This document shows positions 1 to 35,367 of a stretch of DNA of 35,367 nucleotides, one piece after another (the first letter of the stretch is position 1; each line of letters opens with the position of its first letter). This DNA comes from a virus. A model generated the notes under the pieces. It searched no databases. It was not told the origin of the DNA and saw nothing but the letters and a program-made list of their open reading frames with translations. The stretch spans positions 1-35,367 of IMG/VR virus record IMGVR_UViG_3300043540_000944. One strand, written 5' to 3'. The translations under genes were made by a program, and so were the position numbers.

Positions 1-1050
1 TTGAAGAAGAGACCAATTCCTGCCACACGAGCAATCTCTGCCAAACGTCGGATGAAGTTGGCGAAGAAGTTCATTGAGAGAGAAGCAAGGCAAGAGGTTG
101 CTGAGAAAGTCCGGGTTTTAGAACCCGTTGAACCCGAAGTGAGTCACAGGAGACCACGCCCGGAACCCACTCCAGCGGTACCAGCAAGAGCCGTTGAGCC
201 TGTGGTGGTTGGAAATCTGCCCAAACACAAGCTCTTTTACGGTGACAACCTTGACGTTCTCAGGAAGAAGATTCCAGACGAGTCGGTTGACCTTTGCTAC
301 ATAGACCCGCCCTTCAATTCCAAGAGGAATTACAACCAGATTTACAACAACGTTGGGAAAGAAGACCGTGCTCAGGCTCAGGCTTTCACCGACACATGGA
401 CTTGGGACGACTTCGCACTTGCGGGATACAACGAGATTTTCACCAACGAAGGCGGACGCTTCACCAAGCAGACGATTGAATTGATTAAGGGTTTGAAGGC
501 GGTGCTTGGTGAGGGCAGTCTCATGGCGTACCTCATCAGCATCACGCTTCGGGCTGTTGAGATTCAGCGTGTGCTGAAAACCACCGGGAGCTTCTATCTC
601 CATTGCGACCCGACTGCCAGCCATTACCTCAAAGTCGTTCTTGATAGCGTGTTCTGTCCGATGGGTGGCACTTTTAACAACGAGATAGTGTGGCGTCGGA
701 CTGGTGCTCATGGGGCGAAGCGAAGCTTCGGCCCCATCCATGACACCCTGCTCTTCTACACAAAGAGTGCCAAGGACTTTTACTTCAATCAACTCAAGCG
801 TCCATACATGCTAGGGCACGTTGAGAGACGCTATACCAAGGATGAGAACGGCTACAAATTCACCAGTGGTGGCAACGTCCTTACGGGAGCCGGAGCAACC
901 AACGGAGAATCAGGCACCTACAACAAGATTCAAATTGTCACGATTAAGGAAATTATCGAAGAAGGAAAACGGCTGGACTTGCCGCTTAGCTTAGAGGTTC
1001 TGAGAAAAGCTGCTGCTCCAGTGAACGAGGAGCAATTACCGCTTCTTTAG
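1..1050 (+). CDS. DNA adenine methyltransferase, internally deleted
   Basis: A beta-group site-specific adenine methyltransferase would place N6-methyl marks on DNA. The reading has a target-base motif IV (DPPFN, about residues 102-106) after FYGDNLDVL, then the family block ending in YLHCDPTASHYLK. After GGNVLTGAGATNGESG (about residues 291-306) the protein jumps directly to KIQIVTIKEIIEEGKRLDLP and an EQLPLL end, which I recognise as the extreme C-terminus of much longer members. The region normally between them, with the TQKP segment and SAM-binding FxGxG motif I, is absent, so the enzyme is probably inactive. A basic N-terminal extension of about 75 residues precedes the catalytic part. 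The first codon is TTG at base 1, so the true start may lie upstream; an internal ATG is at 52. It faces the tail operon tail to tail. Confidence 0.75.
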   Translation: MKKRPIPATRAISAKRRMKLAKKFIEREARQEVAEKVRVLEPVEPEVSHRRPRPEPTPAVPARAVEPVVVGNLPKHKLFYGDNLDVLRKKIPDESVDLCYIDPPFNSKRNYNQIYNNVGKEDRAQAQAFTDTWTWDDFALAGYNEIFTNEGGRFTKQTIELIKGLKAVLGEGSLMAYLISITLRAVEIQRVLKTTGSFYLHCDPTASHYLKVVLDSVFCPMGGTFNNEIVWRRTGAHGAKRSFGPIHDTLLFYTKSAKDFYFNQLKRPYMLGHVERRYTKDENGYKFTSGGNVLTGAGATNGESGTYNKIQIVTIKEIIEEGKRLDLPLSLEVLRKAAAPVNEEQLPLL

Positions 1051-1238
1051 TTGTGACTTGGCTTGTAGAATCCCCCGCACCCCGCCACCAACTTCGGTGG
1101 AGAAGTGCGGGAGATGGTCACCTTCGCAGCCACCCCGCCACAAAGGGGACAAGGCAAACTCAGGGTTTGTTCGTCCGTCTGCCAGTTCAAAATCAGTTCA
1201 GTCTGCCACCCACAGTCGCAGATAAATTCTCGAATCAT
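1047..1238 (-). CDS. Small zinc-ribbon-like protein
   Basis: A 63-residue protein with CDC near the N-terminus (C7, C9), CPLCGG at 30-35 and a further Cys at 54, arranged like a small zinc ribbon. I cannot assign a partner or function. ATG at 1238 is preferred because it directly follows the stop of the upstream gene (1247) and has an AGAGAAG stretch just before it; an in-frame TTG at 1271 would give 11 more residues. It is the last gene of the long minus-strand structural block and meets the methyltransferase gene end to end, overlapping by four bases. Confidence 0.6.
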   Translation of the reverse strand: MIREFICDCGWQTELILNWQTDEQTLSLPCPLCGGVAAKVTISRTSPPKLVAGCGGFYKPSHN

Positions 1239-1246
1239 GGTCTTCT

Positions 1247-1771
1247 CTAAAAGAACATCAGGGATGAACAACTAGCTTTGGAGCCGCCAATCGTGTAGTA
1301 CACCGTTAGCCGGAAGTTACGAGCAAACGCATTTTGCGTGCTTCCCGTGTTATTGAATCCGCTCACAGAGAGCGATACGCCGAAGCTAGATGAGTTCACT
1401 TGAGTTGGTGTGATGGTTGCAGACCACACATCACCATCAGCACCGATGGTCGAATCCGCTCCGGATGACAACGGAAATGAGTCCGATTTAGTTGTCCCAC
1501 CAGTCACCCCTTGCAGCGTAAGCGTTCCCGAACCGCCACCTGAAGAGACGGTGTGGTAACGCCAGTACGTCAGTGCAACTCCTGTGATAGTTGCGTTCGT
1601 CGGAATGGAGAAGCCGAAGTTAGTAGCAGTCAGGGTGCCCGTGCTAAATCCGCCCGGTGAGCAAGCACATTGAGCATTGGTCGTGGTTGATGTCACTCCG
1701 GACACCACTGACCACGAGGGACTTCCCGAGGTCGAACCTGTCCCCGCTGTCTTTTGAACACTCGTACTCAT
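1247..1771 (-). CDS. Putative tail-fibre-associated beta-rich protein
   Basis: The 174-residue product is rich in Gly, Ser, Thr and alternating hydrophobic stretches, predicting an all-beta fold like virion fibre or receptor-binding domains. No catalytic motif is visible. It lies 9 bases after the fibre gene and in the same direction, at the end of the tail module, where host-range genes usually sit. The ATG at 1771 begins MSTSVQKT. A role as fibre tip or decoration protein is inferred from position and composition only. Confidence 0.55.
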   Translation of the reverse strand: MSTSVQKTAGTGSTSGSPSWSVVSGVTSTTTNAQCACSPGGFSTGTLTATNFGFSIPTNATITGVALTYWRYHTVSSGGGSGTLTLQGVTGGTTKSDSFPLSSGADSTIGADGDVWSATITPTQVNSSSFGVSLSVSGFNNTGSTQNAFARNFRLTVYYTIGGSKASCSSLMFF

Positions 1772-1780
1772 GAATAAGCC

Positions 1781-3214
1781 TTATGCGTATGGAACGCTGA
1801 CAATCAGCGTGATGTTGAGCCGCTTGCAGGTCGCCACTGAATTCAGGTTGAACTGAAGCTGGTCACCAGCGGATAGCGATGTGGAACCCCATGCACTGAT
1901 TGCGAGGTTCTGGTTCTTCTGTACGGAGCTAAGCGTGGGCTTATCCGTACCAGCGATGGACGATGTGGTTGGGAAGCCCGAATACGTTGAACGCAGAACG
2001 TCAACGACCGCAGAGCCAGAAGCGTCTGCCGTCAGCACCCAACCTGTGATGGTGCAAGCCACCGGGATGTTTATCTGACCGTAGTTGCCCGTGGTCGGTA
2101 CTGACCCGCTCCCGTCAATGACGTAATGGATGGCAGCGGTACGAGCCGGAAGCTGTGAAGTGGATGCTGTACCTGCAATATTGGTGAATGCAATTTGTGA
2201 GCCGTTGACTTGGTACTGTCCGGTAACGCTCAGATTCCCTTGGTCGGTGAACGTGATTCGGTCGGTGTCAGTTCCACCCGAACGGGTAGACATGTGGAGC
2301 TTCCAGCCCGTCCCATCACCGAAGTAGACACGCCCGGAATTCGGAGACCCGAAGCCACCAGCGAGAACGACCTTGTTGCCAATCGTGTTTCCGAGACCAG
2401 TAGTGCCGGAGATTGTCTGAATGGCAGTGAACACGTTCTGTGCAGCCAGTCTCGCCAATGTTGCGGTGTCGCTCAGGTCAGTGGACGCAGCCGGAATCGT
2501 TGGCTTGCCAGTCAAGTCGGCATAAGAACCAGACGTTGCCACGGTTGCCAGTGAAGACGTGTTCGCCTTCGCATCCAATGCAGCCTTCAGGTCAAGCTGG
2601 CTTGAAAGCGTTCCGGTGATGCTTCCCCATGTCGGTGCCCCAAGCGAAGAAGGCTTGTTGCTCAGGTCGTTGTAGTCTCCGGAGAAAGCCACAGTCTTCA
2701 AGGACGACGAGTTCACCTTGGCGGTCAGGTCGGCGACCAGCCCGGTGATGTCGGACTCGTAGAGTGTCACCGCTCCACTCTTGCCAGCCACGGTTGATAC
2801 ACCAGCGACAAGGGAGCCAATCTCCGGACGGTTAATCAGGTCGTTGTAGTCGCCTGTCTGAGCGACACGAGCCAGAACAATGGACGGGTTGGGGTTCACC
2901 GTCAACGGCGGATACGTGCTCAGGTCATAGTCGGTTGTGCTTCCAGTGAAGCTGTACGTTGCCGAAGCAACCAGCGTGTGGCTATCGTCAAAGAAGTCAA
3001 AGATGTAATACGTGTTCGCCGGGGTGATGGCGTCGTTCTTCCACAGTTGGAACGAGAACGAGTTGCCGACAACGGTGGTCGTCATCGTGGTGACGATGAT
3101 GCCCGTGCCAATGACCTTGGGAACGTTGTCCCCATAGCCAGCCAAAGTGACCGTGACATAACCATGTCCAGCCGTCCCCTGAACCGACTCATATTGTCCG
3201 TGTACTGTAATCAT
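1781..3214 (-). CDS. Tail fibre protein with repeated GDYxDLxxKP motifs
   Basis: A 477-residue fibre. Residues 1 to about 105 form a beta-rich module very similar to the free-standing protein encoded next door at 3224-3529, sharing NDxITPANTYY and YSFTGS. The middle carries at least three degenerate repeats of the fibre shaft type: GDYNDLINRPEI, GDYNDLSNKPS and GSYADLTGKPTIP. A beta-rich C-terminal half follows, including a segment resembling adhesin heads (GRVYFGDGTGWKL). Such proteins trimerise and attach the tail to the host surface. The gene follows the module gene by 9 bases. Confidence 0.8.
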   Translation of the reverse strand: MITVHGQYESVQGTAGHGYVTVTLAGYGDNVPKVIGTGIIVTTMTTTVVGNSFSFQLWKNDAITPANTYYIFDFFDDSHTLVASATYSFTGSTTDYDLSTYPPLTVNPNPSIVLARVAQTGDYNDLINRPEIGSLVAGVSTVAGKSGAVTLYESDITGLVADLTAKVNSSSLKTVAFSGDYNDLSNKPSSLGAPTWGSITGTLSSQLDLKAALDAKANTSSLATVATSGSYADLTGKPTIPAASTDLSDTATLARLAAQNVFTAIQTISGTTGLGNTIGNKVVLAGGFGSPNSGRVYFGDGTGWKLHMSTRSGGTDTDRITFTDQGNLSVTGQYQVNGSQIAFTNIAGTASTSQLPARTAAIHYVIDGSGSVPTTGNYGQINIPVACTITGWVLTADASGSAVVDVLRSTYSGFPTTSSIAGTDKPTLSSVQKNQNLAISAWGSTSLSAGDQLQFNLNSVATCKRLNITLIVSVPYA

Positions 3215-3223
3215 CCAAGCCTC

Positions 3224-3529
3224 TTACATCGGGGCAACGGTGGAGATGTCTACCGTGCCAGAACCCGTGAAGCTGTAGTTCGCCTGAGCCAGCAGATGAC
3301 CCGACTGGTCGTAGAACGAGAACGTGTAATAGGTGTTCGCAGGGGTGATGGAGTCGTTGGGGAACAAACTCACCGAGAACGACGAGCCAGTGGTGGTGGT
3401 CACGCTATTCACGACGATGATGCCCGTGCTTGGGACACGAGCCACGCCGGAATAGCCACCAAGCGTCACGACCACATAACCAGTGGACGCTCCGGAGATA
3501 GACTCAAAATTGCCAGTTACAGTCTTCAT
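3224..3529 (-). CDS. Stand-alone copy of the fibre N-terminal module
   Basis: A 101-residue protein alignable end to end with residues 1-105 of the following fibre protein: both have a xxTVxGxxES start, GYVxVTLxGY, STGIIV/GTGIIV, NDSITPANTYY and YSFTGS. This is a tandem gene duplication in which one copy stayed free and the other is fused to the fibre shaft. The ATG shares its A with the stop codon of the upstream membrane-protein gene (TAATG at 3529), so the two are translationally coupled. A role as fibre adaptor or attachment module is inferred. Confidence 0.65.
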   Translation of the reverse strand: MKTVTGNFESISGASTGYVVVTLGGYSGVARVPSTGIIVVNSVTTTTGSSFSVSLFPNDSITPANTYYTFSFYDQSGHLLAQANYSFTGSGTVDISTVAPM

Positions 3530-3972
3530 TACTTACCACCTTTGCCAGCCACTTGTTGCTCGTGCTGCTTCAACTCTTGCTGAACACCGTCAATCTTGTT
3601 TTCCAATCGCTTGTCGGTGTCCATCAATGTCTTCTGGACAGCTTGTTCGTCTTTATGGAAGTTGACCCACAGCGTGACACTCCAACCCGCAGAGGCAAGG
3701 ATTAAGGCAAGGACGAACCCGGTGACAGCCTTCTTCACTCTGCTGCTTCCTTTGTGCTCGTCATTTTCGGCTTCCAAGGTGTCTACACGCTTCAGAAGGC
3801 TTGGCACTCCGTTACCTGTAACGACGTGCTTCATGAGGGTTGACTGACCTTCTTCAATACGGGTCAGACGTTCAATGATTTCGTTGCTCTTGTCGATGAA
3901 TGAAACAAGTAGTTCGGAATGCATGGGGTCTACTTCTTCCTGAGGGATTAAATTGTCATTGCTGTCTTGCAT
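3529..3972 (-). CDS. Membrane protein with coiled coils on both sides
   Basis: A 147-residue protein with a heptad-rich N-terminal half (residues about 25-72), one transmembrane helix at about 82-104 and a charged coiled-coil C-terminus rich in Gln, Lys and Glu, ending KGGK. The single helix with long helical arms could suit a holin-like, spanin-like or tail-associated membrane protein. No lipobox is present, and a three-helix holin is already encoded at 22.7-23.1 kb. It sits between tail genes and couples by TAATG to the next gene. Function unassigned. Confidence 0.6.
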   Translation of the reverse strand: MQDSNDNLIPQEEVDPMHSELLVSFIDKSNEIIERLTRIEEGQSTLMKHVVTGNGVPSLLKRVDTLEAENDEHKGSSRVKKAVTGFVLALILASAGWSVTLWVNFHKDEQAVQKTLMDTDKRLENKIDGVQQELKQHEQQVAGKGGK

Positions 3973-3987
3973 TAGTGTTGCTTCCTG

Positions 3988-4317
3988 TTAACTTGAAATT
4001 CCGAACAGAGGCTCAATGGCGGTGAGCACATCCAGCAGTTGTGCCAGAGTCATACCGTCTGTGGCTCCTATTCCGGAGTAGGCATCTACCACTTGTTGTG
4101 GTAGTGGTGAATACATGTTGGGGATGACAACAACCCAATCGTCTGACTTAGCCGCTTCCAACTGGTGGAGGTCGGCACTCAGTTGCACGAGAGCGAAGCC
4201 TTCGTCCGTATCCGGATAGCGGGGGCAACGCCATGCATTGCCGTAGGCATTCGCAGCCGGAAGCAGGATGTTGTTCTCATCTCTGAAAAACTTTGAGAGT
4301 ACCCAAATGTTCTGCAT
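3988..4317 (-). CDS. Hypothetical tail-associated protein
   Basis: A 109-residue protein following the tail-tip gene by 9 bases. The C-terminal half contains DDWVVVIPNMYSPLPQQVV and DGMTLAQLLDVL, a pattern I have the impression of having seen in hypothetical proteins behind phage J-like genes, but I cannot name a family. No signal peptide, membrane segment or catalytic motif is evident. Its position between tail tip and fibres suggests a small tail-tip or fibre-assembly role. Confidence 0.5.
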   Translation of the reverse strand: MQNIWVLSKFFRDENNILLPAANAYGNAWRCPRYPDTDEGFALVQLSADLHQLEAAKSDDWVVVIPNMYSPLPQQVVDAYSGIGATDGMTLAQLLDVLTAIEPLFGISS

Positions 4318-4326
4318 GAAGATTCC

Positions 4327-4704
4327 TTAGCAAGCTGGCAGAGCAACGTTGTTGTGAATCAGCAACGGTGTGCCGTCTGCGAGGTAATAGTTCTGCTCGT
4401 CGTGCTCGTCGCTGTCCAAGCTGATGTTGATTCGTATTCCGTTGAAGCGGTCAACGGTGGCACCACTGGCTTGATAGGCTGGCTTCCATGTGCCTTCGTG
4501 CCAAATGGCTTCGCACGGGCTGACACGGTGACCGTCCACCATGCGCCAGACCGACGCTGGAACCGACGAGGTTTGAATGACACGGCGGTAAACGTCTTCA
4601 CCCGTGGTGAAGCACTTACCCTTGAGGTAATCGCCAACTTCCACGTCCTTAGCGGCAATCACACCCTTGGTCTTCTCCTCAACGAGTTCAGCCGCTTCAG
4701 GACA
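4327..4704 (-). other. Hint (intein-like) domain coding segment
   Basis: Codons for residues 1011-1135 of the tail-tip protein. What is seen: an N-terminal Cys after a Gly-rich linker, the AKDVEVGDYL pattern of Hint block A, and a C-terminal LIHNN with a hydrophobic strand before it. The usual TxxH of block B appears as SPCE, so the block B histidine seems missing. The residue after HN is Asn, not Cys/Ser/Thr, and only seven residues (NVALPAC) follow HN. These features match bacterial intein-like domains rather than a splicing intein. Whether it cleaves is unknown. Confidence 0.7.
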
Positions 4705-7700
4705 GGTCGGGTCACCGCCTGTACCACCGCCACCGGGATTGCCGGATGCAGCAGTCGCTTGAGCCACGAGGTTGACGGCAATTCGCCCGTCAAGCGACCG
4801 TTGGGCAGCAAGTAACGTGCTTGGCGAAGTCTGTGGAGGGTCAGGGTTAGTGAATTTAAGGGTGCCTGTCGCAACCTCAATGTACGGATAGATGTAGTAC
4901 GTCGTGCTTGAAGCCAATCCTGAATATGTCTTCGAACCAGCACCGATGGACAACGTGGAGCCGTCTGGACGCAGCAGCGACATGCTGGATACAGAGACCG
5001 TGATGGACGACGAAGTGTAGGTGACTGTCAGAGGGATGGCTTGGTTTGGAACGATACTTCCTTGGTTGTTCAGCACCGAAGACGTGAAGCTGCTGGCTGT
5101 CGTGCTTACTGTGTGCGAACCAACCGCCAACCAGTCGGAAGTCTTGCCCGACGCACGTACTGAACGGATTCTGGCGTTGTATTGCTGACCGCAGACCACC
5201 CCGCTGATGTAGCAGCGAGTAGCCGTGCCAGCCAACGTTGCAGCCGTTTGCCAATTGCCGTCTGGAATGTCGGTGTAGGCACTCGCTGTCGTTCCGTGTT
5301 CAAGCTGAGCACCCCAAGCGTAGACGCTGTAAGCACCCAATGCCGAACCCCACGGCGAACGTACCCACACAGTCAGTCCGTTGGTCGTATTCAGGTTGGC
5401 TGTGACTTGGTAACGCTGCCATGTGTTGTTGACAGTGACGATGGTGGAGTTGCCAGTCGTGTACGGGTGGTCTTCGATGACCAGTTCAACTTGGCATGTG
5501 GTTGCAGCCTTCAGATAGACGCTGAACACCATGTCCTGACTCTGAGCCGTCACAAGCGTGTCTTGGTGGAACCCACATGTGGTGTTCGCAGCTTTTGCCG
5601 GGAAGCTCAGCGTGTCAGCCGTAGTGCTTGCATCAGGAGCCGCTACGGTATCCGCCGTGACGGTGCATGTGGAAGCAATCAGCCAGTTGGGGTCGGTGAA
5701 GTCTTCGGTGGCGGGGATGAGGTTTTCGGTTCCGTCTCCCACCTTCTGAATCTGCACGGTAATCTTGCCGCCCGTGGTCACGAACGGGTCGTCAGGCTGG
5801 TTCCAAGTGGCAAGGATGCGTGGAATGACCACGCCATCTGTGCCAACCACGGCGGTCGCACTTCCGGAAGTCAGTTGGAGGTTCGAAGGTGCGTCAACTG
5901 CTGCTGCCAGAGCCGGGGACGGTGTATCTTCCATCCCACGCTCTTCAGCCGTGCTCCATGTGTAAACGGACGGGTCAGTTTCTACCACGTCCATCTCCAC
6001 GTACATGGTTGGAGCTTCGCCTTCTTTGTTCGAGTCTGCCTTGGTGACGAAGCGGGTGCTCCAGACTTCAAGGTTCTTATTGTCCCAACCCAACGTCGGG
6101 AAGCTCACCTGAATCACGTCCTGAGCCACGGCTTTGTAGGCACCCAACTTCATGGTCAGAGTGCCGGAGCCTTGCTGACGGTTACGCAGCAAGTAAATCT
6201 TCATGAGCCGTTGTACGGTAGCGACCGACTGAACGAACTGGTAGCGACGGTCGCCATACAGCTTCACGCCATTGTCAGCAGCAAGGTTCACATCGCTTGC
6301 ATAGCCGTGTGCAGCGTCTTGAGCGTACTCAGGAGCATCGCAAGGCTGGTACTGACCAGACCACACGCCATCGTGCTTGATGTTCGGGTTGGAGGTCGTC
6401 TCCGTGTACGGATAAACCGGGCTGACGTAGGTTGCACGAACAGCATTGTTGAGGTCACGGAGCTTACGCTTCGGAGTCCACTTCACCGAACCAATAATGT
6501 CGTTCTCATCGAAGCTCAGACCGGAGCCGTACCAAGCAGCGGGGATGATTCTCCACTTGCCACCACAGTACGAGATGCGACCTTCCATGCTCATCAGCAT
6601 CGAGTCAAGAATGTCGCCCGGTGTCGTAGAGGCTTGGAACGAGCCGTTGATGGTGTAACGCTTCTCGTATCCGGGCACAGCGGTTGCTATCCCACCGCAT
6701 TGCCAGACAATGTTGTGGTCGTTGGTGAACCCATTCAACGTGGTTGACCACGACGGGTGACTTGAACCAGAGGTTGGGTTCCCGGTATACGACCCGGTGT
6801 ATCCAACTACGGTCTGCTTCTTGCCGTTGCTGTCGGTAATAACCTGCCCGACCACATACGTCTTGTTGGCTTGCCACTGCGAAGACTGGCTACCGGATGC
6901 CAGTGGAACAAGCTCATCACAGATGTTGGCTGCTGCAATCAACTGGTCAATGTCAATCTCAGTCCATGTGCAGCCCACGCCGTACTCAGTGTTGGTTAGG
7001 AAGTCGGCGATGCAGAGAGCGGCGTTATCCGTCCAGACGTGGGTTGCAGGGTTCGGCGTTACGCCGTCACCAAGGTACTGAGCACCCAAGCGGGGGTCGT
7101 AGATGTCGCACTTGCCGTGGAGATTGACCTTCAACGTTGGAATGCCGCTGAACGATTCCGAAGTGTAGTTGGTGCGGAGATAGCTGGCACAGAGACCGTT
7201 CAGGGTGCAGGTTGAATCCCACTGCGGGAGATGGTCACCGGGAGATGACAGTTGAAGGTTGTACCCTTCGTACCCGCCGTACCACCACTGATGTTCAATG
7301 TAAGTTCCGATGGTGTCAGCACCCCAACGGTACTTGTTGCCAGCATCATCGGTACGCCATCCGCCAAGGACGTAGCCTGTCGTGCCATTCGTGAAGGTTG
7401 CTAACTTGCCGTCAATGTATACCTGCTCAAGTGACTTGCACGGGTGTGCAGCCCAAATCACTACTTGATGCAGAGCGTGAATGCCTTTATTTCCGCCTGT
7501 GTTTTGGAAGGCGATGGTGCCATTCACACGGGTCTGCCCGTAGACAATCTGCCATGATGCGGCTGGCTGTTTTGTACTGAATGAGTTCGCCTGACCGCCA
7601 CGGGTCTCTTCAGCGATGCCACTGATGGTGGTGCTGACACCCATGACGCCGAGCTTCAAGGCGAGTGCCGGGTTGACCGGAGCCAACAGAACGGCTCCAG

Positions 7701-7734
7701 CAATCATGGCTACGCCCATTACAATCTTCGCCAT
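4327..7734 (-). CDS. J-like tail tip/host specificity protein with C-terminal Hint domain
   Basis: Central tail-tip protein of 1135 residues, expected at the distal end of the tail tube to contact the host. A hydrophobic N-terminus (about 1-35) precedes the TxWQIVYGQTRVNG block typical of J-like proteins. Residues about 285-350 look like an inserted chitin-binding-type module (YVVGQVI, then HPSW and VWQCGG); 670-825 resemble a carbohydrate-binding jelly roll; fibronectin-III-like segments follow. After a GGGGTGG linker, residues 1011-1135 form an intein-like Hint domain: Cys1011, VEVGDYL, a degenerate B block (VSPCEAIWHEGTW) and NYYLADGTPLLIHNN, with HN at 1127-1128. The start at 7734 is fixed by a TAATG overlap with the preceding gene; an upstream in-frame start at 7764 would overlap it by 31 bases. 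Confidence 0.85.
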   Translation of the reverse strand: MAKIVMGVAMIAGAVLLAPVNPALALKLGVMGVSTTISGIAEETRGGQANSFSTKQPAASWQIVYGQTRVNGTIAFQNTGGNKGIHALHQVVIWAAHPCKSLEQVYIDGKLATFTNGTTGYVLGGWRTDDAGNKYRWGADTIGTYIEHQWWYGGYEGYNLQLSSPGDHLPQWDSTCTLNGLCASYLRTNYTSESFSGIPTLKVNLHGKCDIYDPRLGAQYLGDGVTPNPATHVWTDNAALCIADFLTNTEYGVGCTWTEIDIDQLIAAANICDELVPLASGSQSSQWQANKTYVVGQVITDSNGKKQTVVGYTGSYTGNPTSGSSHPSWSTTLNGFTNDHNIVWQCGGIATAVPGYEKRYTINGSFQASTTPGDILDSMLMSMEGRISYCGGKWRIIPAAWYGSGLSFDENDIIGSVKWTPKRKLRDLNNAVRATYVSPVYPYTETTSNPNIKHDGVWSGQYQPCDAPEYAQDAAHGYASDVNLAADNGVKLYGDRRYQFVQSVATVQRLMKIYLLRNRQQGSGTLTMKLGAYKAVAQDVIQVSFPTLGWDNKNLEVWSTRFVTKADSNKEGEAPTMYVEMDVVETDPSVYTWSTAEERGMEDTPSPALAAAVDAPSNLQLTSGSATAVVGTDGVVIPRILATWNQPDDPFVTTGGKITVQIQKVGDGTENLIPATEDFTDPNWLIASTCTVTADTVAAPDASTTADTLSFPAKAANTTCGFHQDTLVTAQSQDMVFSVYLKAATTCQVELVIEDHPYTTGNSTIVTVNNTWQRYQVTANLNTTNGLTVWVRSPWGSALGAYSVYAWGAQLEHGTTASAYTDIPDGNWQTAATLAGTATRCYISGVVCGQQYNARIRSVRASGKTSDWLAVGSHTVSTTASSFTSSVLNNQGSIVPNQAIPLTVTYTSSSITVSVSSMSLLRPDGSTLSIGAGSKTYSGLASSTTYYIYPYIEVATGTLKFTNPDPPQTSPSTLLAAQRSLDGRIAVNLVAQATAASGNPGGGGTGGDPTCPEAAELVEEKTKGVIAAKDVEVGDYLKGKCFTTGEDVYRRVIQTSSVPASVWRMVDGHRVSPCEAIWHEGTWKPAYQASGATVDRFNGIRINISLDSDEHDEQNYYLADGTPLLIHNNVALPAC

Positions 7735-8174
7735 TAGGCACCCACCTTCCATGCACGACGGCACTGCTTCACGGGGATTCGCTTCAAGCCTTCGGGGGAG
7801 ACGAACACTGCGTCTTTGCCGTTCATGTAGACGATGCCAAGAGCCACACCGAACTCACCGTCAAAGCACACAACATCGCCACGTTGAGCGAAAAGTGGTG
7901 AAGGCAGTTCAGGCATGTCGTTGGCTTTAGTCACGAACACAGCAACGTCTTCTACGGTCATGCCACCAGTTACGGTCTTAATGCGACGAGCAGCACCAAG
8001 CTCAGTCGTGTACTTGCCACGGAAGTCAGCAGCCAAGTCGCTGCCCGTCATAGCTTGAATGGCGTCACACACGAACAGAGCACAGTCGTTCTTCCCCCAC
8101 TCGAAGGGTTCATTCGCACGACCGTTCACAAAGTCGTTCAGTGCAACTTCCCATTTGTCCTGTCTTGTAATCAT
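7734..8174 (-). CDS. DUF6950/NlpC-P60-like tail assembly protein
   Basis: A 146-residue protein with the EWGKNDCALF motif (C31) followed by AMTGSD, the signature of DUF6950 proteins, which occupy the place of lambda gpK-like NlpC/P60 tail-tip peptidases. C31 is the likely nucleophile; the later QRGDVVCF segment matches the RGD strand of NlpC-like folds. A catalytic His is less clear. It probably acts in the tail tip, on cell-wall peptide or on assembly. It lies between the hub protein and J-like protein, with a TAATG overlap to the latter. Confidence 0.75.
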   Translation of the reverse strand: MITRQDKWEVALNDFVNGRANEPFEWGKNDCALFVCDAIQAMTGSDLAADFRGKYTTELGAARRIKTVTGGMTVEDVAVFVTKANDMPELPSPLFAQRGDVVCFDGEFGVALGIVYMNGKDAVFVSPEGLKRIPVKQCRRAWKVGA

Positions 8175-8179
8175 TTCGG

Positions 8180-8731
8180 TTAGTACCAGTTGAACTTGTA
8201 GTCCATCAGCATGTGGATGTACTTGAGGCTTGCGTCATTGGGGTACCGTGCTCGTTGCCGTGCATCGGTGTAGCGATTGCCACGGTTACGGTTCAGGTCG
8301 GAGACACGGTTCTCTACGCTGATGGTTATCTTTGCGGTCTCTGTGCTGATGTCTATCTCAGGTTCGTCAATGAGACCGATGAACAGCGGAATGGGGTCAA
8401 TCAGGGTTCCGTTGTTGTCGAGAAAGCCCAAGTACACCTGAGCCAGCTTCCCCTGCATGACTTCGTTCAAGCCTTCGTTGAGCAGGTCGGTCGGAACGCC
8501 TGAGAGCGTCAGCTTGATGCCGTCCGCTTGTACCTCAGAGCCTTCCTGAATCGTAGAGACGGAGCCGAACTCACCCACACCCTTGTACGTGTGGCTGTTC
8601 CATACGAGGTCGCCAACGCCAGTCCACATGTAAAGCGTCTGGTCAGCGAATTCGCACGACACCAGCAAGCACGGGCGTACATACGTGGCGTCAAGCTGGT
8701 TCGCAGCCGCAGTTGTAATGTCTCTTGGCAT
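8180..8731 (-). CDS. Tail hub protein, DUF2163-like
   Basis: A 183-residue tail protein. The pattern of a cysteine/hydrophobic N-terminal strand, LYMWTGVGDLVWNSHTYKG and a C-terminal RNRGNRYTDARQRARYPND resembles phage tail hub proteins of the DUF2163 or lambda gpL position. Its neighbours support this: tail distal protein upstream, NlpC-like protein and J-like protein downstream. The ATG at 8731 overlaps the stop of the upstream gene (TAATG), so the start is well supported. Confidence 0.7.
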   Translation of the reverse strand: MPRDITTAAANQLDATYVRPCLLVSCEFADQTLYMWTGVGDLVWNSHTYKGVGEFGSVSTIQEGSEVQADGIKLTLSGVPTDLLNEGLNEVMQGKLAQVYLGFLDNNGTLIDPIPLFIGLIDEPEIDISTETAKITISVENRVSDLNRNRGNRYTDARQRARYPNDASLKYIHMLMDYKFNWY

Positions 8732-9363
8732 TAACGAGCCTCTATAACCTTGAAGCTGAGTCCAAGCGTCTTCGTCTCACGGACTGTCCATTCACGCTTG
8801 TTTTCAGCGAGACGGAACAGACCCTTGGTGTTGTTCAGAACCAGCGGTGTGCCGTCTGTTTGTGCTTCACGAAGTGAAGGCCAAATTTCGATGGTCGCCT
8901 TGCCCGTTGCGTCGGACGAGACCGGAGCACCCACCACGCAGTGGAGACGGTAGCCAAGCTGGATGTAGTCACCGGGCAGCAGATGCATACCGACATTGGG
9001 CGTCCATCCACGGGTGGTGATTTGCACAGCCATTGCATTGTTCAAGCCGTCAATGACCGGGGTACCTTGCGGGTGTCCTTGAGGAACTGCACCAGTCGGG
9101 TCACCAAGCTGGAAGACGTTCGCCTTGCCACGCAGAGCCATGAGGAAAGCAATCCATTGACGGGCGTCGGCAATCTTCATTGATGGAGTAGCGACGTTGG
9201 CACTCCACAGGTCGGCACCGGGGTAGGCAAGGAATTGTGCCTGACGTGTATATGGAGACTCGTTGCTTGCCACGGCGTCTTCCACTGTGAAGTCAATCTG
9301 GCGAAGCACCGGGCTGTCAGGCATGGGGATGATGTTCCAGCCGTTGAATGACGTGTAACTCAT
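8731..9363 (-). CDS. Distal tail (Dit/gpM-like) protein
   Basis: A 210-residue protein directly downstream of the tape measure gene, where siphophages encode the distal tail ring protein. It is beta-rich, with WIAFLMALRGKANVFQLGDP and a C-terminal strand-rich half. The family is not certain to me, but the gene order tape measure, this gene, DUF2163-like, NlpC-like, J-like is the standard tail-tip order. ATG at 9363 is three bases after the tape-measure stop. Confidence 0.65.
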   Translation of the reverse strand: MSYTSFNGWNIIPMPDSPVLRQIDFTVEDAVASNESPYTRQAQFLAYPGADLWSANVATPSMKIADARQWIAFLMALRGKANVFQLGDPTGAVPQGHPQGTPVIDGLNNAMAVQITTRGWTPNVGMHLLPGDYIQLGYRLHCVVGAPVSSDATGKATIEIWPSLREAQTDGTPLVLNNTKGLFRLAENKREWTVRETKTLGLSFKVIEAR

Positions 9364-9366
9364 AAC

Positions 9367-11874
9367 TTAGAACCTCGAACCTGCCCGTTTGTATTGCGGT
9401 CGGCGTGTGTCGTATTCACGCTGCATCACCATTGCTTCGCTCACCGCTTGAGCACGGCTCTGAGCAGTTGCACGGCGTACACGGGCGTCTACTTCAGCGG
9501 GGTTGGTGCCACGGGCGTCAATGTTGTAGGTCGGTGCGTAGTGTCCACCGTTGAGAGAGTTCAACTTGTGGTTCGGAGTAACAGAGCCACGGACACCCGG
9601 TGTGAAGAGTTCGGCTCCACGCTCACCGACGATGTACGTCTTGTTCGGGTCGGTAATGTCGCCACCTTCGGCGAAGAATCCACCGAAGCCAAACAACCCA
9701 CCGCCACCGCTGTCGCTGTCATCACCGCCACCGAACAGACCGCCAAGCAATCCGCCACCGGAGCCGGAGCCAGAGTTCACCACGTAGAACGGGTTGTTCT
9801 GTGAACCGTCAGGGCGTCCGGATGAGCCAGCGAGTCCGAAGCTGGTGCCAAGGAAGCCTTTGATGAAGCCACCCCAACCACCGCCTTGTGTGCCGTCTTC
9901 GCTGCCTTGACTGCCACCGAGACCGAATACCTTGCCGATGATGCCGAGAATTCCGCCGATACCACTCTTGCCTTCAGGGTTCGAGTAGTCGTTCACATCC
10001 TGCGTGAAGATTGGGTTGCTGCGGCTGTCGCCCTTCTTACCCGCACCACCAAGACCGAGAGCCTTGAAGAGTTCACCTTCCATGCTCTCCAGCATCTTCT
10101 TGTTCATCTCAACCTGAAGGCTCTTGAACATCGAACCCCAACTGGTCTTCTCACCAGCCATCGCCTTAGCCAACTCGTCGTTGAAGCCTGACAAGGCTTG
10201 CGACATGAGGCTCTTGACCATTGCTGCTGAGTTTTCAGACTGGCGAACCACTTCACGGAAGAAGTCGTCCATGCCAGCCTTCGCCTTCTGAGACTGGAGT
10301 TCCCACTCATCTTGCTGACGCTTCAGTTTGTAATCGTCGTCTGCCGCCGTCTTGCGGTTGGTGTTCTCTTGAAGCTTGGCTTTCTTTTGTTCCGGGGTCA
10401 GGGATGCGTCGGATTCAATCTCAAGACGTTCCTGACGAATCTGTTCAAGAAGCTTCTGGTACTGCTCAGCACGGACTTGAATCTTCTGCCATGTCGCTTC
10501 GGCGTGGCTCAGTGCCCCAATGTGCTCCTGCCACTCAACCTGCTTCTCCTGTGCGGAGCCTTCCAGCTTGATACCTTCGTAGAGAGCACGGTTGTACTCA
10601 CGCAAGGCACTAGAAGCTACCTTGGCAGCACGTTCCTGCTCGTCATAAAACTTCTGGAGGGCAGCAACATCTTGCTGGTCTTGCTGGTCTTGAAGGTCAG
10701 CTTTCTTATCACGAAGCCACTGCTGGTTGGCAGCACGGACGCCCTTCAGTTGGGCAATGTAAAGAAGCTCTTCAGCGATGCTTCGCTTATGCCCATCTGT
10801 GTTGCGGGTGATGTTCTCTTCAAGCTGCTTCCGCTCTTCGTCGTCAAGCTTCTTCGAGTCTTCAGCCAGCTTCTTCCGCTCTTCAAGGGCGGTCTTTTGT
10901 CCTTCAATCTGTGTGTTTAGCTGTTGAAGCTTGGACTGCCAATCAGCAGCGTTGTAGGAGTCGGAAGCGAGATTCTGTAATGCATAAGCTTGCTGGATAA
11001 TGTCGCTGCGGTCACGAACAATGGGAATAGGTGCTTTGTCGCTCGTTATGCCACTGTCTCTGCGGTCAATAGCTGCTGCTCGTGCTCGCTCTTCTTCCGC
11101 CGTCTGCTTTCTGGCGTTATCAATGGCTATCTGAGCACGGTTCCAGACTTCTTTCTGTAGCTGCTTTACTCGGTCGTCATACGTGTTGTCATGGGGCAGA
11201 GATTCCATCTGCTCTTTGGCATAAGCAGCAATCTCTTGTACTGGCTTGGTGCCACCCTTGCCGAAGACAACCTGCTGCCACATGCCGACGTTACGAGCCT
11301 TCATTACTTCCTGAAGCTTCGTGAGCGATTCGGTCAACTGCTTGTTGAGTTCAGCAGCTTGAATGGCTGCTTCCTGCAAGGCGATGGCTGCACCGTTCTG
11401 TGCTGGTCTGCCTTGCAGCTTGCGGAGGGCGTCTTGAGCCTGAAGCACCTTCAGCAACAGGCGGTCGTTGGACTCTACCAGTGGCTCCAGAGCCTTCTTC
11501 GAATCTTCGGCGAACTTCTGGCTGTTCTCTCGTGCTGCCTTGAAGGCTTCTACGAGTTCGTAGACTTTCTTGCCAGCCTCAACGAGTACCTGAATCACAA
11601 CAAGGATGGCGGTAGCGGTGAAGGCTGCTGACAGAGCCTTGCTAACTCCGGGTAGGGAGTTGATGAATCCACGGATGTGACGGGGGATGGTGATGCCGAA
11701 TGCTTCACCGAAGAGAGCCTGTGTGTGCTTGGCTTCGGTCTGGATTTCCTTCAGGTGTAGCTGAACCTTCTTTGATGCGGCACGAGCCTGAGCCTCAGCC
11801 TTGTCCAATTCCGCTGCGAAGACAGAAGTATTGGCGGTGAGGGTTACCTGAATTGACCCGAGAACGTTACCCAT
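9367..11874 (-). CDS. Tape measure protein
   Basis: Sets tail length and passes through the tail tube during DNA ejection. The 835 residues begin with the short N-terminal beta segment common to lambda-type tape measures, then a hydrophobic helix at about 78-102, long coiled coils rich in Gln, Glu, Lys and Ala up to about 620, a Gly-rich segment with repeated GGLFGGG-type runs, and a C-terminus containing FAEGGDITDPNKTYIVGERG followed by AELFTPGV. That C-terminal motif is diagnostic of lambda/GpH-like tape measures. By the usual rule of roughly 0.15 nm per residue, the tail would be about 125 nm (inference). Confidence 0.92.
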   Translation of the reverse strand: MGNVLGSIQVTLTANTSVFAAELDKAEAQARAASKKVQLHLKEIQTEAKHTQALFGEAFGITIPRHIRGFINSLPGVSKALSAAFTATAILVVIQVLVEAGKKVYELVEAFKAARENSQKFAEDSKKALEPLVESNDRLLLKVLQAQDALRKLQGRPAQNGAAIALQEAAIQAAELNKQLTESLTKLQEVMKARNVGMWQQVVFGKGGTKPVQEIAAYAKEQMESLPHDNTYDDRVKQLQKEVWNRAQIAIDNARKQTAEEERARAAAIDRRDSGITSDKAPIPIVRDRSDIIQQAYALQNLASDSYNAADWQSKLQQLNTQIEGQKTALEERKKLAEDSKKLDDEERKQLEENITRNTDGHKRSIAEELLYIAQLKGVRAANQQWLRDKKADLQDQQDQQDVAALQKFYDEQERAAKVASSALREYNRALYEGIKLEGSAQEKQVEWQEHIGALSHAEATWQKIQVRAEQYQKLLEQIRQERLEIESDASLTPEQKKAKLQENTNRKTAADDDYKLKRQQDEWELQSQKAKAGMDDFFREVVRQSENSAAMVKSLMSQALSGFNDELAKAMAGEKTSWGSMFKSLQVEMNKKMLESMEGELFKALGLGGAGKKGDSRSNPIFTQDVNDYSNPEGKSGIGGILGIIGKVFGLGGSQGSEDGTQGGGWGGFIKGFLGTSFGLAGSSGRPDGSQNNPFYVVNSGSGSGGGLLGGLFGGGDDSDSGGGGLFGFGGFFAEGGDITDPNKTYIVGERGAELFTPGVRGSVTPNHKLNSLNGGHYAPTYNIDARGTNPAEVDARVRRATAQSRAQAVSEAMVMQREYDTRRPQYKRAGSRF

Positions 11875-11886
11875 GCTGAAAATTCC

Positions 11887-12584
11887 TTAGTACACCCGGT
11901 CTTTGCGCCCTTCTAAGAAGCACCGGATGTTGTTTGCTGCTTGCTTGCGGCTTACCCGCTTCTTCGGCTCTACCTTCTTGCCCCACTGCGATGGCATGAA
12001 GTCACTTGGCTTCGTCGGCGTCTTCGGGGACGCCATGCTGAAGTTGGCACTGACAGAGGCGTTTATGCCGTGGAGGAGTTCGGTGTGCTGGATGTCGAGT
12101 TCACGTCGCTTGAGTAGGACGTGGAACTTGCGAGGGGTGAGTTCCCAAAACTCTTCTTCAGATAACCGAAGGTCGTAACGCCCCATGCTCCAAAACTTCA
12201 GCCACAATTGCGCCGGAGTTACTTCTTCTCCGGCTCCTGCACGTTTTTTGGTTCGGACTCCGGCTCTGGCTCAGGGTTGCTGTCGATATAAGCCTTGACC
12301 AACGCCTGTGTGAGCGTTGCGCCATTACCCGGCTGAATCAGGCTTCCGGCTTCTTCCAGCGTCATGTTCGGTTGGTGCTTCAGGAGCGATGCGAAGAGAA
12401 GGGCACGGAAAGACACCGCTGACAGGTTTTGGAAGTCCATCGCCTTGAGCAGGTTCACTCCGGTGATAGCTTCCGCTGTAGCGAGAGCGTTGAAGTCGAA
12501 ACACAAAGAGTACGTCTTGCCGGATACCTCAACAGGTACCTTGGGCAATGTCGGGTCTACGAAAGGGGTGGGTTTCTTAGCCAT
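11887..12584 (-). CDS. Tail assembly chaperone fusion (G-T type) by -1 frameshift
   Basis: The second chaperone product is read through a -1 shift from the upstream short chaperone. The slippery heptamer A AAA AAC lies in the correct frame at minus-strand 12249-12243, eight codons before the short protein's stop. After the shift the frame is open as RAGAGEEVTPAQLWLKFW and continues into SEEEFWELTPRKFHVLL, the tail chaperone segment typical of this position, ending at 11887. The fusion would be 232 residues (114 + 118). The downstream frame has no good start or ribosome site of its own. Such fusions recruit the tape measure and tail tube in lambda (G/GT). Confidence 0.75.
12219..12584 (-). CDS. 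Tail assembly chaperone, short form (gpG-like)
   Basis: A 121-residue cytoplasmic chaperone between the major tail protein and tape measure genes. It starts MAKKPTPFVDP, has a beta-rich N-terminal part with a YSLCFDFNAL segment and a helical body (LEEAGSLI, LTQALVKAYI), then an acidic Pro/Glu tail that contains the frameshift site. It is made in excess over the fusion form in lambda-type systems and binds the tape measure protein before tube polymerisation. Confidence 0.8.
   Translation of the reverse strand: MAKKPTPFVDPTLPKVPVEVSGKTYSLCFDFNALATAEAITGVNLLKAMDFQNLSAVSFRALLFASLLKHQPNMTLEEAGSLIQPGNGATLTQALVKAYIDSNPEPEPESEPKNVQEPEKK
12243..12249 (-). promoter_or_regulatory. -1 ribosomal frameshift slippery heptamer
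   Basis: Minus strand reads A AAA AAC in the zero frame of the chaperone gene (Pro-Lys-Asn codons CCA AAA AAC). This is the canonical X XXY YYZ form used by phage tail genes and dnaX-like sites. The -1 frame beyond it is open to 11887. Confidence 0.8.
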
Positions 12585-12611
12585 AACTTGTCCTTGGTTG
12601 TGGTGTGGTGC

Positions 12612-12635
12612 CGGGGTGGGTGTTACCCCACCCCT
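12612..12635 (-). terminator. GC-rich hairpin after the major tail protein
   Basis: An 8-bp perfect stem GGGGTGGG/CCCACCCC with a six-base loop lies in the 77-base gap between the major tail protein and the chaperone genes. There is no T-run after it on the minus strand, so it may attenuate transcription or protect the tail-tube mRNA rather than end it. Confidence 0.4.
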
Positions 12636-12661
12636 ACTTAACCCTCACCTGAGTTTGTTGA

Positions 12662-13096
12662 TTAGCTACCCTGCGTGAATGTGATGGAGCCAGTGACCTT
12701 AATCTTCGCTGTGAAGGGCATCTTCTTCCCTGTATCGAAGCTGAAGTCACGCTCAACAACAATTCCGTTGAAGGTGTACTTGTCGCCTGTGGTCTGGCTT
12801 CCGGTCTTCGGCAACTGGATGGTGAACTGAGACGTTGCCGCTGAAGCGAAGGCGGTCTCAACTGCAACCTGTCCAGCGTCGGACGACACACGGTTGCCTT
12901 CAATCTGCCACTCGCCGGGGTCGGGGAGCGTGCCAATCCATTCCTTGGCTGTGGACTGGAGGTTCGTTACTTCTTCCAGTTCGTTCTTTGCACCCGACTG
13001 CTTGATGCTCGTTACTTCACCAATAATGGTCGGAGTCGCACCGATACCGATTGTGGTACCGAGTGCATTCTGTGCCTTGCTTTGCGTGTAAGACAT
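12662..13096 (-). CDS. Major tail tube protein
   Basis: A 144-residue protein that would polymerise into the tail tube. Features include GATPTIIGEVTSIKQSG near the start, LPDPGEWQIEGN in the middle and a C-terminal strand KKMPFTAKIKVTGSITFT, the pattern of lambda gpV N-domain/TP901-type tube proteins. Its place between the tail terminator-like gene and the chaperone pair is as expected. It has non-coding gaps on both sides with a hairpin downstream, fitting high, separately controlled expression. Confidence 0.8.
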   Translation of the reverse strand: MSYTQSKAQNALGTTIGIGATPTIIGEVTSIKQSGAKNELEEVTNLQSTAKEWIGTLPDPGEWQIEGNRVSSDAGQVAVETAFASAATSQFTIQLPKTGSQTTGDKYTFNGIVVERDFSFDTGKKMPFTAKIKVTGSITFTQGS

Positions 13097-13125
13097 ATAG
13101 GTTCTACCTCAGAGGGGTTAAGTTG

Positions 13126-13506
13126 TTACGTCATGAACGTGAACGTCGTGCTACTGCGGTACAGCAAGCTATCCTTCTCGTAAAAGTCAGGATTGCTGTG
13201 ACTGACAACTTCTCTCACGTAAGTCCCGTCAGGGAGTTGTCCAGTGAAGCCATCAAACAAGTCAGTCAGTAGCTTCCGACCCTGCTTGGCTTCCAAATAC
13301 GTCTTTGCCCAAAAGTCCACCTGTACATCTGTCTTCGTGGTGGCGGTCTTGTCTAAGTTCACGTCGTTGCTGTCCACGACGGTGAAGAACGTCACCGCTG
13401 GTAGAGTCGGGTTCTTGGGCAGGATGAAGGGTGTAATCCGCTCAGCAATCACTGCGTTGAGCGAAGCGTCACCTTGTATTGCTGCAACGATTCCTTCTTC
13501 CAGCAT
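13126..13506 (-). CDS. Tail terminator/completion protein, DUF3168-like
   Basis: A 126-residue protein with an N-terminal helix MLEEGIVAAIQGDASLNAVI, then TPFILPKNPTLPAVTFF and later VQVDFWAKTYLEAKQGRKLL, characteristic of DUF3168 tail completion proteins that cap the tail tube below the head. The start ATG at 13506 overlaps the stop of the HK97 gp10-like gene (TAATG). Confidence 0.8.
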   Translation of the reverse strand: MLEEGIVAAIQGDASLNAVIAERITPFILPKNPTLPAVTFFTVVDSNDVNLDKTATTKTDVQVDFWAKTYLEAKQGRKLLTDLFDGFTGQLPDGTYVREVVSHSNPDFYEKDSLLYRSSTTFTFMT

Positions 13507-13931
13507 TACTTGCCACCCTTGCCGTAAATCTCGATATAAGCCGCCAGTACCTTCTCGAACATCGCAATGGCTTCTGGTGCGGCTGCTTCAAACGACGGAC
13601 GCATCCACGGATGGGCTGGCTGGTGGCTTGTGCCGAACTCAGCGAACATGCCGTAGAAGCTGTGGCGTGATGGAGCCACGGTCACGACGCCCTTGCCTTC
13701 GGAGGGATACAGCTTCACCACACGCCGAATGTCTTGCTTCAACTGACCCGGTGGGTGTTGGGTATCCTCACCACTCACGTCAATCGGTGCTGCTTCCATC
13801 TGCGCTACTTGAAGGACAGAACCGGAAGCTTCAAGGCAATCCTTGAGAGCCTGACGGACAATCTTTGGGGACATCTCTCTGAGCTTGGCGCAAACTTCTT
13901 CAAGTCCGAGAATCTGTACGTCGTCTGCCAT
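13506..13931 (-). CDS. HK97 gp10-like head-tail/tail component
   Basis: A 141-residue protein of the HK97 gp10 family. Seen: GLEEVCAKLREMSPKIVRQALKDCL at the start, SFYGMFAEFGTSHQPAHPWMRP in the second half, the family hallmark (AxxxEFGTxxxxAxPFxRPA). It acts at head-tail joining or tail completion. It sits between the head closure protein and the terminator protein, and the downstream gene is coupled by TAATG. Confidence 0.88.
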   Translation of the reverse strand: MADDVQILGLEEVCAKLREMSPKIVRQALKDCLEASGSVLQVAQMEAAPIDVSGEDTQHPPGQLKQDIRRVVKLYPSEGKGVVTVAPSRHSFYGMFAEFGTSHQPAHPWMRPSFEAAAPEAIAMFEKVLAAYIEIYGKGGK

Positions 13932-13934
13932 TCG

Positions 13935-14282
13935 TTACTCTGCGTCGTTGACCACGTAAGCCAATATCTGAAGCTCACGGTTTCTCATCTCTTTGTTGAG
14001 TACGGCTTGAATCTCGAACGTGCGACCGTCAACAACGATGTGGTCTGCAACGTCAATCTGTATGTCTTTGCCGGGGTAGCGAAGGGCGATGCTGAAGGTG
14101 GACTGGCTGATGAACCCTGCTGTGTTGTAGGCAAGCTGACCCTTCATGGGTTCTACAGAGCCGTAGCAGGAGTAATACTCAGTCCAGTTGGGCACCTTCT
14201 CGCCCATACTGTTCGTCGTTCCAGCGTTGTGCTGGAAGCTCAGCCGCTTGCGAAGGCTTCCGATTGTCGAATACTTAGCCAT
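13935..14282 (-). CDS. Head closure/head-tail adaptor protein
   Basis: A 115-residue protein starting MAKYSTIGSLRKRLSF, with GEKVPNWTEYYSCYGSVEPM and a C-terminal FEIQAVLNKEMRNRELQI, matching the SPP1 gp16/phage head-tail joining family. It would seal the connector after packaging. The start is ATG 14282, which overlaps the connector gene's stop in a TAATG; an upstream in-frame GTG-type start at 14300 is less likely. Confidence 0.85.
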   Translation of the reverse strand: MAKYSTIGSLRKRLSFQHNAGTTNSMGEKVPNWTEYYSCYGSVEPMKGQLAYNTAGFISQSTFSIALRYPGKDIQIDVADHIVVDGRTFEIQAVLNKEMRNRELQILAYVVNDAE

Positions 14283-14917
14283 TAGCGAACGTACCCACAC
14301 GGCTGACTGCGGTACGACGCCAAGATGTATTCAGCCGCTTTCGGAATGTCAGCGGAGTCTTCTCTGTTCTCGTACCAGTTCGCAGCGATAAGCCGGATAG
14401 CTACCTTCAATGTCTCCGGCACTTCGTCATAACCAGCGGTGAACGTAATCTTCACGGCGTTATGTACTGCGTAGGTGTACGGGAAGTAGTAGTTCGTCTT
14501 CGGGTAAATCACGGCTGGACTTGCGTTGGTGTCCACGACGTAAACGTTGGGGTCAAGCGTCACGTATGCACTGGCGTCACCGGAAGGCAGGTATTCAACC
14601 GTGGTGATTGCTTTCAGTGGCGGTTGTGGAATCCGAATGACCTGAGCGTTTGCCCACCACTCTACGAACCGATTAACAGTTGAACGAGCCGGGGCACTAT
14701 CGGTCTGCCAGTTCCAAGGGAACGAATCAAGCCAGTACGTGAACGTGGACGCCACCAAGCAGCGACCAGTTACGGTCTCCACTCGCTCACGAGCAGCAAC
14801 AAGCAACGATGTAATCAAGTCATCGTCGTTGTTGAAATCCACACGGAGATGAGTCTTCATCTCGTCAAGCGTGACTGGTTCAACTCCAGTGATTTGTCTT
14901 TGCAGAGAGATTCCCAC
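14282..14917 (-). CDS. Head-tail connector (phiE125 gp8/HK97 gp6-like)
   Basis: A 211-residue connector that forms a ring under the portal. The N-terminal VEPVTLDEMKTHLRVDFNND and LLVAARERVETVTGR are diagnostic of the gp6-like connector family, and the C-terminal PETLKVAIRLIAANWYENRE is also conserved. It is the first gene after the capsid gene and a terminator-like hairpin. Confidence 0.9.
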   Translation of the reverse strand: MGISLQRQITGVEPVTLDEMKTHLRVDFNNDDDLITSLLVAARERVETVTGRCLVASTFTYWLDSFPWNWQTDSAPARSTVNRFVEWWANAQVIRIPQPPLKAITTVEYLPSGDASAYVTLDPNVYVVDTNASPAVIYPKTNYYFPYTYAVHNAVKITFTAGYDEVPETLKVAIRLIAANWYENREDSADIPKAAEYILASYRSQPCGYVR

Positions 14918-14931
14918 GCAGAGTCCAATAA

Positions 14932-14967
14932 GAAGAGGGCGGGGGGCTGGTTAGCCCAACCCACCCT
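14932..14967 (-). terminator. Terminator-like hairpin after the capsid gene
   Basis: The minus strand reads GGGTGGGTTGGGCT, a four-base loop AACC, AGCCC and a C-rich run, then a pyrimidine-rich TCTTCTTATT. This would stop or reduce transcripts after the capsid gene, 36-70 bases beyond its stop. Confidence 0.5.
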
Positions 14968-15002
14968 TGGTTAAGTCAGTTTGGAACCGACTAGGAGACA
15001 AC

Positions 15003-16142
15003 TTACTTAATGGTCAGCGAGAGAACCGGGTGGGTACCCGCATCCGTCACGACGCCACCCATACGGGTAAAGGCGACATAGCCAACCTTGTTCAGTTCGG
15101 CGTAACGCTCTGCGAGACGCTTCACCATGATTCCGGCAGAAGTCTCACGGAACATGTAGCCAGCCTTGAAGTCACCGAACTGCACGGCGACGTTGCCAGT
15201 GGCAACCGCAGGGAGGTACTGGTTAATCTTGACCGGGTAGCCAAGAATCTGACCAACGAACCCTTCGTTCGTGCCAGCCAAGAACGGCAGGAAGATTGGA
15301 CGACCGTTGCCGTCAACAAGCTGGAGAACCTTACCGAGCGTTGCGTTGCTCATCGTCCACACAGCCGAACCAGCGTAAGCCGGGTCAAGTGCAGCGACCA
15401 TACCAACAAAGTCGGTGTAGTCCAGAGCATCCGTGGTCTTGCTGGTAATGCCTGTCGAGATGGAAGTCAAGCCAGTGATGTTGGAGCTATTGCCCAACGT
15501 CATGAACTTGCTGGCGTCACGCTGATAGCGTTCGTAGATGGACTGAACCACGAAGCCTTCAAGGTCAAACGCTGCGTCCTGAATCAACGAATTCTCAAGC
15601 AGGATGGGGTTGCTGCGGTAGTCGTCCACTTTCAACTGCACGGAGCTAACCGTGGGGTCGGTCGTGGTCGCACCAACGCTGTTCAGCACGAAGCTGTTGG
15701 CAGTGTCGTTGAGCAGAGGAACATTGATGGGAGCACCAGTTGCGGTGACAATCTTCCCAACCACGTCGTAAATCTGACCAGCCGACTTCTTGGCGATGAC
15801 GGGCTGGCTCACCAGCGTCGGGATAAGGACGCCATCAGCCGATACGGTCAGGTCACGGACTTCGCCAGTCTTCAGGTAGTGGCGGAAATTCTCAACTGCC
15901 TTCTCGTCAGCCTTTACTTCGGTGTGTTCGCCGACGTTCGGAAGCTGGAGGTTCTTGCCACGGGTTTCAGCAGCCGAACGCTCTTCAGCTTCGGCAACTT
16001 CGATAACAGCAGCCAGCGACTTTGCATCAGCCAGCATGGCATCAATCTTGGAGCGGTTTTCGGCGTTCAGTTCACCAGCCGAAAGAGCCTGAGCGTCGGC
16101 AAGCAGCTTGCTGCGCTTTTCACGGAGTTCTTTGGAGTTCAT
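15003..16142 (-). CDS. Major capsid protein, HK97 family
   Basis: A 379-residue capsid subunit. An N-terminal helical scaffold-like delta segment (about 1-85, rich in Lys, Glu, Ala) precedes the HK97-fold body starting near VRDLTVSADGVLIPTLVSQP, with a spine helix region FDLEGFVVQSIYERYQRDA and a C-terminal AELNKVGYVAFTRMGG followed by LSLTIK. The protease encoded upstream would remove the delta segment. ATG 16142 is chosen; an in-frame TTG at 16157 has no better ribosome site. Non-coding gaps flank the gene, consistent with its own expression control. Confidence 0.93.
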   Translation of the reverse strand: MNSKELREKRSKLLADAQALSAGELNAENRSKIDAMLADAKSLAAVIEVAEAEERSAAETRGKNLQLPNVGEHTEVKADEKAVENFRHYLKTGEVRDLTVSADGVLIPTLVSQPVIAKKSAGQIYDVVGKIVTATGAPINVPLLNDTANSFVLNSVGATTTDPTVSSVQLKVDDYRSNPILLENSLIQDAAFDLEGFVVQSIYERYQRDASKFMTLGNSSNITGLTSISTGITSKTTDALDYTDFVGMVAALDPAYAGSAVWTMSNATLGKVLQLVDGNGRPIFLPFLAGTNEGFVGQILGYPVKINQYLPAVATGNVAVQFGDFKAGYMFRETSAGIMVKRLAERYAELNKVGYVAFTRMGGVVTDAGTHPVLSLTIK

Positions 16143-16429
16143 AAGAATGTCCAACAAAAATGGGATTTTTGGTGCTTAGCCGGGAACTCCGACGAGGAGA
16201 GCGGTATAGGCAGGTACTAACTAGGCGGGGGTAACTTGCCCATCCAAGGGCTGCACTGAGGCGTTACTTGCCTTGCACTACATAGAACAACCGGAGTGGG
16301 AGTCCGTGTTCAGGTATTTGTTAGGGGTGGGGGTCTAGTGCCAGACCCACCCACACAGGCAGCGAAGGGTGCTCCACAAGTTGGGCTTATGAAGTACCCG
16401 CTGACAGATAGGACAAGACCGAACCCACA
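16143..16429 (-). promoter_or_regulatory. Non-coding leader of the capsid gene with a strong hairpin
   Basis: A 287-base gap between protease and capsid genes. It holds a hairpin at 16325-16352 with arms GGGTGG(GG)GTCT and AGACCCACCC around a six-base loop. I see no convincing promoter or open reading frame. It probably separates capsid expression from upstream genes or stabilises the capsid mRNA. Confidence 0.45.
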
Positions 16430-17137
16430 TTACAGGTTCTCAGCGACCTTCAACTGAATCTGGATGCGGCTACGGATGGCTTGCTCACAGTTTGGGTCAG
16501 TGCAGTCGGGTTCGGAGCAGTTCTCACAGTCGTCATCCATGCACTCCGGGCACTCACAGTCACAGCCGTTGGCGTTGGTACGCTTCTCGGGCTGTGCCGG
16601 AGCTTCCGGCTCAGGGGCCTTCACTTCTCCATCAGGGAACAGGCTACGCAGCCCGACGCTCGTGGCTTGGTATGCCGGGTAGGTCACAACGCTCACGTCA
16701 AACATGTCGGCTTCCACGACCGAACGGACAGTCACACCAGCGTCGTTCTTCCAGTCGTCAGACAGGCAGTACATGCCGAACGAGCAGCCGTCCAAGTCAC
16801 CACGTTCAATGGCTGTCATGGTGTCCTGTGCCAACTGTGTGTCGGGAAGGTCGCACTCAAAGAGAATGCCAACGTCATTCTTGGACACACGGAGGGTGCC
16901 GCTCTTCGTGCGACCAAGCAGCAAGGACGGAACGTGGTCACGCAGACACACGATGTCGGGATTGCCGCTGAGGCACTTGTCAAAGGCTGTGGGCATAATC
17001 TGCTCACGCCATCCACCCAAGTCTTCGCTCAGGCTGTTGAACACTACTGCGTAACCGGACAAGGTACGTTTGCCGTTGTCGTTCGCTACCCGTAGTTCTT
17101 TTGCAGGAATGTGACGGAACTCACGCTTATTACTCAT
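16430..17137 (-). CDS. Prohead protease, HK97 (U35) family, with Cys-rich tail
   Basis: A 235-residue serine protease that matures the prohead by trimming the capsid delta domain. Conserved parts: LSGYAVVFNSLSEDLGGWRE, RDHVPSLLLGRT (H68 likely catalytic) and DGCSFGMY (S119 likely catalytic). After residue 180 an acidic and Pro-rich linker leads to eight cysteines between 192 and 217 (CDCECPEC, CENC, DC, NC), unusual for the core protease and possibly metal-binding. ATG 17137 has GGAG nine bases upstream and overlaps the portal stop by eight bases. Confidence 0.9.
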   Translation of the reverse strand: MSNKREFRHIPAKELRVANDNGKRTLSGYAVVFNSLSEDLGGWREQIMPTAFDKCLSGNPDIVCLRDHVPSLLLGRTKSGTLRVSKNDVGILFECDLPDTQLAQDTMTAIERGDLDGCSFGMYCLSDDWKNDAGVTVRSVVEADMFDVSVVTYPAYQATSVGLRSLFPDGEVKAPEPEAPAQPEKRTNANGCDCECPECMDDDCENCSEPDCTDPNCEQAIRSRIQIQLKVAENL

Positions 17138-18758
17138 GGGATAACTCCTCTTTGGACTTGGCATCTGCCGCATCACGGTTGATAGCGAACACAAGAGCCT
17201 TGTGCAGCTTTACGAATTCATCTTCAGTTGGGTCTTCTGTCCACTTGGTGGAACGGGATTCCGCACCAGAGATGTACTTCTCAATGGCTTTCTGCTCTTC
17301 AGCACCCGGCTCACCCGTGCGTAAAGCGGCAGCTAATGCCTGACAAACGGGAGCCAAAGACTGGTTAAACGTGCCGGAATCTTTCTTGGCACGGTGCTGA
17401 ATGCGGTTAATAGCGTCACGCATCAGCGGAAGGAAGACTTCCTTGGCACGAGTCGGGGTGGGTTCGATGGTCGGTGCTATAGTCGGCTCGTTGTCCTGAA
17501 CCTCAACCTCGTCGTCCGTCTCCATACCTTCGTCGTCAGCCGTGACGTTCTGCATGTTGAGTGGCTGGATGTAAGTGTCGCCACCGTCAATGACTTCATA
17601 GCCTTCCAGTTCACGGATGTCGTTGATGGAAAGCCAGCCACCGTTGCGTCCAGCCGTATAGCACTCAGTACGGGTCTTCTTGTCTACGGCAAGGATGGCG
17701 TCAGTCCAGAAGTGAATGCTGTACTTGCCAGAGGCACGACCGATAGGCGGGAGAAGCTTACGGTTGAACTCCTGTTCGAAGCGTTCAATCCAAGGACGTA
17801 GCGAATACGTCAGGAACTCCATGTTCTGAGCTTCAATCGAAGACTTCAGAGCCTTGTCCGTGGCACCGACCATGTAGCCGGGGACACGCATAATTGCAGC
17901 GATTTCTTCACGCTCAAACTTGCGGGTCTCGTTGTACTGAGCCGTTGCAGGTTCAATCTTGATTTCCGTAGTCTTAATACCCGGTGGCAGAGCAGCGACA
18001 CGCCATACGTTGGAACCGGATGACATAAGCTCCACATCTTGGCGAAGCAGGGTCATGTCTTCCGGAGAGAGCGGAGATTCCGGCTGAAGGAAGAAGCTTG
18101 GCTTGGCACCGTTGGCGTAGAACCGGGCACCGAAGCGTGCAGCGACCATCGCCAGACCGATAGACTGACGACCCATCGCAACCAGTGAGCTACCGTTGAA
18201 CCCATCGAGGCTGAATCCGGGGATATGAATCATGTCCTCTGACTTGACTCGGCGGGGTACGCCACCCGCTGTGTCGGTGGTCTCGTAATATCCGGTCAAT
18301 GCATTGCCAACACGCTTGGTACGCCACGGCAAACGAATCCAGAAAGCAATAGGTTTGCCGTAGCCGTTGCGTTCAATTTCTGCGTAGGCGTTCTGCCATA
18401 CCGCAGCGTGAATCATCATCGTGGTGAAGAACGTGACGGCGGTGGACTCAGGGTTTGGTTCCTGTGTGAGCAGGTAATACAAGTCGTGGTTCTTCGCTGG
18501 ACGACGACCACGTTCAAGCTCCTCGTATACACGCATCGGGAGTGAACCAACGCCTTCGGAGAGAATGCGGACACACGCCAAGAAGGTAGGAACCTCAAGA
18601 GACGACTGCTCTGTGACTCGTTCGTTGGAGTCGGTGTAGGTACCGTACCCAAGCGAAGCCAGTCCAGCGGAGAGCGAGATGGCAGGATTTTCCAACGGAG
18701 AAGGAGTCGGAGGGGCAACACGAACTTCCGATTGCAGATTTAGTGAGATGAATTCCAT
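17130..18758 (-). CDS. Portal protein, HK97 family
   Basis: A 542-residue portal that forms the dodecameric DNA channel. Conserved parts include VPTFLACVRILSEGVGSLPM, a LLTQEPNPESTAVTFFTTMM stretch, GRQSIGLAMVAARFGARFY and FEREEIAAIMRVPGYMVGAT, all typical of HK97 portals. The C-terminal 130 residues are acidic and Thr/Pro-rich, then helical. It follows TerL by 10 bases and overlaps the protease gene. Confidence 0.95.
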   Translation of the reverse strand: MEFISLNLQSEVRVAPPTPSPLENPAISLSAGLASLGYGTYTDSNERVTEQSSLEVPTFLACVRILSEGVGSLPMRVYEELERGRRPAKNHDLYYLLTQEPNPESTAVTFFTTMMIHAAVWQNAYAEIERNGYGKPIAFWIRLPWRTKRVGNALTGYYETTDTAGGVPRRVKSEDMIHIPGFSLDGFNGSSLVAMGRQSIGLAMVAARFGARFYANGAKPSFFLQPESPLSPEDMTLLRQDVELMSSGSNVWRVAALPPGIKTTEIKIEPATAQYNETRKFEREEIAAIMRVPGYMVGATDKALKSSIEAQNMEFLTYSLRPWIERFEQEFNRKLLPPIGRASGKYSIHFWTDAILAVDKKTRTECYTAGRNGGWLSINDIRELEGYEVIDGGDTYIQPLNMQNVTADDEGMETDDEVEVQDNEPTIAPTIEPTPTRAKEVFLPLMRDAINRIQHRAKKDSGTFNQSLAPVCQALAAALRTGEPGAEEQKAIEKYISGAESRSTKWTEDPTEDEFVKLHKALVFAINRDAADAKSKEELSHE

Positions 18759-18768
18759 AGGCGGTGTC

Positions 18769-20451
18769 CTAGATGAACTGAATGCGTTGATACTTCATGA
18801 GCTTGGGTTGAAGTGGAGCAGCCAACGCCCGGTAAAGGGCATTCAGCAAGGCATCCACGCCGTCAATCTTGTGTTCAACTTTGTCCTTATCGAGAACAAG
18901 GTTGTCGTGGCTGTTGTACTTCGCCACCACGTTGCTTACACACCACGTCATGACTGGGTTGCCGTCGTGGTGCCATCGTCCTGAAAGCACTAGAGCCTCA
19001 AATTCCTTGGCGGGGTCACTGAGGTACTGAGGCGACTGCGGTACCTGAATCGTTGGTACGCCAGTCTTCTCTGCGAACTGTTGACGAAGGTACTCAGCAC
19101 TCCACTGGTCAAAATCCAGTTCAAGTACGTGGTACTTCTTCGTGTCGTCAACGAGGTCGGTCAGAATGGTGCCGAAGTCGATGACGTTGCCGGGTGTCGT
19201 AATCAGGTACCCGTCGTTTGCCCACTTTTGGTAGTGCTGACACTGCGGGTCTTGAGCACGGTCTTCCGGAAGGTAGAAGCGAGAGAACGAGAAGTAGTGC
19301 AGCTTGCCGTCAATCTCTTTACGGAAAATCTTTACATCAGCCGCTAAGTCAATCTTGGCTGCAAGGTCAAGCCCGATGTGGCAATCCTGTCCAGCGAACT
19401 CTGCCAGCTTGGCGTCACCACAGGCGTTCCAAGACACCATGTTCATCCATGCCACGGAAGCGTTACACCAGACGTTCAGGTGCTTGGTCTTGAACTCGTT
19501 CTGCTTCGCTGAATTCTGCACCGCAACTTTCTGGTCGTCCTTGAGAGTCTTCAGGCTTATCGAGACGCCAAGGTTGGGATTTGCTTTGTGGAGAGCTTCT
19601 TCACTCGTCCAGTCATCGCCTTCATCAACGGTGAAGATGATGGCGAACATTGCTTCATAGTCGAATGTGCCTTCCAGCACCTTCTGTGCCTGTTGCTGGT
19701 AGTCGTAGCAAGGCGAAGAGATGTCAGTACCAGCGGTTGTAATGACGAGCAGAAGCGGTTGCTCACGACCGACCATGCCACGAGCGAACGTGTCAAACAG
19801 GTCGGCGGTCGGAGCCTCGTGGAATTCGTCACAGATACCGCATGAAGGCGAAGCACCGTCACCCGGCTTCCCAATCACAGGTTCAAAGCGTGAACCGTTG
19901 GACGTGATGACAAGAGACTTGGCGTTAATCGTGATGCCAAGCTGTTCCTGCATCTCCGGAGTCCGCTCAACCATCTGGTGAGCGGGTCGGAAGACTTCCC
20001 AAGCTTGCTTCTCATTGGTGGCACCACAGTAGACTTCGGCTCCGTGCTCACCGTCAGCGGAGAGCATGTACAGCCCGATACCAGCAGCCAATGGGGACTT
20101 GCCGTTCTTACGAGGTACGCAGACGTAAGCCTGACGGTAGCGACGATAGCCAGTCAGCTTCTCAAGCCACCCGAACAGGTTGGCGACAATGAAGACTTGC
20201 CACGGCTGAAGCTTCAGCTTTTGTTTCTTCGCAGCCCAACGACCTTTGACGTGTGGCAACTTCTCGATGTACGCACAGGCACGCTTCGCCTTCGCATCAT
20301 CGAAACGGTACGGGAAGTCTTCCGCATCCTGACGTGCGAGGTCGTTCAGATGACGCTGAGCAGCAAGCTTGACCCACTTACAGTTGGGAATCTTGCCAGC
20401 CACAACGTCTTCTGCGTACTGCTTCGCCACTTGTGCGTAGCTTGTTGCCAT
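18769..20451 (-). CDS. terL: Large terminase subunit (TerL)
   Basis: A 560-residue packaging ATPase and nuclease. Walker A is PRKNGKS at about 113-119, Walker B ends CGICDE (D208, E209), and the TTAG coupling motif is at about 238-241. The nuclease half shows HIGLDLAAKIDLAADV, VLELDFDQWSAEYL and HKIDGVDALLNAL with the acidic residues expected for an RNase H-like site. It belongs to the HK97-like/P27-associated TerL group. The start at 20451 shares its A with the stop of the GIY-YIG gene (TAATG); an earlier in-frame start at 20487 is unlikely. Confidence 0.95.
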   Translation of the reverse strand: MATSYAQVAKQYAEDVVAGKIPNCKWVKLAAQRHLNDLARQDAEDFPYRFDDAKAKRACAYIEKLPHVKGRWAAKKQKLKLQPWQVFIVANLFGWLEKLTGYRRYRQAYVCVPRKNGKSPLAAGIGLYMLSADGEHGAEVYCGATNEKQAWEVFRPAHQMVERTPEMQEQLGITINAKSLVITSNGSRFEPVIGKPGDGASPSCGICDEFHEAPTADLFDTFARGMVGREQPLLLVITTAGTDISSPCYDYQQQAQKVLEGTFDYEAMFAIIFTVDEGDDWTSEEALHKANPNLGVSISLKTLKDDQKVAVQNSAKQNEFKTKHLNVWCNASVAWMNMVSWNACGDAKLAEFAGQDCHIGLDLAAKIDLAADVKIFRKEIDGKLHYFSFSRFYLPEDRAQDPQCQHYQKWANDGYLITTPGNVIDFGTILTDLVDDTKKYHVLELDFDQWSAEYLRQQFAEKTGVPTIQVPQSPQYLSDPAKEFEALVLSGRWHHDGNPVMTWCVSNVVAKYNSHDNLVLDKDKVEHKIDGVDALLNALYRALAAPLQPKLMKYQRIQFI

Positions 20452-20990
20452 TACTGCGTCAGTACCTCTCTGCGCTTTTTCCACCACGCTTTACGGGCTT
20501 CACTTATGCGCTTTTTTGTCTCTGTACTTTGTGTTCTTGCCTTACCTGCATCGCTTAGGCGTTGCCGTGTGAGGGTGGAGTGCTCTCTACGGCTATTTGC
20601 CTCAGACACAGCTTTCCGTGTTTGTGGTGAGGGTTTTCTGCCACTCATCACATCTCGTAGGTGCTCTTTTGTGTGGGGGGTGTGTTTGTAACCATTGCAC
20701 CCATCCCCACCTTGAGTCAGGTTGTACCCGTACTGAGGGTCATTAGCCTTGAACAAAGCGATTAGGAACTGTTCCTGCTCGTTCAACTGCTCTTCCGTTT
20801 TCAGAGTGGACATCAGCGGGTGAATCGTGAACTTATCAGCACCGTACTTACGCATCGCCTTGTACAGGTAGGCACGGTTGCCCCTACGAGCTTCAACTTT
20901 GTGTTTATCCCACCGGACTTGCAGAGGCTTCGTGGTCTTACCCACGTAATACTTATCGTTGACCGTGTTGTGAATGAGGTAGATGACCAT
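20451..20990 (-). CDS. GIY-YIG homing endonuclease with NUMOD3-like repeats
   Basis: A 179-residue free-standing endonuclease inserted between small and large terminase genes. The nuclease part is VIYLIHNTVNDKYYVGKTTK (GIY-YIG), R27 in QVRWDKHK, and the likely metal-binding Glu in LNEQEQFLI. The basic C-terminal half repeats Ser/Thr-Lys/Arg helices (SGRKPSPQTRKAVSEANSRR, TKKRISEARKAWWKKR) as in NUMOD3 DNA-binding modules. Both ends are TAATG overlaps (20990 and 20451), so the gene is translated within the terminase operon without breaking it. Confidence 0.88.
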   Translation of the reverse strand: MVIYLIHNTVNDKYYVGKTTKPLQVRWDKHKVEARRGNRAYLYKAMRKYGADKFTIHPLMSTLKTEEQLNEQEQFLIALFKANDPQYGYNLTQGGDGCNGYKHTPHTKEHLRDVMSGRKPSPQTRKAVSEANSRREHSTLTRQRLSDAGKARTQSTETKKRISEARKAWWKKRREVLTQ

Positions 20991-21412
20991 TACTGTGTTG
21001 CTCTTTCTTCGTTGTCGTCTTCGAGGAAGTCCGCCCATCCATCCTCTTTCGTCTCTTGCTTCGGTGGAACGACGTTCACCTTGCTACGGTCGCTTGGCGT
21101 CAGCCCAAGTCGTGCCAGAAGCCCGGTGAGGATGGACATCTTCTGCCCGTTAATCGTTCCGTCTCTCAACTGAGAGATAAGCGTTACAGCCATTTCAACT
21201 GCCCAACGGTCGCTCTTCGTGAGCACACCGGGTACGACCATGCCAGCCAGTTCCTTCCAAATCTTCTTTTGCTCTTTCGTCATGTAGGTCGGAGCAATAC
21301 CAAGCGGCTGGTCGGGCTTGGGTTCGGTGTTGCGGTTGGCGTAACGTCCGGGGTGGTCTTTCAACGTGCCAGAGAGTTCCAACAATCTTGTTGGCTTGGG
21401 AGTACGAGCCAT
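20990..21412 (-). CDS. terS: Small terminase subunit, P27 family
   Basis: A 140-residue DNA-recognition subunit of the packaging motor. It starts MARTPKPTRLLELSGTLKDH with the RxLExxGxxxHxxR pattern of P27-like small terminases, then a helical oligomerisation core (EQKKIWKELAGMVVPGVLT and VEMAVTLISQL) and LLARLGLTPSDRSKV near the end. TerL follows after the GIY-YIG insertion. Confidence 0.88.
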   Translation of the reverse strand: MARTPKPTRLLELSGTLKDHPGRYANRNTEPKPDQPLGIAPTYMTKEQKKIWKELAGMVVPGVLTKSDRWAVEMAVTLISQLRDGTINGQKMSILTGLLARLGLTPSDRSKVNVVPPKQETKEDGWADFLEDDNEERATQ

Positions 21413-21415
21413 GAA

Positions 21416-21730
21416 TTACAACTCCCGTACCTCAAGGTCACGATGCTGGTGAAAGTCATCGCCAGTAGTGGTGACGCCATCGAACATGAGGTAGTAGCTG
21501 CCAACCGGGAGGTCAAAAGTGCCGGGAACGGCGTAGCCGTAAGAGCCGGGTACATCAACTACGTCCGACATCGGGAGGTTGGTGTAGCTCGCAACGGGCT
21601 GGTCATCTGGCGTATAGAAGGTGACGGTGACAGATGCACCCGTGATAAGGTCGCCCGTGTCTCCGTACTTCACGTCTGGAAGGACAATGGTTGCCGTGTT
21701 GAACCGATAAAGGATGAGTTTAGTGAGCAT
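21416..21730 (-). CDS. Hypothetical beta-rich protein
   Basis: A 104-residue protein, beta-rich with Tyr and Gly, e.g. VTFYTPDDQPVASY and YYLMFDGVTTTGDD; it resembles an immunoglobulin-like or transthyretin-like domain. It overlaps the preceding gene by 11 bases and is three bases before TerS. In other phages small virion decoration or structural genes can lie here, but I cannot name this one. Confidence 0.55.
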   Translation of the reverse strand: MLTKLILYRFNTATIVLPDVKYGDTGDLITGASVTVTFYTPDDQPVASYTNLPMSDVVDVPGSYGYAVPGTFDLPVGSYYLMFDGVTTTGDDFHQHRDLEVREL

Positions 21731-21947
21731 CTATGTATGCCTTGCCTTGGGTAATCGTGGGCTTAATCACCACGTTGCCCGTGTGAATCTTGTTCCTCGT
21801 CATCTCACCGAAGCTGAGCTTCGGAACGATGGACGCTATACCAACCGTGATTCGTAGGTACGCTTGAGCCAACGCCATTAGAACGGTGCGAATCAGCCCA
21901 ACGCCGTAGCCGCCACGACCGTAACCACCACGTCCGTATCCAGCCAT
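21720..21947 (-). CDS. Small Gly/Tyr-rich hypothetical protein
   Basis: A 75-residue protein starting MAGYGRGGYGRGGYGVG, a Gly-Tyr-Arg repeat, then LIRTVLMALAQAYLRITVGI, a moderately hydrophobic helix. It may be a minor structural protein. The ATG at 21947 shares its A with the stop of the preceding small reading frame (TAATG), which favours this start over the one at 21971. Confidence 0.6.
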   Translation of the reverse strand: MAGYGRGGYGRGGYGVGLIRTVLMALAQAYLRITVGIASIVPKLSFGEMTRNKIHTGNVVIKPTITQGKAYIDAH

Positions 21948-22082
21948 TACTGCACCGTGCCAACCGTCCACCCGAAGTTGACGATGGCTTGTTCAAACTG
22001 CGTGAACACTCCGTTGAGCATTCAGTTGGGCGTCACGGATAACCAGCTTTACTTCGGTGGAGACTTCAGGAATCAAATTCAT
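21947..22082 (-). pseudogene. Small gene broken by a +1 frameshift
   Basis: From ATG 22082 (with GAGG six bases upstream) the frame reads MNLIPEVSTEVKLVIRDAQL and ends at a TGA at 21993 after 29 residues. Skipping one base near 22020 opens a frame that reads FTQFEQAIVNFGWTVGTVQ and stops at 21947 exactly in a TAATG with the next gene. The two parts together would be a normal gene of about 44 residues in a tightly coupled operon. It is either a real lesion, a sequencing error or a programmed shift; I see no obvious slippery site. Confidence 0.45.
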
Positions 22083-22085
22083 TGC

Positions 22086-22256
22086 TTACCTCAACTTAAA
22101 ATTTTGGCGACGTGAAAATAAACTTGGGCGTCGGTCATTGGGGGTCAACGACTTAGGCGATTTGTGACCGCCCCTACCCTTTGGCTGTTTCCATCGGCAT
22201 GGACACCACTCGTCCGCCGACTCCGGCTCTTCCTCACGTCCGAAGAGCCACCACAT
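22086..22256 (-). CDS. Small basic hypothetical protein, 56 aa
   Basis: An uninterrupted frame of 56 residues starting MWWLFGREEEPESADEW, then CPCRWKQPKGRGGHKSPKSL and an Arg-rich end. The ATG is one base after the lysozyme stop and the TAA is three bases before the next ATG, a spacing that strongly suggests a real operon gene. CPC with Trp may bind metal. It follows holin and lysozyme but has no transmembrane helix, so I do not call it a spanin. Confidence 0.55.
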   Translation of the reverse strand: MWWLFGREEEPESADEWCPCRWKQPKGRGGHKSPKSLTPNDRRPSLFSRRQNFKLR

Positions 22257-22257
22257 C

Positions 22258-22668
22258 TCACATCCATTGCCCGGTGATTAACTGCTGAGCCAGACGCTTC
22301 GCACGGTCGCCGACTTGCTGTGCCCACTTGCTGTTGAGCATGTCGGCTGCTGCGTCGTTCCACTGTCCTGCTTGAATGTGTGCGAGGGTTTGCTTGAACT
22401 GGAGCAGACCATCAACACCCATGTTGAAGGTCATGTTCACAAGCACTCCACGACGTGCTTCATCTAGCTGTGCTACCCACGGAAGACGAGCCAGCAGTTG
22501 TGCGGTCGCTTTGATGATGTCGTTCTTGAGCAGAAGCATGGACTCATCGTGGCTAATGCCAACGTCGGTCAGGTTGCGACCGACACCGATGGTGAGCTTG
22601 CCAACTGTGTCCTTGTACGGCTTTAGTCGCTCACCTTCATCACGAATGAGTTGGGTGGTTATATCCAT
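22258..22668 (-). CDS. Endolysin, T4-type lysozyme (GH24)
   Basis: A 136-residue peptidoglycan muramidase. It has IRDEGERLKPYKDTVGKLTI with E11, D20 and T26 at exactly the catalytic positions of T4 lysozyme, then GVGRN, LLLKNDI, and VLVNMTFNMGVDGLLQFKQT. No signal peptide, so it depends on the holin for release. It begins in a TAATG with the holin gene. Confidence 0.93.
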   Translation of the reverse strand: MDITTQLIRDEGERLKPYKDTVGKLTIGVGRNLTDVGISHDESMLLLKNDIIKATAQLLARLPWVAQLDEARRGVLVNMTFNMGVDGLLQFKQTLAHIQAGQWNDAAADMLNSKWAQQVGDRAKRLAQQLITGQWM

Positions 22669-23114
22669 TACTTTGCTGCTACGCCCTTGAGCTTTTCGTA
22701 TGTGCGGAGTCCACCCATACCGAGCATTCCGAGTAGGAGTTCAAGCATCACGGACATATCCAACTGCGGGAAGTCCACGGGATGTCCGCAAAGGTTTGCA
22801 ATCCACATGCACATCGGGCGAACTACGAACATCAACGCAAGACCCGAACCACACGTCCAGCCAACAAATGGACGCCAGCCGGAGACGAAGATGTTGGGGT
22901 TTGCAGCCTCAACCTTGTTGATGTCCATCTGCCCTTGCATCTCGGTCTGAACAATGTCCAGAACCTTGGTCTGCATGGCAGCAACAACCTTGTCCTGCTC
23001 TTGCTGTGCTTCGAGAACCTTCTCTGCTGGAACCTTCCAGATGGTGATGAGTTCCTTCACACCACTCAGAATCGAACCGCCCATCTGTTCACCAATCTTG
23101 TCTAAAATCCCCAT
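22668..23114 (-). CDS. Holin, GTA-type 3TM superfamily
   Basis: A 148-residue protein with a helical N-terminal half (ILDKIGEQMGGSILSGV, VLEAQQEQDK) and membrane segments in NIFVSGWRPFVGWTCGSG and the following ALMFVVRPMCMWI and SVMLELLLGMLGMGGLRTYEK regions. The SGWRPFVGW motif is the hallmark of the 3TM holin superfamily. The start ATG 23114 shares bases with the TGA of the small gene before it. The lysozyme follows with a TAATG overlap, forming a holin-endolysin cassette. Confidence 0.9.
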   Translation of the reverse strand: MGILDKIGEQMGGSILSGVKELITIWKVPAEKVLEAQQEQDKVVAAMQTKVLDIVQTEMQGQMDINKVEAANPNIFVSGWRPFVGWTCGSGLALMFVVRPMCMWIANLCGHPVDFPQLDMSVMLELLLGMLGMGGLRTYEKLKGVAAK

Positions 23115-23310
23115 CACTGTTTGTCCTTGTTCAACTCAGCCACGATGTCCACGCTCACGGGGCGGACTTTGATGGTGGCTGTTGGTAGGGGAATCCCTGC
23201 ACGTCGTGCTGAAACTCCACGCTGTACACGCCCTCAATAGGCTCGTCTGTCTCGGCGTTCACAACCCGTGTTCCAAGGAATGTTCCGTCACTGATAATTC
23301 GTACTTTCAT
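23114..23310 (-). pseudogene. Small gene broken by a -1 frameshift before the holin
   Basis: ATG 23310, with AAAGGA upstream, reads MKVRIISDGTFLGTRVV and goes out of frame to stop at 23155 after 51 residues. After a -1 shift at a CCCC run (about 23190) the frame reads LPTATIKVRPVSVDIVAEL and ends NKDKQ at a TGA overlapping the holin ATG (TGATG at 23114). That overlap and the sensible join QGFP-LPTATIKVRPV indicate one intact ancestral gene of about 65 residues. I do not know its function; small beta-rich proteins of this kind occur near phage lysis genes. Confidence 0.5.
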
Positions 23311-23437
23311 TTGTTGTCCTTTTTGGTTTTCTCGTCATGGCACTGACGGCGTAGAGACTGGAGATTGCTCGTCTGTACCGCGTAGAGACTGGAGATTGCT
23401 CGTCTGTACCGCCCTTAGCTTTTGGCTTGATATACAT
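23288..23437 (-). CDS. Small ORF altered by a 31-bp tandem duplication
   Basis: ATG 23437 shares its A with the HNH stop (TAATG). The frame reads MYIKPKAKGGTDEQSPVST, then because of the duplicated 31 bp changes frame and runs 49 residues into the next gene (stop 23288). If one repeat copy is removed the product is a 23-residue peptide ending STPSVP with a TGA 24 bases before the next ATG, which fits the operon layout better. The coding content is short, so function is unknown. Confidence 0.4.
   Translation of the reverse strand: MYIKPKAKGGTDEQSPVSTRYRRAISSLYAVSAMTRKPKRTTNESTNYQ
23349..23410. repeat. Perfect 31-bp tandem direct repeat (two copies)
   Basis: Two identical, directly adjoining 31-base copies (23349-23379 and 23380-23410), each starting GCGTAGAGACTGG and ending CTGTACC. 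The length is not a multiple of three and it lies inside a small reading frame, so it shifts that frame. Only two copies and no spacer are present, so it is not a CRISPR array. Confidence 0.9.
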
Positions 23438-23772
23438 TATTTCTTATTCGTCCTGTGCCATTCTTCGTGACACTGTTCACACCAACTAACTAGGTTCTCT
23501 GGCACGTCCAGTCCACCTTCAGACTTCGGCTTAATGTGGTGAACGTGGTCTGCCGACCTAATGCGACATGCCTGACACAAGTAGCCATCACGCTTGAGAA
23601 TCTGTCGGCGTAACTTCACCCACTGCCAGCCATAGCCACGGTCGGTCGTACTTCCTGACCAACGCTTGCCACCCCATGCACCAGCTTCAGAGGCGTGTTG
23701 CTCACAGTGAGTACCGGACTGAATCAGAGCAGAGCACCCGGCATGTCTACAGGGTCTAAATGCCGCCAACAT
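23437..23772 (-). CDS. HNH endonuclease
   Basis: A 111-residue HNH nuclease. Cys pairs C66/C69 and C98/C101 form the structural zinc site; HVHHIKPKSEGGLDVPENL carries the catalytic His (78 or 79) and Asn93, and H102 completes HNH. An N-terminal CRHAGC segment with further Cys/His may bind another zinc. HNH proteins next to phage packaging genes can assist terminase cutting, as in HK97. Here it lies about 2 kb before TerS, with lysis genes between, so that role is possible but unproven. It overlaps the GIY-YIG gene by 17 bases. Confidence 0.85.
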   Translation of the reverse strand: MLAAFRPCRHAGCSALIQSGTHCEQHASEAGAWGGKRWSGSTTDRGYGWQWVKLRRQILKRDGYLCQACRIRSADHVHHIKPKSEGGLDVPENLVSWCEQCHEEWHRTNKK

Positions 23773-24358
23773 GTTCAGCCTGACAGAGAGAGCAGATGGG
23801 AGACACGATGTTGCGGTTTACATGCCAGCGTGTGTGGTTTAGGGTTGCACTGGGGGGTCTGACACTTGCTAACTGACCACTCTCCACAGCCTTACGCCCG
23901 TTGATTGAACCAGTAACACGACCACCTAACTTGCCGATTCGTGACAGGTGACCATTCGCTGCATTGATGCGACCTTGCACCCGACCGCCTAACGGTGTGA
24001 TAAGTGCTAACTGTCCACTTTTGACTGCTGTTATGCCACCCTTCACACGAACCCTTGCTAAATGCCCACTCTCAACTGCTGCACGACCGCCCTTACGAGA
24101 GGTACGCTTGCTTGGGGCACGACCGCCTTCATCTTGGTTGAGCAGTACGCCTGTACCTAAATCTTGGCGACCTAACAGCAGAATCCATGCACGTTCCATC
24201 TCGAACGCTTTAGCTTCTGACTCCCACGCCTGAATCAAAATCCGCTCTTGTGGTGGGACAGGCACTCTACCGTGGTTAACATAGGCACGACGCTTGCTAC
24301 CCTTACCAACGTAGTAGGGGGAGCCATCAGCGTCGTGATAGATGTATGTGTAGTACAT
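23756..24358 (-). CDS. GIY-YIG endonuclease with tandem GG-repeat linker
   Basis: A 200-residue endonuclease. The nuclease domain shows YTYIYHDADGSPYYVGKGSK and RAY, and an acidic helix EAKAFEMERAWILLLGR likely holding the catalytic Glu. Residues about 85-175 carry three to four repeats of the type GGRxxxxxAVESGQLAxI, probably DNA-binding. The C-terminus RWHVNRNIVSPICSLCQ has a Cys pair resembling phage homing endonuclease ends. A strong RNA structure lies right in front of its start. Confidence 0.82.
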   Translation of the reverse strand: MYYTYIYHDADGSPYYVGKGSKRRAYVNHGRVPVPPQERILIQAWESEAKAFEMERAWILLLGRQDLGTGVLLNQDEGGRAPSKRTSRKGGRAAVESGHLARVRVKGGITAVKSGQLALITPLGGRVQGRINAANGHLSRIGKLGGRVTGSINGRKAVESGQLASVRPPSATLNHTRWHVNRNIVSPICSLCQAEHVGGI

Positions 24359-24371
24359 TCTCTAAACTCGT

Positions 24372-24457
24372 GGGGCACCAAGACTCAGCCGGATGGGTGT
24401 TGAGTGCTGCGACTTACAAATACGAGGGTGGGAGTCTACAGACTTGGACGGTGCCCC
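24372..24457 (-). ncRNA. Candidate structured RNA leader of the GIY-YIG gene
   Basis: An 86-base element closed by a perfect 8-bp stem GGGGCACC/GGTGCCCC (24450-24457 with 24372-24379). Inside, AGACTC can pair with GAGTCT to extend a second helix, and AGTCTGTAGACT is self-complementary, giving alternative folds. It ends 13 bases before the endonuclease ATG. It does not fit tRNA geometry: no T-loop TTCRA. It could be a riboswitch-like or attenuating leader, or part of a mobile element boundary. Confidence 0.35.
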
Positions 24458-24503
24458 GAATCCTTCACAGTAAAGAACAATCGTGAGGGGTTAAAACGTT
24501 CAA

Positions 24504-24989
24504 CTATTGGCATAGCCGCTTGAGCTTGGTCATAGCTGAGTCGTAGTAACGCTTGCACTGCTGACGGCTGTACCCGGTGTACTGAGCGATGTCCTGCCAT
24601 CTCTTGACGGGTGGTAGACCATCCAGCCCGTAGTACGTGGACACCACACGGTTCTGCTCGTAGCTCAGGCTCTCCAGAAGCTCCTGAATCAAGATGTCGT
24701 CTTCCGGGTCACACTCTTCAGCAGCCAGTTCGTGGTACTCAGACAGGATGGCAAGGCGGTCACGCTCACGGATGAGGCTCTTGAGGCAGTTACGGGCTGT
24801 ATTGAGCACGGCGGTCTTCAGGTACGCTTCCTCGTTCAGTTTGGCGTCAATCTCAGGCTCTTGAGCGACCGTGGCAAGGCGGACGATGATGGCTGATTCC
24901 ATGTCGTCACGTTCAGCCATGCTCATCCGGTACTTCACCCCAAACGCTTTGACGACACCAGAGACGATTTCCCCATAATTACTGGTCAT
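24504..24989 (-). CDS. Sigma-70-like regulator (ECF-type), first arm
   Basis: A 161-residue protein with a helical N-terminal region like sigma region 2 (about 28-80, ERDDMESAIIVRLATVAQ and AVLNTARNCLKSLIRERDRL), an acidic linker, and a region-4-like HTH at about 105-159 (LSYEQNRVVSTYYGLDGLPP, WQDIAQYTGYSRQQCKRYYD). It probably directs RNA polymerase to phage late promoters. The start ATG 24989 has GGAGA just upstream and overlaps the preceding gene by 11 bases; a much earlier in-frame start at 25151 lies inside that gene and is rejected. Confidence 0.65.
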   Translation of the reverse strand: MTSNYGEIVSGVVKAFGVKYRMSMAERDDMESAIIVRLATVAQEPEIDAKLNEEAYLKTAVLNTARNCLKSLIRERDRLAILSEYHELAAEECDPEDDILIQELLESLSYEQNRVVSTYYGLDGLPPVKRWQDIAQYTGYSRQQCKRYYDSAMTKLKRLCQ

Positions 24990-25308
24990 TTTCGTCTCCG
25001 TACTGCTTGTCACGCAGAGCTTCACGCCATTGCTTGTCGTCAGGCTCATCGAACATCTCAACGGGTGCGAACGTGATGTCCACAAGCTCGTTCCATGCTG
25101 CGTCGTTCTCAGGGGTGCCTTCCTGTGTGTTCTGAACCTTCTGGTGAGCAAGCATCACCTTCAGTTGCCAGTTGAACTGCTCCAGCAGTGGCAGGATTGC
25201 TTTCTTCTGTTCCGGGGTGAGGCTGAGCTTCTTCCCGTTCAGGGCATCGGTAAGCTCGTCCATTGTGGCTACGAGCTTGTCAGTTACTTCGTTGTAGTAG
25301 CAGGTCAT
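24979..25308 (-). CDS. Hypothetical acidic helical protein, first gene of the long block
   Basis: A 109-residue acidic protein rich in helices (LTPEQKKAILPLLEQFNWQL, EVTDKLVATMDELTDALNG). I recognise no domain. It has a strong ribosome site (AGGAGGG, nine bases from ATG 25308) and lies directly after the repeat-rich intergenic region, so it is the first gene of the 24-kb minus-strand block. It overlaps the sigma-like gene, suggesting they act together. Confidence 0.6.
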   Translation of the reverse strand: MTCYYNEVTDKLVATMDELTDALNGKKLSLTPEQKKAILPLLEQFNWQLKVMLAHQKVQNTQEGTPENDAAWNELVDITFAPVEMFDEPDDKQWREALRDKQYGDENDQ

Positions 25309-25513
25309 GTCAAAAGACCCTCCTACATAACGTTTTGAAAGTTGTTTTTCGCACTAACATGCGAGACAGGAATTTCCTGCTACTACCTAATACTGGCTTT
25401 CAGCCTGAAGGTAGGGGTGGTGAAGGTTGGGGGTGGGGTGTTCCGAGGCCCGTGGTCTGGTGGTCAACCACCGAACCACCGTTTACCACCAGTGGTTGAC
25501 CAACGTAGCTTCT

Positions 25514-25543
25514 TATATATAAGAGAGTGTTTTTATATGTAAA
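25514..25543 (-). promoter_or_regulatory. Possible promoter of the long minus-strand block
   Basis: Minus strand: TTTACA (25543-25538), an 18-base spacer, then TATATA (25519-25514), close to sigma-70 consensus, in the AT-rich core. It would give a leader of about 200 bases before ATG 25308. The AT-richness alone could produce such a match. Confidence 0.3.
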
Positions 25544-25664
25544 TTGATGTGGAATAAAGTGGTGGTAACTGGTGGTTATTGTGTAAAGGCTTATAGGTCA
25601 TCGCCTTACGCCTACCGAAAGTGGTGGTTGATTCGGTGGTAAACGGTGGTAAGCGGTGGTTGAC

Positions 25665-25697
25665 CGGGCAAAGAGAAAGCCCAACCGAAGTTGGGCT
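25665..25697 (-). terminator. Rho-independent terminator of the replication module
   Basis: Minus strand forms AGCCCAAC-TTCG-GTTGGGCT, an 8-bp stem with a UUCG tetraloop, followed by TTCTCTTT. It lies about 18 bases after the stop at 25716, so it ends transcription of the primase-helicase operon before the iteron-like region. Confidence 0.8.
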
Positions 25698-25715
25698 GGT
25701 TCTCGTCCATCACGA

Positions 25716-25955
25716 CTACTTCTTCACGGAGCAGTCGAAGTGAACCCAAAAGTTCTTGGGTTTGTGTCCGACCCACCCACGCCCGAAGAAGCGAATCCAC
25801 TCTCCAGCATTGATGACACCGTTGCATAAGACACAGGGAGCCTTGAACGAGGCTTTAGCTCGTGTCTTCTTCTGTTGTGTCATGTAGTTGTTGCCCTCTG
25901 TGATGGTCACGGTCTCACCGTCAACGATGTAGGTGCGGTTACATGATGCTGTCAT
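25716..25955 (-). CDS. Small zinc-finger protein
   Basis: A 79-residue protein with a C-terminal zinc finger: C41-VL-C44, later H64/H72 and C75 (CVLCNGVINAGEWIRFFGRG, then FWVHFDC). The spacing resembles PARP-type or similar treble-clef fingers that bind DNA or protein. ATG 25955 is preferred: MTASCNRTYIVDGE with AGGGG upstream. It overlaps the helicase stop by 17 bases and is the last gene of the replication operon. Confidence 0.6.
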   Translation of the reverse strand: MTASCNRTYIVDGETVTITEGNNYMTQQKKTRAKASFKAPCVLCNGVINAGEWIRFFGRGWVGHKPKNFWVHFDCSVKK

Positions 25956-27447
25956 AGTCCACCCCTGCTGGCATGTGCTCACTGAAGCGGTGAAGCAGGT
26001 CAAGCAGCTTCACGCCCTTCCACGCTTTCACGCTCTTGCCGTTGACCTTGAATGAATCTGCCTCGTACCCCTTCTTACGCATCATCTCGCCGAAGGTGCG
26101 TTGGGTGACGTACTTCGCTTCCTTGTTATCCTCACCCCAACGGCTGAAGGCGTTCCACAGGTCAACCTTGGAGACATACTCGCTGACGCTCGTGGTTGTC
26201 GCCACACGTTCGTCCAAGAAGCGTTGGAACCAGTCTTCGGTCTCACGCCACTCATCCGCAGAGTTGGTAACGATGTCAGGCTGCATCAGCCCGTACTGCT
26301 TCCACTCTGCGTATCCCTTGAAAGCCCAATTCAGGATGCCGGAGCCTTCCTCAGCGACCAGCTTCTTGTCCAAGTCTTTCACCTGACGGTCGGTGCCACG
26401 GAAGCGGACTTCGAACGGGATGGGCTTGATTCTGTCCCAAGCAGCGTCATCGTCAGCCGGAACCTTCGGACGGTCGTTGGTCGCCAGCCAAATCTTCCAC
26501 TGTGGCGTGAACGTGTAGCTGTCCTTGTGCTTGAAGCAAGCAACAATCTTGTCCTGCCCGGTCATACGCTTCACCTTGGCGACAGCCAAACGCTTGTTCT
26601 CTTCGGTCTCGGCAGCGAACAGGGCACGGGTGCCTTGCAAGCCAGCCATGTCGAACGGCTGACCACTATCCCCACCCTTCGCCATGAACATCTCGCTGTC
26701 AGGTGTTGCACAGTATGAACCCATCGTGGCGTCCAGAATGTGCAGGAAGGTGCTCTTGCCCGTGCCACCGCAACCCCACGGGATGAACAGGCATTGTTCA
26801 GACGTGTTCGCTGAGATGGTGTACCCCGTTGAACGGCGTAGGTAGTCAATCATCTCTTGGTTGCCAGCCATCACGTCCGACAAGAACTGTTCGAACTGTG
26901 GACAGGTGGCGTTCGGGTCGTACTTGATGTTGCTGCCCTTGGTGAGCAGGTCGTTCGGGTCGTGAGGCTGAATGCTCAGCGTGTTGAAGTTGTAGGTGCC
27001 GTTGGCACAGTTGAACAGGTGAGGTTTGTTGTCAAAGGCAGCGAAGTCACGGGCGAACTCTGCCAGCTTCTTCGCACGGCTCAGCGAGTTGTTGATGACG
27101 GCGTTGCTCTCACACTTTCTTGCCCAATTGTGGTAAGCCATACGCATCTCTTCCTTGTCTTCGCCTTCGCCTTCAATCAGGTTGGCTTCCAGCGGGATGA
27201 GTCGAATGGTGCTCAACATCGCACGGTCAACTTGACCGTCCGTGTCCTTGCCCCACAGTCCAAGCGTCCAGTCATAGACCAGCCACCCGGTGGCGTCGGT
27301 GTGAACGAAGCGTCCGCCGTAACGCCATGCGAAGCGTTCAGCGTTGCCTACTTCTGTCAGGTTCCAAGTCTGCGAGGGTTCTTCCTCACGGTGGTCTGGA
27401 ACAATCGGTGTTGCGTCTTCATAGCCTTTCGGCAGTTGTATATCCAT
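25939..27447 (-). CDS. P4-type SF3 replicative helicase/primase C-terminal protein
   Basis: A 502-residue helicase of superfamily 3. Walker A is GCGGTGKST (about 225-233), Walker B ALFAAETEE (about 275-283), motif C WLATNDRP with N324, and an arginine-finger candidate R339 in AWDRIKPIPFEVRF. The D5_N-like region before it (HLFNCANGTYNFNT, YLRRSTGYTISANTSEQ) is typical of phage/plasmid P4 primases. A winged-helix tail follows. The start is uncertain: ATG 27447 has GGA seven bases upstream; ATG 27459 is four codons earlier but directly abuts AAGAGG. Confidence 0.88.
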   Translation of the reverse strand: MDIQLPKGYEDATPIVPDHREEEPSQTWNLTEVGNAERFAWRYGGRFVHTDATGWLVYDWTLGLWGKDTDGQVDRAMLSTIRLIPLEANLIEGEGEDKEEMRMAYHNWARKCESNAVINNSLSRAKKLAEFARDFAAFDNKPHLFNCANGTYNFNTLSIQPHDPNDLLTKGSNIKYDPNATCPQFEQFLSDVMAGNQEMIDYLRRSTGYTISANTSEQCLFIPWGCGGTGKSTFLHILDATMGSYCATPDSEMFMAKGGDSGQPFDMAGLQGTRALFAAETEENKRLAVAKVKRMTGQDKIVACFKHKDSYTFTPQWKIWLATNDRPKVPADDDAAWDRIKPIPFEVRFRGTDRQVKDLDKKLVAEEGSGILNWAFKGYAEWKQYGLMQPDIVTNSADEWRETEDWFQRFLDERVATTTSVSEYVSKVDLWNAFSRWGEDNKEAKYVTQRTFGEMMRKKGYEADSFKVNGKSVKAWKGVKLLDLLHRFSEHMPAGVDYDSIM

Positions 27448-27463
27448 ACAGTATTCCATCCTC

Positions 27464-28063
27464 TTACTTAATCGGCAGACCATTGGCGTCAACCCAATGG
27501 ATGCCGTCGTTGCTGAAAATCTTGCCCTTCGGCGATTTGTACGCCAGAAGGTACGTGTACTCAGGTGGCAGGTTGACGAACTCAACGCCCATCTCTTTCA
27601 TCAGGGCGATGTCTTCAGCCAGTCGTGCCAGATACTCTTCACGAGTCTCTTTCGGGTACTCGATAAGCTCTCTATTAGGGTCGTAATAGTCCAAGAAGTG
27701 CTTGAACCGTTTTTTGCCATGCTCTGAAGCTTCACCGCAGTGAGCGTGACGGCACGAGAACGACGCCCAACCGTCAATCACGAAAATCATGGTTGAGTCG
27801 TTGATGTCGCTGTACGGTTCACCGTGAGCTTCGCCGTCTTCCCAACCTTCGGGGTCGTTGCCGGGGCACCATACCTGCCAGCCTTGGCGACGTGACGACC
27901 AGCGGTACTGGAACTCAGGGTGTTCAGCTTCGATGGCTTCCAGAAGTTCTTCCACCATGTCTTCAGTCCACTTGCCTGTGCCTGTCTCACCAACCGGACG
28001 GTCGGCGACTGGCAACGGGAACTCAACTGCGATGGCTTGCATTACGCTGCGATAGTCCGTCAT
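27464..28063 (-). CDS. Primase zinc-binding accessory protein
   Basis: A 199-residue protein between primase and helicase. Residues 66-109 hold a CHC2-like pattern: C66-P, H80, C104-x-H-x2-C109 (WCPGND, FSCRHAHC), with an intervening DSTMIFVIDGWASF strand. In many phages this zinc module sits inside a single primase-helicase protein, after the polymerase domain. Its N-terminal region (LLEAIEAEHPEFQYRW) and C-terminal helical part are not recognised. The ATG overlaps the primase stop (ATGA). Confidence 0.65.
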   Translation of the reverse strand: MTDYRSVMQAIAVEFPLPVADRPVGETGTGKWTEDMVEELLEAIEAEHPEFQYRWSSRRQGWQVWCPGNDPEGWEDGEAHGEPYSDINDSTMIFVIDGWASFSCRHAHCGEASEHGKKRFKHFLDYYDPNRELIEYPKETREEYLARLAEDIALMKEMGVEFVNLPPEYTYLLAYKSPKGKIFSNDGIHWVDANGLPIK

Positions 28064-28797
28064 AGCAACCCACTCTCTCTATAAGTACGTCCTGTAGATT
28101 GTTTTCCCTTCTTGTTGACGGTGCCATACGCACGAACCAGACGGTCGCCATCGGGAAAGCATTCAATCTCTACGGCGTCCGTTGAGAACTGAGTGCTCAC
28201 TGCACGCTGCACGGCGGTGATGAGCTTCTTGGCGGTATCGTCATTGGGAAGGTTGCAGCGGACGAGCAAGTGGACGCCGTTACCGGATGAGGCAATCACC
28301 ACATCTTCCGGCTTCCACCCACGCCCGATGAGCCACTGACGGGCAGCGGTCATGGCGTCGTGTGCTGCTTGCCACTCAGCGTCGGTCGCTACCTTGTGTC
28401 GCTTGGTTTCCATCTTCTGTGTACCGTCAGCGTTGAGCACAGGCTCGTTCTTACGCATGACCGGGTAGAGGATGGGGTTGCCGTCGGCATCACGGATGAA
28501 GTCACGCAGCGGGTCACCGTCCAACAGGAACCAACGGCGTGTGACTACCTCAGGTTCCTTGGTGGCTTCAATACCTGTAAGCCACTGGTCAGTGGGTGGA
28601 AGCTTCGTGGGGTTCAGGCACAGGTACACGTCGCATTCCATCTCTTCGTCGGCGAACACAATCATGTCCACCAACGGGCGACCATACTTGAACCGTCCCA
28701 CGAACGGCTTCTCACCCGGCTTGAACGCTCGTACTTCCACGGTGTCACCCGGCTGGTACAGCGTCTTGATTGCAGCTTTTACTTTCTCTCTGCTCAT
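28060..28797 (-). CDS. Archaeo-eukaryotic primase (PrimPol-like) catalytic protein
   Basis: A 245-residue primase/polymerase. Motif I is LLDGDP (D93, D95), motif II is SSGNGVHLLV (H176), and motif III is in STDAVEIE (D207). The YGTVNKKGKQSTGRTYRESG segment is the usual GTxNRKG...R end of this superfamily. It would synthesise primers at the origin for the helicase encoded two genes later. First gene of a four-gene module ending at the terminator near 25.67 kb. Confidence 0.82.
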   Translation of the reverse strand: MSREKVKAAIKTLYQPGDTVEVRAFKPGEKPFVGRFKYGRPLVDMIVFADEEMECDVYLCLNPTKLPPTDQWLTGIEATKEPEVVTRRWFLLDGDPLRDFIRDADGNPILYPVMRKNEPVLNADGTQKMETKRHKVATDAEWQAAHDAMTAARQWLIGRGWKPEDVVIASSGNGVHLLVRCNLPNDDTAKKLITAVQRAVSTQFSTDAVEIECFPDGDRLVRAYGTVNKKGKQSTGRTYRESGLL

Positions 28798-28838
28798 ACC
28801 TACTCCCTACATAGGCATCACGAAGTCACAACTTCTGA

Positions 28839-29030
28839 CTAACATGTGGTCTCAACAACGGTGATGGTGGTCTTCACGGTCGTCCAACGCTTGCCCTTGA
28901 CCTGCTTGAGCACGTCGGCGAATGCACGGGCGATGGCTGGCTTGGCACTGGATGCTTCACCCTGCCCGGTCTTATATATGTTCCCGCCCTTGAGTTCGGG
29001 GAACATCGCTTCCACGGTCACCTTCTTCAT
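28839..29030 (-). CDS. Small hypothetical protein
   Basis: A 63-residue protein starting MKKVTVEAMFPELKGGNIYK, basic and helical in the second half (AIARAFADVLKQVKGKRW). The stop is 41 bases before the primase start. It overlaps the previous HTH gene by four bases (ATGA), so it is translationally coupled. Possibly a small DNA-binding accessory protein; no family recognised. Confidence 0.55.
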   Translation of the reverse strand: MKKVTVEAMFPELKGGNIYKTGQGEASSAKPAIARAFADVLKQVKGKRWTTVKTTITVVETTC

Positions 29031-29218
29031 TGCTGCACCTTCTTCGGGCGACCGACCTTACCCTGAAGCCCATACTTCACCTTCAGGATGTAGACCATGC
29101 TTTCACTGCACTGGCACTTGGCTGCGATGTACTTGGTTGGGTGTCCGCCCGAAACGAGCTTGAGTAACAACTGGTCACGCTTGTCACGGGTCTTCTTTAG
29201 TTCATTCTGGTAATCCAT
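29027..29218 (-). CDS. Small HTH DNA-binding protein
   Basis: A 63-residue protein with a helix-turn-helix (KLVSGGHPTKYIAAKCQCSE followed by SMVYILKVKYG) after a coiled helix, and a basic C-terminus GRPKKV. It is the first gene of the minus-strand replication module and faces the divergent control region, so it may regulate that region. ATG 29218 has GAGGAAG upstream and is preferred over a start at 29248. Confidence 0.65.
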   Translation of the reverse strand: MDYQNELKKTRDKRDQLLLKLVSGGHPTKYIAAKCQCSESMVYILKVKYGLQGKVGRPKKVQQ

Positions 29219-29603
29219 AGGTACTTCCTCCACAGACTTAATACGCAACTTTCGGGAATTCTTAGAGGTTCTTTCTTTCGTGTGTACCCCTACACCCTTA
29301 TTTCAAAAGTCAAAACGTTCGCTTGGATAAGCACGAGCAAAGACAATCACACCCACTTTTCACAGTAAAACTGAGAAAACTGAGTTTGATAGTTAGGTGG
29401 CGTATCTACGTGGGGTGCTGCTGTTGGTCAGCAGGGGTGTGTCGAGTTGGTTGGGGTGTCGGATACAGGTATATGAACAGTCTTACCCGTCAACATTGTT
29501 CTATTAGTTGCAGCGAAAACTTCCGTCCTGATAGTTACCCATGAAAATTGACTTTCAGGTTGTTGGTTAGAGGCAGAAGTTACGAGCCTCACCGAGACAA
29601 CTA
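29219..29603. promoter_or_regulatory. Divergent control region between the two early arms
   Basis: A 385-base gap between outward-facing genes. It holds a direct repeat AAAACTGAG twice in a row near 29366-29384, a CTGCTG/CAGCAG hairpin around 29426-29442, and repeated GGGGTGT motifs. Promoters must face both ways, but I cannot pick convincing -35/-10 pairs. No reading frame with support was found in it. Confidence 0.5.
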
Positions 29604-29969
29604 ATGAACCCTTACGAATTTGAAGTCTTCATGAACGACAACAAGACGGCACCTGAACGCCGTCCACGCACGACCCGCCGTAAGCTGACCAACAAGGAAC
29701 AGTTTGAAAAGTTCCACCGTGAGAACCCCTTCGTCTACAACCTGCTCTGCGACTTCGCACGTCAGGTGAAGTCCACGGGATTGGAACACTACGGCATCAA
29801 GGCTCTGATGGAACAAGTCCGTTGGCATGTGACCTTCGTGACCTACGAGTACGAGCCGGGGAAATTCAAGCTGAACAATAACACCGCACCGTTCTACGCA
29901 CGACTCATCATGGAACAGGAAGCGGACTTGGAAGACTTCTTCCGTATCCGTGTACAGAAGGCAGCTTAA
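29604..29969 (+). CDS. Conserved phage hypothetical protein
   Basis: A 121-residue protein of a widely seen phage type: a basic Pro/Arg/Thr start, then FEKFHRENPFVYNLLCDFA, YGIKALMEQVRWH and FKLNNNTAPFYARLIME. I recall this pattern from uncharacterised phage proteins near replication genes; it may be a replication or nucleoid-associated factor, which is a guess. Start ATG 29604 has only a weak ribosome site (CCGAGAC); an in-frame ATG at 29631 is an alternative. It couples to the next gene by TAATG. Confidence 0.6.
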   Translation: MNPYEFEVFMNDNKTAPERRPRTTRRKLTNKEQFEKFHRENPFVYNLLCDFARQVKSTGLEHYGIKALMEQVRWHVTFVTYEYEPGKFKLNNNTAPFYARLIMEQEADLEDFFRIRVQKAA

Positions 29970-30757
29970 TGAAGAACAGCCCACGACAGACAACCAAGCT
30001 GTGGGTCGTTCTCAGCGACATCCACTACCCGGTGCATAGCAAGTCAGCGATGCTGGCTGTCTATGACTTCATGAACCGCAACCGCAGTCTGATTCACGGG
30101 GTCGTGCTGCTTGGCGACAACATGGACTGCGAAGACATCAGCCGCCACACCGAAGGCATACCCGGCTTACGCAAGGAAGGCGGATTCAAGGCGGACTGCG
30201 ATGGCTTTGACAAGCACATCATGCAGCCCATTGAGAAGCTGGTGCCCAACGCCAAGAAGGTCATTTTCATGGGCAACCACGAAGACTGGCTTCAGCAGTG
30301 GTTGGACAAGAACCCTGAGATGAAGGGAGCCGTCAGCTTCGAGTCTATGCTTCACTTCAGCGACCGTGGATGGAAGGTGATTCCACAGGGCGAAGCGTAT
30401 TGGGTGGGCAAAGCCTGTCTGGTACACGGTGACGGCGTTGGCTCCGGTATGCATGTCGCCAAGAAGCTCGTGGAATCGTTCTGTGCGACCGCCATCATGG
30501 GGCATGTCCACACGTTCGCAGCGTTCACCAAGACCAGCGAAGTGAAGAAGAAGGATAAGTGGGTCGGCTATACCTTACCCACCTTGGGGACGGTAGCCCC
30601 GAAGTACGGTAAAGGACGCCCGAACGCACACATCCACGGCTTCGGGATTGTCGAGGAGTGGCAGAACGGAAACATCAGCGTGTACGTGCCCATCATCGTG
30701 AACGGTCAATTCAGTTGGGGTGGTCAGTTGTACGGCACCGCCACCAACGACACCTAG
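29969..30757 (+). CDS. Calcineurin-like metallophosphoesterase
   Basis: A 262-residue metal-dependent phosphoesterase with the five motifs in order: SDIH (D17, H19), GDNMD (D50), GNHE (N103, H104), VHGD (H153) and GHVH (H179, H181). Such phage enzymes can act on nucleic acid ends, nucleotides or phosphoproteins; the substrate cannot be read from sequence. It overlaps the upstream gene (TAATG) and a terminator follows 30 bases after its stop. Confidence 0.9.
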   Translation: MKNSPRQTTKLWVVLSDIHYPVHSKSAMLAVYDFMNRNRSLIHGVVLLGDNMDCEDISRHTEGIPGLRKEGGFKADCDGFDKHIMQPIEKLVPNAKKVIFMGNHEDWLQQWLDKNPEMKGAVSFESMLHFSDRGWKVIPQGEAYWVGKACLVHGDGVGSGMHVAKKLVESFCATAIMGHVHTFAAFTKTSEVKKKDKWVGYTLPTLGTVAPKYGKGRPNAHIHGFGIVEEWQNGNISVYVPIIVNGQFSWGGQLYGTATNDT

Positions 30758-30787
30758 CTCAGCCTCACACAACTCATCACCCCGAAG

Positions 30788-30817
30788 AGGCTGGAGTCAT
30801 CCAGCCTTTCTTCTTTG
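30788..30817 (+). terminator. Rho-independent terminator after the phosphoesterase
   Basis: AGGCTGGA-GTCA-TCCAGCCT is an 8-bp stem with a four-base loop followed by TTCTTCTTT. It lies between the phosphoesterase stop (30757) and the sigma-like start (30836), so the second sigma gene is separated from the first two genes, or reached by antitermination. Confidence 0.75.
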
Positions 30818-30835
30818 CTCAAAGGAACCACCCCA

Positions 30836-31468
30836 ATGTATAGCCATCTCAAGCGTTGGACAGACGCACACCATGTAACAGACGAAGAACTCATCACGCA
30901 GTACGACCGCTGGATTCTCAAGCAGATTTGGCAGCAGTGCAAGAAGGCTGGCTTCAAGGCGAGTCGGGATGACATTGACGACATCGCTCAGAGCGTCCGC
31001 CTGAAGCTGCTTGAGGTACCGCAAGACCGACGCCCGTACTGTGCGTACATGGGGAAGACCATCCTGTTTCTTGTGAAGCGGTTCATCATCGAACTGTCCA
31101 GCCGGGGTGGAACTCCGAAGTATAGGAACGGTTACATGTCCACCGAGTTCCAGACCATGAACATCGCCGACATCCCCGCAGAGGGTGAAGAGACCACGGA
31201 CGAGTACAAGCTTGGCATGGTGGCAGAGACAGCGTGCCACGGCGTGGCCGTGGACGCGAGTCTGGACGTTGCCGCTTTGATGACCAAGGCGAAGCTCAGC
31301 GACCGTGACCGCCAGATTGTCCTGTTGAGATTTCAGGGGTACACGCTGGAAGAACTGTCTGACCAGTTCGGGCTGACTCGCCAGCGTATCCAGCAGGTAG
31401 AGCACAACGCCCTTCGGAAACTGCGGTACCACGCTGCAAAAACGCTTGTGAGCAGACCAAAAGGGTGA
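30836..31468 (+). CDS. Sigma-70-like protein, second arm
   Basis: A 210-residue protein with region-2-like helices at about 44-85 (DDIDDIAQSVRLKLLEVP, TILFLVKRFIIEL) and a clear region 4 at about 153-200: LSDRDRQIVLLRFQGYTLEE, then LSDQFGLTRQRIQQVEHNAL and RKLR. Region 4 is closer to canonical sigma-70 than that of the 24.5-kb protein. It could direct transcription of a phage gene class. ATG 30836 is chosen for AAAGGA upstream; an earlier start at 30815 lacks one. Confidence 0.82.
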   Translation: MYSHLKRWTDAHHVTDEELITQYDRWILKQIWQQCKKAGFKASRDDIDDIAQSVRLKLLEVPQDRRPYCAYMGKTILFLVKRFIIELSSRGGTPKYRNGYMSTEFQTMNIADIPAEGEETTDEYKLGMVAETACHGVAVDASLDVAALMTKAKLSDRDRQIVLLRFQGYTLEELSDQFGLTRQRIQQVEHNALRKLRYHAAKTLVSRPKG

Positions 31469-31832
31469 TGCTACGGGTCGTCCGGGTACCTACCAACGCT
31501 TCCTAGAGCCTCTAATGCAGAGATTGTTCCAGTAAAACTGGCAAAAACAGCCTCATCAAAGAAAATTCCTACTGATAATGAATTTTCTCCCAACTGTTCA
31601 GTACCTATATAGAGAGGTTGCAGGGGGCACCCACCAACGGTAGGTACCCTACCCATTCTAATTCGAGGCTAGAAAGGCTCGAATTAAGTCAGGCGCAAAT
31701 ATTGCGGGAAGTTTTGCAACTTGTGGAATCTAAGTAGATAGACACAACCAATGAGGCAGGGGGTGTACGAGTGAACCAGCGAGTCGGCTGCGAGTGACCC
31801 GACACCCCCTATGAAGTATGGAGACAAACAGT
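31469..31832 (+). promoter_or_regulatory. Dyad-rich leader between sigma-like and next gene
   Basis: A 364-base gap with several exact inverted repeats: CCAGT/ACTGG (31529-31541), GAAAATTC/GAATTTTC (31561-31587), GGTAGG/CCTACC (about 31639-31653), TAATTCGAG/CTCGAATTA (31659-31686), CGCAAATATTGCG (near 31694-31706), and the 9-bp stem AGGGGGTGT/ACACCCCCT (31758-31810). The last ends 12 bases before the ribosome site of the next gene. Looks like operator and leader sequence. No supported reading frame. Confidence 0.55.
31758..31810 (+). other. GC-rich stem with internal GAGT-repeat loop
   Basis: A perfect 9-bp stem AGGGGGTGT/ACACCCCCT encloses 35 bases containing CGAGTGA, GCGAGTC and GCGAGTGA, with CAGC/GCTG able to form an inner helix. 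No T-run follows, so it is not an ordinary terminator. It lies in the leader of the gene starting 31833. Confidence 0.5.
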
Positions 31833-32300
31833 ATGAAGACTGAAACCAACAACACGGTCGGCTACTACATGACCACCAAGAGTGGTCGCAAGGCAAAGCG
31901 TCCAGACGTATGGGACGACCAGACCAACACTACTCGGCTGGTACCGGACGAACTGCTTCCTGCTTATGAAGTGGCAATGAAGCTCAACCGTATTGCCGCT
32001 ACCTTTGAAGACTTCTTCAAGCCATACGAGGGTGATGAGTACGCCGACACACTGGCTACTGCGGGACGTATCCTCACCCCGGTGACGAAAGACTTCATGA
32101 ACTTGATGACGACCTTCGGTTATCGCTTTGGTCACGGCATTGACTACAGCGGACTCGTTCGCATTCAGAAGTGGCTGGACAGTACGGCGACCTCCGAAGC
32201 CGCTGCGCGGCTTCCGGAGACAGCGACACTCAAGCTGAAGTTCGGGCGGTTCAACGACCGTGGCAGCTACGTTCCTATGCTTCGCAAAAGCAGTAAGTGA
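31833..32300 (+). CDS. Hypothetical protein, 155 aa
   Basis: A 155-residue protein, mixed helical and basic at both ends: VGYYMTTKSGRKAKRPDVWD, LPAYEVAMKLNRIAATFEDF, and a C-terminal LKFGRFNDRGSYVPMLRK. I recognise no family. It is encoded between the second sigma-like gene and the SprT-like protease. ATG 31833 has GGAG nine bases upstream; an in-frame ATG at 31818 is an alternative. Confidence 0.6.
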   Translation: MKTETNNTVGYYMTTKSGRKAKRPDVWDDQTNTTRLVPDELLPAYEVAMKLNRIAATFEDFFKPYEGDEYADTLATAGRILTPVTKDFMNLMTTFGYRFGHGIDYSGLVRIQKWLDSTATSEAAARLPETATLKLKFGRFNDRGSYVPMLRKSSK

Positions 32301-32360
32301 AAGTTGTGACTTTTAGATTCTAGGTTAGAGACCCGGTACCAACGGGAGGAGACAGAAAGT

Positions 32361-33302
32361 ATGGAAAGTAAACCTACAGCGATGACCGAAGACGTGAAGC
32401 CCATCGGTACTGTCGCTGCACCCCTGACCAAGCTGGAGACCATCCGTACCAACGGCTGGCTGCGGTTTGAGTCAGACGAAGAAGCTCTGGTGTTCGCCTA
32501 CGACCGAATGGAAGCTGAGGGTCTGGTCGGCAAGGGTTGGACGTGCGTAATCGCCAAGCTGCCTCAGGCGACTCACGGCAACTGCTCGTATGCAGAGAAG
32601 CGTATCCGCCTGAACTACTGGAACGTCACTGACGAACGCATCGCCGACGTGCAGGGCACCATCCTGCACGAGATTGCCCACGCCCTTCACTTCTACGCCG
32701 ACCCGGTACAACAGGCGGTCGCCTTCGTACAGGAAGGTGATGTCAGTCCGAACGACGCTGCTGCCAAGTTCGGCGTCACCAAGGAACAGATTGCCGAACG
32801 CTGGATACCGACCCGCCGTGGCGACCGCAACCGTGAGCAGCATCCCATTGAGTGGGCACGTATCGCCGTTAGCCTTGGCGTGTTCGTGGACAACGCCACC
32901 AACAGCGAGTACAAGCACGTTCTGCAACAGGCTTGGGACGAGCGCAACGGCAAGAGGGTCGTTGACCTGACGCCGATGGTCACCACGCTGACCGACAAGG
33001 AACTCCGCAAGGTTCGCAAGGACGCCTTGAAGAAGGTGGAGTGGAAGTTCGGGAAGCCAATCAGCATGATTTTCCAGCACAAGCGTGTCAGTGCCTACCA
33101 GCTTGGCATCACCGTGAGTCAGGAACTCCAGCGTCGTGTGGACGCTGTGTACAAGCCTCAAGTGGAGGAACTGAACTCAAAGTTCACGCAGGAAAAGTCA
33201 GTGACCAATTGGAGTGTTTACCAGCAAGTGAAAAAGCTGGAGAAGTCGTGGAACCTCCAGCGTAACAAGGTCAGCACCACGCCCTTTGAGGGGATGTACT
33301 AA
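32361..33302 (+). CDS. SprT-like zinc metalloprotease
   Basis: A 313-residue protein with the metalloprotease signature ILHEIAHALH (H103, E104, H107) and a probable third ligand H161 in HPIEWARIAVSLG, the HxxxW...LG pattern of SprT/Spartan proteases. An insertion between them (DVSPNDAAAKFGVTKEQIAE) looks like an HTH. The C-terminal 130 residues are basic and helical. Spartan proteins degrade DNA-crosslinked proteins; a phage copy could clear such proteins from replicating phage DNA, or act on other substrates. GGGAGG precedes the start. Confidence 0.85.
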   Translation: MESKPTAMTEDVKPIGTVAAPLTKLETIRTNGWLRFESDEEALVFAYDRMEAEGLVGKGWTCVIAKLPQATHGNCSYAEKRIRLNYWNVTDERIADVQGTILHEIAHALHFYADPVQQAVAFVQEGDVSPNDAAAKFGVTKEQIAERWIPTRRGDRNREQHPIEWARIAVSLGVFVDNATNSEYKHVLQQAWDERNGKRVVDLTPMVTTLTDKELRKVRKDALKKVEWKFGKPISMIFQHKRVSAYQLGITVSQELQRRVDAVYKPQVEELNSKFTQEKSVTNWSVYQQVKKLEKSWNLQRNKVSTTPFEGMY

Positions 33303-33323
33303 CAACCCGAGGTACAAGAAAAT

Positions 33324-33353
33324 GCCGGGTCTACTTTGACCCGGCTTTCTTCT
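33324..33353. terminator. Bidirectional terminator
   Basis: GCCGGGTC-six-base loop-GACCCGGC followed by TTTCTTCT on the plus strand, and by ATTTTCTTG on the minus strand. It ends the SprT-like operon and contains the stop codon (33331-33333) of the minus-strand gene, so the two convergent genes share it. Confidence 0.8.
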
Positions 33354-33627
33354 GCACGAAGCCCATGATGGCTTCCTTGCTACCGATGAAGGTGTAGATG
33401 GCAAGTATCTCTGACTTTGGGATGTGTACTTTAATCGGAATCGACCTGTCGGACTTCTGCTGTTTCCACTTCAATTCTGCAAGGTACCCGTCGTCAAGGT
33501 TGAACCCATCCACCAATAGGTACATGTTGTCACCGACTTGCCACTCAGGGTCAAACGTTGAAATAGAGTTGAGCCTGTCGGTGTACGCCTTAGAGACAAC
33601 GACAATGGAGCCTTCACCCTTCGGCAT
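33331..33627 (-). CDS. Hypothetical protein, ASCH/PUA-like size
   Basis: A 98-residue protein with DPEWQVGDNMYLLVDGFNLD and a C-terminal LAIYTFIGSKEAIMGFV. The composition suggests a small alpha-beta fold; the WQVGD segment recalls small ASCH/PUA-type proteins but I cannot confirm it. It follows the basic protein gene by three bases in the same direction. Confidence 0.5.
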   Translation of the reverse strand: MPKGEGSIVVVSKAYTDRLNSISTFDPEWQVGDNMYLLVDGFNLDDGYLAELKWKQQKSDRSIPIKVHIPKSEILAIYTFIGSKEAIMGFVQKKAGSK

Positions 33628-33630
33628 CGC

Positions 33631-33840
33631 CTACGCCTTCTTCCGTGCAGCCCACCGCTTCTTCTGAGCAGCGGCAATCTTCTTTCGTGCGGCTGCTGAC
33701 ATGGTTCGCTTCTTACCACCACCTGTTGCCTGAGCCGTGACCTTAGTAGCACCAGAGTCCAACTGCTCCAACGACGCTATGGCTCTATCTATCTTGTCAC
33801 GCTCTGCTCTGAGTGAGACCAGCATGTTGTGAATGTTCAT
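33631..33840 (-). CDS. Small coiled-coil protein with basic AAARKKIAAAQKKRW tail
   Basis: A 69-residue protein with an N-terminal helix (LVSLRAERDKIDRAIASLEQ) and a strongly basic C-terminal segment (KKRTMSAAARKKIAAAQKKR followed by WAARKKA). I associate this tail with small proteins of soil Acidobacteriota; it likely binds nucleic acid. It is the first gene of a short minus-strand unit and divergent from the HTH gene at 33898. Confidence 0.65.
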   Translation of the reverse strand: MNIHNMLVSLRAERDKIDRAIASLEQLDSGATKVTAQATGGGKKRTMSAAARKKIAAAQKKRWAARKKA

Positions 33841-33897
33841 GGCGGAATTGTACTCCCCAATATTCCAAGTTCGCCCAAAAAGGCAGTAATACTCTAC

Positions 33898-34095
33898 ATG
33901 ACCCTTATAGAGAAACTAGAGACCCGTAGTTCCGCCCTCACTGTGGAAGAGTTCAGTGAGATGTACAACACGTCTAACAAGACCATCTACAAGCTGATTA
34001 AAGCCGGGAAGTTACCCGCCACCCGCATCGGTGGTATCCGTATTGACCCTGCTGAAGCAGCGGAATGGCTCCGGAAGCGGAGTACCAAACAATAG
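33898..34095 (+). CDS. AlpA/excisionase-like HTH protein
   Basis: A 65-residue protein with a winged-helix of the HTH_17/AlpA type: LTVEEFSEMYNTSNKTIYKL, IKAGKLPATRIGG and IRIDPAEAAEWLRK. Such proteins act as excisionases or transcription regulators beside integrases. It is convergent with the integrase, separated by a terminator. ATG 33898 is preferred; an upstream in-frame ATG at 33829 would overlap the divergent gene start. Confidence 0.8.
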   Translation: MTLIEKLETRSSALTVEEFSEMYNTSNKTIYKLIKAGKLPATRIGGIRIDPAEAAEWLRKRSTKQ

Positions 34096-34098
34096 AAA

Positions 34099-34130
34099 AG
34101 CCCCGGTCTTAGCCGGGGCTTCTATAAGTT
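34099..34130. terminator. Bidirectional terminator between HTH gene and integrase
   Basis: AGCCCCGG-six-base loop-CCGGGGCT, an 8-bp stem. On the minus strand it is followed by TTTTCTATTG (ending the integrase transcript), on the plus strand by TCTATAAGTTT (ending the HTH transcript). Confidence 0.8.
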
Positions 34131-34140
34131 TACCTCTACT

Positions 34141-35367
34141 TCAGAACGCCGACTGCAACGCTTCACGGAAGTTCGCCACAGGTGCCAGATAGCGACGTAC
34201 CGAGTCAAGGTCAGTGTGACCCGTCCGCTTCATAACCCCCGCCAAATCGCCACCAGTCGCCACCAGCATACGGCTCGTGTAGGTACGGCGGAAGCGGTGA
34301 AGAGTGTACTCACGGCACTCTGGCTCCACCTTGCGCTTACATCCCGCACAATGACCACAGGCGAGACCCGCACGGTTGGCTGTACGCTTCAAGGTACGCA
34401 ATAGGTGACCGTCAGGCAGGTCGTTCTCAGTGCCGAACAAGAGAACCTTCTTGGGGTACTTTGCAAGGTATACTTTGACACGCTTCGCCAGACCGGGTTC
34501 CAGTTCGATGACCCGCTCTTCCTTGTCCTTGATGTTCCCCAACTCGTCACGTTCCTTGATATGGACGGTCGGCGACTTCGTGCCAAGCCCGTGGAAGTCA
34601 GTCCGGGTTACGTGCTGCAATTCTGTGTCACGGCACCCGACCTTGTAGGCGAATTCCCAACAGAGCTTCATCCGGTCGGACTCGCTGTACTTGATGAGCA
34701 GTTCAACGACGTGAGGCTCATAGAGTGTGACCGCCTTCTTGGTGTACGACAGCAGCAGCTTGTGGGTGCCCTTGGTGATGATTTTGTCCGGAACCAGACC
34801 GCAATACTTCAGGAAGCCACGCAGCGACGTGTAGTAGTTGGCACGGGTGCGGTCGCCGAACCCTCTGCCGTTCGGCTCCGGCTTCTGCAACCACCCGCAC
34901 CATGCGATGACGTGCTCTTGGGTCACCTGTTCCGGGTGCGTGACCGGGCAACGCTTGCAGAAGGTGTCGGTCAGGTCGGTGTACTTGTCCACGGCATCCG
35001 TAGAGCGATGCGGAAGAGCCTCATGCATCTTGATGAAGGCGTCGGCGTACTGGCGTAGGGTCTTGCGGGTTGGGTCGGCGACAACTTGGACACCAGCTTC
35101 GTCCGCCTTGAGCCGTGCCTCGTGCTTCAGTTCCTCAGCACGGAACAGGGTCAGGGCGTCACTGGCGTCGTTGCTCAGGTCGGTGTAGACGGGGTTGGTG
35201 CCCTCGTAGCGACGAAGCTGGAAGCGTCCGTCGGGGCAGTAGACTTCCTGCCCACCAATCAGCATGTGGTCAGGTTTGATTTTTCCATTCTTACTGAGGA
35301 TTACGGCACCACGACGCCATCCTTTATCTGTCTTGGCGTAGCGGACTAGGGTAAGGGTACGATTCAT
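34141..35367 (-). CDS. int: Tyrosine-recombinase integrase with zinc knuckle
   Basis: A 408-residue site-specific recombinase that would integrate the phage into the host chromosome. Catalytic residues: R246 in GCRDTELQHV, H357 and R360 in LHRFRRTYTSR, H384 in RTGHTDLDSV and Y393 in RRYLAP. A SAM-like core-binding region precedes it (about 100-200). Between R246 and H357 there is an extra Cys cluster, CGHCAGCKRKVEPEC (337-351), likely a zinc knuckle. The ATG is the last three bases of the window (35367), so an earlier start upstream cannot be excluded. Confidence 0.93.
   Translation of the reverse strand: MNRTLTLVRYAKTDKGWRRGAVILSKNGKIKPDHMLIGGQEVYCPDGRFQLRRYEGTNPVYTDLSNDASDALTLFRAEELKHEARLKADEAGVQVVADPTRKTLRQYADAFIKMHEALPHRSTDAVDKYTDLTDTFCKRCPVTHPEQVTQEHVIAWCGWLQKPEPNGRGFGDRTRANYYTSLRGFLKYCGLVPDKIITKGTHKLLLSYTKKAVTLYEPHVVELLIKYSESDRMKLCWEFAYKVGCRDTELQHVTRTDFHGLGTKSPTVHIKERDELGNIKDKEERVIELEPGLAKRVKVYLAKYPKKVLLFGTENDLPDGHLLRTLKRTANRAGLACGHCAGCKRKVEPECREYTLHRFRRTYTSRMLVATGGDLAGVMKRTGHTDLDSVRRYLAPVANFREALQSAF

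Follow-up and report, generated by a model that had tools for sequence, protein, structure and literature searches.

The block B motif T-x-x-H is typical of Hint domains, though not strictly required for bacterial intein-like (BIL) domains of type A. Splicing persists in several inteins that lack the block B His (PMC7664689); type A BILs, which have no +1 nucleophile, cleave and, at a low level, also splice (PMC4031507). The Vint family comprises Hint domains of eukaryotic VWA proteins (Burglin 2008, PMC2362128). On the phage side, the intramolecular chaperones at the C-terminus of K1F and T5 fibres and spikes are removed by Ser autoproteolysis, and pairs of a tail-fibre gene and a small chaperone gene are exchanged between unrelated phages (PMC10579305). 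As far as our partial literature search reaches, phage Hint domains and inteins are described from terminase and nucleotide-reductase genes, not from tail tips; subscription journals may hold prior descriptions, e.g. the original BIL papers.

The window – the whole stretch of DNA analysed here, 35,367 nucleotides of the IMG/VR virus record IMGVR_UViG_3300043540_000944 – belongs to a temperate siphophage of a soil bacterium with HK97-type head genes. It encodes a terminase, a portal, a protease, a major head protein and an integrase; a tape measure, a distal tail protein and tail proteins lie ahead of a J-like gene. The J protein matches phrog_5616 (E = 8e-63) and phrog_31, the central tail fibre J (E = 3e-26), and a tblastn search matched J-like proteins in 319 phage records. 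The full-length protein matches no Pfam domain, and thus no peptidase S74 or intramolecular chaperone profile either. An insertion in its hub domain (residues ~288-345, SSQWQANKTYVVGQV...DHNIVWQCG), which the phage J proteins in our alignment A1 lack, recurs in one related locus (L097) and resembles a small binding module. The following features were assigned on the minus strand:

4327..7734, minus strand: J-like tail-tip protein, 1135 aa from the ATG at 7734 (alternative start GTG at 7764)
4750..5082, minus strand: beta-domain (J residues 885-995) preceding the linker (tblastn, IMG/VR scan)
4705..4749, minus strand: Gly-rich linker ASGNPGGGGTGGDPT (J residues 996-1010), after which cleavage is predicted
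4351..4704, minus strand: Hint domain, J residues 1011-1128, bounded by Cys1 and the first of the two Asn in HNN (AF2, Foldseek/VIA, family alignments)
4702..4704, minus strand: Cys1 (J Cys1011), block A nucleophile directly after GNPGGGGTGGDPT, invariant in 11/11 members
4510..4521, minus strand: block B motif S-P-C-E (ending in J Glu1075) where T-x-x-H is expected; [S/T]-P-x-[E/D] in all members
4351..4356, minus strand: block G His-Asn (J His1127, Asn1128), invariant in 11/11 members
4330..4350, minus strand: C-terminal tail NVALPAC with a terminal Cys (J Cys1135, codon 4332-4330), the terminal Cys being present in 10/11 members
3988..4317, minus strand: partner gene, 109 aa, with its ATG 9 bases beyond the J stop (partner HMM)

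The C-terminal 125 residues of J (window 4327-4704, minus strand) are a genuine Hint domain. The end of the protein reads ...SGNPGGGGTGGDPT/CPEAAELV...VEVGDYL...HRVSPCEAIW..GTWKPA...EQNYYLADGTPLLIHN/NVALPAC, with slashes at the domain borders. The elements that the initial annotation had named – Cys1011 (codon 4704-4702), VEVGDYL, SPCE, LIHNN and the Gly-rich linker, numbered from the ATG at 7734 – are all present, as is the seven-residue flank past the first Asn, whose +1 residue is not Cys, Ser or Thr. The profile match to known Hint domains that it had proposed as a check was not obtained: the window domain has no match in Pfam, PHROG, NCBIfam or PDB sequences, nor by phage tblastn. The predicted fold, on the other hand, agrees with its assignment. 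In a Foldseek search of the PDB, the AF2 model (pLDDT 70.9, below 50 in the C-terminal tail) has as its top match the BIL 2lwy of C. thermocellum (E = 6.4e-4, probability 1.00); further top matches are Tetrahymena BIL2, class 3 inteins, gp41-1 and Vint, the inteins likewise at probability 1.00. With VIA-align, dozens of Hint structures reach Z-scores of 9-10 across ~110 residues (model residues 5-124). Because of these matches the identification is secure, despite a moderate-confidence model that rests on an alignment of only six sequences.

Among the Hint families of Pfam, only Vint shows weak matches to the clade, found in two of 10 members with E-values as low as 0.0019, which falls short of the curated cut-off; the Hint subtype of another locus, L031, matches it at E = 2e-5. 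The fold of Vint (PF14623; Tetrahymena Vint, PDB 8r2c) is also matched by the model. In contrast to Vint proteins, the window protein has no VWA domain upstream but a J-like body, and it has no Vint match itself. A chance resemblance to Hint is contradicted by 11 contigs with fixed catalytic residues and by the substitutions in one close pair (L093/L094). Judging from seven synonymous versus two nonsynonymous changes (dS 0.092, dN 0.007), the Hint domain of this pair is under purifying selection.

The relatives were reached through the body of J. Single-sequence IMG/VR scans found nothing, whether they used the domain, the complete J, a consensus probe or the PhiXhv-12 domain, while an alignment of the J hub led to 80 IMG/VR loci, among them one (L018) that terminates in this Hint; scans with the Hint domain then yielded L093-L098. 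Consensus Hint probes served as bait only, and conclusions were drawn from the sequences recovered. The generic Hint probe recovered mostly annotated intein hosts. Two weak matches, L105 and L107, were judged to be chance. Where the host is known, same-type relatives lie in Acidobacteriaceae/Acidobacteria genomes (L096, L097, L098); L096/L100 is a prophage of Acidobacteriaceae KBS 96. Within Acidobacteria the same-type Hint is rare, since only one of 257 genomes in the order and one of 396 in each phylum sample contain it.

Cys1 and the His-Asn pair are fixed in all 11 same-type contigs, while the rest of the domain drops to 38% identity. Block B, whose register in the alignment is set by flanking Trp residues, reads [S/T]-P-x-E throughout the clade, with Asp only in L117; the Cys of SPCE is not conserved (absent from L097, L109 and L117). 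Other J genes with a Hint tip have T-P-N-H (L031) or T-P-T-H (L119) at the aligned place. None of the 11 members has Cys, Ser or Thr at the +1 position (N, M, M, Y, Y, A, L, W, F, Q, F). The clade thus shares with type A BILs the C-terminal His-Asn and the missing +1 nucleophile; because of [S/T]-P-x-[E/D] in place of T-x-x-H we file the domain as BIL-like, not as a BIL. From class 1 inteins, which have a +1 nucleophile and join two exteins of one conserved protein, it departs by the absent +1 nucleophile and by a C-terminal flank of 5-8 residues. By its residues, the domain is a type-A-BIL-like Hint with an altered active site, in which an acidic residue occupies the block B His position. Like the C. 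thermocellum BIL, its best fold match, it has Cys1, lacks an endonuclease and is set in a variable protein. Unlike type A BILs, the clade ends 5-8 residues from the C-terminus, has a terminal Cys and a constant partner gene, and is reached by no library profile.

The tails beyond Asn are mainly hydrophobic. Ten members end in Cys (NVALPAC, MLMRLC twice, YNIMPNPC, YPILPC, AIIMSC, LPMNPC, WWFSPC, FFVLPC and FRIAPC), while L116 ends in QEIGS. The terminal Cys lies mostly at +6 from Asn (range 6-8). It is unlikely to be a by-product of a ribosome-binding site, as both its codon (TGC/TGT) and the stop codon (TAA/TGA/TAG) vary. A Hint at the extreme C-terminus that is followed by such a tail keeps a peptide bond beyond Asn, as cyclisation of this residue needs.

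Upstream of the domain, the Gly-rich linker stands at the same place in all 11 same-type loci. The preceding beta-domain has no match in Pfam; among the loci examined, its tblastn matches (E <1e-5) are confined to J genes with a terminal Hint, which belongs to one of three types. An IMG/VR scan with the beta-domain added five same-type Hint-J genes, one J with another type of Hint (L119) and one without a Hint (L118). The J of L118, a single case with a short reading frame (227 aa), has the beta-domain and a Gly-rich linker and stops in the Gly-rich stretch. L119 has at the same place a Hint with TPTHH and HN-Ser+1, i.e. the complete intein-like residue set. The gene (L119:3380-4792, on a 117-kb contig) leaves a five-residue C-terminal flank, SVPLS, which makes this Hint a candidate case of genuine splicing with a C-extein of just a few residues. 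Outside the beta-domain and the Hint, BLAST aligns none of the J bodies of L093/L116, L109, L112 and L117 with the window J; hence the cassette, together with its partner, moves between unrelated tail-tip proteins. The Cys-ending tail, the beta-domain before the linker, the linked downstream gene and the presence of the cassette on unrelated J bodies all go beyond the initial annotation.

In every same-type locus a small partner gene begins 2-40 bases past the J stop; in the window its ribosome-binding site overlaps the stop (TAAGGAA). The partner HMM finds a match in each of the 11 same-type Hint loci and in no ORF of the remaining J loci (7718 ORFs scanned), and the partner is absent from all 38 Hint-less J genes that are followed by 1 kb or more of sequence. 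For this co-occurrence (11/11 versus 0/38) Fisher's test gives p = 3e-11, uncorrected for the relatedness of the phages concerned. When IMG/VR was scanned with the partner, every contig recovered carried a Hint-J gene. The AF2 model of the partner is alpha/beta (pLDDT 92.9); searches of the PDB and of the viral library gave no clear relative (best VIA Z 3.8), and Pfam and PHROG no family. The alignment contains eight invariant residues (W5, S8, P20, Y25, Q52, A55, A56, L98), none of them Lys or Cys, which favours a chaperone, trigger or cap over a simple covalent acceptor. In L097 (8381-9895) the partner has 505 aa: its 110-aa core is interrupted midway by a 230-residue beta-rich insert and followed by a C-terminal extension, suggesting that the partner can display extra domains. 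A suspected homology to the small downstream genes of L030, L031 and L119 was not established (hhalign probability 1.7%); among the downstream genes of other Hint types, only that of L119 scored above all 500 shuffles.

Starting from what is observed – the fold as a predicted model, the residue conservation, purifying selection in L093/L094, the mobility of the cassette and the gene linkage – we infer the Hint chemistry, its timing and the role of the partner. We consider it probable that the type-A-BIL-like Hint processes J post-translationally, as a step of tail-tip maturation that the small gene product would assist as chaperone, trigger or cap. Between the last linker residue and Cys1011 an N-to-S acyl shift would take place. 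The resulting thioester could then be hydrolysed, leaving a cleaved J that ends in the Gly linker; or Asn1128 could cyclise and the freed amine of the short tail take the thioester, leaving a J with a Cys-ending tail. Either way J would lose the 118-residue Hint, a C-terminal piece that would be present during folding and assembly and then be removed. Self-trimming, named in the initial annotation as the simpler option, still explains the Hint best. The Hint fold, the invariant Cys1 and His-Asn and the low dN/dS in L093/L094 argue for autoprocessing, as does the Hint-less J of L118, which ends like the predicted product, and L119, which in the same architecture keeps TPTHH and HN-Ser+1. Furthermore, active inteins without the block B His (PMC7664689) and type A BILs without a +1 nucleophile (PMC4031507) are known, and so are autocleaved C-terminal chaperones and the exchange of fibre and chaperone genes (PMC10579305). 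Like these chaperones, the Hint sits at the C-terminus of a receptor-binding tail protein, would remove itself and co-moves with a small gene; the chaperones, however, are alpha-helical homotrimers using Ser autoproteolysis, and the Hint is unrelated to them in fold and chemistry.

What is more challenging is the state of the active site. Throughout the clade Glu or Asp stands in for the block B His, a helper of the first step, so that the Hint might be inactive or very slow. Since His-less inteins splice (PMC7664689), this loss alone does not exclude activity; the initial annotation rightly noted the missing His and +1 nucleophile, but its conclusion that the domain should not splice was too strong (PMC4031507, PMC7664689). 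A Hint whose fold is kept solely as a structural or receptor-binding domain of the tail tip would fit the clade-wide loss of both residues. We nevertheless regard such a domain as rather doubtful: Cys1 and His-Asn, which catalysis alone needs, are fixed in 11/11 members while their neighbours vary, and L112 retains them although a long insert sits in the N-terminal part of its Hint. Somewhat less probable still is ligation instead of trimming, in which the J thioester would be transferred to the tail's terminal Cys or else to the partner and the tail tip would be capped covalently. The terminal Cys (10/11, with varied codon and stop, mostly six residues past Asn), the restriction of the partner to Hint loci, and the insert in the L097 partner, which may mean that the partner is exposed, speak for it; the partner, however, has no invariant Lys or Cys, the distance from Asn to the terminal Cys varies, and L116 does without this Cys. 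An equally unlikely form of the idea is a mobile three-part cassette in which the beta-domain presents the linker, the Glu-block-B Hint makes the thioester, and tail or partner are joined to yield a covalently capped or extended tip. The crosslink between tail tip and another virion protein that the initial annotation had envisaged finds no supporting sequence evidence, the partner included, and its covalent attachment to the host is likewise unsupported, as nothing points to a host nucleophile. Finally, the terminal Cys could pair with Cys1 or the SPCE Cys and keep the Hint inactive until reduced. Two near-invariant Cys do lie at adjoining ends of the fold; J is made in the reducing cytoplasm, however, and the inconstancy of the SPCE Cys further makes redox gating highly improbable.

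If autoprocessing is true, Hint chemistry would provide a maturation step for phage tail tips, whereas the C-terminal autoprocessing known from fibres relies on other folds. The clade, a natural one whose block B position is acidic, would be useful for testing how this position drives the acyl shift, and the two-gene system of Hint and partner would make control of processing by a second protein testable.

Protein ends of the C...HN kind also occur, in some cases near tail genes, in the Xanthomonas and Stenotrophomonas phages LucasX, PhiXhv-12, XacN1 and DLP_6; all except DLP_6 share the Gly-rich linker with the window. This subtype differs by an SxSTP block and by tails like QKM or KQIQ without a terminal Cys, and its profile link to the window family is weak. 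In Xanthomonas phage PhiXhv-12, the gene that adjoins the Hint-ending one (L004:6288-6707) appears to encode a degenerate second Hint copy without Cys1 and His-Asn. In the window itself, two adjacent genes beyond the partner (1781-3214 and 3224-3529, minus strand) have a common N-terminal region (56% identity over 104 aa) and apparently represent a duplicated part of a virion protein.
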